Shown here: piece after piece, positions 1 to 53,189 of the stretch
Layout: every line of letters starts with the position of its first letter
Position numbering within the stretch: position 1 is the first letter of the stretch
DNA from: Prochlorococcus sp. AG-459-B06
GTDB lineage: Bacteria > Cyanobacteriota > Cyanobacteriia > PCC-6307 > Cyanobiaceae
DNA length: 53,189 nucleotides
Assembly (NCBI GenBank): GCA_003209475.1
Contig: QCQY01000009.1
Span: 1-53,189, forward strand
Direction of reading: 5' to 3'
The notes under the pieces: model-generated
Told to the model about the DNA's origin: nothing
The model's input: only the letters and a program-made list of their open reading frames with translations
Database searches by the model: none
Made by a program: the position numbers and the translations under genes

Positions 1-114
1 AACTACTAGTTGTTGAATATTATTCAAGAAAAGTTTAATACTACTTTTCTTTGGATTATTAAATCTCTCTTTTAAAAAATTAGAGATTTAATTTAATTCT
101 TATTTTTAAAAATA

Positions 115-1278
115 ATGGGAAATAAGGAAAATAATATAAAAAAGCCAGGTTTTAAGACCTTAGCTATTCACCATGGGAAAACATTTGCAGAAGAAACTGG
201 ATGCGTTATGCCACCTATTTTTTCTACATCCACTTTCAAACATGGAAATAGAGATAATTTCGACTACACCAGATCAGGAAATCCCAACTTTAGAATTCTG
301 GAAAACATACTTAAATCAATAGAAGATTCTAAATACTGTACAGTTTTTGGATCTGGAATTAGCGCGGTAACTGCAATTTCATCAACACTAAAATCAGGCG
401 ACAAGATACTCTGCGAGTCAAATCTCTATGGTTGTACAGTGAGGATGTTCGAAAAAGTTTTCAAGAAATTTGGACTAGAAGTTTTATACACAGATTTTAC
501 AAACAAAAATAATATCAAAAAGATTTCAAACTTCGAGCCAACCTTGATATGGCTAGAAAGTCCAACTAATCCACTTTTGAAGGTACTTGATATTAAGGCG
601 ATTTGTGATGAGGCGAATAAACTACAAATCCCAGTAGTTGTAGACAATACCTTTTCTACGGCACTTATTCAAAAACCATTGGATCTTGGTGCAACACTAT
701 CACTCGTAAGCACAACAAAATTAATTAATGGACATAGTGATGCACTTGGTGGAGCAGTACTGACAAATAATGGGGTATGGAATAGTAAAATGCTTTTCTC
801 TCAAAAAGCTCTAGGGCTTCAACCATCTCCTTTTGATAGTTGGCTCATTACGAGAGGAGTAAAAACTCTTCCTTTAAGAATCGAACAACAAACTCAAAGT
901 GCAGAATTTATTTCTGAAGAATTAGAGAATCACAAAATAATTAGTAAAGTAATTTATCCTTTTAATCAAGAACATCCGCAATTTAATTTAGCAAAATCGC
1001 AAATGAAATCTGGAGGTTCGATGATCACCCTAAAATTAAATCTTAAAAAAGAGGATACTTTTAAATTTTGCAAATCTCTCAAATATTTCTCGCTAGCAGA
1101 AAGCCTTGGAGGAGTTGAAAGTTTAATTTGTCACCCCGCAACAATGACTCATGCTTCTGTTGATGATGAAACAAAAAATCTTTTAGGGATAGATGATACT
1201 CTTGTCAGATTATCGATTGGATGTGAAGAAACAAACGATTTAATCTCAGACATATTATCTGCTTTAAATAAATTTTGA
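115..1278 (+). CDS. Cys/Met metabolism PLP-dependent enzyme (cystathionine gamma-synthase/beta-lyase family)
   Basis: This 387-residue protein has the full length of the Cys/Met metabolism PLP family. The PLP-binding lysine is expected at about residue 202 in STTKLINGHSDALGG, which is the family signature. The family makes or cleaves cystathionine in transsulfuration and methionine synthesis in the cytosol. Fold and cofactor are clear, but substrate choice (synthase, beta-lyase or gamma-lyase) cannot be read from the motif. A related gene starts 4 bases downstream and cysK follows it, so a sulfur amino-acid operon is likely. The ATG at 115 follows an AT-rich leader with no strong ribosome binding site. 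Confidence 0.88.
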   Translation: MGNKENNIKKPGFKTLAIHHGKTFAEETGCVMPPIFSTSTFKHGNRDNFDYTRSGNPNFRILENILKSIEDSKYCTVFGSGISAVTAISSTLKSGDKILCESNLYGCTVRMFEKVFKKFGLEVLYTDFTNKNNIKKISNFEPTLIWLESPTNPLLKVLDIKAICDEANKLQIPVVVDNTFSTALIQKPLDLGATLSLVSTTKLINGHSDALGGAVLTNNGVWNSKMLFSQKALGLQPSPFDSWLITRGVKTLPLRIEQQTQSAEFISEELENHKIISKVIYPFNQEHPQFNLAKSQMKSGGSMITLKLNLKKEDTFKFCKSLKYFSLAESLGGVESLICHPATMTHASVDDETKNLLGIDDTLVRLSIGCEETNDLISDILSALNKF

Positions 1279-1281
1279 AAA

Positions 1282-2751
1282 TTGAGAGATTTACTTAAAA
1301 AACCTATATGGAAAAATTTAGAGTTGGGATATTCTATTCCTGATAGTATTCATGCTGTTTCTGTAGCATTACCAACTTGGAATGATGTAATAAATTACGA
1401 GGAAAAAAATCAAGAATGCATGAATTTATTGAAGTCCATTTACCCAAGATTCGGGCTAAACCCCATAGTGAAAAGATTATGCGACAAAGTAAAAAAGGAA
1501 AATTTCTACAATAATAATAGTATCTGGCCATATCCGAATGAAAGCATAGCTTTTAAAGCCAAAAAATACATTGATAGAAATACTTCTGAACAATTCTCAT
1601 TAATAAAAAAAAGAGATAATCTAGCTTTCTTAATAACTGAAAAAGAAGGAAGTATTTATGCAAAATCTTTTTGGCAACATACTGGTCTTGGTATATCTTC
1701 AAGGGCTGCTGCTATAGAACTAGGTCTCGAAGATTGCCCTCCAAAATCTTACGTAAATGAATGTTCTCAAAGAATAAAAAATAGAATTTCTAAATCTACA
1801 AAAATTAACTCTAATGATATTCACTTAACTTCATCTGGAATGTCTGCATTGCATACATCATTAGAAATCATATATAAATTATTTCCAGCTAAACCTACAC
1901 TCCAAATTGGTTTTCCATATGTAGATGTACTTAAATTACCAATGAATATCTTTCATGGAGCCAAGTTAATAACAGAAGAAAATTGCGAGGATATTGAATT
2001 AGAAATCAAAAGAATAAATCCATCAGCATTAATTATTGAACTACCGAGTAATCCAATGCTCAAATGTGTAAACATTAAAAAAATTTCAAAAATAGCAAAA
2101 AAGTTAAATATTCCCTTAATTGTTGACGATACAATTGGTTCAAATTTAAATATAAATTCCTTAGAACATGCAGATATAGTTTTTACTTCACTTACAAAAA
2201 TTTTTTCAGGTAGTGGTGATATTCTTGCCGGATCATTAATACTAAATCCAAAAAGCAAATGGATTGATCAATTTAGAAATGCATTAAACGAGACTAATCT
2301 TCCAACACTTTCCGATGGAGATACAGTTTATCTAGAGAAAGTTAGTAGAGATGTAAATCAAAGAGTTTTTGAACAAAATAAAGCATGTTTAGAATTAAAA
2401 AAAAGATTAGAGGCCCATAGCGAGATTAAAAATATTTTCCATCCTGAAAATTGTCCAAATTTTAATTCTTTACTCACTTCTGATGGAGGATACGGCTGCT
2501 TATTATCGTTTGAATTAAATGGAGGATTGAACAAAGCTAAAAAATTTTATGATTCTCTACAAGTATCTAAAGGACCTAGTTTAGGTACAAAATTTACTCT
2601 AGTTTGTCCTTATGTTTTACTAGCTCATTATGACGAGTTGGATTGGGTTGAAAGTTTTGGTATACCTTCGCACCTTATTAGAGTATCAGTTGGATTAGAA
2701 GACCAAAATCAATTATGGAAAAGCTTTTCTGAAGCACTAAATAATTTCTAA
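1282..2751 (+). CDS. Second Cys/Met PLP enzyme, N-terminally extended (cystathionine gamma-synthase type)
   Basis: This 489-residue protein starts with TTG, 4 bases after the stop of the preceding gene, which implies co-transcription. The PLP lysine is probably residue 306 in the stretch TSLTKIFSGSGD. The first ~170 residues have no counterpart in the upstream paralogue. The core (about 175-489) is the usual fold-type I aminotransferase-like domain, with ELPSNPMLK matching the ESPTNPLLK of gene one. The two tandem copies have diverged strongly, so they probably catalyse different steps, for example gamma-synthase and beta-lyase. That assignment is inference. The first ~90 residues could instead reflect a later true start, but no better start codon stands out. 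Confidence 0.82.
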   Translation: MRDLLKKPIWKNLELGYSIPDSIHAVSVALPTWNDVINYEEKNQECMNLLKSIYPRFGLNPIVKRLCDKVKKENFYNNNSIWPYPNESIAFKAKKYIDRNTSEQFSLIKKRDNLAFLITEKEGSIYAKSFWQHTGLGISSRAAAIELGLEDCPPKSYVNECSQRIKNRISKSTKINSNDIHLTSSGMSALHTSLEIIYKLFPAKPTLQIGFPYVDVLKLPMNIFHGAKLITEENCEDIELEIKRINPSALIIELPSNPMLKCVNIKKISKIAKKLNIPLIVDDTIGSNLNINSLEHADIVFTSLTKIFSGSGDILAGSLILNPKSKWIDQFRNALNETNLPTLSDGDTVYLEKVSRDVNQRVFEQNKACLELKKRLEAHSEIKNIFHPENCPNFNSLLTSDGGYGCLLSFELNGGLNKAKKFYDSLQVSKGPSLGTKFTLVCPYVLLAHYDELDWVESFGIPSHLIRVSVGLEDQNQLWKSFSEALNNF

Positions 2752-2835
2752 ATTCCTAGTATTTACCGTATAGAAACTTATATACTATTTTTCTGAATAA
2801 TAGTTAGTATTAATATATAATTTCTCAATATATAA

Positions 2836-3822
2836 ATGGCAAAAATTTATGAGGACAACAGTTTTGCTATTGGAAACACTCCATTAGTAAAATTAAAATC
2901 AGTTACTAAAAACGCAAAAGCTACAGTACTTGCAAAAATTGAAGGTAGAAACCCAGCTTATAGTGTCAAATGTAGGATTGGCGCAAATATGATCTGGGAT
3001 GCAGAGAAAAGTGGGAAGCTTACAAAAGACAAAACTATTGTTGAGCCAACTTCTGGAAATACAGGAATTGCTTTAGCTTTTACCGCTTCAGCAAGAGGTT
3101 ATAAACTGATCCTTACAATGCCAGAATCCATGTCGATTGAGAGAAGAAGGGTTATGGCAGTGTTAGGTGCTGAAATTGTTTTAACAGAGGCATCTAAAGG
3201 TATGCCTGGAGCAATAGCTAAGGCTAAAGAAATTGCAGAAAGTAATCCTTCTCAATATTTCATGCCAGGTCAATTTGATAATCCTGCAAACCCTGAAATT
3301 CATTTCAAAACTACTGGACCAGAAATCTGGGATGATTGCGATGGTGAAATTGATGTTTTAGTTGCAGGGGTTGGAACTGGCGGCACAATTACAGGAGTTT
3401 CAAGATACATTAAGCAAGAGAAGGGTAAAAATATCACTTCTGTAGCTGTAGAACCCTCACATAGTCCTGTTATTACACAGACAATGAATGGAGAAGAGGT
3501 TAAATCTGGACCACATAAAATTCAAGGAATTGGAGCAGGATTTATTCCTAAGAACCTTGACTTGTCAATTGTTGATAAAGTTGAACAGGTGACAAATGAC
3601 GAGTCAATCGAGATGGCTCTTAGATTAGCAAAAGAAGAAGGTCTACTAGTTGGGATATCTTGTGGAGCTGCTGCTGCTGCTGCTGTTAGATTAGCTGAAC
3701 AAGATGAGTATGCGGGGAAAACTATCGTAGTTGTTCTACCTGATTTAGCAGAGAGATATTTATCATCAATTATGTTTACTGAAGTTCCAAGCGGAATCAT
3801 TCAAGAACCAGTAAAAGCCTAA
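2836..3822 (+). CDS. cysK: Cysteine synthase A (O-acetylserine sulfhydrylase)
   Basis: This 328-residue PLP enzyme forms cysteine from O-acetylserine and sulfide. The PLP lysine is about K45 in [20 protein letters not shown]. The substrate loop [13 protein letters not shown] and the phosphate-binding [16 protein letters not shown] are intact, and the length is normal. The motif SVKCRIG, rather than the SVKDRIG usual in cyanobacterial and plant enzymes, is the form I remember from Escherichia coli CysK. Much of the sequence reads like that enterobacterial type, so lateral origin is possible. A run of six alanines near residue 280 is encoded by GCT repeats. The gene follows two Cys/Met PLP genes on the same strand. 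Confidence 0.95.
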
Positions 3823-3824
3823 AG

Positions 3825-4949
3825 CTATTTTTTCTCCAGTAATGAATCTGGTGAAATATACATAGCATCGCCATAAGAGAAAAATCTAAATTTTTCTTTT
3901 ATGGCTTTTTTATACAAATCTAATAATCTTTCTCTACCAATCATTGCACTTACTAATAGTAATAATGAACTTTTAGGAAGATGAAAATTAGTTAACAATC
4001 CATCAACTACCTTAAATTTATAACCTGGCTTAATTACTAAATCAACGTATTTCGCTATGGGAATAAAGTCATTAATTTCGTTAGAATAACAACTTTCAAG
4101 AGCTCTCACGCTTGTTGTCCCAATAGCAATTATTCTTCTATCTGTTTTCTTTATTTTTTTTATTTCCTCCACTACTTCCTCATTAACACTTACCCATTCT
4201 TTATGAAGTTTTAAGTCACTTAGATCTTCTTGATCAATTGGTTTGAATGTTCCATAACCCACGTGCAAAGTTATCGGTAAAATTATTACTCCTTTTTTTT
4301 TAAGATTGGAAATAAGACTTTTGCTTAAATGTAAACCAGCAGTTGGCGCGGCAACGGCCCCTGGATTAGTTGCATACTCAGTTTGATAACTATTCTCATG
4401 AAAAGATTCTTCTTCGGAATTTTTTATATAAGGTGGGAGAGGGATTTCCCCGTATTTATCAAGAAGGTCATTCATTGAATTGAGATCAGTTATACTTTCA
4501 GGAAATTCAATATATCTCCCTCCAGTTTCTTCATCAACCCCATCAACCATCAAATTAATATCTTGTGCAGAATGAGATTTTAATATTATTTTTCTATTTA
4601 TTTTTAACTTTTTCGCTGGCTTTGCCAAACATAACCAAACACATTCATGGGATCTTTCTAAGACTAATAATTCGACTAACGTCCTATTTTCTAATTGAAC
4701 CTTTAACCTTGCCTTCATTACTTTAGTATTATTTACAACCACAAGATCGCCTTTTCTAAATTCATCTAAAAGATTCTTGGTAAATTTATTAGTTAAGCAA
4801 TTCTCTTCTAAAACACTATTTCTAACTATCATCAATCTTGATTCATCCCTTTTTGCAGAAGGTTTACTAGCAATTAATGAAGAATCAAGAAAGTAATCAT
4901 AAGCATCAAGCTTATAATCTCTTCCTTCATTATTAATTTGTGAAATCAA
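3825..4949 (-). CDS. queA: S-adenosylmethionine:tRNA ribosyltransferase-isomerase
   Basis: QueA transfers and isomerises the ribosyl group of SAM onto 7-deazaguanine in tRNA, the penultimate step of queuosine synthesis. The 374-residue protein carries GDLVVVNNTKVMKARL near the N-terminus, the central PTAGLHLSKSL, HVGYGTFKPI, and the C-terminal TNFHLPKSSLLLLVSA, all family signatures. It is slightly longer than typical bacterial QueA (about 340-360 residues). It converges on cysK with only two bases between the stops, and pdhC lies immediately upstream on the same strand. Confidence 0.95.
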   Translation of the reverse strand: MISQINNEGRDYKLDAYDYFLDSSLIASKPSAKRDESRLMIVRNSVLEENCLTNKFTKNLLDEFRKGDLVVVNNTKVMKARLKVQLENRTLVELLVLERSHECVWLCLAKPAKKLKINRKIILKSHSAQDINLMVDGVDEETGGRYIEFPESITDLNSMNDLLDKYGEIPLPPYIKNSEEESFHENSYQTEYATNPGAVAAPTAGLHLSKSLISNLKKKGVIILPITLHVGYGTFKPIDQEDLSDLKLHKEWVSVNEEVVEEIKKIKKTDRRIIAIGTTSVRALESCYSNEINDFIPIAKYVDLVIKPGYKFKVVDGLLTNFHLPKSSLLLLVSAMIGRERLLDLYKKAIKEKFRFFSYGDAMYISPDSLLEKK

Positions 4950-4955
4950 TTAAAT

Positions 4956-6323
4956 TTAAGATACAAGTGTCTCTGGCTCATTTTCAATCAGGTAAGCCAA
5001 GTCTTTCAAGAATGAAGCACCATCAGCTCCATAGATCACTCTGTGATCAGCTGTAAGATTTACTTGCATTATTTTTTTAACAGATATTGAACCATCACTA
5101 TTAGCTACAACAGTTGGTTTTGATGATGCAATCGCTAAGATCGCACCGGTCCCTGGGGGTAATATTGCGTCAAATCTATCAACACCAAACATACCAAGGT
5201 TAGATAACGTAAATGTTCCCGTTGAGTATTCATCTGGTTCTAACTGTTTTGATCTCGATCTTTTTACGAGATCTTTCCATTCCCTAGATAATTTAAATAA
5301 ATCAGTATTGCATGGTTCTTTTAATACTGGAGTTATGAGTCCCCCATCTTCCATCGCAACAGCAACAGCAATATTTATATTTTCTGGATAAGAAATTCCA
5401 TTTTCTGAAAAGCTTGAGTTAACTTGAGGATGTTTCTTTAGTGTCTTTGCAACTGCCTTTACAAGTAAAGCAGTCATAGTCACTCCATTCTGTTTTACCT
5501 TTTTGTAGAAATTATCTAATTTATCTGTATTGATAGAGTATCCAACCCTAAAACATGGAACATCTAAACTAGATTCCATATTTTTATTTACTGCTTTTTG
5601 AAGAGTATTAAATTGAACCGTATCTCCAGGATTTCCAAAACTATTTCCTGAAGTTTCTGGTTTACTCTCAACTCCCAAATTTGCACCAGGAATACTTGCA
5701 GGAAAACCACCTTCCCCTATCCATGGTATAGAGACAGGTTGGCCATTAGCTTTCAAAATATCATCGGCTTGAATCCTTCCGTGGGGCCCAGATCCATGAA
5801 CCTTTGCTAAATCAACACCCATTTGAGAGGCTAGTTTTTTAGCTCTTGGAGATGCAATTATCCTCGAAGAAACATTACTTGTAGCGGCATTAATTTGATC
5901 GATATTAAAAGATGGTGCAGGCTTTTCACTCTTTAAGACGACTTGTTCTGCTTCTTTATTAATATTTTCAGTCTGGACTACTGGTTTTTCTTCAGTTTTA
6001 TTGCTTACTAATTCAAGTTGATCTGAAGTAGAGACTTCGGCTTGATTTCCTTTATTTTGTTCTTGAACTGAAGCTATTTCATTCTCATTTTCTACAATGA
6101 GACCAATAGTTTCTCCAACAGGTGCAGTGCTGCCAGCAGGCATTAAAACTGCTGCAAGATATCCATCTTGAAAAGATTCAACATCCATATCTGCCTTGTC
6201 AGATTCAACAACCAAGACAGATTCGCCTCTTTCAACCTTATCTCCCGGATTTTTCAACCATTCCACAATCTTGCCCTCCGTCATAGTAGAACTCAAGGCA
6301 GGCATGAATATTTCGTGAGACAT
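4956..6323 (-). CDS. pdhC: Dihydrolipoamide acetyltransferase, E2 of pyruvate dehydrogenase
   Basis: This 455-residue protein has the E2 domain order. An N-terminal lipoyl domain (about 1-76) carries the lipoylated lysine K43 in ESDKADMD. A linker rich in Glu, Val and Asn follows. A peripheral subunit-binding domain around 153-192 contains SPRAKKLASQMGVDL and GPHGRIQADDI. The C-terminal acyltransferase domain carries the active-site NLTADHRVIYGADG. It joins pyruvate oxidation to acetyl-CoA formation. lipB, needed to supply the lipoyl group, is encoded about 2.7 kb upstream on the same strand. The next gene, queA, starts 6 bases after the stop. Confidence 0.95.
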   Translation of the reverse strand: MSHEIFMPALSSTMTEGKIVEWLKNPGDKVERGESVLVVESDKADMDVESFQDGYLAAVLMPAGSTAPVGETIGLIVENENEIASVQEQNKGNQAEVSTSDQLELVSNKTEEKPVVQTENINKEAEQVVLKSEKPAPSFNIDQINAATSNVSSRIIASPRAKKLASQMGVDLAKVHGSGPHGRIQADDILKANGQPVSIPWIGEGGFPASIPGANLGVESKPETSGNSFGNPGDTVQFNTLQKAVNKNMESSLDVPCFRVGYSINTDKLDNFYKKVKQNGVTMTALLVKAVAKTLKKHPQVNSSFSENGISYPENINIAVAVAMEDGGLITPVLKEPCNTDLFKLSREWKDLVKRSRSKQLEPDEYSTGTFTLSNLGMFGVDRFDAILPPGTGAILAIASSKPTVVANSDGSISVKKIMQVNLTADHRVIYGADGASFLKDLAYLIENEPETLVS

Positions 6324-6542
6324 AAGAAAATTGTTATTGCATAAGTTTTAAGGGATTTTTACCAAACTTTCAAAAGTTTTTATGATTAAGAACCCTATTA
6401 ACTCTTGATCTAATTATACGAAATCATGTTCATAGTGGGAACTCTTAAAACTTAAGAAAGTAATAATTTAGATCGATTAGAATTTAAAACTTTTCGCAAT
6501 TAAGATTTACTTATTTTTATCAAAAATGCTAAATCTTTTTAT

Positions 6543-6986
6543 TTAATTATTATCTATAGATTGAATAACTCCATCTTTAACAGTAATTGAGACTTGCATT
6601 TTTTCAATAAGATTGTCGCCCACAGTGACATCACAGAAACTATCCACTTGTCCTTGATCAACAATTTCGTCCATTTTTAATTCGCGAACTTGACTCTGTT
6701 GTTGAAGTAGATTTCTTTTTTGTTCTTCAATTTCATTTCGTTTTGCTGCCACTTGTTGTTGCACCTGACTAACCTGTTCTTGGACTCTTGGATCCAGAGG
6801 GTTAACCGATTGGGATCTAATATTATTAACTATTTGCTGCCCCTCCTTCTCAAGTTGAGATAATTGCTGGTCAATGTTTGAAATTGCTTTACTTAATTCT
6901 TTTTCAGCATCTTCTTTCCAAATTGGTGTAACTACAGCTTTAATAGCTATTGAGCGCTTTATAGATATTGAGTTTTTTGTTTCCAT
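6543..6986 (-). CDS. YlqD-like coiled-coil protein
   Basis: This 147-residue protein has a basic N-terminal beta segment (IKRSIAIKAVVTPIW). A long Gln/Glu/Lys-rich coiled coil runs from about 25 to 110, followed by a C-terminal beta region ending ITVKDGVIQSIDNN. The architecture matches the YlqD family, whose function is unknown. The 219-base gap to pdhC shows no further gene. It lies between the acyl-CoA synthetase and pdhC on the same strand. Family assignment is from memory of the architecture. Confidence 0.7.
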   Translation of the reverse strand: METKNSISIKRSIAIKAVVTPIWKEDAEKELSKAISNIDQQLSQLEKEGQQIVNNIRSQSVNPLDPRVQEQVSQVQQQVAAKRNEIEEQKRNLLQQQSQVRELKMDEIVDQGQVDSFCDVTVGDNLIEKMQVSITVKDGVIQSIDNN

Positions 6987-7024
6987 AAAAAATTAAATTA
7001 CCTTTTCAATATAGATAGAACAAA

Positions 7025-8968
7025 TCAAATTTTCTTACTAAATTTGTTTTCATACATATTTTCTATTTGTAATGAATACTTTTTTTCTATTTCTTTTCTT
7101 TTTTGTTTAAGAGTTTGTGTTAACAACCCATTTTCTAAAGTAAAGGCACCAACAAAATAACAATCTAATATTTGTTCTTCTGATCTTGCTCCTAATCGAC
7201 TTTTAAGCAAATTATTAATTTGCGATTTAAAAAATGTACCAATGTCCTTATTAAGGTTTAATTTCGAAAGGTCTTCTTCCAAAAACTTATTTTTAACCAA
7301 TTTGACATTAGGCACTACAAGGGCTGTTAAACATTTCTTATCTTGTCCTACTAGTTGAATCTGATTAATAAATTCAGAACTAAGGATTTCGGCCTCAAGT
7401 GGATTAGGTTCTATATTTTCACCACTTGATAGCACTATTGTATCCTTGGCTCTTCCTGTTATAAAAAGAGAACCATTTGGTATTAGGAAACCTAAATCAC
7501 CAGTATCAAACCAACCATCCTTGGATAAAACATCTTTTGTAGCTAATTCATTATTAAGATAACCTTTCATTACTTGTGGTCCTTTAACAAGAATTTTTCC
7601 GACTTCTCTGAACTTCAGAATCTTTTTTTTATCATCATTTACTATTTTGATTTCAGTAAATGCTAGAGGCTGACCGGATGATCCTCTAACATTTAATTCT
7701 CTCCTCCTACAAGTTATTACTGGACTAGTTTCTGTGAGGCCATATCCTACCAAAACATCTACACCTAAAGATTCAAAAAAAAGATCCACATGTTCTGGCA
7801 ATGCACCTCCGCCGTTAATGGGAAATTTCAGTTTTTCTCCGCATAGTTGTCTAAGAATATTCGGCCATAAAAAAATAGTAGACAATTTATGTATGGGATA
7901 TCGGCCAATAACAGAACCCAGTAAGGGGATTTTTGATTTAAAAGTTATTTGATTTATATCTAAATTTCTTATCTTTCTTAGACTTCTTTTGAAAACTGAA
8001 CTATTACTTATCAAAAACTTAATAAGTTTTTGCTTTTTGGAAGGCATTTTTTTCAACGCCTGAAAAAAACCATCATGTATTGCCTCCCATAGTCTTGGTA
8101 CAGTAGCCATGACAAAAGGTTTTACTTGTGTAATATCATCTTTCAGAAATTTTGGAATTGTATAGTATTGAGAACAACCACATGAAAAAAAGAAGTATTC
8201 AGCGCTCCTCTCATAAGAATGCCAGATAGGCAAAACGCTCAATACGGAGGTCCCTGGTTCTGGATCAGCGATATAAGCTAAATTGATTATTTGATGTAAA
8301 AAATTTGCATGAGTCAAGGGGACACCTTTAGGTTTTCCTGTTGTCCCAGAAGTATAAAGAATAGTAGCGACGTCATCAATTTCTGGATTATCTTTTTCAA
8401 GATTATTATTTTGTGAATTTTCTTTTTCTACTGAACTTATAAATTTACTCCAACTTATTAAACTTTCAAATTGTTCATCTTCTAAATTGATTATAAATTT
8501 CAGTCTTTTTTTTAATTCTTCTTTGTTGTTTAATCTTAGCCAAATCTCCTTAGATTGAACTATTAGACCTACTGAATTAGAATGCTCAATAATATAGTCT
8601 AATTCTACAGAAGGAGAATTAATACCTCTCACTGCATTTATAGCTCCTAAACGCATTAAGCCCTGATCAACTACTAGCCATCTTGGAGAATTTTCGGAAA
8701 TTACAGTAACTACATCCCCCTTTACTAAACCATAATTTTTAAAGGAAAAAGAGACTTTTGTTATTAAATCAGCCAGCTCAGAATAAGAAAATTTTTCTTT
8801 GTATTTCCCTCTTAAATCGCAAACAGCTAAAGTATCACCACATTTAAATTTTAATTTTTCCCAAATTTGATCTATATGATGAAGGTTCTTAATAAAATCT
8901 CTATTTTTAGCAAATTTATCTTTTTTAGAAAGAAGTTTGGCTGAAGGCCAGTATGCTAAATCGCCCAT
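7025..8968 (-). CDS. Long-chain acyl-CoA/acyl-ACP synthetase (AMP-forming)
   Basis: This 647-residue member of the ANL superfamily activates fatty acids through an acyl-adenylate. The P-loop-like motif ATILYTSGTTGKPKGVPLTH is intact, as are LVGYGLTETSPVIT, the hinge motif GWFDTGDLGF and TGRAKDTIVLSSGENIEP. In cyanobacteria a single such enzyme usually acts as an acyl-ACP synthetase (Aas) that recycles free fatty acids at the membrane. That specific role is inferred from the clade, not seen here. The gene is 28 bases downstream of lipB on the same strand. Confidence 0.9.
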   Translation of the reverse strand: MGDLAYWPSAKLLSKKDKFAKNRDFIKNLHHIDQIWEKLKFKCGDTLAVCDLRGKYKEKFSYSELADLITKVSFSFKNYGLVKGDVVTVISENSPRWLVVDQGLMRLGAINAVRGINSPSVELDYIIEHSNSVGLIVQSKEIWLRLNNKEELKKRLKFIINLEDEQFESLISWSKFISSVEKENSQNNNLEKDNPEIDDVATILYTSGTTGKPKGVPLTHANFLHQIINLAYIADPEPGTSVLSVLPIWHSYERSAEYFFFSCGCSQYYTIPKFLKDDITQVKPFVMATVPRLWEAIHDGFFQALKKMPSKKQKLIKFLISNSSVFKRSLRKIRNLDINQITFKSKIPLLGSVIGRYPIHKLSTIFLWPNILRQLCGEKLKFPINGGGALPEHVDLFFESLGVDVLVGYGLTETSPVITCRRRELNVRGSSGQPLAFTEIKIVNDDKKKILKFREVGKILVKGPQVMKGYLNNELATKDVLSKDGWFDTGDLGFLIPNGSLFITGRAKDTIVLSSGENIEPNPLEAEILSSEFINQIQLVGQDKKCLTALVVPNVKLVKNKFLEEDLSKLNLNKDIGTFFKSQINNLLKSRLGARSEEQILDCYFVGAFTLENGLLTQTLKQKRKEIEKKYSLQIENMYENKFSKKI

Positions 8969-8995
8969 ATTAAATTGATTTTGAAATTTTAATTT

Positions 8996-9646
8996 CTATT
9001 TTGATATAAAATCAAAATTAAATTCTTCTTGAATGATTTTTTTAACAATTCTCTTGACTTCTTGAATATTTAAATTTTTGTTGTAATCAATCATATTTGC
9101 CATGAGACAATTTTCTATCCCGCAAGGAACAATATTATTAAAGTTTTCTAATTCGCAGTCAATATTGATTGAAAATCCATTAATTGTAATCCATCTTTTA
9201 CAACCAATTCCAATTGAAGCAATTTTCTTATTTCCTATCCAAACACCAGTGAAACCCTCTCTTGAATGACAATTTATATTAAAAGTTCCAAGAATTTTTA
9301 TAATAATTTCTTCAATTTTTCTTAAATACCAATTTAAATCTTTATTAAAATTTTTCAAATCTAAAACCAAGTAAGTTACTAATTGTCCAGGCATATGACA
9401 AGTAACCTCACCACCTCTATTAATCTTAAAAACATCGTATTTATGATCATCCAAAGAAAATAGTAAATTATCGTAATTAGATCCTCTACCTAACGTATAA
9501 CAGAGTTGATGCTCTCCAATCCAAATAAAGTCAGGGTTAGAATTATCTAAAATCAATGCCTCCTGATATTCTTTTTGTAATTTATAAACATCATTAAAAG
9601 AAGAAATATTATCAGGTTGTTTAATTATTGCTGTTCTATTTTTCAT
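8996..9646 (-). CDS. lipB: Lipoyl(octanoyl) transferase
   Basis: LipB moves octanoate from acyl carrier protein to the lipoyl domains of 2-oxoacid dehydrogenases such as the PdhC encoded nearby. The 216-residue protein shows the family blocks [31 protein letters not shown] and [30 protein letters not shown]. The acyl-thioester cysteine is expected in [12 protein letters not shown]. LipB and the hpf gene are divergent with only 44 bases between starts, so their promoters must overlap or abut. Confidence 0.93.
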
Positions 9647-9690
9647 ATTTAAGTAGATTAAGAAAGTAAGTAAATATTTTTAGATTTGTT

Positions 9691-10275
9691 ATGAAAATTT
9701 TAATCCATGGAAAGAATCTTGAGCTCACTGGAGCATTAAAAGAATATACTGAGGCAAAGATAGAAAAAGCAACGCATCATTATAAGGATATCGTTAAAGA
9801 AGCTGACATACACCTTTCAATTGAAAAGAACCCAAGAGTCTCATTCCAAACTGCGGAAGTTACTATTTTTGCAAATGGTACCGTAATTAGAGCTGAAGAA
9901 AAAACTGAAAATCTATACTCAAGCATTGATTTAGTTTCAAATAAACTTTGTAGAAAATTACGTAAATATAAAGAAAGAAACAATAAAACAACTCATAACA
10001 ATCAATTTAAAAATAAAGAGTCTTTACCAATTGAAAGTATAGAATCAGGATTTTTAGATAAAGCTTTACTCAAGGAAGGAATAGAAGCAAGTCTGCCTGA
10101 GCCATCTATAAAAAATAAATACTTTGAGATGCATCCAATTTCATCAGAAGAAGCAAGAAAACAATTAGATCTAATAGATCATGATTTTTATGTTTTTCGA
10201 AACAAGAAAAATAATGAACTTCAAGTTATCTATAAAAGGAATCATGGAGGTTATGGACTGATTCAATCTAAATAA
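9691..10275 (+). CDS. hpf: Ribosome hibernation promoting factor, long form (LrtA type)
   Basis: This 194-residue protein has two domains. The N-terminal S30AE/YfiA fold spans about 1-95 (MKILIHGKNLELTGALKEY, then VEVTIFANGTVIRAEE-like strands). The C-terminal dimerisation domain spans about 130-194 and contains KYFEMHPISSEEARKQ and FYVFRNKKNNELQVIYKR. Long HPF binds the 30S decoding site and drives 100S ribosome dimerisation when growth slows. In cyanobacteria the homologue LrtA was found as a light-repressed transcript. Dark or stationary-phase induction is therefore likely but not visible in the DNA. Confidence 0.93.
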   Translation: MKILIHGKNLELTGALKEYTEAKIEKATHHYKDIVKEADIHLSIEKNPRVSFQTAEVTIFANGTVIRAEEKTENLYSSIDLVSNKLCRKLRKYKERNNKTTHNNQFKNKESLPIESIESGFLDKALLKEGIEASLPEPSIKNKYFEMHPISSEEARKQLDLIDHDFYVFRNKKNNELQVIYKRNHGGYGLIQSK

Positions 10276-10282
10276 GTTTTAA

Positions 10283-10942
10283 ATGCCCAATATTGAATAT
10301 GAATTAAACGAGAAAATTCATGCAATTATTATTAACCCTTATCTATCCTGGGAAGATTTCTGTGTGAATTGCGATTTAATTAGAAAATACAATATCAAAA
10401 ATATTTCTACTTCACTGAACTACCTTACTGATCTTAAAAACTGTTTGTGTAATTGCAGTGCGGATATAAACGCACTTATTTCTTACCCTTTAGCAGATTT
10501 ACCAGTTTCATTTATTGAAGAATTAGTTTGTTTTGCAAAAGATAAGGGTGCAAAAGGAATTGAATATATCCCAAACTTTATAAATTTATCCAAAGGAAAT
10601 TTAGAAACTTTCGCTGCTGAAATTGAGCAAGTTAAATTATCTGGATTACCAGTTTCAATAATCATAAATAAATCAAAACTACAAAAAGAAGTTTTTATTA
10701 ATGCGATAGAAATATGTTTGGAACTAGGAATAAAAAATTTTCAATTCGGGGACGGGTTTGGGTCTCCTCTTACATCTAATGATATCCCCGAAATACTAAA
10801 AATAACAGGCTCACAAAATCAAATCAAATTTGTAGGTGGAATAAAAAAACTAACGCAGGTAATTGATTTGTTTGATAATGGAATTAGTTGCGTTGGAACT
10901 TCCAATTTTTGTGAAATTTTTCAAGAAGTAAACGTTATTTAA
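10283..10942 (+). CDS. DeoC-like TIM-barrel protein with altered active site
   Basis: This 219-residue protein has the overall layout of deoxyribose-phosphate aldolase. It contains ISYPLADLP, a KGIEYIPN segment, KNFQFGDGFGSPL, and the late KFVGGIKKL. In genuine DeoC the Schiff-base lysine sits in a motif like FIKTSTG, but here the aligned stretch reads NFQFGDGFG. The catalytic lysine therefore appears replaced (about Q154), while the second lysine in KFVGGI (about K182) is kept. Aldolase activity is doubtful. The gene sits 7 bases after hpf and abuts recO, so the three are probably co-transcribed. Confidence 0.75.
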   Translation: MPNIEYELNEKIHAIIINPYLSWEDFCVNCDLIRKYNIKNISTSLNYLTDLKNCLCNCSADINALISYPLADLPVSFIEELVCFAKDKGAKGIEYIPNFINLSKGNLETFAAEIEQVKLSGLPVSIIINKSKLQKEVFINAIEICLELGIKNFQFGDGFGSPLTSNDIPEILKITGSQNQIKFVGGIKKLTQVIDLFDNGISCVGTSNFCEIFQEVNVI

Positions 10943-11728
10943 ATGTCTGGTTCTGGTGAGTGCAGACTAAAAGGTCTGTGTATTAAAGCTTCTCCATTAG
11001 GCGAGAATGATAGATTAATAACCATACTTACTGACGAGCAAGGGATTATTAGATTAGCGGTACCTGGTGCAAGGCGTCCTAAAAGTAGTCTTGCTGCAGC
11101 TACTCCTCTAACATATTTAAGTCTGCAGATTTTTGGGAAAAGAAATCTTAAATCTGTACGTCAAATTAAAATATTAAAAAGCTATTCTGGTCTAGGAAAA
11201 AATATTGAATGTCTTGCAGCCGCACAAGCAATAACTGAATTAACATTTTTATTAGTAGGTAATAATGACAAGCAACAAGACTATCTATCTTGCGTTCTTG
11301 CACATCTTGATAGGATTTATTTATATAAAGAATCTCAAGAAGAAGATATTAAAATGCTCTCAATGAGTATTCAATCTTTAATCCATCTATTAGCTATCGG
11401 GGGTATTAATTTACCAATTCATCATTGTTGTAAAACTGGAGAAACTATAATTCCACCTTTAGGAAATTGGGAATGGAGTTGTTATTATTTACCAAATGAA
11501 GGGTTTTCGTCCATAGAAGATCCTCAAAGTAATCTAAAAATAAATGCATCTGAAGTTGCTCTATTACAGAGACTTCTTTTCCCAGAATTACCAATAAAGT
11601 CTAATGGAGAGTTGTTGGGTCCAAAAAAAGTCTGGCTTAAAATATTATTTATTATTGAGACATGGATCTCTACTCAATTAGAGAGGGATCTATCTTCACT
11701 AAAAATGTTGAGAGATATATATAGTTAG
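10943..11728 (+). CDS. recO: DNA repair protein RecO
   Basis: This 261-residue protein has the N-terminal OB fold (CRLKGLCIKASPLGENDRLI, then ILTDEQGIIRLAVPGARR) followed by a helical domain, matching RecO in order and length. RecO helps load RecA onto SSB-coated gaps with RecR. The ATG directly follows the stop of the DeoC-like gene with no spacer, indicating translational coupling. The canonical zinc-finger cysteines are only partly recognisable (HHCCKTGE). Confidence 0.9.
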   Translation: MSGSGECRLKGLCIKASPLGENDRLITILTDEQGIIRLAVPGARRPKSSLAAATPLTYLSLQIFGKRNLKSVRQIKILKSYSGLGKNIECLAAAQAITELTFLLVGNNDKQQDYLSCVLAHLDRIYLYKESQEEDIKMLSMSIQSLIHLLAIGGINLPIHHCCKTGETIIPPLGNWEWSCYYLPNEGFSSIEDPQSNLKINASEVALLQRLLFPELPIKSNGELLGPKKVWLKILFIIETWISTQLERDLSSLKMLRDIYS

Positions 11729-11813
11729 CATTTTCATAAAGCATTAAAAAATTTAAAAAATATGATCATGGCGCCTTTGCCTGTTAACTTAATAGATAGA
11801 TAATTCAATTAAT

Positions 11814-12971
11814 GTGGTTCATATTGCCTGGTTGGGGAAAAAATCCCCTTTTTGTGGAAATGTAACTTACGGTAATTTAACTACTAAGGAATTAAAGGCC
11901 AGAGGGCATAAAATTAGTTTTATTCATTTCGACAATCCCTCTAGTTCAAATTCATCAAGCCCATTATTTCTTGCAAATGATCCTGATGTAAGTCTCCCAT
12001 ATTTAATTAAGTCTCAAGTTTATACAATACCCTCGCCAAGGGCAGAAAAAGAGCTAAGGCTATCATTGGAAAGATTGAAACCTGACATAGTACATGCAAG
12101 CCTAACTTTATCTCCTTTAGACTTTAGACTTCCAGAGCTTTGTAATGAAATTAATGTTCCTCTTATCGGAACATTTCATCCACCATTTGATGCAAAAAAT
12201 AGAAATCTAACTGCGAGCACTCAACAATTAACATATCAACTTTATGCTCCCTCTTTAGCAAAGTTCGATAGAATAATTATTTTTTCTAAACCTCAAAAAA
12301 ATGTTCTTGAGAAATTAGGAGTACCTAAAGAAAAACAAATAATTATTCCAAACGGCGTTGATGAGAATATTTGGAAACCTTTTTCTGAAAAAAGTAAAAA
12401 ATATGATCAGGTGAAAAACAAACTTGGAAATGCAAGAATCTTTTTATATATGGGAAGGATTGCAAATGAGAAAAATATCGAAGCACTTTTACGTTCTTGG
12501 CGCCTAACAAAAACTCAAAATTGCAAATTAATTATTGTTGGGGATGGCCCAATGAAACCAACACTTGAAAATAGTTTTTCTAACCTTGGTAATGAGAAAT
12601 TAATTTGGTGGGGTGCTGAATTAGATTTAGAAACTAGGATAGCAATAATGCAAATAGCAGAAGTATTTTTCTTACCAAGCTTAGTAGAAGGTTTATCATT
12701 ATCACTTTTAGAGGCAATGTCTGCAGGTACTGCTTGTGTAGCTACAGATGCGGGAGCTGATGGTGAAGTTTTAGATAACGGAGCAGGAATAGTAATTTCA
12801 ACAGATAATGTGGCTGCACAATTAAAAACTATAATTCCAATTCTTGTAGAACACCCTTCATTTACAAAAGATCTTGGAGAAAAAGCTAGAGAACGTATAC
12901 TTGAGAGATACACAATTGCTAAAAATATAAATCAACTTGAAAAAGTTTATATGAACTTAAAAGATAATTGA
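11814..12971 (+). CDS. Glycosyltransferase family 4 (group 1)
   Basis: This 385-residue GT-B fold enzyme starts with GTG at 11814; the overlapping ATG at 11812 is out of frame. The N-terminal domain begins VHIAWLGKKSPFCGNVTYGN. The C-terminal domain has IIPNGVDENIWKP, FLYMGRIANEKNIEALL, and the nucleotide-sugar motif EGLSLSLLEAMSAGTACVAT (E-x7-E). It probably adds mannose or a related sugar to a lipid or envelope glycan in the cytoplasm. The acceptor is unknown. The 85-base gap to recO holds no other gene. Confidence 0.88.
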   Translation: MVHIAWLGKKSPFCGNVTYGNLTTKELKARGHKISFIHFDNPSSSNSSSPLFLANDPDVSLPYLIKSQVYTIPSPRAEKELRLSLERLKPDIVHASLTLSPLDFRLPELCNEINVPLIGTFHPPFDAKNRNLTASTQQLTYQLYAPSLAKFDRIIIFSKPQKNVLEKLGVPKEKQIIIPNGVDENIWKPFSEKSKKYDQVKNKLGNARIFLYMGRIANEKNIEALLRSWRLTKTQNCKLIIVGDGPMKPTLENSFSNLGNEKLIWWGAELDLETRIAIMQIAEVFFLPSLVEGLSLSLLEAMSAGTACVATDAGADGEVLDNGAGIVISTDNVAAQLKTIIPILVEHPSFTKDLGEKARERILERYTIAKNINQLEKVYMNLKDN

Positions 12972-12976
12972 AAAAC

Positions 12977-13789
12977 CTAACGAAACTCTTTACTTCTATT
13001 ACTAGCTGAAACTATTGATTCAATTAATGCTGACCTTACACTCTTTTTTTCTAAAACCCTTAAAGCAGAAATAGTTGTTCCACCTGGAGAGGTTACTAAA
13101 TTTTTAAGCTCAGAGGTAGTAAGTTTATTTTCCTTTATTAGACAAATAGTCCCTAGTATCATTTCCATAACAAGTTGCTCTGAAATTATTTTTGGTAATC
13201 CCCCGCTTAATCCTCCATCACTTAATGCTTCTATAATTAAAGCAATAATTGCAGGACCTGATGAAGTTAAAGCTAAAAATATATCAAGGTAATCTTCAGT
13301 AAATTCATAAATTTTACTAGTATTTTCAAATAATTTTTTTGTAAATTGTTTCTGATCTTCTGTAATTTCCTCTCCCCAAGAAATCCCTGTTAAACCTTTA
13401 CCAATAGTTATTGGAATATTTGTAACCACCCTCACACATTTATGATTAGGAAACTTTTGAGTAAGTCTATTTATTGAAACCCCCGCAAGAATTGAAACTA
13501 TTAAATTGTCCTTGTTTTTTATATGATGGGACTCACTTATATCATTAAATTGTTGTGGTTTTATCGAAAGAAGTTTATATTGGCAATTCCAAATTATTTT
13601 TGACTCTTTAGAACCTGATCTATAAACATTTATATTATGTTTATAATTTTTTTTTATATTTTCTAAACTTTTTTCTGTATTTACAACACAAAAAACATTC
13701 TCTGGCTGAATTAATTGGTTATCTAATAGAGGGGTTATTATAGCACTTGCAATATTTCCAAAACCAATAATCGCAATTTTATCTGTCAC
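12977..13789 (-). CDS. proC: Pyrroline-5-carboxylate reductase
   Basis: ProC reduces pyrroline-5-carboxylate to proline with NAD(P)H. The 270-residue protein has the Rossmann start IAIIGFGNIASAII, the RVVTNIPITIGKGLTGI block, SSGPAIIALIIEALSDGG, and the signature VTSPGGTTISALRVLE near the C-terminus, which are diagnostic. It converges with the upstream glycosyltransferase and lies 8 bases downstream of sepF on the minus strand, an arrangement common in cyanobacteria and Gram-positives. Confidence 0.95.
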   Translation of the reverse strand: MTDKIAIIGFGNIASAIITPLLDNQLIQPENVFCVVNTEKSLENIKKNYKHNINVYRSGSKESKIIWNCQYKLLSIKPQQFNDISESHHIKNKDNLIVSILAGVSINRLTQKFPNHKCVRVVTNIPITIGKGLTGISWGEEITEDQKQFTKKLFENTSKIYEFTEDYLDIFLALTSSGPAIIALIIEALSDGGLSGGLPKIISEQLVMEMILGTICLIKENKLTTSELKNLVTSPGGTTISALRVLEKKSVRSALIESIVSASNRSKEFR

Positions 13790-13796
13790 AGATTAA

Positions 13797-14417
13797 TCAT
13801 GAATAAGCACTTAATTTAGAATTACCCCATGCTGGTTCAGGAGTAGTATTTTTGCCCAAACTATATTGTGGTGTGTTTTCTGTAGACACAGAAGAAGGAG
13901 CAGCTTCTTCAGGGGAAGAACTAGTTACATTTACACAACTTGGAGCAAAAAGAAAAATACTTTCACCTACTCTCTCTTGATGCCCATCAATTGCATATGT
14001 TCCCCCAGCAATAAAATCAACCGCTCTTTGAGCTTGATCGGGATCCATCATAGTTAAATTGAGAATTACGGTTTTTCTCTCCCTTAGTGCTTGTATAGCT
14101 TGAGGCATCTCATCAAAACTTCTTGGTTCCATTAAGCTTACCTCTGAGGATGAATTTGAGATTCCAGGCATACCAACTACTTTTGATGATCTGTTGTTAT
14201 TCATAAAATCGAATGGATTTGAATTTGCAAGGGCATTTGCATTCTTTGGATTTTGTTTGAAATTATTAATATCATTTAATTCATCCTCTGAAGCATAATC
14301 CAACTCATCAAAATCATCATCGAGATACTCATCCCCTGCAACAACTGCTTTTAATCTAGAAATAAGTGACACCTTTAAATCCTCTTGAAATTGATTACTA
14401 AGGTTTAAGAACCTCAA
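13797..14417 (-). CDS. sepF: Cell division protein SepF
   Basis: SepF anchors FtsZ to the membrane and bundles filaments. The 206-residue protein has an acidic linker ([15 protein letters not shown]), a second linker, and the conserved core. The core reads [60 protein letters not shown]. This matches cyanobacterial YlmF/SepF in length and order. The neighbours proC and pipY/pipX fit the usual sepF neighbourhood. The C-terminal tail after about residue 165 is low complexity (Ser, Pro, Glu) and not conserved. Confidence 0.93.
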
Positions 14418-14521
14418 GTAATAGATTCATTTTATAAATGAATAAACTACCTATACTTAAATAACGCTAGTTGAACTTTACTGCAAGTTTATAAATAAGA
14501 ATTTTATAAAAAAATAACTAA

Positions 14522-15157
14522 TTAGGATCTACCTCCAAAAATCAATGATCCTAATCTTAACCAAGTTGATCCAGCGTCAATGGCTTCCTCCCAATCACCT
14601 GACATCCCCATGGAACAATCTGGTAGTTGCAGTGAATCAGCTAGAGAACGACATTTTTTGAACAACCCTGAATTTTCTTTAGAGCTAAGTCCTTTAGGAT
14701 TGATAGTCATCAAACCGATTAATGAAATATTTTTCAACTCTTGAATTTCTCTCCATTTCAAAATTAAAAATTCAGGATTAAAGCCTCCTTTAGTAGGGTC
14801 ATCACTCAATTTAACCTGCAACATTATTAATGGATTTTTCTTCTCTTCACTTGAAATATTTGAAATCTTTTGCAACTTCTCAAATGAATCTACTGAATGA
14901 ATGTATTTAAAATTTTGAACTATTTTTCTTATTTTATTACTTTGTATTCTTCCAATAAAGTGCCAATTTATTTGTTTAAGATCTCTTAAGGTTAATTGCT
15001 TTTCAAACGCCTCTTGAACCTTACTTTCACCAAAATCGTTCTGACCTATATTTTGAATAGTCTTGATTTCTTGACTTTTAAATCCTTTACTTACCGCAAG
15101 AATATTTACATTTGATGGTATTTTATTTTTTATTTTTAAATAATTTGCAGGGTTCAC
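14522..15157 (-). CDS. pipY: PLP homeostasis protein, PipY (YggS/PLPBP family)
   Basis: This 211-residue fold-type III PLP-binding protein carries the cofactor lysine in ILAVSKGF, plus INWHFIGRIQSNKIRK and CSMGMSGDWEEAI, which are family signatures. It has no known catalytic activity and maintains PLP and amino-acid balance. It begins 4 bases after pipX. In Synechococcus elongatus pipX and pipY form an operon tied to PII nitrogen signalling, and the same pairing here supports the name. Confidence 0.93.
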   Translation of the reverse strand: MNPANYLKIKNKIPSNVNILAVSKGFKSQEIKTIQNIGQNDFGESKVQEAFEKQLTLRDLKQINWHFIGRIQSNKIRKIVQNFKYIHSVDSFEKLQKISNISSEEKKNPLIMLQVKLSDDPTKGGFNPEFLILKWREIQELKNISLIGLMTINPKGLSSKENSGLFKKCRSLADSLQLPDCSMGMSGDWEEAIDAGSTWLRLGSLIFGGRS

Positions 15158-15160
15158 CTT

Positions 15161-15427
15161 TTATAAGAAAGTTTGCGTAAATAAATTCTCCCATTTAGAT
15201 AGTTCTTCAGATCCTTTTCTTCTAGTTTTTTGAAGATTTAATTCGGCCTGATTACGGGCATCTAGATAAGGTATAACTTCAAAAAAAACTTCTCTCTGTC
15301 GGACTTCTACCAAGAAAAACATTTTTTGAGCGTATAAAGTCGCATAAATATCTCTCCCATCATTTCCAGGAGAAACTTGGTACAACATGCCAAATGTTGG
15401 ATGGTTTAAATAACGCTCAGAACTCAA
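15161..15427 (-). CDS. pipX: PII-interacting protein X
   Basis: This 88-residue protein matches PipX closely: a Tudor-like N-terminal domain (YLNHPTFGMLYQVSP, ATLYAQKMFFLVE) and two C-terminal helices (DARNQAELNLQKTRR onward). PipX coactivates the nitrogen regulator NtcA when 2-oxoglutarate is high and is sequestered by PII (GlnB) when nitrogen is plentiful. Its presence next to pipY is the normal cyanobacterial arrangement and implies NtcA-based nitrogen control in this organism. Confidence 0.95.
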   Translation of the reverse strand: MSSERYLNHPTFGMLYQVSPGNDGRDIYATLYAQKMFFLVEVRQREVFFEVIPYLDARNQAELNLQKTRRKGSEELSKWENLFTQTFL

Positions 15428-15446
15428 ACCTTAAATATTTTGTTAT

Positions 15447-16361
15447 TTACAATGCACCATACAGTTTTCTAAGAAAAATTGCTATGCAAATAAAACAAAT
15501 CGATAATGTATTAACAATTACATTGAGAGATTTTGAAGGATAAAGAGTTCTAAATCTGTTAGTTTTTATAATAATTTTTTTCTTTGAGAGTAATGATTCT
15601 GATCCATGATCAATTCTCAGAAATATATTTTGAAATAACCTTTCCACTAAGATTAATAAAACGTTAAAGGATTTCTTTAGTCCTAAATTTCGAAAATTTA
15701 TTGATCTAATTGAAACTGATTTAACGATATTTTGAAGTTCTTCCTGCACTAGAGGAATAAAACGTAATGCAATTAACAACTGAAAAAGCCACTTACTAGT
15801 TGGCAATCCAATTTTTCTTAATGGATACATAAACCAACTTAATCCCCATACAATGTCTTCCTGCAATGTGGTTAAAAGCATTAAATTCACACTATGAATA
15901 ACGGTAAATATCAAAGTGGAGGTTTTTATTCCTAGTTCAAAGGCTTTTCTTGATAAGTTGTAGGGACCAAAATTAATAAACCATATTTTCTGAGAAGGAA
16001 TTTGCAAAATATTCCATTCTTTTTGGCTTTCCAGTACTACTTGCAACTCATTGGGATTTCTTAAGTAGCCATCAAGAGATTGAATATCAGACGAGGCAAG
16101 AATTGATATACATCCAATTAATAGTGACAAACATGAGAGGAAAAATAATGATCGCCACCATACTCTAGATGGCAATAAACTTAAAAAAGTAATTAATAGT
16201 AAAAAAGCAACTAAACTCAATCTCCATATTGGACCTGCCCAAATTGGAGTAATTAAAAATATCATTACGATAATTATTTTTAATCTACTATCTATAATTC
16301 TTAGCCAACTTCTATTACCGTGAACGTATTGACCAACAGAAAATTTGGTTAGCAAATTCAT
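15447..16361 (-). CDS. EcfT/CbiQ-type energy-coupling factor transmembrane protein
   Basis: This 304-residue membrane protein has a cluster of hydrophobic segments between about 25 and 90, more around 140-210, and a last one near 285-300. The motif SWLRIIDSRLKIIIVMIFL near the N-terminus is the EcfT/CbiQ start. The coupling-helix arginine motif appears as IALRFIPLVQEEL. EcfT links substrate-binding S components to two ABC ATPases for vitamin or metal uptake. No S component or ATPase gene is nearby, so it must work with subunits encoded elsewhere. Its ATG overlaps the stop of der. Confidence 0.8.
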   Translation of the reverse strand: MNLLTKFSVGQYVHGNRSWLRIIDSRLKIIIVMIFLITPIWAGPIWRLSLVAFLLLITFLSLLPSRVWWRSLFFLSCLSLLIGCISILASSDIQSLDGYLRNPNELQVVLESQKEWNILQIPSQKIWFINFGPYNLSRKAFELGIKTSTLIFTVIHSVNLMLLTTLQEDIVWGLSWFMYPLRKIGLPTSKWLFQLLIALRFIPLVQEELQNIVKSVSIRSINFRNLGLKKSFNVLLILVERLFQNIFLRIDHGSESLLSKKKIIIKTNRFRTLYPSKSLNVIVNTLSICFICIAIFLRKLYGAL

Positions 16362-17734
16362 TAATCTTTTTGAATTAACTCAATATTTTCTCTTTCGACT
16401 TCTTTATTTAAAGCTCTTTGCTGTTTTCCTCTCCAAAGTAAAATGAGGGGTGTGCCTTCAAAGCCTAAATTTACTCTAATTTGTTTTTCAATATATCTTC
16501 TATAAGTTATTCCGAATAATTTAGGGTCATTTACAAAAAGAGTAAAAGTGGGAGGTTGGTTCTTTACTTGAGTACCGTAATAAAGCCTACCTTGCTTGCC
16601 GCTTCTCTTCGTTGGAGGACTTTTCCAACTGATTGATTCTTTAAGTACTTCATTAACTACAGATGTTGTAACTCTTCTTCTATGTTGATTTACAGCATTA
16701 AGAGCATGTTCAAAAATATTATCAACCCTTTGACCAGTTAGGGCAGATATAAAAATCATTTTTGACCAGTGTAAAAAATAAAGTTTAGATCTAAGTTCTT
16801 TTTCTACTTGATAAATTGTTGAACTATTTTTTTCTACAAGATCCCATTTATTAACAACAATTATACAAGCTCTGCCTTGTTCTTCTATGCGCCCAGCCAG
16901 CTTCTGGTCTTGATCAGTTACTCCATCTATAGCATCTATAACTAAAACACAAACATCACTTCTATCTATAGATTTAAAAGCCCTATTAATACCAAAGAAT
17001 TCAGTGCCATATTTAACATTTTTCTTTCTTCTAATCCCTGCAGTATCAATAATTTTCCAATGATTATCACCCTTTTTAATAAGCGTATCTATTGAATCAG
17101 TTGTCGTACCACTAATATCACTAACTATTGCTCTTTTTTCTCCACAGATTGAATTTAACAAACTAGATTTGCCAACATTAGGCCTACCAATAATTGACAT
17201 CATCATCTTTTCTTCGTCATCCTGAATATTATTTTCAGGAAGTTCGCCAATAACAAGATCTAAAAGATCTCCAGTACCTGAACCATGAATTGCCGAAACT
17301 GGGAAAGGTTCGCCCAATCCTAATTTCCAGAACTCCGAAGCTAGTGATATTCCAAGAGTAGTGGATTCGCATTTATTAACAGCAACAATTGTTTTACAGC
17401 TTAGGTTTCTTAACCATTTTGCTATCGATAAATCACCATCAGTAACTCCTTGATTTCCATCTACCACCAGTAAAGCGAGTGAAGCCTCTTCTAGAGCCAA
17501 GAAAACTTGTGTCCTTATCTCTGGGAGAAATTCACTATCATCATCAAAAACTAACCCTCCAGTATCAACTATTTGAAATTCCTTACCTCCCCATAAAGCA
17601 TTTTGATAAGTTCTATCTCTTGTAACACCAGGCTTATCAAATACTATTGCATCATTACTTTGGCAAAGCCGATTAACTAAGGTTGATTTGCCAACGTTCG
17701 GTCTGCCGATAATTGCTATTGTAGGAAGAATCAA
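16361..17734 (-). CDS. der: Double GTPase Der (EngA), ribosome biogenesis
   Basis: This 457-residue protein contains two tandem Era-like GTPase domains. Each has its own P-loop ([16 protein letters not shown] near residue 10, [16 protein letters not shown] near 182), a DTGG/DTAG motif, and an NKCE or NKWD G4 motif. A KH-like C-terminal domain reads [11 protein letters not shown]-like to [12 protein letters not shown]. Der is needed for 50S assembly. The length and domain order are normal. Confidence 0.97.
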
Positions 17735-17808
17735 TTCTTCTCTCCAAAGAAACTAGTATCCATTACAACTATACCTTTAATAGAATCATTTACCTTTTTC
17801 AAAAAAAC

Positions 17809-18294
17809 TTATTTAATTTCTGGATCGCCAAAATGTCCTTTAACTGGATTAACAGGGGGTGAACTAGGACTTGGCATTAATCCACTATCTTTTGAAAAAC
17901 AATCATTTTCAATCGCCCAATAAATCAACCAATTTACTGCCGTCGTTCTTCTAGTTCTTCTTGGATAGAGTTCATTAATCTTATAGCCTTTAAAATTAAG
18001 AAAATTTTTCAATCCCTGTTTATACTCTTTTGGAATTGATCGAGTCAAATGTACTGAGGCTGGTCGCTCTGAAATGATTTGCGGAGCTTTTTCAAATCTT
18101 TCTGACCAATAAGCAGGAGTTAATGAACTAGAAACCCAATTATTTAAAGTTCTTTCTTTAGTATAAAAAAGTCTTTCCCAAACCAATTCACAAACAAAAA
18201 CATCACTAACCCTATCTTCGAGAACAAGAAATAATAAATCCTTACATATTGGCCATGTAAATTGATTTTCAACTAATTTTTCTTTTTTATACAT
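17809..18294 (-). CDS. Conserved cyanobacterial protein (DUF1823 type)
   Basis: This 161-residue soluble protein is rich in Trp and aromatic residues (TWPICKDLLFLVLEDRVSDV, PAYWSERFEKAPQII, YPRRTRRTTAVNWLIYWA). I associate it with DUF1823, a cyanobacterial family of unknown role; that is from memory. No catalytic motif is apparent. The short C-terminal tail is Pro/Ser-rich. Its ATG overlaps the last base of the cobI stop, so both are translated from one message, but a cobalamin role does not follow from that. Confidence 0.75.
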   Translation of the reverse strand: MYKKEKLVENQFTWPICKDLLFLVLEDRVSDVFVCELVWERLFYTKERTLNNWVSSSLTPAYWSERFEKAPQIISERPASVHLTRSIPKEYKQGLKNFLNFKGYKINELYPRRTRRTTAVNWLIYWAIENDCFSKDSGLMPSPSSPPVNPVKGHFGDPEIK

Positions 18295-19049
18295 TAATCG
18301 AACCTTATCAAAATCAAAGAAAAATAAGGCATAAATTCCTTTTTATATTGTGATGCATATTGAATAATTTGATCAGGCATCCCAACACTTAAAGCTATTA
18401 ATGTTGTATTGATGATATCCTCTTTTTTTAAAATTTCCCTGACTAAATTCCATCTTTTGCCAACTTTCATAATGGCCAATACCGTTTTATTTGACTTACT
18501 TTCACTAATTAGGGTTGTTAATTCAGATTCTGAAGAAGGGCATTCTTTGATGATCAATGTCTCGCCTTTTTTTACCAGATCAAAATCATTCAAAGCTGCT
18601 GCTGCTGAAATAGAGGAAATACCAGGTATTGTTTTAGTAATAATTTCAGCATGATTATTTTTTATTAACCTCAAAATATTAGAAGAACTTGCAAATAGTG
18701 AAGTATCTCCAAGGCAAAGTAAAACAACTGATTCGCCATTTTGTATAAATTTCACAATTTTTTCTACAGCATCAGACCATATTTCATCTGGATCAAAATC
18801 CTTCCTAGCCATTGGAAAGATGATAGGGATATTTTTTTTAAATTTGGTGTATTTCTTGACTATTTCCGAAGCGAAACTCTTTTTATTATCATCTGATATT
18901 GGGAAAACTATAACTTTCGCTTTTTTTATTGCATCCACAGCAGCAATTGTTAAAAGCGATGGATCTCCAGGGCCTACACCAACGATAGTGAATGTTGGCA
19001 AATCAGTTTTATATCGATTAAGTAAACTTAAGAACTTATTTATTATCAT
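18294..19049 (-). CDS. cobI: Precorrin-2 C20-methyltransferase
   Basis: CobI/CbiL methylates precorrin-2 at C20 using SAM in cobalamin synthesis. The 251-residue protein has the tetrapyrrole methylase fold: FTIVGVGPGDPSLLTIAA near the N-terminus, VVLLCLGDTSLFASSS, and IPGISSISAAAALNDFDL. The last is characteristic of the C20 enzyme rather than of sirohaem methylases. Prochlorococcus makes (pseudo)cobalamin, so the gene fits the host. Confidence 0.92.
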   Translation of the reverse strand: MIINKFLSLLNRYKTDLPTFTIVGVGPGDPSLLTIAAVDAIKKAKVIVFPISDDNKKSFASEIVKKYTKFKKNIPIIFPMARKDFDPDEIWSDAVEKIVKFIQNGESVVLLCLGDTSLFASSSNILRLIKNNHAEIITKTIPGISSISAAAALNDFDLVKKGETLIIKECPSSESELTTLISESKSNKTVLAIMKVGKRWNLVREILKKEDIINTTLIALSVGMPDQIIQYASQYKKEFMPYFSLILIRFD

Positions 19050-19064
19050 TTTTATTTTATAACT

Positions 19065-19673
19065 TTAGCTATGTACCCTCGGCAGTATAAAAGTTTCAGC
19101 TAGTATTGCTGACTCAATTTCAGACAATTCCTCTAACCTTTTGAAAGTTTGATCTTTAGAGAATTTAGTTTGCGCTAGTTTCCAGTAAACTCCAAAATGT
19201 CTTGCCTCACTCTCAAGCAGAGACTCATAAAGGAATTTAAACGATTTATCTTCAGAATTCAGCGCAAGCAAGCTTAATCTTTCATGACTTCTCGCTTCAA
19301 TAAGTCCTGCTATTAAGAAACTATCAAGCATTCTATTGGGCTCTTCCTTTCTTATATTCTTGGATAATTCAGCTCCATATGGAGGCGGTTTTAAGGACTC
19401 AAGAGAATGTCCAAGATCCTTTAAAAAATAAAGTATTTTTTCAAAATGCTCTAATTCTTCTCTCGCTATTGGACTTAAAACTTCTGCCAGATTTGGTTCT
19501 GATGGATATCTAAACATCAATTGAATAGCTACTCCTGCTGCTTTTCTTTCACAATGAGCATGGTCAATAAGAATATCAATTGGATTAGATAATGCGAGTT
19601 TGATCCACTCATCTGAGGTAAATGACGACAAATATTTAATATGAGAAGTGGGCCTTTTAAAATCGACTAGCAT
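19065..19673 (-). CDS. miaE: MiaE-like tRNA-(ms2io6A)-hydroxylase
   Basis: This 202-residue ferritin-like diiron protein has ligand motifs spread through four helices: HCERKAAGVAIQLMFRY, AREELEHFEKIL, GLIEARSHERLSLL and SLLESEARHFGVYWKLA. MiaE hydroxylates the isopentenyl group of ms2i6A at position 37 of tRNAs. Cyanobacterial homologues are annotated this way, but activity in this clade is inferred. The gene follows aroQ by one base and precedes cobI by 15 bases. Confidence 0.85.
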   Translation of the reverse strand: MLVDFKRPTSHIKYLSSFTSDEWIKLALSNPIDILIDHAHCERKAAGVAIQLMFRYPSEPNLAEVLSPIAREELEHFEKILYFLKDLGHSLESLKPPPYGAELSKNIRKEEPNRMLDSFLIAGLIEARSHERLSLLALNSEDKSFKFLYESLLESEARHFGVYWKLAQTKFSKDQTFKRLEELSEIESAILAETFILPRVHS

Positions 19674-20114
19674 TTAATCCTTACTAATTAAATATCCAAT
19701 GATTCCTTCAAGAGCTAAGGAATAACTTGATATACCAAATCCACTAATAATTCCTATAGCTTTATCTGTAAGAAAAGATTCTTTACGAAAATCTTCTCTA
19801 CTAAAAATATTTGAAATATGTAACTCTACAAAAGGAATTTTTGATCCAATTAAAGCATCACGAATAGAAATTGAGGTATGAGTAAAAGCGCCAGCATTTA
19901 TAAGAATACCTTGGATACTTTTTACAGACTCCTGAATTTTATCTACTATTTCTCCTTCGTGATTACTTTGAAAACATTCAAGATTAATACTTTTTTCTTT
20001 AGCAATTTTAATTAAATCTTTTTCTATATCACGCAATGTTTTATTACCATATATTTCAGGTTCTCTAGTGCCCAAAAGATTTAGATTTGGACCATTTATC
20101 AATAAAATATTCAT
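19674..20114 (-). CDS. aroQ: Type II 3-dehydroquinate dehydratase
   Basis: AroQ dehydrates 3-dehydroquinate in the shikimate pathway. The type II hallmarks are present: [22 protein letters not shown] at the N-terminus (shown in part as [12 protein letters not shown]), [29 protein letters not shown], and [17 protein letters not shown]. The open frame extends to 20180, but the additional 22 residues are hydrophobic and Cys-rich and are not part of the enzyme. I therefore start at the ATG at 20114, giving 146 residues. A second ATG lies directly before it. Confidence 0.93.
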
Positions 20115-20216
20115 CATCAATAAAGTCTTTTCTTTACAAATGCTATCTAGAAAGAAACAAAAAAACCAAAACAAATTCACACAAAGTGTCCATTAACTGA
20201 TAAGTTCAAATAGTGG

Positions 20217-20298
20217 GGGTCGGTGCCCGAGTGGTTAAAGGGGGCGGACTGTAAATCCGCTGGCTCTGCCTACGTTGGTTCAAATCCAACCCGGCCCA
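20217..20298 (+). tRNA. tRNA-Tyr (GTA)
   Basis: An 82-base tRNA with acceptor strands GGGTCGG and CCGGCCC, a long variable arm (CTGGCTCTGCCTACG region), T-loop GGTTCAAATCC and discriminator A. The anticodon GTA is at 20251-20253. CCA is not encoded. The long class II variable arm is normal for bacterial tRNA-Tyr. Confidence 0.96.
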
Positions 20299-20308
20299 CT
20301 TTAAAATT

Positions 20309-20380
<72 letters not shown>

Positions 20381-20513
20381 TGAACAAGAAGTATCTCCAT
20401 AACTGAGTTTATAAGTATTTGAAAGAATAAAATAATTTTAAGACCACTAAATATAAACGAATTAGAGCAGATATTAGAGCATAATTATTTCTTATTAAAA
20501 TAATTTACTTCGC

Positions 20514-20555
20514 TTGGTAAGGGAAAGGCCCTGAGTTCTGGTCTCGGCGAGGTTA
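20514..20555 (+). pseudogene. Decayed 3' fragment of tRNA-Thr (likely integration scar)
   Basis: The 42 bases align without gaps to the tRNA-Thr stretch from the anticodon loop to the discriminator base, with 31 of 42 matches counted by eye. The first 11 bases (TTGGTAAGGGA) are identical. The 5' half of the tRNA is missing, and the T arm and acceptor strand carry substitutions, so it cannot fold as a tRNA. Partial 3' tRNA copies typically mark the far attachment site of elements that integrate into tRNA genes. No integrase is present in this window. Confidence 0.75.
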
Positions 20556-20626
20556 TAGCCCAATAAAACTAATTAGTCTTAAATAACTTTTATATATTTT
20601 AAAATTTAAGAATATTGTTATAAGAA

Positions 20627-20818
20627 ATGTCATTATCGTCATACAGGATGCACAGAATATATCTTGCGGCAACCATGAATTATGGTCTTGGTTCTGATGA
20701 CTCAGAAGAGTTGGCATATTACAACAAAATCAGAAAAGAGATGAATGATATGAAAAAAGACCCAATAAAAAAAGGGATAACTTTTAGTTGGAATATCTCC
20801 GAAGAAATAGAAAAATGA
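20627..20818 (+). CDS. Small hypothetical protein, 63 residues
   Basis: A 63-residue protein beginning MSLSSYRMHRIYLAATMNYG, charged in its second half (NKIRKEMNDMKKDPIKKG). No family is recognised. The start could also be the internal ATG at residue 8. A second tiny frame overlaps its stop codon by four bases in the ATGA arrangement, which suggests translational coupling and supports both being real. It is the first gene after the tRNA scar. Confidence 0.6.
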   Translation: MSLSSYRMHRIYLAATMNYGLGSDDSEELAYYNKIRKEMNDMKKDPIKKGITFSWNISEEIEK

Positions 20819-20901
20819 ATCTTAATACTTTCTTACTAATCGATGGGAGTCTGATGTTTATTGGTCTGCCAATTCTGATGATTCTTAAAGGGAAAAATTG
20901 A
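20815..20901 (+). CDS. Single-helix membrane microprotein, 28 residues
   Basis: This 28-residue frame reads MNLNTFLLIDGSLMFIGLPI and ends LMILKGKN: one hydrophobic helix with a basic C-terminal end. Its ATG overlaps the stop of the upstream 63-residue gene (ATGA). The coupling and membrane-helix composition are the only support, and no homologue is recognised. Confidence 0.45.
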   Translation: MNLNTFLLIDGSLMFIGLPILMILKGKN

Positions 20902-21043
20902 TCCAAATTCATCTCATTTTAACCATTTTCAAATTCAATTGTTGATCCTTTATCCGTATATGTGAGTACCTCAAACCGTACATATTTATAAGTCGGATGG
21001 CCTGTATGACTAGTTAGAACATAGTGGTAGTCGTCATGAGCAA

Positions 21044-21181
21044 ATGTCTACCAAATCCAAACTAAAAGAAGATTATGAATCTGAGCTTGAAGAAAGATCA
21101 GAGGAAGAAATTCTTGAGGAAGAAATCAGAAATCAACAAACATTGGATAGCTTTGTTGAATCTGACAAAAACTGGAGCTAA
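21044..21181 (+). CDS. Small acidic helical protein, 45 residues
   Basis: A 45-residue, strongly acidic protein starting MSTKSKLKEDYESELEERSE, then EEEILEEEIRNQQTLDSF, predicted to be one charged helix. It contains many Glu and Lys, no Cys and no hydrophobic segment. The composition is unlike random frames in this AT-rich DNA, so it is probably real. It is followed 27 bases later by another small gene on the same strand, preceded by a purine-rich AAGGAG ribosome binding site. Confidence 0.55.
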   Translation: MSTKSKLKEDYESELEERSEEEILEEEIRNQQTLDSFVESDKNWS

Positions 21182-21208
21182 TCAAAACTTATTTTTAAGG
21201 AGATTGTT

Positions 21209-21394
21209 ATGAACTTAAAAAGATCACCATTTTCTATACTTAATAAAGAAAGAAGAGAAATTGATTATATCAGGGGAGTTTATAAGAGAAAAATTCAATC
21301 TGAAATTGAATCTTATAAAGATCCCGAAGATGAAGATAAGAGAGATACGATTCAAGCTCAAGATGTATTGATGCTTGATAGAATCTCAATTTAA
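21209..21394 (+). CDS. Small hypothetical protein, 61 residues
   Basis: This 61-residue charged protein (MNLKRSPFSILNKERREIDY, later SEIESYKDPEDEDKRDTIQ) is preceded by TAAGGAGATTGTT. That is an unusually good Shine-Dalgarno site for this genome and fixes the start. No domain is recognised. Its neighbours on both sides are also small plus-strand genes in the tRNA-bounded accessory block. Confidence 0.6.
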   Translation: MNLKRSPFSILNKERREIDYIRGVYKRKIQSEIESYKDPEDEDKRDTIQAQDVLMLDRISI

Positions 21395-21457
21395 TTTTCA
21401 TTTACTAACCTTAAATCAATAATCTTGCTATTAATTAAGTAGAGACTTTTTTATTAA

Positions 21458-21547
21458 ATGCCATTAGACGTATTTCTAATGAATATGTGTGTTGTAGTCA
21501 TAGCTCTGCTTATTAGAAGAGAAATCAAACTTAAGAAAGCGAGATAA
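21458..21547 (+). CDS. Single-helix membrane microprotein, 29 residues
   Basis: The 29-residue frame reads MPLDVFLMNMCVVVIALLIR followed by REIKLKKAR. It has one hydrophobic helix followed by a positive C-terminal tail, consistent with a membrane-anchored microprotein whose tail stays in the cytoplasm. The next microprotein begins 4 bases after its stop, suggesting a pair. Reality is inferred from composition and spacing only. Confidence 0.45.
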   Translation: MPLDVFLMNMCVVVIALLIRREIKLKKAR

Positions 21548-21550
21548 ATT

Positions 21551-21670
21551 ATGAAGACGCAAATTTTTAAAGAGCAATACATCCCAAATGTTCACGCTAT
21601 TACTCTTTTACTAATGCTTCTTATATGTCTGTGGTTACCTCTTGCACTCAGATTCTTATTAATAATTTAG
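21551..21670 (+). CDS. Single-helix membrane microprotein, 39 residues
   Basis: The 39-residue frame MKTQIFKEQYIPNVHAITLL continues into a Leu-rich helix (LMLLICLWLPLALRFLLII). It starts 4 bases after the stop of the 29-residue microprotein and converges on the ABM-like gene at 21699. A short polar N-terminus and one membrane helix are all that can be said. Confidence 0.45.
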   Translation: MKTQIFKEQYIPNVHAITLLLMLLICLWLPLALRFLLII

Positions 21671-21698
21671 TCGAACTAATTAAATAATACTCTCATCC

Positions 21699-22088
21699 TT
21701 AAACTCTGCTATAACCTAATTTTGTTTTAAAGATCTTATATGGAACTCCTGTTCCGTTCATAGCTTCAATAACTTTATCTCCAACAGTTCCATAAAATTC
21801 AACAGAAAGATCAGTTCCTAGTGCAGCATGAGCCTCAAGATAAACACCTAAAGCTGGATTAGCTAAATGAGCTAGTAAAGCATCATCATTTTTATAAACT
21901 TCTGACCATACGAAACGAAGAGGCTCATCAGGATCTTGATCAAAAGTATGATGGAGCATTCCTGGTTCGTCAGCTTCAACAGCTTTATCTGTCTTATCCG
22001 CAATTTCTAAGTATTCTGCAACCTTATCTTCCTTTACTTTAAGTTTTGCAAGAAGCATAAATGGAGTGTCTGATCCAAAACTAGACAT
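21699..22088 (-). CDS. ABM-like (antibiotic biosynthesis monooxygenase fold) protein
   Basis: From the ATG at 22088 this is 129 residues. It has strand-forming FMLLAKLKVKEDKVAEYLEI, then PGMLHHTFDQDPDEPLRFVW, then SEVYKNDDALLAHLANP, the ferredoxin-like alpha/beta pattern of ABM/putative quinol monooxygenases. The open frame reaches 22166, but the extra 26 residues overlap a hairpin and repeat element and look like leader DNA. Eight Ts lie directly before the ATG, so there is no Shine-Dalgarno site. ABM proteins bind or oxidise small aromatics; the substrate here is unknown. Confidence 0.78.
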   Translation of the reverse strand: MSSFGSDTPFMLLAKLKVKEDKVAEYLEIADKTDKAVEADEPGMLHHTFDQDPDEPLRFVWSEVYKNDDALLAHLANPALGVYLEAHAALGTDLSVEFYGTVGDKVIEAMNGTGVPYKIFKTKLGYSRV

Positions 22089-22125
22089 AAAAAAAAGACT
22101 CTTGCGAGCCTGGGTGATGGGGATT
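22089..22125 (-). promoter_or_regulatory. Possible attenuator leader: 16-nt repeat, hairpin and U-tract just before an ATG
   Basis: On the minus strand the leader reads AATCCCCATCACCCAG, then GGCTC-GCAA-GAGTC (a 5-6 bp stem with a GNRA-type GCAA loop), then eight Ts, then ATG at 22088. This has the form of an intrinsic terminator placed directly before the start codon. The 16-mer at 22110-22125 recurs at 22222-22237. That the leader attenuates transcription or translation is inference. Confidence 0.4.
22110..22125 (+). repeat. 16-bp direct repeat, copy 1
   Basis: CTGGGTGATGGGGATT occurs exactly at 22110-22125 and again at 22222-22237 in the same orientation, 112 bases apart. Such a GC-rich exact 16-mer is conspicuous in roughly 30% GC DNA. 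Copy 1 lies in the leader of the ABM-like gene. Confidence 0.9.
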
Positions 22126-22221
22126 TCCATCATGACAAATTTATTAGAAACAAACAACTCCATCAATAGTTAATTTTTATTACTTACAAACACCATATGT
22201 AGTGCTAGGATTTATAAAGGG

Positions 22222-22237
22222 CTGGGTGATGGGGATT
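22222..22237 (+). repeat. 16-bp direct repeat, copy 2
   Basis: Second exact copy of CTGGGTGATGGGGATT. It lies 17 bases upstream of a plus-strand intrinsic terminator and inside the candidate small RNA. Confidence 0.9.
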
Positions 22238-22254
22238 ATTCCGCTTTTTGGCTG

Positions 22255-22278
22255 GGGCGAAGCTAACGCCCTTTTTTT
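22255..22278 (+). terminator. Intrinsic terminator, plus strand
   Basis: GGGCG (22255-22259), loop AAGCTAA, CGCCC (22267-22271), then seven Ts (22272-22278). No plus-strand protein gene ends here, which is the main reason to suspect a short RNA. It overlaps the last codons of the minus-strand 49-residue gene by two bases. Confidence 0.7.
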
Positions 22279-22426
22279 ATGGGTATAACTTTTTAATAGC
22301 TTCTTGTTGTTCTTGTTTTTTTATTTCTTCAGCATCATAAACAGGACAAGTATTCTGATTTAGTGATGAGAAGAAAGCACTTTTTTTAAAACGTTTGAAT
22401 ATAGGGGGCAATAATAAATGTTTCAT
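22277..22426 (-). CDS. Small hypothetical protein, 49 residues
   Basis: The 49-residue frame reads MKHLLLPPIFKRFKKSAFFS, then SLNQNTCPVYDAEEIKKQEQ and ends QEAIKKLYP. It begins 3 bases after the stop of the secreted-protein gene upstream, so it is probably the third gene of that operon. The N-terminus is basic and amphipathic with one Cys, and the C-terminal half is a charged helix. No family is recognised. Confidence 0.6.
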   Translation of the reverse strand: MKHLLLPPIFKRFKKSAFFSSLNQNTCPVYDAEEIKKQEQQEAIKKLYP

Positions 22427-22429
22427 ATT

Positions 22430-22924
22430 TTATTTACTAAATTGCTCAAACATACTTAAATACTGCAGAGGGAATACGCTGGTTAAATTTTCTATTCTCT
22501 TTGCATTTAATACAACACCCTCTGGTAATTTCGCTACTAACTTTGGAATAGCTTTTTTTGTTTCTTCTCTGCAGAAGTTAATTCTGTAAGTAGCTTCTTT
22601 TTTAATATTTGTTCTAATTAACCCATCTTTTCCAATCATTGATTTTAAATCAAGATTATTTCCTTTCAAAAGGGCAATTAAAACAGTATCTGCAATTTTT
22701 AAAGCTTCCACAGGTTCTTTATCCTTATTTATTCCAAATATCCAGGCACAGGCGCCAACTCCTAATGCTCTTGCAATACAATCATCATTTCCAATTTCAT
22801 CACAAGGTAATCTAAAAGACTCTTCAATTTTTTTTAGATCATATCCATTCTCACCTTCTGGAAAACCAGCGTGAGCAGAAAAAGGAAATAAAAATAATAT
22901 TGTTGTAAGAAATAAGCGGTTCAT
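22430..22924 (-). CDS. Secreted protein of unknown function
   Basis: This 164-residue protein begins with a clear signal peptide (MNRLFLTTILFLFPFSAHAG, cleavage likely after AHA). The mature part has cysteines near 40, 48, 58 and 118 that could form disulfides, and is predicted to be mainly helical, ending SVFPLQYLSMFEQFSK. It therefore probably works in the periplasm. The gene starts on the base after the stop of the NTF2-like gene and runs into the 49-residue gene, making a tight three-gene operon. Confidence 0.75.
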   Translation of the reverse strand: MNRLFLTTILFLFPFSAHAGFPEGENGYDLKKIEESFRLPCDEIGNDDCIARALGVGACAWIFGINKDKEPVEALKIADTVLIALLKGNNLDLKSMIGKDGLIRTNIKKEATYRINFCREETKKAIPKLVAKLPEGVVLNAKRIENLTSVFPLQYLSMFEQFSK

Positions 22925-23308
22925 TTATTCCCAAGTTTTCATATCAGTAGTTCCTTGTGATCTTTGCATCCAGGCATATTTCCATGTACCATTTTCATTT
23001 TTAAAAATGCAAGTATAAGTTGAAAGATCTTTATTTTGGTTTCCTTTATAACTGAAGATTTCATTTAATGTAAAAACCGCGTAGGCTATCTCACCAAAAA
23101 TTTCAATTTTATGGATTTTGATCAGTTCTGAGGATTCTGCAACTAAGTCATTATTATCAAACATCCCCACTAATCCTTTCGCAGAGATTGGATTTCCACT
23201 TGGTCTTACAGCCAAAAAATCCCCTGTTACGTTTGGTATTAAAAAAGAAGAATCTTCACTGGTTGCATAACCATAAATTAAATTTTCTATGGCTTGAGTA
23301 CTTGACAT
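22925..23308 (-). CDS. NTF2-like/SnoaL-like protein
   Basis: This 127-residue protein has the cone-shaped NTF2-like pattern: an N-terminal helix (TQAIENLIYGYATSEDSSFL), a FLAVRPSGNPISAKGLVGMF region, and strands KIHKIEIFGEIAYAVFTLNE and TCIFKNENGTWKYAWMQRSQ. The fold binds small hydrophobic ligands or acts as an enzyme scaffold, and no catalytic residues can be assigned. It leads an operon with a secreted protein and a microprotein. Confidence 0.75.
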   Translation of the reverse strand: MSSTQAIENLIYGYATSEDSSFLIPNVTGDFLAVRPSGNPISAKGLVGMFDNNDLVAESSELIKIHKIEIFGEIAYAVFTLNEIFSYKGNQNKDLSTYTCIFKNENGTWKYAWMQRSQGTTDMKTWE

Positions 23309-23439
23309 TTAAGAAGTAATTAATTCCCCTTATCTTAGGTCGACTTTCAGTAATTAAATTCTTTAAAGGTGTTGAATCAAAAACTTAAGTATTCTTCTAA
23401 ATAATAAAAATTTAGTATTGGATTATAAATCCAAAAAAT

Positions 23440-23580
23440 ATGGAAATAACCCTAAAAAAAGAGACTTTATTAGGTTTAGAAACCTACGATGTTTTAGGCT
23501 TTAATTCCGAAGAGGAACTTGAATTAGAGATTTCAAAACTCATTAAAATTAGACCTGAATTTGAAAATCATCCAAATTAA
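23440..23580 (+). CDS. Small acidic protein, 46 residues
   Basis: The 46-residue frame reads MEITLKKETLLGLETYDVLG and continues FNSEEELELEISKLIKIRPE to FENHPN. The amphipathic composition and the starting ATG make it a plausible gene on the opposite strand to its neighbours. No family is recognised. The 100 bases upstream hold no other gene. Confidence 0.5.
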   Translation: MEITLKKETLLGLETYDVLGFNSEEELELEISKLIKIRPEFENHPN

Positions 23581-23612
23581 ATTTGTATAGGTTTTAAAAA
23601 TTAGAATTTCAA

Positions 23613-23897
23613 CTATTCAGAAACCCAACTTGTGATTTTAGTTGTGCTATAAATATGTCCTCCAGATTCTATATTCTTAATGGTTTCAGGATCTGAAAAA
23701 ACATGCTTAGCCAAACCTTCTTCAGCTTGGTGAATAACAATAACTTCTTTTGGATCAATTAAACTTTTGCCACGATATAGGGGAGTAAGTCCTACCGTTT
23801 TATGAAATGCATCTATCTCTGGACTATCAAACATTTTTACCCATTCCTCAAATGTATTTGAAAGTTTAAAGGTGAAAACAGTAGTTTCAATAGTCAT
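23613..23897 (-). CDS. DUF3764-like small protein
   Basis: This 94-residue protein reads TTVFTFKLSNTFEEWVKMFD, then SPEIDAFHKTVGLTPLYRGK, and contains ILIDPKEVIVIHQAEEG-like strands (SLIDPKEVIVIHQAEEGLAK). I associate it with DUF3764, a picocyanobacterial family; that is from memory. The strand-helix-strand pattern resembles a ferredoxin-like dimer fold like its ABM-like neighbours. Role unknown. Confidence 0.72.
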   Translation of the reverse strand: MTIETTVFTFKLSNTFEEWVKMFDSPEIDAFHKTVGLTPLYRGKSLIDPKEVIVIHQAEEGLAKHVFSDPETIKNIESGGHIYSTTKITSWVSE

Positions 23898-23925
23898 AAA
23901 AAAAAGCTAATTGCTATTTATTTTA

Positions 23926-23939
23926 GATCGACTGTCAAT
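23926..23939. repeat. Intergenic repeat GATCGACTGTCAAT, copy 1
   Basis: GATCGACTGTCAAT recurs exactly at 24394-24407, and a weaker version (GGTCGACTTTCAGT) lies at 23338-23351. On the minus strand it reads ATTGACAGTCGATC and includes a consensus -35 hexamer TTGACA. All copies lie in short gaps between minus-strand genes of the accessory block. Confidence 0.7.
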
Positions 23940-23941
23940 TA

Positions 23942-24289
23942 TCAAGAAAAAACTGGTGGATAAGGTGTTTGTCCATTCATTAATGATGTGTCAATTGGTT
24001 TACAGATATTCATCAATGCATCTTGTCCGAACCCTGGACCAGAGGGTCCATCTATAAACTCCTGAAAATCTTCAGCAGAAATACCCTCTTTTACTTCCCA
24101 AAAACAATATACAGGGCCAGTTTTAGTTACGGCATTTGCAGAATGGTTAAAAAATCCTTTTTCTTTATTAGCTGCTACCGCATCATCCCATCCACCACCT
24201 GGTGACATTGCCGCATAAGCTGTTTCCCACCATTTTTCAGCTTTTCCTGCCTTAAATTCATGATGAACAATATAAAAAGTTGATGCCAT
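23942..24289 (-). CDS. Conserved small protein, ABM-like alpha/beta fold suspected
   Basis: From the ATG at 24289 this is 115 residues: MASTFYIVHHEFKAGKAEKW, WETAYAAMSPGGGWDDAVAA, then GPVYCFWEVKEGISAEDFQE and the C-terminal INGQTPYPPVFS-like end (DTSLMNGQTPYPPVFS). The frame continues upstream to 24454, but those 55 residues overlap a terminator and the next gene and read like intergenic DNA. The strand-helix-strand order and size resemble the ABM-like proteins on either side. Function unknown. Confidence 0.7.
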   Translation of the reverse strand: MASTFYIVHHEFKAGKAEKWWETAYAAMSPGGGWDDAVAANKEKGFFNHSANAVTKTGPVYCFWEVKEGISAEDFQEFIDGPSGPGFGQDALMNICKPIDTSLMNGQTPYPPVFS

Positions 24290-24365
24290 AAAAATAATAT
24301 TTGTGCTGATAATAAAGCTACTTGATATAAGTAAAGGGAAGATTAATTTATTTTGAATTCCTAAA

Positions 24366-24389
24366 TAAAAAAAGGGGGCTAAAAGCCCC
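24366..24389 (-). terminator. Intrinsic terminator, minus strand
   Basis: On the minus strand GGGGCT-TTT-AGCCCC is followed by seven Ts. It ends the message of the ABM-like gene at 24420-24773 before the next gene's start at 24289. Confidence 0.75.
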
Positions 24390-24393
24390 ATTT

Positions 24394-24407
24394 GATCGAC
24401 TGTCAAT
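24394..24407. repeat. Intergenic repeat GATCGACTGTCAAT, copy 2
   Basis: Exact second copy of the 14-mer found at 23926-23939. It lies between the stop at 24420 and the terminator at 24366-24389. Confidence 0.7.
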
Positions 24408-24419
24408 AAAAAAACTTTA

Positions 24420-24773
24420 TCAGAATCCAGATATTGCTTCATAGAAATCAGCATCTGGGAGTATTTCCTTCAAGGGTTCAATCTCCTTAGCTGGGCCTTG
24501 GACCTGCACAGTAATATCTGACACTTCAAAAAGCTTGGGAATCATATGTCCCATATTTTTTAGATGAAATAAAGCGGCGGCACCATCTTTATATGCCTCT
24601 CTTACATAAGCCTTATCTGACCCACATGTAGTGATATTAAAAAAAAGGCAGTCAGGTTCATTAGCTTTTGTCAGTGCCAAAATTTCTTCTAAAAGAGCTA
24701 TGCACTGGTCCATCTTGCCATCCTTGATTGTGAAGTGGGGATGGATAGAAACCATCATTGTATCGAGAGACAT
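24420..24773 (-). CDS. Putative quinol monooxygenase/ABM-fold protein
   Basis: This 117-residue protein reads MMVSIHPHFTIKDGKMDQCI, then ALLEEILALTKANEPDCLFF and KDGAAALFHLKNMGHMIPKL. The pattern (strand, helix, strand with acidic turn, later His in a helix, AAxxHLKN) matches ABM-domain quinol monooxygenase-like proteins. Its substrate is unknown. It is one of several such small alpha/beta proteins within 3 kb, all on the minus strand and in the tRNA-bounded block. Confidence 0.8.
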   Translation of the reverse strand: MSLDTMMVSIHPHFTIKDGKMDQCIALLEEILALTKANEPDCLFFNITTCGSDKAYVREAYKDGAAALFHLKNMGHMIPKLFEVSDITVQVQGPAKEIEPLKEILPDADFYEAISGF

Positions 24774-24913
24774 GAATTTATAAATATTTCTCCTATCTTT
24801 CTAGCAACTAATATTTATGAATAAGTTAAAATTTTGGATTATCTAAAAATTAAGAATGTTAATTTGGTATCACATGTACCGTTTATATGTTTTTTGATAG
24901 CTATTAATTGTAT

Positions 24914-25096
24914 ATGAGTTTTTTTGCTGAACCAAACCATATTGAATATGATGCATGGTTCGATGAAAATGTCGACCCAGTAGATCTTATGAATTACTCA
25001 GATGAAAAGGAGTTCAGTGATTCGGTACACTTTAAGTTCCATAAGATGTCCACTAGAAATTTAACGATTGGTTCTTCTGATAATTTTCACTGGTAA
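24914..25096 (+). CDS. Small acidic hypothetical protein, 60 residues
   Basis: The 60-residue protein starts MSFFAEPNHIEYDAWFDENV and ends LTIGSSDNFHW; it is acidic and rich in aromatic residues, with no membrane helix. I chose the ATG at 24914 over an in-frame TTG six bases earlier. No family is recognised. Confidence 0.55.
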   Translation: MSFFAEPNHIEYDAWFDENVDPVDLMNYSDEKEFSDSVHFKFHKMSTRNLTIGSSDNFHW

Positions 25097-25132
25097 GTAA
25101 AAGATTTTTCACTCCAAAGATATTTATGAATC

Positions 25133-25510
25133 TTACGCAGAATATGTTCCATCACTTTCTCTTCTTGCCTTAGCTAATACAATTTCATCTACAACTTTTT
25201 CAATCATGTAAGCGCTTTTTTTACCCAAGCATTTTTCTTTTTTAATACTCTCAAAATCATTTGGGATTAAATCATTATGTTCACAACAGTCACATTTAAT
25301 ATCAATTTTCTTACCTCTGAAAACCTCCAAAGCTCTAGAAAAAATCCATTGCTGAACTGAGATACTTTCCCAACTATCAAAATTCGACCATTCATCAAAA
25401 TCCCTATTAAGGATGCCTTTTAATCCATCAGCCTGATTTACATATACTAAGTATGAATCTTTTCTTGGTTCATCATTCATACCAATTGTTTTGACAGAAT
25501 TTTGATTCAT
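25133..25510 (-). CDS. Hypothetical protein with CxCC cluster
   Basis: This 125-residue soluble protein has EPRKDSYLVYVNQADGLKGI, FDEWSNFDSWESISVQQWIF, and a cysteine cluster KIDIKCDCCEHNDLIPNDFE that could bind a metal. The C-terminal third is a charged helix. No family is recognised. It may start at the ATG at residue 11 instead. Confidence 0.6.
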   Translation of the reverse strand: MNQNSVKTIGMNDEPRKDSYLVYVNQADGLKGILNRDFDEWSNFDSWESISVQQWIFSRALEVFRGKKIDIKCDCCEHNDLIPNDFESIKKEKCLGKKSAYMIEKVVDEIVLAKARRESDGTYSA

Positions 25511-25580
25511 TAAATATAGATTGATTGCGTAGCCTTATAAATCTAGAGGATAATTTCAAAAATATAAACAAAAAAATGTC

Positions 25581-26048
25581 TCAAACAAGATCATTAATTG
25601 CTTTATCCAATCTAGAAGTATGATTTGTATTTCTGAGTAATTCAAAATCCTTAAAATCAAAGCCCGGGCCAACACAACAACTCACTAAAGTAAATTCGCC
25701 TGTACTTTTTGCAGCTTGCCAATATCCAGATGGGATCATTTCTACTGGATTATTGGAATCTAAAATTAAATTTCTTATTAACTTATTATCATTATCCAGG
25801 CACCATAAATTCAGTGGATCACCCCTTAAATAAATCCAAATTTCATCTGCATTTTTTACTCTGTGCCAAGCACTTTTTGCATCTCTCTCCAAAAGATAAT
25901 AAATTCCCGTAATAAAGTTTCTACTTTGGCCATCTTCCCTTATTAGAGAATTCTCACTCCTTACTATCTCTCTAAACCATCCACCCTCAGGATGAGGAGA
26001 TAAATTGAATTGTTTAATTATTTCTATGTTTTTTTTATTAGGATTCAC
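25581..26048 (-). CDS. Cupin-superfamily protein (DUF985/cupin_5 type)
   Basis: The 155-residue protein contains the cupin_5 signatures LSPHPEGGWFREIVRS, FITGIYYLLERDAKSAWHRV, ADEIWIYLRGDPLNLWCL and ESGYWQAAKSTGEFTLVSCC-like (SGYWQAAKSTGEFTLVSCCV), then PGFDFKDFELL. The fold is a small beta barrel that often binds a metal or sugar-like ligand. The substrate is not known. Confidence 0.88.
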   Translation of the reverse strand: MNPNKKNIEIIKQFNLSPHPEGGWFREIVRSENSLIREDGQSRNFITGIYYLLERDAKSAWHRVKNADEIWIYLRGDPLNLWCLDNDNKLIRNLILDSNNPVEMIPSGYWQAAKSTGEFTLVSCCVGPGFDFKDFELLRNTNHTSRLDKAINDLV

Positions 26049-26129
26049 ATCACAAAATATCTTTTAAATTTCTCTCATACTTAAAAGCAAACTGAAAAAA
26101 AATCAAAATAAACTATATTTTCTTAAAAA

Positions 26130-26273
26130 TTAAGAACAAATAACTGACAAATCTACAAAATTTTTATTTTCATCTGCCAGTTCAGTAATGATTCTATCTA
26201 GCCATTCAGAGGTCGTTTCACAATAGCCTACATTTAAAATAGTTTTTTGATTTGATGTTTCTTCTTTATTCAT
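26130..26273 (-). CDS. Small hypothetical protein, 47 residues
   Basis: The 47-residue frame reads MNKEETSNQKTILNVGYCET, TSEWLDRIITELADENKNFV and ends DLSVICS. Two cysteines and an amphipathic helix are present. No family is recognised. Support is its codon composition and a clean ATG start in an otherwise empty gap. Confidence 0.45.
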   Translation of the reverse strand: MNKEETSNQKTILNVGYCETTSEWLDRIITELADENKNFVDLSVICS

Positions 26274-26455
26274 AGTTGAAGTATTTTTATATAAACTAGT
26301 CTTTAATTAAATCTATGTGAATAAGTCTTAATTACTATCTATTTTAAAAAGTTGTATTTAATACATATTTAAGAACTGCTAGTAAACAAATAAAATTAAA
26401 TCGTTGACAAGAAAATGTATACAAGTAAGAGTAGAAAAAATTTATTATTTAACCA

Positions 26456-26641
26456 ATGAATAACATCAAGATTGAGGAATTGATGAAAGTAAGGTTCGAT
26501 GGTATTGCTAATAGAATTGGGCAATTAAGCAAAAGGGAAAGTGAGTCTTTATTACTTGAGCATCTTGAGTGGTTGGAGGGAGGATGGGAGACTGAAGAAA
26601 TCTTATTTTTAAAAAAGCCCTACAGAAAATGGTGGTTTTAA
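26456..26641 (+). CDS. Small hypothetical protein, 61 residues
   Basis: The 61-residue protein reads MNNIKIEELMKVRFDGIANR, later LEHLEWLEGGWETEEILFLK and ends KPYRKWWF. It is helical and Glu/Trp-rich with a basic aromatic C-terminus. No family is recognised. The upstream gap holds a TTGACA hexamer at 26404-26409 that may belong to its promoter. Confidence 0.55.
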   Translation: MNNIKIEELMKVRFDGIANRIGQLSKRESESLLLEHLEWLEGGWETEEILFLKKPYRKWWF

Positions 26642-26659
26642 CTCCACTTCTATAAATAA

Positions 26660-27439
26660 TTAATAATGGCCTAAGGGACCAGGGCCTGAGCCTATTTTAT
26701 AAGAATTGTCTAAAGATTTCTCAACAAATAATTTCGCTTTTTGTATGGAATCAAATAGATCAAAACCTAAGGCCTTGTAACCACAAATAGCAGCACTCAA
26801 AGTACAGCCGCTTCCGTGGGTATTTTTTGTATTTATAAAATTATTAAATAGCCACTCTTTTCTACCATTTAAGTCAAGGAAAAAATCCTTCCCTTTCATA
26901 TCTTTTAAACCGCCACCTTTTATAAGTACCGCTTTAGCTCCAAGACCAATAATTTTTCTTGCTGAATTTTCGATATCTTCTTTACTCCTTATTTCTAAAC
27001 CAGAGAGTAGATTTGCTTCATAAATATTTGGAGTTACCAAATCAGAATTTGGTAATAAGAGTTTTTTATAAGCATTAATAGCAGAATCTTCCAGTAATTT
27101 AGAACCAGTTCTTGTAACCATTACTGGGTCAATAATTTTGGTTATTTTGTATGTATTTAATTTTGAAGCAGTCTCATTAATTATCCTTTCATTTAATAAC
27201 ATTCCAGTTTTCAAAGCATCAATACCAAAATCAGCAAATAAAGTATCTAACTGATTTAATAAAGTATTCTTCTCTACTGGTTGAACGCATGTAACCTCTA
27301 TACTATTTTGTGCCGTAATACATGTAATAACAGAACATCCATGTACTTTAAGAGCCATGAAAGTTCTCAAGTCAGCCTGTATGCCTGCTCCACCTCCAGA
27401 GTCACTACCTCCTATTGAAAGTGCAATTTTTGAATACAT
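26660..27439 (-). CDS. thiD: Hydroxymethylpyrimidine/phosphomethylpyrimidine kinase
   Basis: ThiD phosphorylates HMP and HMP-P for thiamin synthesis. The 259-residue protein has the ribokinase-like signatures IALSIGGSDSGGGAGIQADL, ITAQNSIEVTCV, ALKTGMLLN, DPVMVTRTGSKLL, LVTPNIYEANLLSGLEI, and the catalytic loop THGSGCTLSAAICGYKAL. It lies 49 bases from tenA, and together they suggest thiamin synthesis and salvage. No TPP riboswitch motif is visible upstream. Confidence 0.95.
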   Translation of the reverse strand: MYSKIALSIGGSDSGGGAGIQADLRTFMALKVHGCSVITCITAQNSIEVTCVQPVEKNTLLNQLDTLFADFGIDALKTGMLLNERIINETASKLNTYKITKIIDPVMVTRTGSKLLEDSAINAYKKLLLPNSDLVTPNIYEANLLSGLEIRSKEDIENSARKIIGLGAKAVLIKGGGLKDMKGKDFFLDLNGRKEWLFNNFINTKNTHGSGCTLSAAICGYKALGFDLFDSIQKAKLFVEKSLDNSYKIGSGPGPLGHY

Positions 27440-27488
27440 AATTTATTAACTCGTTTTTGAAAGTACTATAAATAAATTTTAATTTAAA

Positions 27489-28112
27489 TCAGAAATCTGA
27501 ATATGCATTAAAAAAATCTAACTCCAATTCCATAGCTCTCCTGTATAAATATTTGGCATGATTAATATCATATGTTTCTTTATTAGTCTCAATAAGATTT
27601 TCAAGTGAATCTGCCAGCTTTTCAAAGCTCTCATCAGAATAAGTAATTATCCATTCTTTATACTTAATATCAAAATCCTCCTTATACAAACTTTTTCCTA
27701 TCCAAGAATAAAGTCGCATACATGGAGTCATTGCAAACATTATTTCAACGGAGCTAAGTCTTTTGGAAGTATCATCAAGAAAATCTGTATAATTTTTAGT
27801 GGCTTTTTTTATATAGTTATTAGACAAATCAATATCCCATTCTTTTGCATACGTTTCATGAAGTATTAACTCCTCTGAAACGCCCATTAAGAGTTCACTT
27901 AACTTCCTTATTGAGTACTTATCTTTTGATTTAGAAACAGCAAGACCATAAGCCCTAGCAAAAGTCTCTAAAAAGAAATAATCTTGAGCTAAATATTCTT
28001 GAAAAATATTTTTAGGGAGACTTCCATTCTTTAAACCTTGAACAAATTTTGTATTTAAACATAGTAAAGCAATCTCATAATTATCCTCCCAAAGTTTTTT
28101 TGTTATTTTCAT
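27489..28112 (-). CDS. tenA: TenA-family thiaminase II/aminopyrimidine aminohydrolase
   Basis: The 207-residue helical protein has the TenA pattern: QDYFFLETFARAYGLAVSKS, MFAMTPCMRLYSWIG (the active-site Cys is likely in TPC, as in the TenA_C group), and RAMELELDFFNAYSDF with the catalytic Glu region at the end. TenA_C enzymes hydrolyse aminopyrimidine breakdown products for thiamin salvage. It precedes thiD on the same strand, a frequent pairing. Confidence 0.9.
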   Translation of the reverse strand: MKITKKLWEDNYEIALLCLNTKFVQGLKNGSLPKNIFQEYLAQDYFFLETFARAYGLAVSKSKDKYSIRKLSELLMGVSEELILHETYAKEWDIDLSNNYIKKATKNYTDFLDDTSKRLSSVEIMFAMTPCMRLYSWIGKSLYKEDFDIKYKEWIITYSDESFEKLADSLENLIETNKETYDINHAKYLYRRAMELELDFFNAYSDF

Positions 28113-28198
28113 TTTTTTGATTTTTAGTTATTCTAAAATTTTTTATATTTTTTACCTACAAACTTAATCTTATTTTTCTAGGATTAAAAGAAAAAATT

Positions 28199-29695
28199 AT
28201 GAAAGAAATAAATATTTTATGGTTTAAGAAAGATTTAAGAATTTTTGATAACGAAGCTCTCTGTGAGGCTATTAAAGATAATGATATTTTACCTATTTAT
28301 ATTATTGAGTTAGATATTTGGAGCCAAAATACTCATTCAGATAGACAATGGCAATTTTGCAAAGAAAGTTTAATAGACTTAAGAAATGCACTTGCTGAGA
28401 TTGGACAACCATTAATTATTAGGATTGGCAATGTTATCAATATTTTTGATGAAATTAGTTCAAAATTTAAAATCAAAGGTATATATAGCCATCAAGAAAC
28501 GGGAGATTGGCTTACTTATAAAAGAGATCAAAAAGTAAGAGAATGGGCTTTAAGCAAAAATATTATTTGGAAGGAATTTCTGCAATTTTCAGTTTTTAGA
28601 GGAAATTTAGATAGGAATAATTGGTCTAAAAAGTGGCAAGAAAATTCTGAAAAAAACTTACTTAAAGCTCCATTAAGTATTAATTCTATTAAATTTGATG
28701 TTGGAGAAATACCCTCAGACGGAATTTTTCCCTTTAAAAAAGAAACTTGTCCAGGAAGAATGCAAGGTGGAAGAAAGAGAGGTTTAGAGAGAATGCAATA
28801 CTTCTTTAGTAAAAAATTAGATTCTTATTCAAAAGATATCTCTAGCCCAGAAAAATCATTTGATAGTTGTTCAAGACTATCCCCATATATTTGTTGGGGA
28901 TGCATTTCATTAAAAGAAATTTTTAATAAAGCAAATATATCAAAAAACAATAATTCTAGGATGTTAAAAAGTAGATTAACTTGGCATTGTCATTTTATTC
29001 AGAAACTTGAAAGTGAACCAGAACTAGAGTTTAGGGAATTCCATCCTTTTTTTAAAAACATTAGAGAAAAAAATAATGAATTACTTTATTCATGGAGTTC
29101 AGGTAATACAGGCTTTCCTTTTATAGATGCATGTATGCGCTCATTAAATTTCAATGGATGGATTAACTTCAGGATGAGAGCTATGCTAATGTCTTTTGCT
29201 AGCTATAATTTATGGCTACCATGGCAAGATTCAGGTTCAGAATTAGCAAATAAATTTGTAGATTATGAGCCTGGAATACATTGGAACCAATGCCAAATGC
29301 AATCTGGAACTACATCTATCAATACCAATAGAATTTATAATCCTATTAAGCAGGGAAAAGATCATGATCCTCAAGGAAAATTTATAAAAAAATGGATACC
29401 AGAATTAAAGGATATATCACTTAATTTCATTCATGAACCATGGCTATTATCTAGATTTAATAAAGAAGAATATGAACAAATTAATTACATAAGACCAATA
29501 ATTGACATCCCAAATAGCACTAAAACTGCAAAGAAGAAAATTCAGGAAATCACTAAAAAGGATGGATATTGGGATATCTCAAAAGAAATTTATTTAAAAC
29601 ATGGTTCTAGAAAAAGGCTTAGAAAAAATATAAGTAATAAAAAAATTGTTTCTAAAGAAAAGGAAATACAATACGAACTGAAATTAGATTTCTAA
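28199..29695 (+). CDS. Photolyase/cryptochrome family protein
   Basis: The 498-residue protein starts INILWFKKDLRIFDNEAL, the antenna-domain signature. The FAD domain contains SPYICWGCISLKEIF, SRLTWHCHFIQKLE, NTGFPFIDACMRSLNFNGWI, RMRAMLMSFASYNLWLPW and KFVDYEPGIHWNQCQMQSGT. It probably repairs UV cyclobutane dimers using light, useful at the sunlit surface. Whether it is a class I photolyase, a cryptochrome or an iron-sulfur variant is not decided here. Confidence 0.9.
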   Translation: MKEINILWFKKDLRIFDNEALCEAIKDNDILPIYIIELDIWSQNTHSDRQWQFCKESLIDLRNALAEIGQPLIIRIGNVINIFDEISSKFKIKGIYSHQETGDWLTYKRDQKVREWALSKNIIWKEFLQFSVFRGNLDRNNWSKKWQENSEKNLLKAPLSINSIKFDVGEIPSDGIFPFKKETCPGRMQGGRKRGLERMQYFFSKKLDSYSKDISSPEKSFDSCSRLSPYICWGCISLKEIFNKANISKNNNSRMLKSRLTWHCHFIQKLESEPELEFREFHPFFKNIREKNNELLYSWSSGNTGFPFIDACMRSLNFNGWINFRMRAMLMSFASYNLWLPWQDSGSELANKFVDYEPGIHWNQCQMQSGTTSINTNRIYNPIKQGKDHDPQGKFIKKWIPELKDISLNFIHEPWLLSRFNKEEYEQINYIRPIIDIPNSTKTAKKKIQEITKKDGYWDISKEIYLKHGSRKRLRKNISNKKIVSKEKEIQYELKLDF

Positions 29696-29822
29696 ATTTT
29701 ATTGTCAGAAATTTCCAGATTCTTTTTAGTGAATAGGTAAGTTTTTTAAATTTTGAAATTAAATATATAAATCCACGATGAAGTAATGCAAGCTTTAATG
29801 TATTTATTAGAATTTATTAATT

Positions 29823-29996
29823 ATGACTGAAAGATTTGAATGGGACGATACCAATAGTTCAGGTATATGGTGGAGTACTAATGTAAGTATTAGAGACGAG
29901 TGCATTTTGCTTAAAGAAGATACTCAATGCGAAGATTCTGATATCGTCGAACTTCTTAGGAGTATTGCACAAAATATTGAAGATAATGGCCTTTAA
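29823..29996 (+). CDS. Small acidic hypothetical protein, 57 residues
   Basis: The 57-residue protein reads MTERFEWDDTNSSGIWWSTN and ends VELLRSIAQNIEDNGL. It is acidic with three Trp. No family is recognised. It sits between photolyase and proline iminopeptidase, and its stop is 24 bases from the latter's. Confidence 0.55.
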   Translation: MTERFEWDDTNSSGIWWSTNVSIRDECILLKEDTQCEDSDIVELLRSIAQNIEDNGL

Positions 29997-30019
29997 TTTT
30001 TAAGTGAATATTTCCTCTT

Positions 30020-30970
30020 TTAGAGATTTTGAATTCCTTTTACAGCTTTTATTAATTCGAGAGTAATACCTTTTTCACTCATTGAATGACCAGCATCATT
30101 AACAATAATTAATTCAGAATTCTTTAATTTCTTATTTAGATCCCAAGCACTCCTAACAGGACATACAACGTCATACCTCCCTTGAATTATTTTTGTTGGA
30201 ATCGATTCTATTACTCTTATATTTTTCAAAATAAAATCATCTTCTAAGAAAATATTATTAATAAAATAATGACATTCGATCCTTGCAAAGGCATCTGAAA
30301 AAGAATTAACTTCAGACTTATCAAAATCAAATTTTTTATTTATTAAATGACTAGTTGAGAGTTCCCATTTTGTCCAAGCTGCCGCTGCTTTTGATCTAAG
30401 ATTTGCATCTGAAGATATTAGATATTTATAAAAAGAACTTATTAAATCATTTCTTTCTTCTTTTGGTATTACAGAAATATATTCTTCAAATTCATCAGGG
30501 AATATCTCACTTGCACCATATTGATAGAACCACAATAATTCAAACTTTCTACATAAAAATATTCCTCGCAAAGTTAAGCTGATAACTCTTGAGGGATTCT
30601 TAATCGCATATACAAGCGAAAGTGTTGAGCCCCAAGACCCACCAAACAAATGCCAAGTATCTATTTTTAAAAGAATCCTTAATTTCTCAATATCATCAAC
30701 TAAATGATTGGTTGTATTTTCTTTTAATTCGGAGAAAGGAGTTGAAGAACCGCAACCTCTTTGGTCAAATTGAATAATATCGAATATATCTGGATCAAAG
30801 TATCTTCTATATCTTGGTTGACTTCCTCCTCCTGGACCTCCATGAATAACAAGAATTTTTTTGCCATTTGGATTACCAGATCTTTCCCAATAAATAGTAT
30901 GAATATCACTTACTTGTAAAAACCCTTTTTCACGTACTTCAATTTTCGGAAACAAGACTTGATCTTTCAT
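30020..30970 (-). CDS. pip: Proline iminopeptidase
   Basis: The 316-residue alpha/beta hydrolase removes N-terminal proline from peptides. It carries the oxyanion loop VIHGGPGGGSQPRYRRYFDP, the nucleophile elbow HLFGGSWGSTLSL, the acid in IIQGRYDVVCPV and the His in VNDAGHSMSE, all in the expected order and spacing of peptidase family S33. Length is normal. Confidence 0.95.
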   Translation of the reverse strand: MKDQVLFPKIEVREKGFLQVSDIHTIYWERSGNPNGKKILVIHGGPGGGSQPRYRRYFDPDIFDIIQFDQRGCGSSTPFSELKENTTNHLVDDIEKLRILLKIDTWHLFGGSWGSTLSLVYAIKNPSRVISLTLRGIFLCRKFELLWFYQYGASEIFPDEFEEYISVIPKEERNDLISSFYKYLISSDANLRSKAAAAWTKWELSTSHLINKKFDFDKSEVNSFSDAFARIECHYFINNIFLEDDFILKNIRVIESIPTKIIQGRYDVVCPVRSAWDLNKKLKNSELIIVNDAGHSMSEKGITLELIKAVKGIQNL

Positions 30971-31049
30971 TTTGAAATATTTTTAATCACTTTATGAATC
31001 TATATTATCCAAAAAAGAAGTCTAATTTAGAAGAATTTTGTTAAACAAA

Positions 31050-31077
31050 AAAAAGGACTGTTTGTACAGTCCTTTTT
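31050..31077. terminator. Strong bidirectional hairpin terminator
   Basis: AAAAAGGACTGT (31050-31061), loop TTGT, ACAGTCCTTTTT (31066-31077): a 12-bp perfect stem flanked by A and T tracts. It would stop a minus-strand RNA coming from the 31100-31400 region before pip, or a plus-strand message from the left. Only the minus-strand direction has a plausible transcript. Confidence 0.75.
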
Positions 31078-31130
31078 AATATTTGATTTCCTTCTTACAG
31101 GATATAAAATTACATATTTTAAAGTCTATT

Positions 31131-31405
31131 TACTCATAAACCTAGAATACGTGAATTCGGGGATTTCTCTCGATAATTTCAGTCCCTATTGTCGCTAGTA
31201 ATTATAGAGCGAAGTCTTATCAGACTAATTGATTGAACTTTAATTTTCGAATAATCCCATTCTCAGGAATACGCTTCCTATATTTTGGAATTTACTAAAT
31301 TTCAGGCGGATTATCAATCATTTAGATTGCCTCCGAACTCAACATTTATAAATTACTCCTTTTTATATTTTCAGTAAATCCGTAAATATGCTGATTTACT
31401 TTTTT
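31131..31405 (+). ncRNA. Candidate structured non-coding RNA, ~275 nt
   Basis: A protein-free, locally GC-richer stretch whose ends pair. ATAAA (31136-31140) faces TTTAT (31345-31349), and GAATTCGGGG (31153-31162) faces CTCCGAACTC (31331-31340) with one mismatch. Inside are hairpins GGGA-TCCC (near 31161), CGCT-AGCG, AGTCT-TATC-AGACT, AGGAA-TACGC-TTCCT and CAATC-ATTTA-GATTG. A plus-strand terminator follows. TATAAA at 31103 may be the -10 box. The strand is inferred from the terminator. I could not match it to tmRNA, 6S, RNase P or SRP RNA. Confidence 0.5.
31373..31405 (+). terminator. Intrinsic terminator ending the candidate ncRNA
   Basis: AGTAAATC (31373-31380), a 12-base loop, GATTTACT (31393-31400), then a T run to 31405. 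The 8-bp stem is AT-rich but perfect. No plus-strand protein gene precedes it. Confidence 0.55.
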
Positions 31406-31482
31406 CTTAAATTGTAAGAGGATTTTAATGATCCTTTGTTTTTTAATAGAGAAATATCAAAATTAAAGTCTTGATCCCTTAT

Positions 31483-31665
31483 TTATTCAGATTCATAGAG
31501 CAAAATAGATTCAATTATTCTTTTATCACTATCAGAAAGTTTATAGTCTTCTAATTTCCACTCAACAAATTTTACACACTCATCAATAGAAGGATTCTTG
31601 TCCCGGCACTTACGCCACTCTCTAATCCAATATGCCAAGGCAAAAGTTATTTTTGTAGTAAGCAT
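31483..31665 (-). CDS. Small hypothetical protein, 60 residues
   Basis: From the ATG at 31665 the 60 residues read MLTTKITFALAYWIREWRKC and later SIDECVKFVEWKLEDYKLSD. A start three codons upstream (TTG) is possible. The product is helical with two Cys. It begins 2 bases after the stop of the 46-residue gene upstream, implying a small operon. No family is recognised. Confidence 0.6.
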   Translation of the reverse strand: MLTTKITFALAYWIREWRKCRDKNPSIDECVKFVEWKLEDYKLSDSDKRIIESILLYESE

Positions 31666-31667
31666 AT

Positions 31668-31808
31668 TTACCAATCAGGGTAATTAAAATCTCCTCCAAT
31701 AGGTTCTTCATAAAATTCCCCTTCTTTTAAACCTTTATCATATTTTTCAATTATCTTTTTATAAGAAGCTATTGAGGGAAATAAATCTCCTATATAAATG
31801 GGTTCCAT
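31668..31808 (-). CDS. Small acidic protein, 46 residues
   Basis: The 46-residue frame reads MEPIYIGDLFPSIASYKKII, then EKYDKGLKEGEFYEEPIGGD and ends FNYPDW. Tight spacing to the downstream 60-residue gene and a biased, non-random composition support it. Function unknown. Confidence 0.55.
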   Translation of the reverse strand: MEPIYIGDLFPSIASYKKIIEKYDKGLKEGEFYEEPIGGDFNYPDW

Positions 31809-31882
31809 TGTAATTGTTATAATAATTTTGATTATTTATTATTTTATATAAGAATTTAATAAATAGATTATTAATATGCATT

Positions 31883-31978
31883 ATGGATTTCATCAAAAAG
31901 AACAAAATCTTAACACTAATGGCTGTAATTGCAGTTTTATCATTTGCATTAGAAAAAGCAGGCATAATACACCCTTAA
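31883..31978 (+). CDS. Single-helix membrane microprotein, 31 residues
   Basis: MDFIKKNKILTLMAVIAVLS continues FALEKAGIIHP: a basic N-terminus followed by one hydrophobic helix, the positive-inside pattern. No known photosystem or cytochrome b6f subunit matches. It is one of several such frames in this window. Confidence 0.45.
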   Translation: MDFIKKNKILTLMAVIAVLSFALEKAGIIHP

Positions 31979-32006
31979 ATTAGTTAATATTATTTGATAA
32001 TACTTC

Positions 32007-32096
32007 CTAATGAAATAAGTAAACAGAAATTATTACTGCAAAAATAAGCAATGGAGATAGTAATGTGAATATTAGGGTTGAAAGATTAATAGCCAT
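32007..32096 (-). CDS. Single-helix membrane microprotein, 29 residues
   Basis: MAINLSTLIFTLLSPLLIFA continues VIISVYLFH: nearly all hydrophobic, with a helix of about 22 residues. The size is like small photosystem or b6f subunits (PetN, Psb30, PsaM), but none matches by sequence. It converges with the 31-residue microprotein 28 bases away. Confidence 0.4.
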   Translation of the reverse strand: MAINLSTLIFTLLSPLLIFAVIISVYLFH

Positions 32097-32257
32097 AAAT
32101 TTTTATAAATATATAAATTCAATAAACACCATTTTTAGGCATTTTCAATAGTTAGAACTTCGAGTATTACGAAAAAAATATTTTGAATAATGAAAGATAT
32201 AAATAGGGATCAGATTAATTTGGCATAGTAAAAAGAAGATAAAATATCAAAACAATT

Positions 32258-33025
32258 TTAAATAAAATCTTTCTTAATATATTTTCTTTTTTTTCTTATT
32301 TCTTTTGCAGCCAATATTTGTTGTTTTCTTCTTATTCTATGATCACAAATGGGGTTTTCATCGTTATAGACATATAAAACTTCCTTAATAAACTCTTGAC
32401 GTGATCCTGCCATTTCTAACATCGGGAACATTATTGCTAGATCCCAAGCGACAGAATAGTATTTTCTATTTTTATCTAATAAATCATGCTTATTAACAGA
32501 TAACCACAAATCATGTCTAAAAGTTCTTAGATGGGAGGCGTACCAAAAATATTCCCTAAATAAGTTATATTTTCTTATTAAGCCTGGATATTTTTTACCT
32601 CGAACACTTTTTGAGCATAAATGCGAACCATATGTTATTAAACAATCTGTGTCTGAATACTTTTCGTGAAGAATATTTAGAACATCACCACTATATAAGT
32701 AATCATCTCCATCAATTAAAATATCTATAGTCCGAGATGGTTCTTTTATTTTTTTATTAAGCAAATTAAAAATATTATTTAATGCTCCTAACCGCCTAGG
32801 ATTTTTAATTATCTCAAAATTCTTATGCTTATTACATATTGAAGAAGCGATTTCAAAAGAAGTGTCAGTAGAACAATCATCAACTATTTGGACATGAAAT
32901 TTTTTATAGGATTGTTTAATAATTGAGTTAAGGCACTTTTCTATATATTTCTCTGCATTGAATAGAGGTACTACGATATTAAATAAGTAAGATGAATTTT
33001 GTTTAGAAATAGGATATTTCCCCAA
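32258..33025 (-). CDS. Glycosyltransferase family 2
   Basis: The 255-residue GT-A enzyme has the family 2 start NIVVPLFNAEKYIEKCLNSI, QIVDDCSTDTSFEIASSIC, and the metal-binding DILIDGDDYLYSGDVLNIL. It probably adds a sugar to an envelope glycan or LPS O-antigen. It is transcribed divergently from the GT11 gene 96 bases away, so the two may serve one surface glycan. The acceptor is unknown. Confidence 0.88.
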   Translation of the reverse strand: MGKYPISKQNSSYLFNIVVPLFNAEKYIEKCLNSIIKQSYKKFHVQIVDDCSTDTSFEIASSICNKHKNFEIIKNPRRLGALNNIFNLLNKKIKEPSRTIDILIDGDDYLYSGDVLNILHEKYSDTDCLITYGSHLCSKSVRGKKYPGLIRKYNLFREYFWYASHLRTFRHDLWLSVNKHDLLDKNRKYYSVAWDLAIMFPMLEMAGSRQEFIKEVLYVYNDENPICDHRIRRKQQILAAKEIRKKRKYIKKDFI

Positions 33026-33121
33026 TTAAAATTTAAATATTATTAACTTAAGATTATATACTTAAGACAAAATTAGAACTATCTAAAGAATCTTTTTCTT
33101 AACTTTATATTTTTTTAAAAA

Positions 33122-33955
33122 ATGCTTTTTTCTAGAATGGTTGGGGGATTAGGTAATCAATTATTTCAAACCGCAGCATTTTTGAAATATCGCAGAGAGA
33201 AAGAAAAAGTAATAATTTCCTTTCTTGGAGATATTCACATCCCAAAAAGAGAAAATTGCCTTAATTATATTTTTGAAATTCCTGATTGGCTTTATTATGA
33301 TAATTCTAGAAAAATAAATTTATTCACAAGATTTTTAGCCAGAAGTTCTGCAGGATTAAGGTTTGGCAGTTATGCGCCATATATAGGGATAAATGATAGG
33401 AACTTTTATTTAAAAGATTCTTATTTTTCTAATAAAAAAATATTATTTTTCGATGGTTATTTCATCCATAACTGGAAGTATGAAGAAATAAAGGAATTAT
33501 TTAGTCAATTAAAATTAAGACCTATTTACTTGAAAAGAGATCATATTAAAATTTGCAATGAGAATGTAATTATTCATGCTAGGGGAGGTGACTTCCTTAA
33601 AATAAAACACTTAAATATTTGCGATATTTACTATTATAAAAAAGCAATTGAATACGCACTTAGAAAGGGATTTAATACTTTCACGATAATTTCTGAAGAT
33701 CGACAATATGGTAAAGAAATTATAAAAGAAATGAAAAAATATTTTATAGATTTAAAAATTTCAATTCTTAAATCAAATTCTATAAAAAATGATTTTAATA
33801 TTATAAGATCTTCAAATTTAGCCATATTGAGCAATAGTACTTTTTCTTGGTGGGCATCTTTCTTATCGAATTCCAAAAAAGAATTCTTAGTTCCTTCTAA
33901 TTTCTCTTTAAAAGAAAAAAGAATTATTCTTCCAAATGAAAATGTAATAGTTTAG
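33122..33955 (+). CDS. GT11 alpha-1,2-fucosyltransferase-like
   Basis: The 277-residue protein has family GT11 motifs: MVGGLGNQLFQTAAF at 6-20 (GDP-fucose side), IIHARGGDFLK near residue 151 in place of the common HxRRGDY, and the late AILSNSTFSWWASFLSN. GT11 enzymes add fucose (sometimes galactose) to surface glycans. The GG in place of RG in the third motif is unusual for the family. Start ATG at 33122; divergent GT2 neighbour. Confidence 0.82.
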   Translation: MLFSRMVGGLGNQLFQTAAFLKYRREKEKVIISFLGDIHIPKRENCLNYIFEIPDWLYYDNSRKINLFTRFLARSSAGLRFGSYAPYIGINDRNFYLKDSYFSNKKILFFDGYFIHNWKYEEIKELFSQLKLRPIYLKRDHIKICNENVIIHARGGDFLKIKHLNICDIYYYKKAIEYALRKGFNTFTIISEDRQYGKEIIKEMKKYFIDLKISILKSNSIKNDFNIIRSSNLAILSNSTFSWWASFLSNSKKEFLVPSNFSLKEKRIILPNENVIV

Positions 33956-34050
33956 TAAATATATGTAAGTACATATTAAAAAAATCAAACTTTGCATAAA
34001 ATCTGGCTTTATGATCTTTTTAGGAAATTAATAACAATTCTATTTTCATA

Positions 34051-34917
34051 ATGAATATATTTTTTCAGAGAATTAATTACATATATCTTAAAACTTTTAT
34101 TTTAAGGCCTAAAATAATTTCAACGTTTATATTCATTCCTTTTTTATATTTTCTGGGTTTTGTTTTAGCAAGTCCTCTTATTTTTCTAGGCATTGATAAA
34201 GAAAATATCTCTTTAATCGGGACGATTATAACGTTTTTAATTTTTGTTATTTCATTACCTAAATGGTTCGAAGTTCGATGGAAATTAAAAAATGTTTGGA
34301 AATTAGTTGGAATAAAAAAAACAAGTAGAAATAAGAAACCAAGTTTTTACTTTTTAAAAGGTTTATTAGGAGCAATCAGTCTATTATCAGCAATTTTAAT
34401 TCCTATTATTCTCTTTAAAGACGGTATTTGGTTAGGAGAAATATCAATAGATATTTTGATCAATAGCTTACTCTTGATATTTGGAGTGGGATTTGCAGAA
34501 GAACTTATATTTAGGGGCTGGCTTCTAGAAGAATTAAAAAATCAATTTGGTCTAAAAAAAGCCTTAATTTTTCAGTCAGCAATATTTAGCTTAGTACATA
34601 TTGGATTTAATTTACCTCTTTGGCAAATGATAAGCATTTTATCTGGATTATTTTTGCTCGGTATATTTTTAGCATTTGTGAGATTAAAAAATAATAACTC
34701 CTTGTGGGGTTGCATAGGATTACATGGGGGACTTGTAGGAGGATGGTTTTTAGTAAATAATGGTTTATTTGAAATATCAAAAGATGTCCCAATTTGGTTA
34801 GTAGGACCAGGAAATATAAATACAAATCCATTAGGAGGTTTTTGGGGAATTTCACTTTTATTTTTTTTATGTTTTTTATATTTTTTTATTTTGAAAAATA
34901 ATCAAAAATTTTATTAA
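34051..34917 (+). CDS. CPBP-family intramembrane glutamic endopeptidase
   Basis: The 288-residue multi-pass membrane protein carries the CPBP motifs FGVGFAEELIFRGWLLEELK (E150-E151 with R), SLVHIGFNLPLWQ and later WGCIGLHGGLVGGW. These enzymes (Rce1-like, formerly CAAX/Abi) cut in the membrane, and cyanobacteria use several. The substrate is not known. It shares no clear operon with the GT11 gene 95 bases upstream. Confidence 0.9.
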   Translation: MNIFFQRINYIYLKTFILRPKIISTFIFIPFLYFLGFVLASPLIFLGIDKENISLIGTIITFLIFVISLPKWFEVRWKLKNVWKLVGIKKTSRNKKPSFYFLKGLLGAISLLSAILIPIILFKDGIWLGEISIDILINSLLLIFGVGFAEELIFRGWLLEELKNQFGLKKALIFQSAIFSLVHIGFNLPLWQMISILSGLFLLGIFLAFVRLKNNNSLWGCIGLHGGLVGGWFLVNNGLFEISKDVPIWLVGPGNINTNPLGGFWGISLLFFLCFLYFFILKNNQKFY

Positions 34918-35005
34918 ATAAGATATAGGTTTCTTAAGATTAGAGATAAATACCGATTGATTTTTGATTAATAATTGTCAGATTAAAATAAAGATTAATA
35001 CTAAT

Positions 35006-35170
35006 ATGAACTTTGAGGCAGGAATAAGATTTATTTTCTTTTTATTAATTTTTGGATTTACAAACTATCTAATGATGTTGAGAAGATATGAAAACGACAT
35101 CAAAAAAAAGAAATATTTACAAGAGGAAAAAATTTCCAGACTATACCCTAAAGGTTCATTTATTATCTGA
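35006..35170 (+). CDS. Single-helix membrane protein, 54 residues
   Basis: From the ATG at 35006: MNFEAGIRFIFFLLIFGFTN, then YLMMLRRYENDIKKKKYLQE and KISRLYPKGSFII. One hydrophobic helix is followed by a strongly basic cytoplasmic tail. An upstream in-frame start at 34964 would add 14 residues of poor composition. Function unknown. Confidence 0.6.
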   Translation: MNFEAGIRFIFFLLIFGFTNYLMMLRRYENDIKKKKYLQEEKISRLYPKGSFII

Positions 35171-35198
35171 AATTAAGAAAAGTTTTTGTAGAATTTCC

Positions 35199-35447
35199 TC
35201 ACCATTTTTTATTAGTTTCTTGCCAACCTTCATTTAACAATTTTTGCCATAGTAATCTTGCTTCTTCAATAACAATTTTTTTTCTAGTTTTCATTAATGG
35301 AGGATTTTCTCCATGAATTCCCATAATAATTCCTTCTTCAATAAACATATATTCAATAGATTTATCAGAATAATCTCTATCTTTGTAGAAACGCATCACC
35401 CCTACAAAATTTGAGTCAATTAACCAGAAATCATTAGTTGAGTTCAA
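35199..35447 (-). CDS. DUF1651-family protein
   Basis: The 82-residue protein reads DFWLIDSNFVGVMRFYKDRD, IMGIHGENPPLMKTRKKIVI and ends EARLLWQKLLNEGWQETNKK. The LWxxLLxxGW C-terminus with a preceding PPxMKTR is the DUF1651 pattern I know from picocyanobacteria. No function is established. Confidence 0.8.
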   Translation of the reverse strand: MNSTNDFWLIDSNFVGVMRFYKDRDYSDKSIEYMFIEEGIIMGIHGENPPLMKTRKKIVIEEARLLWQKLLNEGWQETNKKW

Positions 35448-35519
35448 TAAACCAAAATGAAATTAAATTAATAATATGCTTTCATTACAATTTGCGCGGA
35501 AAATATTTATTTAGTTTAT

Positions 35520-35948
35520 TCATATTTGATATGTTTTTTCTTTTTGTCTACTTTTTTTCAATTCGCCACGTTTTTTCTTAACCTCAACTCTTTTCTTTTG
35601 TGATGCTTTAGTAGGTTTTGTAGATTTTCTTAATTTAATTGGTTTGTTTAAAGCATTTTTTATGATTGAACTAAATTTCATTAAAGCTAGCTGCCTATTT
35701 AATAATTGAGTTCTGTGTTCTTGAACAGCTAAACATAAAATATTTTTTACTAATTTGTTTTTCAAGTTTCTCTTAAGAATTTCTTTCTGATAATCATTTA
35801 ATACTTTGGAATCTTCTAAATCAAAAATAATCTCTACTCTGCTTTCAATTTTATTTACATTCTGCCCTCCAGGACCTGAAGATCTAGAAAATCGCCACTT
35901 TATTTCGTTGGATGGGATTACTAATGTTTTAGTAATTTTTAAATCCAT
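35520..35948 (-). CDS. arfB: Alternative ribosome-rescue hydrolase ArfB (YaeJ)
   Basis: This 142-residue protein contains the release-factor GGQ loop (SSGPGGQNVNKIESRVEI, GGQ at 27-29) but lacks the codon-recognition domains. It ends in a long basic tail from about residue 105 (KSTKPTKASQKKRVEVKKKR), which inserts into the mRNA channel. ArfB releases peptides from ribosomes stalled without a stop codon. The length and layout are typical. Confidence 0.93.
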   Translation of the reverse strand: MDLKITKTLVIPSNEIKWRFSRSSGPGGQNVNKIESRVEIIFDLEDSKVLNDYQKEILKRNLKNKLVKNILCLAVQEHRTQLLNRQLALMKFSSIIKNALNKPIKLRKSTKPTKASQKKRVEVKKKRGELKKSRQKEKTYQI

Positions 35949-36038
35949 TTTTAGTTCTTTTTGATTTAGATTTTTAGGATAATCTCCCTAATACTTTAAA
36001 ACATACCTTAAAATTCGATCGGTAAATACTGGGCGGTT

Positions 36039-36389
36039 ATGTTAGGTAAACCGAAATTCGGTGTATTTGCCGTATCAATATCTTCGGTATTTATCCTTTC
36101 ATATTCCAAAGAATTATCAGATATTGAATATGTACTAATTCAAAGGTCACTTATGTATTCAATGTTTGATCTTCTTTTTGAAACACCTTCATATCGCCCA
36201 GTGTATGTTATTTCCGATAGTGCAATGAAGGAGTTAAAGAAAAACCAACATCAAGAAGAGCTTGATGAAATTACAACACAAAAAGTAAGACTTGAAGATG
36301 CTTTTAAAGCTCAACTAAAACATCTTGAAGAGAGAGAAAAAGAAGTAAAAAAGGAACTTAAAATACTCTCAGCCTCAAAAGATAAATAA
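36039..36389 (+). CDS. Hypothetical protein with C-terminal coiled coil
   Basis: The 116-residue protein has a weakly hydrophobic N-terminus (FGVFAVSISSVFILSYSKEL), a middle part with YRPVYVISDSAMKELKKN, and a long charged helix (LEDAFKAQLKHLEEREKEVK). No family is recognised. A strong terminator follows its stop by 27 bases. The N-terminal helix may be an uncleaved anchor. Confidence 0.65.
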   Translation: MLGKPKFGVFAVSISSVFILSYSKELSDIEYVLIQRSLMYSMFDLLFETPSYRPVYVISDSAMKELKKNQHQEELDEITTQKVRLEDAFKAQLKHLEEREKEVKKELKILSASKDK

Positions 36390-36416
36390 TTTATTTTTAG
36401 AGAAATTACTTTTTTC

Positions 36417-36442
36417 AAAGACGGTTAAAAACCGTCTTTTTT
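36417..36442 (+). terminator. Intrinsic terminator
   Basis: AAAGACGGTT (36417-36426), loop AAA, AACCGTCTTT (36430-36439) plus more Ts. It ends the preceding 116-residue gene. Confidence 0.8.
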
Positions 36443-36508
36443 AATTCTTCTAGTTTTAAGGTAACTATTAAATCCACAGATTTAAAAAATATTTTCCATA
36501 ATTAAAGT

Positions 36509-36610
36509 ATGAATAATAAAGAAAAAATTAGAATGTTCTTACCCTTTAGTTGGGTAATTTGTGCAACAATATCTTTCGCTTATATTAATTCACATTTAAT
36601 AAGTACCTAA
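36509..36610 (+). CDS. Single-helix membrane microprotein, 33 residues
   Basis: MNNKEKIRMFLPFSWVICAT continues ISFAYINSHLIST: basic start and one short hydrophobic helix. It lies 5 bases before the next gene on the same strand, so the two may be co-translated. Confidence 0.45.
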   Translation: MNNKEKIRMFLPFSWVICATISFAYINSHLIST

Positions 36611-36615
36611 CATAA

Positions 36616-36960
36616 ATGCCTTATCCCTCAAGCGACGAAATACTTGCTTCTTCAAAAGGGTGGATAGCATCTTTTTTAAATTTTCTTCCTGGTTTAGGAT
36701 CGGGTTACTTATATCAAAGAAGATGGAAACCCTATTTTTTTACCATCACTGCTAGTACTGCATGGTTCGCTTTAGGTATTTTTTTACAAGGTGATTCAGA
36801 ACCTTCCCAAAATGAACAAATAATTGGAATTTCTGGTCTTTTTTTCATATCAATAGTCACGGTAATAGAAGCCAACTTGGCTTTCAAAAAAGCAAGTAAT
36901 AAAACAAAAGCTGAAAAAGAGAAAATAATATCTTCTAACAAAAAAGGATGGTTTAAATAA
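36616..36960 (+). CDS. Membrane protein, two or three helices
   Basis: The 114-residue protein has KGWIASFLNFLPGLGSGYLY near the start, a second hydrophobic segment (FFTITASTAWFALGIFLQG), a third (IIGISGLFFISIVTVIEANL) and a basic tail. The NFLPGLGSGYLYQRRW part resembles TM2-type membrane proteins; that is a tentative comparison. Function unknown. Confidence 0.65.
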   Translation: MPYPSSDEILASSKGWIASFLNFLPGLGSGYLYQRRWKPYFFTITASTAWFALGIFLQGDSEPSQNEQIIGISGLFFISIVTVIEANLAFKKASNKTKAEKEKIISSNKKGWFK

Positions 36961-37059
36961 TTTAAAAAATTAGATCTACAAAAATATTTTATTAGTTATC
37001 AGTTTTTTAATTTAAGTAAAAATTATCAAATATAAATCTTAAGTTAATTAAAAATTTTT

Positions 37060-37332
37060 TTAGTTATAAAAAAATAAAATTTCTTTTTCTTTGAGACCTT
37101 CCCATCCCGAATCTATTAATAATTGATTCAATGTTTCTTTATCAAAATGCTTAGAACCGGTTTTGACGCATCTATTTCTCATTGATTTTTTAACACCACT
37201 CCTTTGTCTTTTATTCTCCTCATCCATAATTCTGTTATATAGATCTAGCATTTTTTGAGGGATTGGAGTACCGTCAAGATCTACTCCATTTTGAATAGCA
37301 AGATCAACAGCCTGCATTCCTATTTTCTTCAT
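37060..37332 (-). CDS. Conserved small protein, 90 residues
   Basis: The 90-residue basic, helical protein reads MKKIGMQAVDLAIQNGVDLD, PIPQKMLDLYNRIMDEENKR and LNQLLIDSGWEGLKEKEILF. No membrane helix. No named family is recognised. Confidence 0.6.
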   Translation of the reverse strand: MKKIGMQAVDLAIQNGVDLDGTPIPQKMLDLYNRIMDEENKRQRSGVKKSMRNRCVKTGSKHFDKETLNQLLIDSGWEGLKEKEILFFYN

Positions 37333-37400
37333 ATATTAAAAAAAAGGCTGAAATTATAATAAAACAAAACTTATTAATCTAAAGTAAATTGAATAATAAT

Positions 37401-37850
37401 TTATTGATTTTGAATTTCCTTTAGTACTCTAATAGCCTCTTTAATGTGTTCAGGACCATTCAATAAATCTCTAAAGATATGCCTAACTGTCCCTTTGCGA
37501 TCAATAACGTAAGTTACCCTACCATCCATAAAACCCAATACTTTAGGAACTTTAAAAGTTTTCCTAAGAGAGTCATTCGTATCGCAAAGTAATGGATATT
37601 GTAATTTATTTTTTGTGGCAAATGCTAAATGACTTGAGGTACTTCCATTACTTACTCCCCAAACTTGCGCACCTAATACTTTAAATAAATCATATTTATC
37701 TCTAAATCCGCAAACTTCTATAGTGCAACCCGGCGTATCATCTTTTGGATAAAAAAACAAAACAAGGGGATTTTTTAATCCCTTATTTGATCTTTTAACT
37801 CCATTTTGATCCAGTAAAGAAAATTCTGGAATTACATCTCCAACCTGCAC
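37401..37850 (-). CDS. bcp: Thioredoxin-dependent peroxiredoxin (Bcp/PrxQ)
   Basis: The 149-residue protein reduces peroxides. The peroxidatic Cys is about C42 in KDDTPGCTIEVCGF and the resolving Cys is C47 in the same helix, the PrxQ pattern. PEFSLLDQNGVKRS and RVTYVIDRKGTVRHIF complete the fold. Reducing power comes from thioredoxin. Confidence 0.94.
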   Translation of the reverse strand: MQVGDVIPEFSLLDQNGVKRSNKGLKNPLVLFFYPKDDTPGCTIEVCGFRDKYDLFKVLGAQVWGVSNGSTSSHLAFATKNKLQYPLLCDTNDSLRKTFKVPKVLGFMDGRVTYVIDRKGTVRHIFRDLLNGPEHIKEAIRVLKEIQNQ

Positions 37851-38001
37851 AACAGTTCTTGTAAAGTTCCATATTAGAGGTTATTATGTTTTTTTTGTGG
37901 CCTTCAAAGTAAATAACTAATATTAAAGTCAGTATTTTTGTTTTAAAAGATACTAAAAAATTATTGAAATAAACTAAGGTGTAATTTATTAATTCAATAT
38001 T

Positions 38002-38136
38002 ATGGAATTAATAATTTATATTTTTTTATTTCTTATTCTTTTTTTGGGAGTTATTTTTAATTTAAAAATAACTAATTTAAAAAAAAATAAAGAAATACGA
38101 AACAAAGTTAAAGATTATTCAAAAAAGAATAATTAA
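38002..38136 (+). CDS. Single-helix membrane microprotein, 44 residues
   Basis: MELIIYIFLFLILFLGVIFN continues LKITNLKKNKEIRNKVKDYS: an N-terminal hydrophobic helix and a long basic helical tail, giving an anchored coiled-coil-like protein. No homologue recognised. Confidence 0.5.
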   Translation: MELIIYIFLFLILFLGVIFNLKITNLKKNKEIRNKVKDYSKKNN

Positions 38137-38152
38137 ATATGTATTACTTAGA

Positions 38153-38392
38153 TTAAAATTCAATTTTTTCATTTGGAGTAAATACTGAGCAATATTTTTT
38201 TACTAGGTCCTTTGGCTGATTGGCGGTAGGGTTCGTTAATTTTAATTTTAGTTTTTCTATAGCCTCATTAGCATTAATCTCACCAAGTCTATATCTTGCA
38301 CACGTATCCAATACTTTAAACATTTTTGTGGTAACGGCTTCACTAGGATAAATTAGAAAAAATAGGTAAAAAACAACAAATAAGTACTTCAT
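38153..38392 (-). CDS. Small secreted protein, 79 residues
   Basis: A cleavable signal peptide (MKYLFVVFYLFFLIYPSEAV, likely cut after SEA) is followed by about 60 residues with two Cys (DTCARYRLGE, KKYCSVFT) that may form a disulfide. The mature part is helical. Probably periplasmic; role unknown. Confidence 0.65.
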   Translation of the reverse strand: MKYLFVVFYLFFLIYPSEAVTTKMFKVLDTCARYRLGEINANEAIEKLKLKLTNPTANQPKDLVKKYCSVFTPNEKIEF

Positions 38393-38571
38393 TTTTTTTT
38401 TAATATTAGATATTTAGCGAATAGTTTCAATAATTTGGGGGGAATTTTATTTAGAAAAAGATTAAAATTTTATAGAATGATCTATTTTGAGTTGAATCTA
38501 GAATTTCTCTAAAATAATAATAAAAGAAATTAAGATAAAATAAGTGTTAGTAATAAATAATTTCGGTGAAA

Positions 38572-38646
38572 ATGAGAAAATTAATAGATAAGCATAAAAC
38601 TCTTATAAATTGGTACCAAAAAAAGTTCAAATTGAGTGACTATTAA
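38572..38646 (+). CDS. Possible truncated microprotein, 24 residues
   Basis: MRKLIDKHKTLINWYQKKFK ends LSDY. The phrase NWYQKKF-LSDY resembles the start of small picocyanobacterial proteins that continue into a membrane helix, but here it stops at TAA. It may be a remnant or a very small gene. The remainder of 38393-38799 shows nothing else. Confidence 0.25.
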   Translation: MRKLIDKHKTLINWYQKKFKLSDY

Positions 38647-38799
38647 TTACTTTGGTTAATTTTCTTTAAAGGAGTATTAATAACAATAATATTTTTCAAA
38701 ATTTTTTAATATTAATAAAGCTATTCCAAGAATGAAATTTTCACATGATTTGACTATATTTAATAATAGATTTCCTAATAAGTTAAATAGTTATCAGCT

Positions 38800-39090
38800 A
38801 TGAATATTTTTGGTGTAGGTTTGCCTGAGGTTACTGTAATACTCGTGTTAGCTCTTTTAATTTTTGGTCCAAAAAAGCTTCCAGAATTAGGGAAACAGCT
38901 TGGCAAAACTTTAAAAAGTCTTAAAAAAGCGTCGAATGAATTTCAAAATGAAATCGATCAAGTTATAAACGAAGAAGATAAAAAGGAATCTCTTAAATCT
39001 ATTGAAAGCAATCAAACAAATGAAATTAATCAAGAAAAAATAGATACAGAAAACAAGAATTTTTCAAATAAAGAAAACAGCAACAACTAA
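38800..39090 (+). CDS. tatA: Twin-arginine translocase subunit TatA/E
   Basis: The 96-residue protein has a short N-terminal membrane helix (GVGLPEVTVILVLALLIFGP), the FGPKKLPELGKQLGKTLKS hinge and amphipathic helix, and a charged tail. It forms the Tat pore for folded proteins. Length and order are normal for cyanobacterial TatA. Confidence 0.94.
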   Translation: MNIFGVGLPEVTVILVLALLIFGPKKLPELGKQLGKTLKSLKKASNEFQNEIDQVINEEDKKESLKSIESNQTNEINQEKIDTENKNFSNKENSNN

Positions 39091-39094
39091 TATC

Positions 39095-39487
39095 TTGTTT
39101 AGGCCCATAACCCCCATAGACGAATTTGAAAGAGCATTAGATAAAGCAGCTCTTACTAAAGAAGATTATGAATTAATAGACTATATCCGCTATACAAGCG
39201 TTTTTACACAGCCTAGTCTTATTAAAGATTTAAAAAGGCCATCAAAACCTCCTCTTTTGTCAGTTCTATGTCAAATTTGTAGAAAAATTGGTTCAGAGAT
39301 GCCAGACCATTTCAAAAAAGTTATTGAGTGGTCAATTGAAATTAGTGATCACGATACAAAATGGGATGCTCATTTAATTTGTGCTGAAGCATTGAATATA
39401 GACAAAATACCATTAAGTCCTATTCATGAAACAACTTTATTTGATGTTCTTGTTGTACATAAAGAATTATTTCTTGGCTTTGATTGA
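39095..39487 (+). CDS. Conserved cyanobacterial protein, 130 residues
   Basis: A soluble 130-residue protein starting with TTG 4 bases after tatA: MFRPITPIDEFERALDKAAL, LIDYIRYTSVFTQPSLIKDL, ending FDVLVVHKELFLGFD. Cys residues occur in LCQICRKI. No domain is recognised. Operon context with tatA is likely. Confidence 0.65.
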   Translation: MFRPITPIDEFERALDKAALTKEDYELIDYIRYTSVFTQPSLIKDLKRPSKPPLLSVLCQICRKIGSEMPDHFKKVIEWSIEISDHDTKWDAHLICAEALNIDKIPLSPIHETTLFDVLVVHKELFLGFD

Positions 39488-39499
39488 ATTAAAATTAAA

Positions 39500-39817
39500 T
39501 TAATCATCTATAGGTACAGAATCAGTATCTATAACTTCCGAATCATCATACTTATTTATTTTATTTTCAATCCAATTATTTATAAAACTAACTAGAGGCG
39601 TTGAACCTCTGAAAATAAAAATAGAGGTAGGCAAAGCGCTTAATAAACCGACTACAGGACTTTTAAAAAGTAATCTTCCAGCTTTAATGTTAAATAAAAT
39701 AATAAGCGCCGAGGGTACTATAACTTTAACTACTGTTTTAAGCGCCTCAAGCCAACCAACACGATATGTCCACCATACTAAGATTATGCCAACTACATAA
39801 AGGAATAAGTAAGTCAT
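39500..39817 (-). CDS. Hydrophobic protein with acidic tail, 105 residues
   Basis: The N-terminal half is membrane-spanning (TYLFLYVVGIILVWWTYRVG, VVKVIVPSALIILFN), and the C-terminal tail is acidic (DDSEVIDTDSVPIDD). It converges with the preceding gene. No family is recognised. Confidence 0.6.
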   Translation of the reverse strand: MTYLFLYVVGIILVWWTYRVGWLEALKTVVKVIVPSALIILFNIKAGRLLFKSPVVGLLSALPTSIFIFRGSTPLVSFINNWIENKINKYDDSEVIDTDSVPIDD

Positions 39818-39908
39818 AAATTTAGTATAGTGGTTATCTATTTATCTTGTTCTTACTTAGAAAAAGATTTTTATAAATTTTTTAACCTCAATTAATCAAA
39901 TTCAAGTA

Positions 39909-40124
39909 ATGAGTTTTTCTGAAATAAGAAAATTTTTAATTAAGATGCAATCTGATGAAGACTTAAAAAAGCAGGTTACTACATCCTCTACAGCGGATGA
40001 TGTAGCCCTAATAGGTCAACGCTTAGGATATGACTTTTCAGGAGATGATCTCTTAAGATTTAATGGACAAAAAGTTGATAAAGTTACCGTAAGGAAGGTA
40101 GATCATCCAGGAGAATACCACTAA
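39909..40124 (+). CDS. Nif11-domain protein
   Basis: The 71-residue protein carries a Nif11 leader-peptide-like domain: MSFSEIRKFLIKMQSDEDLK, STADDVALIGQRLGYDFSGD, then DLLRFNGQKV. In some cyanobacteria Nif11 domains form the leaders of lanthipeptide precursors (prochlorosins), which end in a GG cleavage site before a Cys/Ser/Thr core. Here there is neither a GG motif nor a Cys, and the tail is VRKVDHPGEYH. It is therefore more likely a free-standing Nif11 protein. The last 41 bases overlap a convergent gene. Confidence 0.85.
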   Translation: MSFSEIRKFLIKMQSDEDLKKQVTTSSTADDVALIGQRLGYDFSGDDLLRFNGQKVDKVTVRKVDHPGEYH

Positions 40125-40635
40125 TTTCAGACTTAACCCATATTGCAAGCCCTCCTCCTCTGCCTCGCGCACATAACCAATTATCTTTATTACTAATTCC
40201 TACAAGTGAGAAAAAAGGCATTTTTTTGTCTTCGGGTTTTTTTAATTCCTTGTTAAATATTGCAAAATTACTAATACTAATTTTCAATTCTTTAAAATAA
40301 AAAACTAACAAAGGTCTAAGCCCTTTTAGTTCTGCGCTGCCTATGAAGGTAATTCTTAATAATCCGAAATTAATTGAATTTTTTATTTCATAATTTATTT
40401 GATCTTCTTTATTTTTACTTTTTAATTCGAGTCTTGCCGACAATACTTGTAGAATAGAACTGGATATATTTTTGATTTCATCTGATTCTTTTCCCCATAC
40501 ATACTTAAACTTCCATATTCCTAACAATTCCTCATATACAATTCCACTACCATTTTTTTGGGAATTTTTTTCTAATAGTTTTATTTCAGTGATTTCAGGA
40601 AAGTGTTTCATAATAGACTTTAATCTAAGAATCAA
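40084..40635 (-). CDS. Conserved protein, fibrillin/PAP-like ending suspected
   Basis: The 183-residue protein contains EELLGIWKFKYVWGKESDEI, NFGLLRITFIGSAELKGLRP and the late WLCARGRGGGLAIWVKSEIS. The first and last segments resemble plastid fibrillin (PAP) proteins, in which W-x-R-x-G-R-G marks the C-terminal strand; I am not certain. It overlaps the Nif11 gene tail-to-tail by 41 bases. Confidence 0.6.
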   Translation of the reverse strand: MILRLKSIMKHFPEITEIKLLEKNSQKNGSGIVYEELLGIWKFKYVWGKESDEIKNISSSILQVLSARLELKSKNKEDQINYEIKNSINFGLLRITFIGSAELKGLRPLLVFYFKELKISISNFAIFNKELKKPEDKKMPFFSLVGISNKDNWLCARGRGGGLAIWVKSEISGILLDDLPSLR

Positions 40636-40784
40636 ATAATAAGATAACTACATAAAAAATGTTCTTAGTTAAAAAATTCCTCAAAAAATATTTCTTTGTT
40701 TCAATATATTTCTAAAAAAATAATTTTTTGGCACACATAAGGAACAACAACTCGTTATTATATTTACATAAAGTAACGAAACTA

Positions 40785-40895
40785 ATGGATTTCATTTCTA
40801 AAAGTCAAGGATACATACCTCTAAAAGCAGTTCCTTACATATTTTTCCTCGCTGTTGTACTTAGTATTACAACTTCAACCAATACATTTGTTTAA
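40785..40895 (+). CDS. Single-helix membrane microprotein, 36 residues
   Basis: MDFISKSQGYIPLKAVPYIF continues FLAVVLSITTSTNTFV: one membrane helix near the C-terminus with a soluble start. A compact ATG frame 40 bases before the CrtH-like gene. No known small photosystem subunit matches. Confidence 0.5.
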   Translation: MDFISKSQGYIPLKAVPYIFFLAVVLSITTSTNTFV

Positions 40896-40934
40896 AACTA
40901 ATTAGTTTTACAAGAATAGTAAAATTAATATTTA

Positions 40935-42464
40935 ATGCAAAAATATGATGTTGTAATTGTAGGTAGTGGAATAGGTGGTTTATGTTGTGGTTCAATTCTT
41001 GCTTTATCCGGCAAAAAAGTTCTTATCTGCGAAGCACACACCCAGCCTGGAGGGGTTGCTCACAGTTTCAGAAGAAAAGGTTACACTTTTGAATCAGGTC
41101 CTTCATTGTGGAGTGGAATAGGTAAATGGCCGACAACTAATCCCTTGGGGCAAATTCTTAAATTACTTGATGAAGAAGTTGAACTATTTAAATACAAAGG
41201 CTGGCAAGTTATTGTCCCAGAAGGCAATTTTAATCTTGATGTTGGAGAAGAACCTTTTAAACAAACAATAAAAACTTTAAGAGGTGAGAAATCTATTAAA
41301 GAATGGGAATCATTTATTTCTGAAATAAAACCTCTTAGCCAAATAATAAATGAAATACCTTTACTCTCATTTTCTCCTGAATCAATAAATTTCTTAGATC
41401 TAATAAGTTTAACCTCAAAATTTTTACCTAATATCAGGCAAATATCAAAAATTAATAAGGGCTTTGGGAATTTAGTAAATAATCATCTAGAGGATCCTTT
41501 TCTCAGAAATTGGGTTGATTTATTGAGCTTTTTGATAAGTGGTATGTCAATGCATGATACAAATACAGCTGCGATGGCTACTTTATTTAACGAATGGTTT
41601 GAACCAAATTCATACCTTGAGTACCCTAAAGGAGGTAGTGAATCTATCGTAAAAGCCTTAATTAATGGATTTAAAAAAAATGGAGGAGAATTAATTCTCT
41701 CTTCGAGAGTAAAGACAATTAATTTCAATAAAAATTTAGCTACAGGTATAACTCTCAATAATGGTTCTAGTTATAGTTGTGAATCTGTTGTCACGAATAC
41801 TGATGTTTGGAATTTAAAAAAATTAATTCCAAATGAAATTTCAAAAAAATGGAATACAAAAATTTTAAACCCTATTAAATGTGATTCTTTCCTTCATATG
41901 CATCTAGGTTTTGATGCTGATGGTCTTCAAGATTTGCCAATACATGCAATACATGTTGATGAGTGGGAAAAAGGTATAACCGCAGAAAGAAATATAGCTG
42001 TATTTTCAATCCCATCTGTTTTAGATAAAAATATGGCCCCTCAAGGGAAACATGTTCTTCATGGATATACTCCCGCAAATGAACCTTGGGAAATTTGGGA
42101 AAACCTAGATCCACAGGAATTAGCGTATAGAAATTTGAAAGAAGAAAGATGTTCAATATTCCTTAATGCAGTGCGAAAGTTCATCCCTGACATAGATGAA
42201 AGGATTGATTTAAAGATTCTAGGAACCCCAATAACTCATAAAAAATTCACCAATACCCATTGCGGTAGTTACGGCCCTGCATTATCTGCAGCTAAAGGTC
42301 TTTTCCCAGGCTGCAAAACTCCAGTGAAAAATTTATTTACTTGCGGTGCAAGTACATTTCCAGGTATTGGAATTCCTGCTGTTTCAGCAAGTGGTGCTTA
42401 CGCAGCTGAAAAAATTATTGGTAAAAAAGAATTTAAAAATCTTCTTAAGAAAATAAACTTATGA
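40935..42464 (+). CDS. CrtH-like carotenoid isomerase / FAD-dependent oxidoreductase
   Basis: The 509-residue flavoprotein starts YDVVIVGSGIGGLCCGSILA (FAD dinucleotide fold), has EAHTQPGGVAHSFRRKGYTF, GPSLWSGIGKWPTTNPLG, and the C-terminal NLFTCGASTFPGIGIPAVSA. This is the carotenoid isomerase/desaturase-like family. CrtH isomerises poly-cis lycopene precursors. Prochlorococcus has several paralogues, so the exact reaction is not certain. Confidence 0.82.
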   Translation: MQKYDVVIVGSGIGGLCCGSILALSGKKVLICEAHTQPGGVAHSFRRKGYTFESGPSLWSGIGKWPTTNPLGQILKLLDEEVELFKYKGWQVIVPEGNFNLDVGEEPFKQTIKTLRGEKSIKEWESFISEIKPLSQIINEIPLLSFSPESINFLDLISLTSKFLPNIRQISKINKGFGNLVNNHLEDPFLRNWVDLLSFLISGMSMHDTNTAAMATLFNEWFEPNSYLEYPKGGSESIVKALINGFKKNGGELILSSRVKTINFNKNLATGITLNNGSSYSCESVVTNTDVWNLKKLIPNEISKKWNTKILNPIKCDSFLHMHLGFDADGLQDLPIHAIHVDEWEKGITAERNIAVFSIPSVLDKNMAPQGKHVLHGYTPANEPWEIWENLDPQELAYRNLKEERCSIFLNAVRKFIPDIDERIDLKILGTPITHKKFTNTHCGSYGPALSAAKGLFPGCKTPVKNLFTCGASTFPGIGIPAVSASGAYAAEKIIGKKEFKNLLKKINL

Positions 42465-42581
42465 GTCAAGTTCTTTTTTAATACTCTACAAATACTTAGT
42501 TAAGAAATAATAATAAAGAAAGCAAAAACTTTCAATAATGATAATCTTTATCTGAACATAAATTTAACTTATAGCTCTTAT

Positions 42582-42785
42582 ATGTTTTTCTTATCAATTC
42601 CTCAAGCCTGGCATTTAGTTGGCACTTGGTCAGAACAACTTCCAAGCGAGTCAAATCTTATAGGAATGGGCCAAACAGAATTAATGATGACTTTACATTC
42701 AATATTTGTTCCTCTCTTACTTGTAATTTCATATTACCTATTCAATCGACTTAATAAAAACGAATCAAAGAAAATTAAAGGATGA
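42582..42785 (+). CDS. Small membrane protein, 67 residues
   Basis: MFFLSIPQAWHLVGTWSEQL followed by a hydrophobic segment (MTLHSIFVPLLLVISYYLFN) and a basic tail. One membrane helix. It lies 118 bases after the CrtH-like gene on the same strand. No family is recognised. Confidence 0.55.
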   Translation: MFFLSIPQAWHLVGTWSEQLPSESNLIGMGQTELMMTLHSIFVPLLLVISYYLFNRLNKNESKKIKG

Positions 42786-42797
42786 TCGGTTTAAGTT

Positions 42798-43088
42798 TTA
42801 TTTAGCTGAACTTCTTCTCACTACTTTTCTGCCTGTAGAAGAATCAACTCCGCTTGAATCTTTGGTTTGTGAATTAGCTTCAACATTTTCAAAATCACTC
42901 TGATCCATCTCTGCGCAAACACCTACTACCATGGCAGCTTGCATTTGATCTGGTAAATCTCCAATAGTTAATAAGGCCTTTAAAACTAATTGAAGTCTAG
43001 TTTGCCTATCAATTTCTGGTCTTAGTTTTTTTACAGTATTCCAAAGTTCTTGGGTAACTTCTTTTAAAAGTTCTCGATCTACAGCCAA
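42798..43088 (-). CDS. Conserved cyanobacterial protein, 96 residues
   Basis: The 96-residue protein is helical: RELLKEVTQELWNTVKKLRP, LQLVLKALLTIGDLPDQMQA, then MVVGVCAEMDQSDFENVEAN, with a low-complexity tail (SSGVDSSTGRKVVRRSSAK). No function is recognised, but it reads like a widely conserved picocyanobacterial protein. Confidence 0.7.
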   Translation of the reverse strand: MAVDRELLKEVTQELWNTVKKLRPEIDRQTRLQLVLKALLTIGDLPDQMQAAMVVGVCAEMDQSDFENVEANSQTKDSSGVDSSTGRKVVRRSSAK

Positions 43089-43178
43089 ATTAAATCCTTC
43101 TTGTATTACTACTAATCTAACAAAAAATTGGATCTCGTAAAATAATATTCAATAAAAAGATTGTTAGTTAACATTTTC

Positions 43179-43385
43179 CTATCCGAATACAAGTTGCATT
43201 TGTTGATGCAATTCATTCTTCTCTTGCAAAAGTTCATCTTTATCAATCTTTTTTAGAGTAAAAGTTCTATAAAATTTTTTTTGAATCTTTATTGGAGTAT
43301 TTTCAAACTTTGCATTTTTGCTTATTAGAGAATTCCACTCTTTTGAGTTAAAAGGGGCATACGGAGAAGATGAAATAACTTTCAT
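43179..43385 (-). CDS. Small hypothetical protein, 68 residues
   Basis: The 68-residue basic protein starts MKVISSSPYAPFNSKEWNSL and ends ELLQEKNELHQQMQLVFG with a charged helix. No family is recognised. Its ATG is 14 bases downstream of a perfect 24-bp palindrome that sits where a repressor would cover the transcription start. Confidence 0.6.
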   Translation of the reverse strand: MKVISSSPYAPFNSKEWNSLISKNAKFENTPIKIQKKFYRTFTLKKIDKDELLQEKNELHQQMQLVFG

Positions 43386-43398
43386 TTATAAATAATAC

Positions 43399-43422
43399 AT
43401 CTGTACTAATATTAGTACAGAT
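43399..43422. promoter_or_regulatory. Perfect 24-bp palindrome, operator candidate
   Basis: The left half ATCTGTACTAAT is followed exactly by its reverse complement ATTAGTACAGAT. It lies 14-37 bases upstream of the minus-strand ATG at 43385, just downstream of a -10-like TATAGT (plus-strand ACTATA, 43425-43430). It would therefore span the likely transcription start. Such symmetry implies a dimeric regulator. Confidence 0.65.
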
Positions 43423-43683
43423 TTACTATATTGCAACAACTTCGTCCTTTTATTTTAATTTAAAGTGTCTTTGAGAATGGATTGATTTTTTTTATCTTAT
43501 TTGTAGGAATTATAAGTTTGATAAATGAATCAAAGTATCATACATAACTTATTGACCCCTTTTTTTAGAGAATTCAGACTTTTCTTGCTAAAAACCTTTT
43601 AACATAGTGAATTTGTTGAAATTAACATTGACAAGATATTTTTGATAATCCTTCCTATAAAAAGAGTAATTAATTAATCAAAA

Positions 43684-43992
43684 ATGCTTCTTAGTAATGC
43701 AAAAAGACTAAAGATCCAAGGCATAATTAAAAGAATTGCCCAAGATGAATCAATTACATTAGAGGAAAGGATATATGTTGAGAAATTTGCACACCATAAT
43801 TCGACAATTTCTCTTTGGCTGAAAAAAGCTAACAGCTTTAGAAGGAATGGGGCAAAAAATGACGGGGGGATTGATAACCTCTTACAATCATTTGGGATAG
43901 ATGGACTGGATAAAGAAAATTATTTCAACCCAAATGAAGATGATATATCGGATTGGTTTGGTGGTGCTCCTGGTTGGCTAAGGAGAAGCTAG
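43684..43992 (+). CDS. Conserved picocyanobacterial protein, 102 residues
   Basis: A soluble 102-residue protein: MLLSNAKRLKIQGIIKRIAQ, LEERIYVEKFAHHNSTISLW, ending DISDWFGGAPGWLRRS. Rich in basic residues and Trp at the C-terminus. No domain is recognised. The flanking gaps (297 bases before, 273 after) hold no other convincing protein gene. Confidence 0.65.
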   Translation: MLLSNAKRLKIQGIIKRIAQDESITLEERIYVEKFAHHNSTISLWLKKANSFRRNGAKNDGGIDNLLQSFGIDGLDKENYFNPNEDDISDWFGGAPGWLRRS

Positions 43993-44265
43993 ATCTACTA
44001 ATTATTCAACTTACCTAGGCTAACTTACACAAATATATACTCATAAAAGATATAAATATCCAAAAAACCCATGGTACATATTTGATCGGAACTAAATAAT
44101 TTTTTGAAAAGGTTTTCATATTGATTTTTCTTTAAGATTATTTCTTCCATAGCGTTTTTGAGAATAGGTTTAATTGCTCTATTTATCTATAAAAGAATAT
44201 TCAAAAACTCAAAGATATTAAATTAATTTATTAGATAAAATTTAATCAGCCTTAATCATCACAAT

Positions 44266-44406
44266 CTAGGCAACTTTTTTTTCATTGTTCATTGTAAGAT
44301 ATACTTCTTTTGCCTCATCATGGTCTGAATCATTCCAATATTTTATAAGTCTTTCTAATTCATCAATCCTTTTTTTGGCATTTGCAATTTTTTCAGTAGT
44401 TGTCAT
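44266..44406 (-). CDS. Small coiled-coil protein, 46 residues
   Basis: MTTTEKIANAKKRIDELERL continues IKYWNDSDHDEAKEVYLTMN: a predicted single charged helix with leucine and isoleucine spacing suggesting a coiled coil. Clean ATG frame in an otherwise non-coding 570-base stretch. Function unknown. Confidence 0.5.
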   Translation of the reverse strand: MTTTEKIANAKKRIDELERLIKYWNDSDHDEAKEVYLTMNNEKKVA

Positions 44407-44561
44407 ATAAAATTTTTATCTATCCAATTAATGCATGAAAAAAAAATATTTCAATGGAAGTAACAATTTTTAGACTACAAATATTAATTTTTGGTTAATT
44501 ACTTAAATTTCTTATAGCCCTCGAGCGACTGGGTAATTATACTTAAAGAAAAACAAAATTT

Positions 44562-45071
44562 ATGAAGAAATTAAATTCTTTGATTTTGAATACTACTGTG
44601 AACTTCTTAGACTTCATATACTCTGGTAGATCTTTACAAAGATTTTGGGTTTTAGAAGTCATAGCTAGATCACCTTATTTTGCATTTCTTTCAGTCCTTC
44701 ATTTTAAAGAATCCCTAGGAATTAAAAATGAAAAAACAATGATATTAATGAAAGAACATTTTTATCAAGCTATTAACGAAACTGAGCATCTTAAAGAAAT
44801 GGAGAAAAGAGGGGGAGATAGGTTTTGGATTGATAGATTTTTTGCGAGACATCTTGTGCTTGTTTATTACTGGATCATGGTTTTTTATTATTTCTTCTCT
44901 CCAGCTAATGCTTATGATGTCAACATAAAAATTGAAGAACATGCATTTGAAACTTACTCCAAATATTTAAAAGACAACCCAAATGATCAAAAAATAAGAG
45001 AAATTGCTCAAGATGAATTAAATCATGTACAAGAACTTAACGAAGCCTTGTCAATGCTTACTACAGTTTAG
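44562..45071 (+). CDS. ptox: Plastid-type terminal oxidase (alternative oxidase family)
   Basis: The 169-residue diiron membrane-associated oxidase passes electrons from plastoquinol to oxygen and relieves over-reduction in high light. The ligands are all present: E32 (RFWVLEVIARSPYF), E73 and H76 (INETEHLKEM), the EEHAFETY helix (E125/E126), and E152 and H155 (AQDELNHVQE). It is much shorter than plant PTOX but within the range I expect for Prochlorococcus versions. Its end overlaps the convergent membrane gene by four bases. Confidence 0.93.
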   Translation: MKKLNSLILNTTVNFLDFIYSGRSLQRFWVLEVIARSPYFAFLSVLHFKESLGIKNEKTMILMKEHFYQAINETEHLKEMEKRGGDRFWIDRFFARHLVLVYYWIMVFYYFFSPANAYDVNIKIEEHAFETYSKYLKDNPNDQKIREIAQDELNHVQELNEALSMLTTV

Positions 45072-45502
45072 ATTAGTGCTGAAAAATCTATTAGCAATAT
45101 TGAGACCATTACCGAAGAAGATATTAATCCTAGGCTAATCATCAATGAGACATAACCTTTTTTTCTAGGTAATCTATAAAAAGATAATCCAATAATTAAT
45201 ATCATTATTATTGAGAAAAAAATTATTATTTTTTCATTTACTAAATTGAGATGTATAACTAAATTTTTTTCTTCAAAATATTTAAGAAATTCAGATAAAA
45301 CTAATTCTTCTTCTATTTTCTTAAAATAGTCAAATAAGCTTATAAAAGCAGAACTTAATAAAGATAATGCAACCAGTGCAGTAACTGGTTTTGTTAGCCT
45401 GTTTATTGTTCTGTTAAAACTTACCAATAAAATAAAAATAAATAAAGAGGTAAATAAAGGTATTAGAGGTATAAGAATTGTTGAATTTATGAAATTTCCC
45501 AC
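45068..45502 (-). CDS. Multi-pass membrane protein, NdhF/NuoL N-terminus-like
   Basis: The 144-residue protein has several hydrophobic segments: ILIPLIPLFTSLFIFILLV, ALVALSLLSSAFISLFDYF, IFFSIIMILIIGLSFYRLP, then YVSLMISLGLISSSVMVSIL. The LIPLFPL-like opening and spacing recall the first helices of NDH-1 NdhF/NuoL, but it is far too short to be a full subunit. It abuts ptox tail to tail. Identity is tentative. Confidence 0.55.
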   Translation of the reverse strand: MGNFINSTILIPLIPLFTSLFIFILLVSFNRTINRLTKPVTALVALSLLSSAFISLFDYFKKIEEELVLSEFLKYFEEKNLVIHLNLVNEKIIIFFSIIMILIIGLSFYRLPRKKGYVSLMISLGLISSSVMVSILLIDFSALI

Positions 45503-45649
45503 GAAAATAATATGTATCTAACTTAAAATTTTATATTATTTCGACGCGTTATTTTATTAAATAAAATTTTTTAAAATCTTAAATGTAATTAGTACCTATT
45601 GCATTCTGTGTAAATTGATACCAAAATTAAATTAGTATTGAAAAATAAA

Positions 45650-45751
45650 ATGTTAGCCATTTCTGAAATTATCATTGCAAGTGCTATCTTCCTAGGAATT
45701 GTATATTGGGAAGTTAAATTCCTATATGCCAAAACCACTGTAGCGAAATAA
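45650..45751 (+). CDS. Single-helix membrane microprotein, 33 residues
   Basis: MLAISEIIIASAIFLGIVYW continues EVKFLYAKTTVAK: one N-terminal membrane helix and a basic tail. The arrangement and the ATG frame look real, though no family matches. Confidence 0.5.
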   Translation: MLAISEIIIASAIFLGIVYWEVKFLYAKTTVAK

Positions 45752-45867
45752 CTTCACTCAAAGCAGGAAAATTAAAAACATACAAAATTTAAATAAAATT
45801 TAAGAATTTAAGTTGACAAAAAAAGCTCTATATATGAGAGAATAAACACATATTTAAAGCCCCTCTA

Positions 45868-46005
45868 ATGAGCGAAGCCCAAAATCCTAATACTAACTCA
45901 ACTCAGCAGCAGCAGCAGCAGCAGCAGCAATCCTATTCAGACAGCAAAATTAATTCCGCTGAGAGCGAGAAGCTTTATCTTGAGATGAAAGAAGCTTGGC
46001 TTTAA
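45868..46005 (+). CDS. Polyglutamine microprotein, 45 residues
   Basis: The frame reads MSEAQNPNTNSTQQQ..., nine consecutive Gln encoded by eight CAG and one CAA, then SYSDSKINSAESEKLYLEMK and EAWL. The CAG run stands out in this AT-rich genome. There is a TTGACA hexamer at 45813-45818. Sequences of the MSEAQ... form with a C-terminal LYLEMKEAWL helix look conserved, but I cannot name a family. Repeat-length polymorphism is likely. Confidence 0.6.
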   Translation: MSEAQNPNTNSTQQQQQQQQQSYSDSKINSAESEKLYLEMKEAWL

Positions 46006-46146
46006 ATTCAACTCGCGTTTGAAATAATATTTCTATAAATTTGTAAAAAATCTTTTTTAATTTTGAAGTAATTAATACTTTTTTATTTTAAATACCCTTT
46101 AAATTTTGTTTAAATACAAAAGAAAACTTTGAGAAAACTTAAGCAG

Positions 46147-46260
46147 ATGGAGAAATTTAACGGAAGACTCGCAATGGGAGGGTTGATATATTTAGTTTTT
46201 ACAAAATTAGTTTCCAACCGTGCCGATATCTTAGACCAGCTTAAATCTTATTTAATTTAA
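46147..46260 (+). CDS. Mini-HLIP-like protein, 37 residues
   Basis: MEKFNGRLAMGGLIYLVFTK continues LVSNRADILDQLKSYLI. The E-x-x-N-G-R-x-A-M-x-G signature is that of high-light-inducible/CAB-family helices. The protein is shorter than standard Hlips (about 40-90 residues), and there is no second conserved Glu after the helix. It could bind pigment in the thylakoid membrane or be a degenerate relative. Confidence 0.55.
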   Translation: MEKFNGRLAMGGLIYLVFTKLVSNRADILDQLKSYLI

Positions 46261-46277
46261 GAAATGAATTGGAAATA

Positions 46278-46370
46278 TTAACCAGGAATATTTCTCTCTA
46301 AATAAGCGTCAGTTAAAGCTAAAATTAACCCCAATAATGTTGAAAATATTGCAATTTCAGTTGATTCCAT
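46278..46370 (-). CDS. Single-helix membrane microprotein, 30 residues
   Basis: MESTEIAIFSTLLGLILALT continues DAYLERNIPG: a membrane helix with acidic start and polar end. It converges with the mini-HLIP gene 17 bases away. No family. Confidence 0.4.
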   Translation of the reverse strand: MESTEIAIFSTLLGLILALTDAYLERNIPG

Positions 46371-46430
46371 TTTATTTTTGAATTACCCCTAGTTTGCTAA
46401 ATAACTCAAAGTTCGGCAACAAAACTAATA

Positions 46431-46446
46431 ACGTACTATAGTACGT
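46431..46446. promoter_or_regulatory. 16-bp perfect palindrome, LexA-like box
   Basis: ACGTACTATAGTACGT is a perfect palindrome whose core GTAC-TATA-GTAC fits the cyanobacterial LexA consensus RGTACNNNDGTWCB except at the first position (C for R). It lies directly before a -10-like TATACT (46448-46453), so a bound repressor would block the promoter. Confidence 0.55.
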
Positions 46447-46447
46447 A

Positions 46448-46453
46448 TATACT
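46448..46453 (+). promoter_or_regulatory. -10 promoter hexamer TATACT
   Basis: TATACT lies 15 bases before the GTG start at 46468, leaving a leader of about 8 bases. This is short but usable. The preceding palindrome occupies the -35/-10 spacer. Confidence 0.4.
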
Positions 46454-46467
46454 ATTAGCTATTTATT

Positions 46468-46716
46468 GTGATCTCAGCGACTCCTGAGTTTCTTTTCGTT
46501 AGGCCTGGTGATTATGTCGCAATTAAAAAAGAAAATTGCGAAAATACTAATGAAAAAAATAAAAATTACTGGGTCGGTCAAGTTATCGACTGTATTGGAG
46601 GAGCTAGAAATCCAAATTCATGGACCTTGTTTCAAGTTGCCAATATTGATAATGGAGAGATTGTTATAATTAATGCGGATATTGTAGAAAAAATTTTGAA
46701 ACCTTCTGAAAGGTAA
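46468..46716 (+). CDS. DUF3104-like protein, 82 residues
   Basis: A GTG start at 46468 gives ISATPEFLFVRPGDYVAIKK, KNYWVGQVIDCIGGARNPNS, WTLFQVANIDNGEIVIINAD. The RPGDYV and WVGQVI pattern is the DUF3104 family I recall from picocyanobacteria: a small beta-rich domain of unknown role. Its promoter contains the LexA-like palindrome, hinting at stress control. Confidence 0.7.
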   Translation: MISATPEFLFVRPGDYVAIKKENCENTNEKNKNYWVGQVIDCIGGARNPNSWTLFQVANIDNGEIVIINADIVEKILKPSER

Positions 46717-46788
46717 GCTAATGGATAATCAAACAAACTTCCTTCAGTATTACAAAAACAAAAGGTAAAATGCTCGCTTAAAAGGGAA

Positions 46789-47679
46789 TTACCCCAGTTC
46801 CAAGCAGGCAAGCCCGTATACTTGATTCATTGGGCAGGGAGGGTGAATGCCTCTATACATTCTGTAAGTTTTTGATATTTCCTGAAATCCCAAACTTGAT
46901 AAAAGATAATTTGCATATGGATTCAGATTAGAGCAATCCAATAAGATTTGGGCATCTAAATGACCAACTAACTCCCTTATTAATAATTCAGCAAGTGGTG
47001 GAGTATCCGCTAAAAGAGGTCCGATTCTCCAGCCTTGCTCATTATCCTCCAATACACAGGGTCTTATCCTGCCAAATCCATGGCACATCCAATTATTATC
47101 GACAATTGCACTGACATTACCGTGAGAATTTTTCAACCAGTCATTTAGAAAATGCGGTCTGGGACTTGGTTCTCTTTGATCATCATAAATTAAGACAGCT
47201 TCAGAGGAAATTTTATTACCCGGGACAACTTTAAAAGAATGAAATTGATCTTTATAGAAATTTCTCAATGGCAAATCTTGAGACCCATTTAATTTCCATC
47301 GATTTGTAATGGATGATTTTCTAAACCCCCACTTTGCGTAATCATTCAATCTATCTGGGGCAGCCTCAAGACCAATACAATCAACATTTTTTAAATATTC
47401 GAGGGCATGCTTCCATAATCTCACTCCATATCCATTATTACGGAATTCTTGTTTAACGATAAATAAACCTATAAAACCATACGAGGAATTATATTTTACA
47501 CATGCAATAGAACCTATAGGATTATTGTCGAGACAAGCTACCCATACCCCTTGTTTATCTGTATTTCTATAAATTGATACGTCATCGATTCCAGGAGAAA
47601 ATCCTTCTAACGTTGCCCATTTTGTGACTTCTGGTATTTCATTTATAGATATCAATCTAATTGAAAATTTTTCGCTCAT
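46789..47679 (-). CDS. GNAT-family N-acetyltransferase, two-domain
   Basis: The 296-residue protein has a GNAT core: GVWVACLDNNPIGSIACVKY and GFIGLFIVKQEFRNNGYGVR (acetyl-CoA pyrophosphate loop near NNGYG). A second half (about 160-296) ends GFQEISKTYRMYRG, probably a second degenerate GNAT-like domain, as in YitH-type proteins. The substrate is not evident. Confidence 0.85.
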   Translation of the reverse strand: MSEKFSIRLISINEIPEVTKWATLEGFSPGIDDVSIYRNTDKQGVWVACLDNNPIGSIACVKYNSSYGFIGLFIVKQEFRNNGYGVRLWKHALEYLKNVDCIGLEAAPDRLNDYAKWGFRKSSITNRWKLNGSQDLPLRNFYKDQFHSFKVVPGNKISSEAVLIYDDQREPSPRPHFLNDWLKNSHGNVSAIVDNNWMCHGFGRIRPCVLEDNEQGWRIGPLLADTPPLAELLIRELVGHLDAQILLDCSNLNPYANYLLSSLGFQEISKTYRMYRGIHPPCPMNQVYGLACLELG

Positions 47680-47835
47680 AAAAATATATTAACCAAGAAA
47701 AATTTGAATTTTTAAAGATAATATTAATAAATTTGATTATTTCTTATAAATCATTCACTTTAGTTTAAGTGGCTAAAAACCTTAGTTATTTGAAATTTAT
47801 CCTCTGATATATTTAATACTATTCATAGGAATAAA

Positions 47836-49227
47836 ATGAAAATTTCTGATAAATTTCATTTAGAAGACATTAATAAATTAAAAAATACAGTTCTCACTGG
47901 TAAAACGGAAGATATAAAATGGCGGATCCAACATCTGAATATAGTTTCTAAACTTTTGGATGAAAATAAAAAAAAGATAATAAAATCACTTTTTATTGAT
48001 CTAGGTAAATCTGAAATTGAAGGGCTTTCAGAAATCCTTTTAGTGAAAGAAGAAATTTCACTCATAAAAAGGAAACTCAATTATTGGATGCGACCAAAAA
48101 AGATTAAAACGCCTTTCTATTTATTTCCATCATCCTCCAAAGTTATTTATGAACCTCTTGGGTGTGTCTTAATTCTTGGTCCTTATAATTATCCATTACT
48201 TTATGTTTTAAAGCCATTGGTAAATATCTTCTCGGCAGGAAATACTGCAGTTATAAAACCATCAGAGAAATGTCCTGCGACCTCAAAACTTATTAAAAAG
48301 CTTACTTCCAAATATTTCCGTAAAGATGTTCTAATGACAGTAGAGGGTGATTATAAAAAATCCATAAAATTAATTGAACAAAATTTTGACCACATATTTT
48401 TTACAGGAAGTACTGAAACTGGAAAATCTATAATGAAATTAGCTTCAAAAAACTTAACTCCTTTAACTCTTGAGTTAAGCGGAACAAATCCTGTAATTAT
48501 TTTCAAGAATGCAAATTTAGAAGTGGCTGCTAAAAGAATTGTTTGGGGCAAATTTTTTAATTCTGGTCAATCCTGCATGGCTCCGAATCATATTTTTGTA
48601 GATAAAGAAATTGAAAATATTTTTATAGAAAAATTAAAGAAATGCATAGTAAGTTTTTACGGGGATAATCCAATTATTTCCGAAAACTTATCAAAATTAG
48701 AAAAAAAGCAATTTACATCAACTTTAGGAATTCTCGAACAATATAAAAAAGAAAAAAGAATTTTATTTGGGGGGACTTTTAGTAAAAAAAAGTTGAAAAT
48801 AGCTCCTACAATTTTGAAAACTAAATTAAATGAAACAGATATTTTGCAGAAAGAACTATTCAATTCACTACTTCCAGTAATTGGAATACATGATAAGGAA
48901 TCAGCTTTAAAACAGATCAGTCAAACATCAAAACCATTAGCAATATACTTATTTGGAGGCAATAAAAAAATCCATAATCATATTTCAAAAGTAACCAGCT
49001 CAGGAACAATTTGTATAAATGATGTGATGTTACCAGTCCTTATTCCAAATTTACCGTTTGGAGGCGTTGGGCAAAGTGGTATTGGTAAATTTCATGGAGA
49101 AGAGGGGTTTCGAAATTTTTCAAATCAAAAATCTATTACTTTTAAAGGTTCTTTATTTGATTCAAATCTGCGGTATCCTCCCTACGAAAGAGTAAAGAAA
49201 TTTTTAAAGTTAATTTTTCAGGTTTAA
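47836..49227 (+). CDS. Aldehyde dehydrogenase (ALDH3-like)
   Basis: The 463-residue protein carries LGCVLILGPYNYPLLYVLKP, FFTGSTETGKSIMKLASKN, the catalytic Glu in LTLELSGTNPVIIF, the catalytic Cys in FNSGQSCMAPNHIFVD and the late LPFGGVGQSGIGKFHGEEGF. It oxidises aldehydes with NAD(P)+. Length and motif order match the short ALDH3 group used by cyanobacteria for fatty or apocarotenoid aldehydes, but the substrate is not certain. Confidence 0.92.
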   Translation: MKISDKFHLEDINKLKNTVLTGKTEDIKWRIQHLNIVSKLLDENKKKIIKSLFIDLGKSEIEGLSEILLVKEEISLIKRKLNYWMRPKKIKTPFYLFPSSSKVIYEPLGCVLILGPYNYPLLYVLKPLVNIFSAGNTAVIKPSEKCPATSKLIKKLTSKYFRKDVLMTVEGDYKKSIKLIEQNFDHIFFTGSTETGKSIMKLASKNLTPLTLELSGTNPVIIFKNANLEVAAKRIVWGKFFNSGQSCMAPNHIFVDKEIENIFIEKLKKCIVSFYGDNPIISENLSKLEKKQFTSTLGILEQYKKEKRILFGGTFSKKKLKIAPTILKTKLNETDILQKELFNSLLPVIGIHDKESALKQISQTSKPLAIYLFGGNKKIHNHISKVTSSGTICINDVMLPVLIPNLPFGGVGQSGIGKFHGEEGFRNFSNQKSITFKGSLFDSNLRYPPYERVKKFLKLIFQV

Positions 49228-49299
49228 ATTACTTAAATTGTTTTCAAAAACCTAGCGATTTTAAATTTAAAGATTATCTTTAAATAAATAGTGACTTTT

Positions 49300-50061
49300 A
49301 TGAAATTTGCATTTTTAGTAGTTGCGATATCCATTAATTTTTTTAATCAGTCATTGGTAAAATCAGAAGAAAAGATATTTTCAGCAAAAAATGAAATTGA
49401 AAATATTGCTAGAAAAGAATCAATTAATGAAGAAAAAACTGAACTAAAAAAAATTCATATTGTAAAAAGTGGAGAAACAGTATCAAGTATTTCAAAATTC
49501 TATTCAATAAATAAAGATTTAATTATTAAATTGAATAATTTAAAAGATGAAAATTATATCTTTGTCGGCCAAAATCTTATTATCTCCGAATCTACTGAGA
49601 ATATTACAAAACAATCAGATTTAATAAATTATTATCATATTGTTCAAACTGGTGAAAATCTTACTGAGATATCAAACAAATATAATTTAAAAGTAATCGA
49701 TCTGATAGAAATTAATAATCTCAATAATCCTGATTCAATAAAAGCAGGTCAAAAGCTCATAATAAGAAAAAAACACACAATTAATTTTGAAAATTATAAA
49801 ACAACTGAAAATAAAAAAAATAATGACTTACTTGAGTTAGATAAAAAAATTTATGGTCCAATAATTATCCAAAGTAAATCAAATAAAGATATTAAAGGTA
49901 GAAAAGTTTTAAACGTACTAAATCAAGAAAATAAAAAACTGATTCTTTCAATCAATTGTGATAAAGATGAATTAGATGTAAGAATACCCGGCAGAAAATG
50001 GATGGGAAGTAAGCCTGCTAAAGAAGAATTCGAAAATAATTTAATAAATGATTTTTGTTAA
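49300..50061 (+). CDS. Exported protein with two LysM domains
   Basis: From the ATG at 49300 the protein has a hydrophobic signal/anchor (KFAFLVVAISINFFNQSLV). One LysM is at about 45-88 (HIVKSGETVSSISKFYSINK, FVGQNLIIS) and a second at about 100-150 (YHIVQTGENLTEISNKYNLK, GQKLIIRKK). A C-terminal part ends FENNLINDFC. LysM binds peptidoglycan, so it probably acts at the cell wall. A GTG three codons earlier would also be in frame. Confidence 0.87.
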   Translation: MKFAFLVVAISINFFNQSLVKSEEKIFSAKNEIENIARKESINEEKTELKKIHIVKSGETVSSISKFYSINKDLIIKLNNLKDENYIFVGQNLIISESTENITKQSDLINYYHIVQTGENLTEISNKYNLKVIDLIEINNLNNPDSIKAGQKLIIRKKHTINFENYKTTENKKNNDLLELDKKIYGPIIIQSKSNKDIKGRKVLNVLNQENKKLILSINCDKDELDVRIPGRKWMGSKPAKEEFENNLINDFC

Positions 50062-50141
50062 AAATTTTAATTAATATGTGTGAATAATTTGTCTAAGAAT
50101 ATTAATGATGGGTTATTCTACAAAAAGTTAAATTAATAGTA

Positions 50142-50351
50142 ATGGCTATTTCAAGAGGAGATCTCGTAAGAGTAAAAAGACCAGAATCATATTGGTATAA
50201 TGAAATAGGTAAAGTAGCTTCAGTTGATACCTCAGGTATTAAATATAATTGTGTAGTCAGATTCGATAAAGTAAATTACGCTGGGATAAGCGGAACTGAA
50301 GGGGGAGCAAATACAAACAATTTCGCTGAAAGTGAATTAGAGAAAGCTTAA
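50142..50351 (+). CDS. psaE: Photosystem I subunit IV
   Basis: The 69-residue SH3-like protein [40 protein letters not shown] and [20 protein letters not shown] is PsaE. It sits on the stromal face of photosystem I, helps dock ferredoxin and supports cyclic electron flow. It is a reliable marker for an oxygenic phototroph. mutM starts 5 bases downstream. Confidence 0.97.
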
Positions 50352-50355
50352 ATAA

Positions 50356-51234
50356 TTGCCTGAATTACCTGAAGTAGAAACTGTTCGCAGAGGTTTAGAG
50401 CAAAAACTTAATAACTTTATTATTAAAAAAGTAGAAGTCTGTAGGGATTCAACTGTTGCATTCCCAAAAAACAAAGAAGAATTCATTAAAGGTCTTCGGA
50501 ATTCACTTATTTATAAATGGGATAGAAGAGGAAAATATTTAATAGCTCAATTAAAAGAAGTTCAAAATAAGAATACTCAATATCCTCTAGAAAATTCACA
50601 AAATAACGGATTTCTTGTGGTTCATCTAAGAATGACTGGCTATTTCAAATTTGTCGAAAACTCAACTCATCCTTGTAAACATACAAGAATAAGATTTTTC
50701 GATAAAGATAATAATGAGCTTAGGTACGTTGACGTAAGAAGTTTCGGTCAAATGTGGTGGATTAATAAAGGCCTATCGCTTAACAAAGTAATTAAAGGAT
50801 TAGGTTCATTAGGACCAGAACCATTTTCTAAAGACTTTGATGCAAATTATCTTAAGAAAGTTATTTCAAAAAGAACAAAATCCATAAAAGCTATTTTACT
50901 AGATCAAACAATAGTTGCAGGTATAGGTAATATTTATGCTGACGAAAGTTTATACTCTGCTGGCATTTCACCTTTTAGGGAAGCTCGAACAATAAAAAAG
51001 AATGAGTTAATCAAGCTCAAAGAATCAATTGTAACTGTATTAAAAAAAAGTATAGGTTCTGGGGGGACGACATTTAGCGATTTTAGGGACTTGGAAGGAG
51101 AGAATGGGAATTTTGGTTTACAGACAAATGTCTACAGGAGAACTGGAAAAGAATGTCGTAAATGTGGAAATTTAATTGAAAGACAAAAAATTACTGGGAG
51201 AAGTACCCATTGGTGTCCTAAATGCCAAAAATAA
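50356..51234 (+). CDS. mutM: Formamidopyrimidine-DNA glycosylase
   Basis: The 292-residue enzyme removes 8-oxoguanine. It starts with TTG and, after Met removal, has the catalytic [15 protein letters not shown] (Pro nucleophile, Glu at position 2 of the mature protein). The helix-two-turn-helix [20 protein letters not shown] is intact, as is the C-terminal zinc finger ([11 protein letters not shown]... CPKC). TTG start and short spacing after psaE suggest co-transcription. A terminator for the opposite-strand rRNA operon overlaps its stop. Confidence 0.95.
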
Positions 51235-51263
51235 AAAAGAGCTTACTCAAGAAGAGTAAACCC
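51233..51263 (-). terminator. rRNA operon terminator (minus strand)
   Basis: On the minus strand GGGTTTACTC, loop TTCTT, GAGTAAGCTC forms a 10-bp stem with two G-U pairs, followed by six Ts. It lies about 15 bases beyond the 5S 3' end, as expected for the rrn terminator, and overlaps the mutM stop. Confidence 0.7.
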
Positions 51264-51277
51264 TTTAAATATTTTTA

Positions 51278-51393
51278 CCTGGCATTGAGCTATTTTCTCA
51301 AGGGGCTACCCCCTAAATATTTTCGCCGCTGATGCGTTTCACAACCGAGTTCGAGATGGATCGGAGTGGTTCCACATCGCCATGAACACCAGG
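51278..51393 (-). rRNA. rrf: 5S ribosomal RNA
   Basis: The 116 bases fold as 5S rRNA. The ends CCTGG and CCAGG pair, and the conserved ATCTCGAACTCGGTTGTGAAACGC region is seen on the minus strand (only part quoted: CTCGAACTCGG). It is complete, on the minus strand, downstream of 23S. Confidence 0.95.
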
Positions 51394-51450
51394 ATAGTGT
51401 GAACCTTGAGAACTGCATAGAAAATTATATAAATTAAAAACAATAAATTA

Positions 51451-53189
<1,739 letters not shown>

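Follow-up and report, generated by a model that had tools for sequence, protein, structure and literature searches.

The stretch of DNA analysed here (the window) comprises 53,189 nucleotides of Prochlorococcus sp. AG-459-B06. An Rfam scan matched RF02360 at 31118-31343 on the plus strand; the hit scores 258.4 bits, where the cut-off is 40, and spans model positions 1-226 of 226. The Rfam title of this family is Yfr8, "Cyanobacterial functional RNA 8/9." An earlier note on the same DNA had proposed a distinct, isolated, structured RNA gene of unassigned class. The first part of that proposal is supported, and RF02360 is the only Rfam family to reach its cut-off at the segment. The second part fails, because a full-length match to a known class is the refuting outcome that the note itself had named. 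Taken by itself, the assignment of the segment to the Yfr8/Yfr9 locus is practically certain, and the Rfam scan settles that the find is a further genomic copy of an RNA already known and annotated. The earlier note was right about what the RNA is not. RNase P, SRP, and 6S RNA had no Rfam match at the curated cut-off in the segment. ARAGORN found no tmRNA in the window, only tRNA-Tyr and tRNA-Thr. As the note had said, the segment has no convincing protein frame; its plus-strand frames of at least 20 codons are of 21 and 30 codons, and both start with TTG. The features of the locus are collected in Table 1.

Table 1. Features at the Yfr8/Yfr9 locus, in window coordinates
Feature	Position	Strand	Basis or remark
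Prolyl aminopeptidase (pip)	30020-30970	minus	TIGR01249, 396.3 bits; downstream of Yfr8, same strand
Intrinsic terminator, bidirectional; Yfr8 ends here on the minus strand	31050-31077	both	12-pair stem on both strands
Yfr8-equivalent RNA, about 290 nt	31343 to about 31054	minus	Position transferred from MED4; conserved fold stronger than that of Yfr9
Likely -10 element of Yfr9, TATAAAAT	31103-31110	plus	Read from the sequence; 8 nt before the transferred start
Yfr9-equivalent RNA, about 290 nt	31119-31408 (Rfam core 31118-31343)	plus	RF02360 and MED4 comparison of 290-nt segments
Candidate micro-ORF M-I-D-N-P-P-E-I-stop (8 codons), in the Yfr8 5' hairpin	31295-31321	minus	Sequence conservation
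Predicted Yfr8 5' hairpin, GGAGG paired with CCGCC of two proline codons	31295-31343	minus	Consensus fold
Yfr8 Shine-Dalgarno GGAGG	31330-31334	minus	In 160 of 161 loci an ATG follows at 8-11 nt
Yfr9 terminator hairpin and T-run	31374-31405 (hairpin 31374-31399, then TTTTTT)	plus	Fold
Two small frames, 63 and 46 aa	31483-31674 and 31668-31808	minus	No Pfam or NCBIfam match

The genome that we take to be MED4 (G033) has its RF02360 match at 339952-340177 on the minus strand. The pair was published in 2008 from northern blots and 5' RACE in MED4, with Yfr8 at 339952..340241 and Yfr9 at complement(339887..340176) (Steglich et al., PMC2518516). Each RNA is 290 nt long, with shorter forms of 180 and 220 nt, and both strands are transcribed. 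The minus-strand match and these coordinates show that the Rfam model runs in the Yfr9 direction. Therefore, the plus strand of the window is Yfr9 and the minus strand is Yfr8, antisense to Yfr9 across about 225 nt if the MED4 overlap is transferred. The plus-strand RNA of the earlier note is thus real and is Yfr9, and the ends proposed for it differ by no more than about 12 nt from those mapped for Yfr9 in MED4; the antisense partner, Yfr8, had been overlooked.

By position, the homologous 290-nt segments of both strands finish at terminator hairpins. The bidirectional terminator described on the left in the earlier note is a single stem detected on both strands. It is conserved in an alignment of 151 HL-type rows and fits the position of the MED4 Yfr8 end. 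A terminator scan returned 2 sites versus 0.3 expected from shuffles. This simple scan wants G+C-rich stems and missed the right-hand terminator; that terminator, also claimed before, is present in the predicted fold and coincides with the published Yfr9 end. The two ends of the segment do pair as had been stated, GAATTCGGGG with CTCCGAACTC forming 9 of 10 pairs with one G-U and one A-C mismatch, and read directly the pairing is equally good on the opposite strand. The element TATAAAAT is conserved in the HL alignment and is likely to act as the -10 element of Yfr9. A promoter scan returned 2 sites versus 5.6 expected, which is below chance, so we count it as no evidence.

As DNA, the right-hand terminator is a palindrome upstream of the Yfr8 start. 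It is kept in divergent copies and in the peptide-type copies described below, several of which have no T-run, so no standard terminator is possible there. The palindrome could be a protein-binding site. An exact form of the pattern, which misses the window, MED4, and G104, was searched in eight genomes and occurred at nine sites in five of them. All nine are at Yfr8/Yfr9-family loci, so these genomes gave no sign of a wider regulon.

RF02360 was present in 210 of 266 genomes of the genus (78 of 87 among the better ones) and in 62 of 400 sampled genomes of the family, all within 1 of 59 genera; the filters of both searches lose some weak matches. HL-type copies occur in 202 genomes, which is the 210 matches less 8 that we label HNLC-type, a group of divergent copies. 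Five divergent genomes are HNLC1, HNLC2, AH-321-J17, AH-287-J03, and AH-321-P05, and further ones are G034, G255, and G259. We examined 161 loci with 123 distinct cores, made up of 151 HL-type loci (the window included) and 10 divergent loci. A blastn search of 31050-31410 against phage and plasmid collections gave no match at an E value of 1e-5. A pattern scan of viral contigs returned four stretches, which were discarded; they had no Rfam match, and by eye their flanks were unlike Yfr8/Yfr9. Among eight checked genomes lacking an RF02360 match, six had no pip hit and G174 had residues 56-316 only. G104, also lacking a match, has a peptide-type relative, and its pip is 78% identical. The RNA has the 63-aa frame as a neighbor in 136 of the 160 fetched loci and the 46-aa frame in 127.

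Single-sequence folding was modestly more stable than chance. The z score was -2.02 for 31131-31405 on the plus strand (8 of 200 shuffles folded as well), -1.56 for 31118-31343 on the plus strand (11 of 200), and -2.52 for 31118-31343 on the minus strand (3 of 200). Comparative support was stronger. For 24 HL representatives and 60 column shuffles, the consensus fold was -35.4 kcal/mol (z of -5.6) on the Yfr8 strand and -24.4 kcal/mol (z of -3.0) on the Yfr9 strand. Adding five HNLC-type representatives gave z scores of -6.2 and -4.5, and nine HNLC-type copies alone gave -5.8 and -4.3, for the Yfr8 and Yfr9 strands, respectively. Three loci (L160, L034, and L052) were excluded from the fold sets and from all counts of 158. 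The published RNAz values are -4.64 with a class probability of 0.9996 for Yfr8 and -2.54 with 0.68 for Yfr9 (PMC2518516). Compensatory base changes, which the earlier note had proposed as a check, are present but few, with two pairs on the Yfr8 strand and one on the Yfr9 strand in the 24 HL representatives and five and three when the HNLC-type was added. A comparison of G-U with A-C cells between the strands showed no decisive preference; the set termed "all HL unique" in the compensatory and strand comparisons has 149 rows with duplicates kept, and its structure comes from the first 60. Both strands fold better than their controls. The preference for the Yfr8 strand is a matter of degree. 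It comes mainly from predicted fold energies against column shuffles and from the published RNAz values. The earlier note had preferred the plus strand. In MED4 both strands are transcribed, and the better conserved fold sits on the minus strand.

Steglich et al. reported a 44-aa frame in Yfr9 of MED4 and three other strains that is lost in MIT9312 and MIT9215 (PMC2518516). Since the authors report such losses, we did not treat a Yfr9 frame as defining the family. We found no 44-aa frame in the 290-nt MED4 Yfr9. Its longest stop-to-stop frames have 40 and 39 codons, the former starting with TTG and the latter having no ATG, GTG, or TTG at its opening. We took the 40-codon frame as the published one; the intended frame could be either. 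It has at least 40 codons in 36 of 158 loci and at most 8 in 115 of 158, and in the window 4 codons precede its stop. The second frame has 40 codons from stop to stop in the window, where a TTG start gives 30. Neither frame has a coding signal in the 24 HL representatives (pN/pS of 1.10 and 1.86). A conserved Yfr9 peptide therefore appears unlikely as a general feature.

The 5' end of Yfr8 reads GTTGAGTTCGGAGGCAATCTAA-ATG in the window. The one locus outside the Shine-Dalgarno count in Table 1 (L052) is cut off before the Shine-Dalgarno and has the same frame. The Shine-Dalgarno followed by M-I-x-x-P-P-E-I-stop is present in 159 of 161 loci, and L160 encodes a longer peptide. Indels between the Shine-Dalgarno and the AUG leave the spacing workable, at 8-11 nt. 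Identity between the window and five HNLC-type representatives is 88-92% over the first 49 nt of Yfr8 and 65-69% over the remainder. In an alignment of 25 of 35 selected rows covering both types, every column varies except those of GGAGG, ATG, CC.CCTGA, and three single bases; GGAGG is invariant in all 25 rows, six peptide-type relatives among them. Codon 4 of the micro-ORF varies among S, N, R, I, and D, and codon 3 between D and E. The Shine-Dalgarno is predicted to be mostly paired, with a mean unpaired probability of 0.24 in the window and 0.21-0.64 in 29 representatives, and the AUG is predicted to be more open (0.66 in the window and 0.16-0.83 overall); these are raw, unshuffled values. 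Pairing with the Shine-Dalgarno would also explain the conservation of CCNCC. The micro-ORF had no coding signal in the ordinary family. Its pN/pS was 0.44 in 24 HL representatives, with very few changes, and 1.39 in 29 representatives once the HNLC-type was added, so there is no sign of selection on the peptide in this set. PPE is a ribosome-stalling motif that is relieved by EF-P. We found no mention of the Shine-Dalgarno or micro-ORF in the available part of Steglich et al. 2008 (PMC2518516) and no report of the micro-ORF in the open-access literature on Yfr8, Yfr9, and RF02360; subscription papers and supplements lie outside that scope, and it may be in print there. The fresh point, which comes from comparison of genomes only, is a conserved putative ribosome-binding site and tiny frame on the strand opposite the one chosen in the earlier note.

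In six diverged Yfr8 relatives (HNLC1, HNLC2, three related assemblies, and G104), this frame is lengthened to 23-30 aa. Four of these peptide-type loci (L160, L161, L162, and L163) came from HNLC-type genomes through weak RF02360 matches below the cut-off, and those of G024 (L202) and G104 (L171) came from a peptide profile. All carry AAGGAGG, an ATG, and a frame of the form M-x-x-N-P-P-E-...-E-K-P-R-M-G-..., and their longer peptides are charged, not hydrophobic. Over the gapless first 22 codons, pN/pS was 0.33 in this frame; the other two sense frames gave 0.91 and 1.52, and the antisense frames 0.68-1.42. None of 500 site permutations gave a value as low as 0.33; the six sequences represent few lineages and are not independent. 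Because these HNLC-type and G104 relatives encode a longer peptide, the micro-ORF probably has a common origin with a translated frame. In all six loci, the stop is followed on the same strand by Yfr10 (RF02362), about 280-470 nt away, which hints at shared origin or regulation. In MED4, Yfr10 is 6.5 kb from Yfr8. Five of the six genomes also have an ordinary RF02360 copy, and G104 has none at the search threshold. HNLC1 (G024) has three copies on its contig C1 (207827, 220354, and 684257), two of them ordinary and 12.5 kb apart and one peptide-type. Two of the six peptides were submitted to Pfam and NCBIfam, with no match. The peptide profile gave nothing convincing in MED4 (best E value of 0.044), and its best E value outside the genus was 0.011 in the 400-genome sample. 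Profile hits beyond the six relatives were all rejected. Among them were loci with 53-aa-type frames (E values of 1e-4 to 0.1); in the six of these that were inspected, the frame lies antisense to a long gene, apparently for a metal-binding transport protein.

How might the two RNAs work? We give an even chance to a translation-control mechanism in which Yfr8 is the mRNA-like partner and Yfr9 the antisense regulator. Two RNAs of about 290 nt would run in opposite directions through the same 225 bp or so, each ending at its own terminator. The Shine-Dalgarno at the start of Yfr8 would be sequestered in a hairpin through pairing with CCNCC of two proline codons, and the AUG that follows could start the micro-ORF M-I-x-x-P-P-E-I. 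Yfr9 would cover the Yfr8 start region, and its pairing would block or destabilize Yfr8, as in the antisense control of type I toxin-antitoxin mRNAs. Given the Shine-Dalgarno on Yfr8, an mRNA-like RNA under antisense control would be the simplest reading. The decay values reported for MED4 count in its favor, with a longer-lived mRNA-like Yfr8 (19.7 min) and a shorter-lived antisense Yfr9 (6.9 min) (PMC2897979). So do the stronger conserved fold on the Yfr8 strand, the widely kept Shine-Dalgarno and ATG, the coding signal in the six relatives, and its absence from the Yfr9 frames. Counting against it, Yfr9 rises 1-3 h into phage infection of MED4 and Yfr8 stays constant, and Steglich et al. 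placed their candidate peptide in Yfr9 (PMC2518516). Eight codons are also very short, the ordinary micro-ORF appears to be without peptide-level selection, the longer peptides are charged, and compensatory base changes are few. We are doubtful of an extended version, in which Yfr8 would be a tiny translated gene controlled by the hairpin and the antisense RNA. Here, a single lineage would span two forms, a 23-30 aa peptide (N-P-P-E ... K-P-R-M-G) next to Yfr10 in HNLC-type Prochlorococcus and an eight-codon Pro-Pro-Glu minigene in high-light strains. The role of the minigene would lie in ribosomes starting or stalling on it and not in the peptide, with the rise of Yfr9 after phage infection as the switch. 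The absence of peptide-level selection in the ordinary family would be compatible with a minigene indifferent to its peptide, and it lends the minigene no support.

It is quite possible, though short of an even chance, that Yfr8 is a purely non-coding structured regulator, with its Shine-Dalgarno, AUG, and stop kept through the 5' hairpin and with Yfr9 as a sponge or degradation partner. The conserved fold on the Yfr8 strand, the predicted pairing of the Shine-Dalgarno with the proline codons, the pN/pS of 1.39, and the unconserved codon 4 are all consistent with this. However, indels that keep the Shine-Dalgarno-to-AUG spacing are harder to fit to it, as are the diverged relatives, in which the Shine-Dalgarno, AUG, and N-P-P-E persist, synonymous changes occur, and a coding signal is present. 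Proline codons could also make Yfr8 a leader or attenuator of pip that senses the supply of proline or proline peptides, with the 31050-31077 terminator as the attenuator. We regard this as very unlikely, even though two such codons are adjacent in the micro-ORF and 149 of 160 fetched loci have pip on the same strand, downstream of Yfr8. The 11 exceptions are the 10 divergent loci and L034, where the contig stops at the RNA. Since pip is adjacent in none of the 10 divergent loci, and lies elsewhere on the contig in HNLC1 (G024) and HNLC2 (G026), the idea was rejected for those lineages. Moreover, the micro-ORF is about 220 nt away from the terminator, and Yfr8 of MED4 is a discrete RNA of at most 290 nt. 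Least credible of all is the type I toxin-antitoxin pair with a toxin peptide in Yfr9 that was proposed in 2008 (PMC2518516). The antisense arrangement and the early induction of Yfr9 by phage in MED4 speak for it, but the 44-aa frame was not found, and the 40-codon frame is mostly broken and has no coding signal.

These results correct the picture of an antisense pair that responds to phage and has been little studied, in Prochlorococcus, a dominant ocean phototroph. The Yfr9 frame is mostly broken and has no coding signal, the Shine-Dalgarno and start codon of the opposite RNA are conserved, and in a group of Yfr8 relatives a small peptide is encoded that appears to be under selection. The choice between a toxin-antitoxin system and a regulatory RNA is thereby narrowed to a specific test of one start codon.

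Type I toxin-antitoxin systems such as hok/sok and tisB combine a longer-lived mRNA that has a sequestered Shine-Dalgarno with an overlapping, shorter-lived antisense RNA, and they encode a hydrophobic toxin. Steglich et al. named both systems (PMC2518516). Yfr8/Yfr9 would resemble them in its mRNA-like RNA, its predicted Shine-Dalgarno sequestration, and its overlapping antisense RNA, the overlap being transferred from MED4. However, it has no hydrophobic toxin peptide, only an eight-codon micro-ORF and charged relatives of 23-30 aa. Dual-function small RNAs, with SgrS/SgrT and RNAIII as examples, offer another likeness, in that a structured RNA may also carry a putative small frame; for Yfr9, the comparison with RNAIII and SgrS was drawn by Steglich et al. 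(PMC2518516). The closest system is Yfr8/Yfr9 of MED4 itself, which the window matches over the full family model, in its ends by position, in its antisense layout, and in its adjacent pip, and from which it differs in that the 40-codon, started Yfr9 frame of MED4 is cut short.
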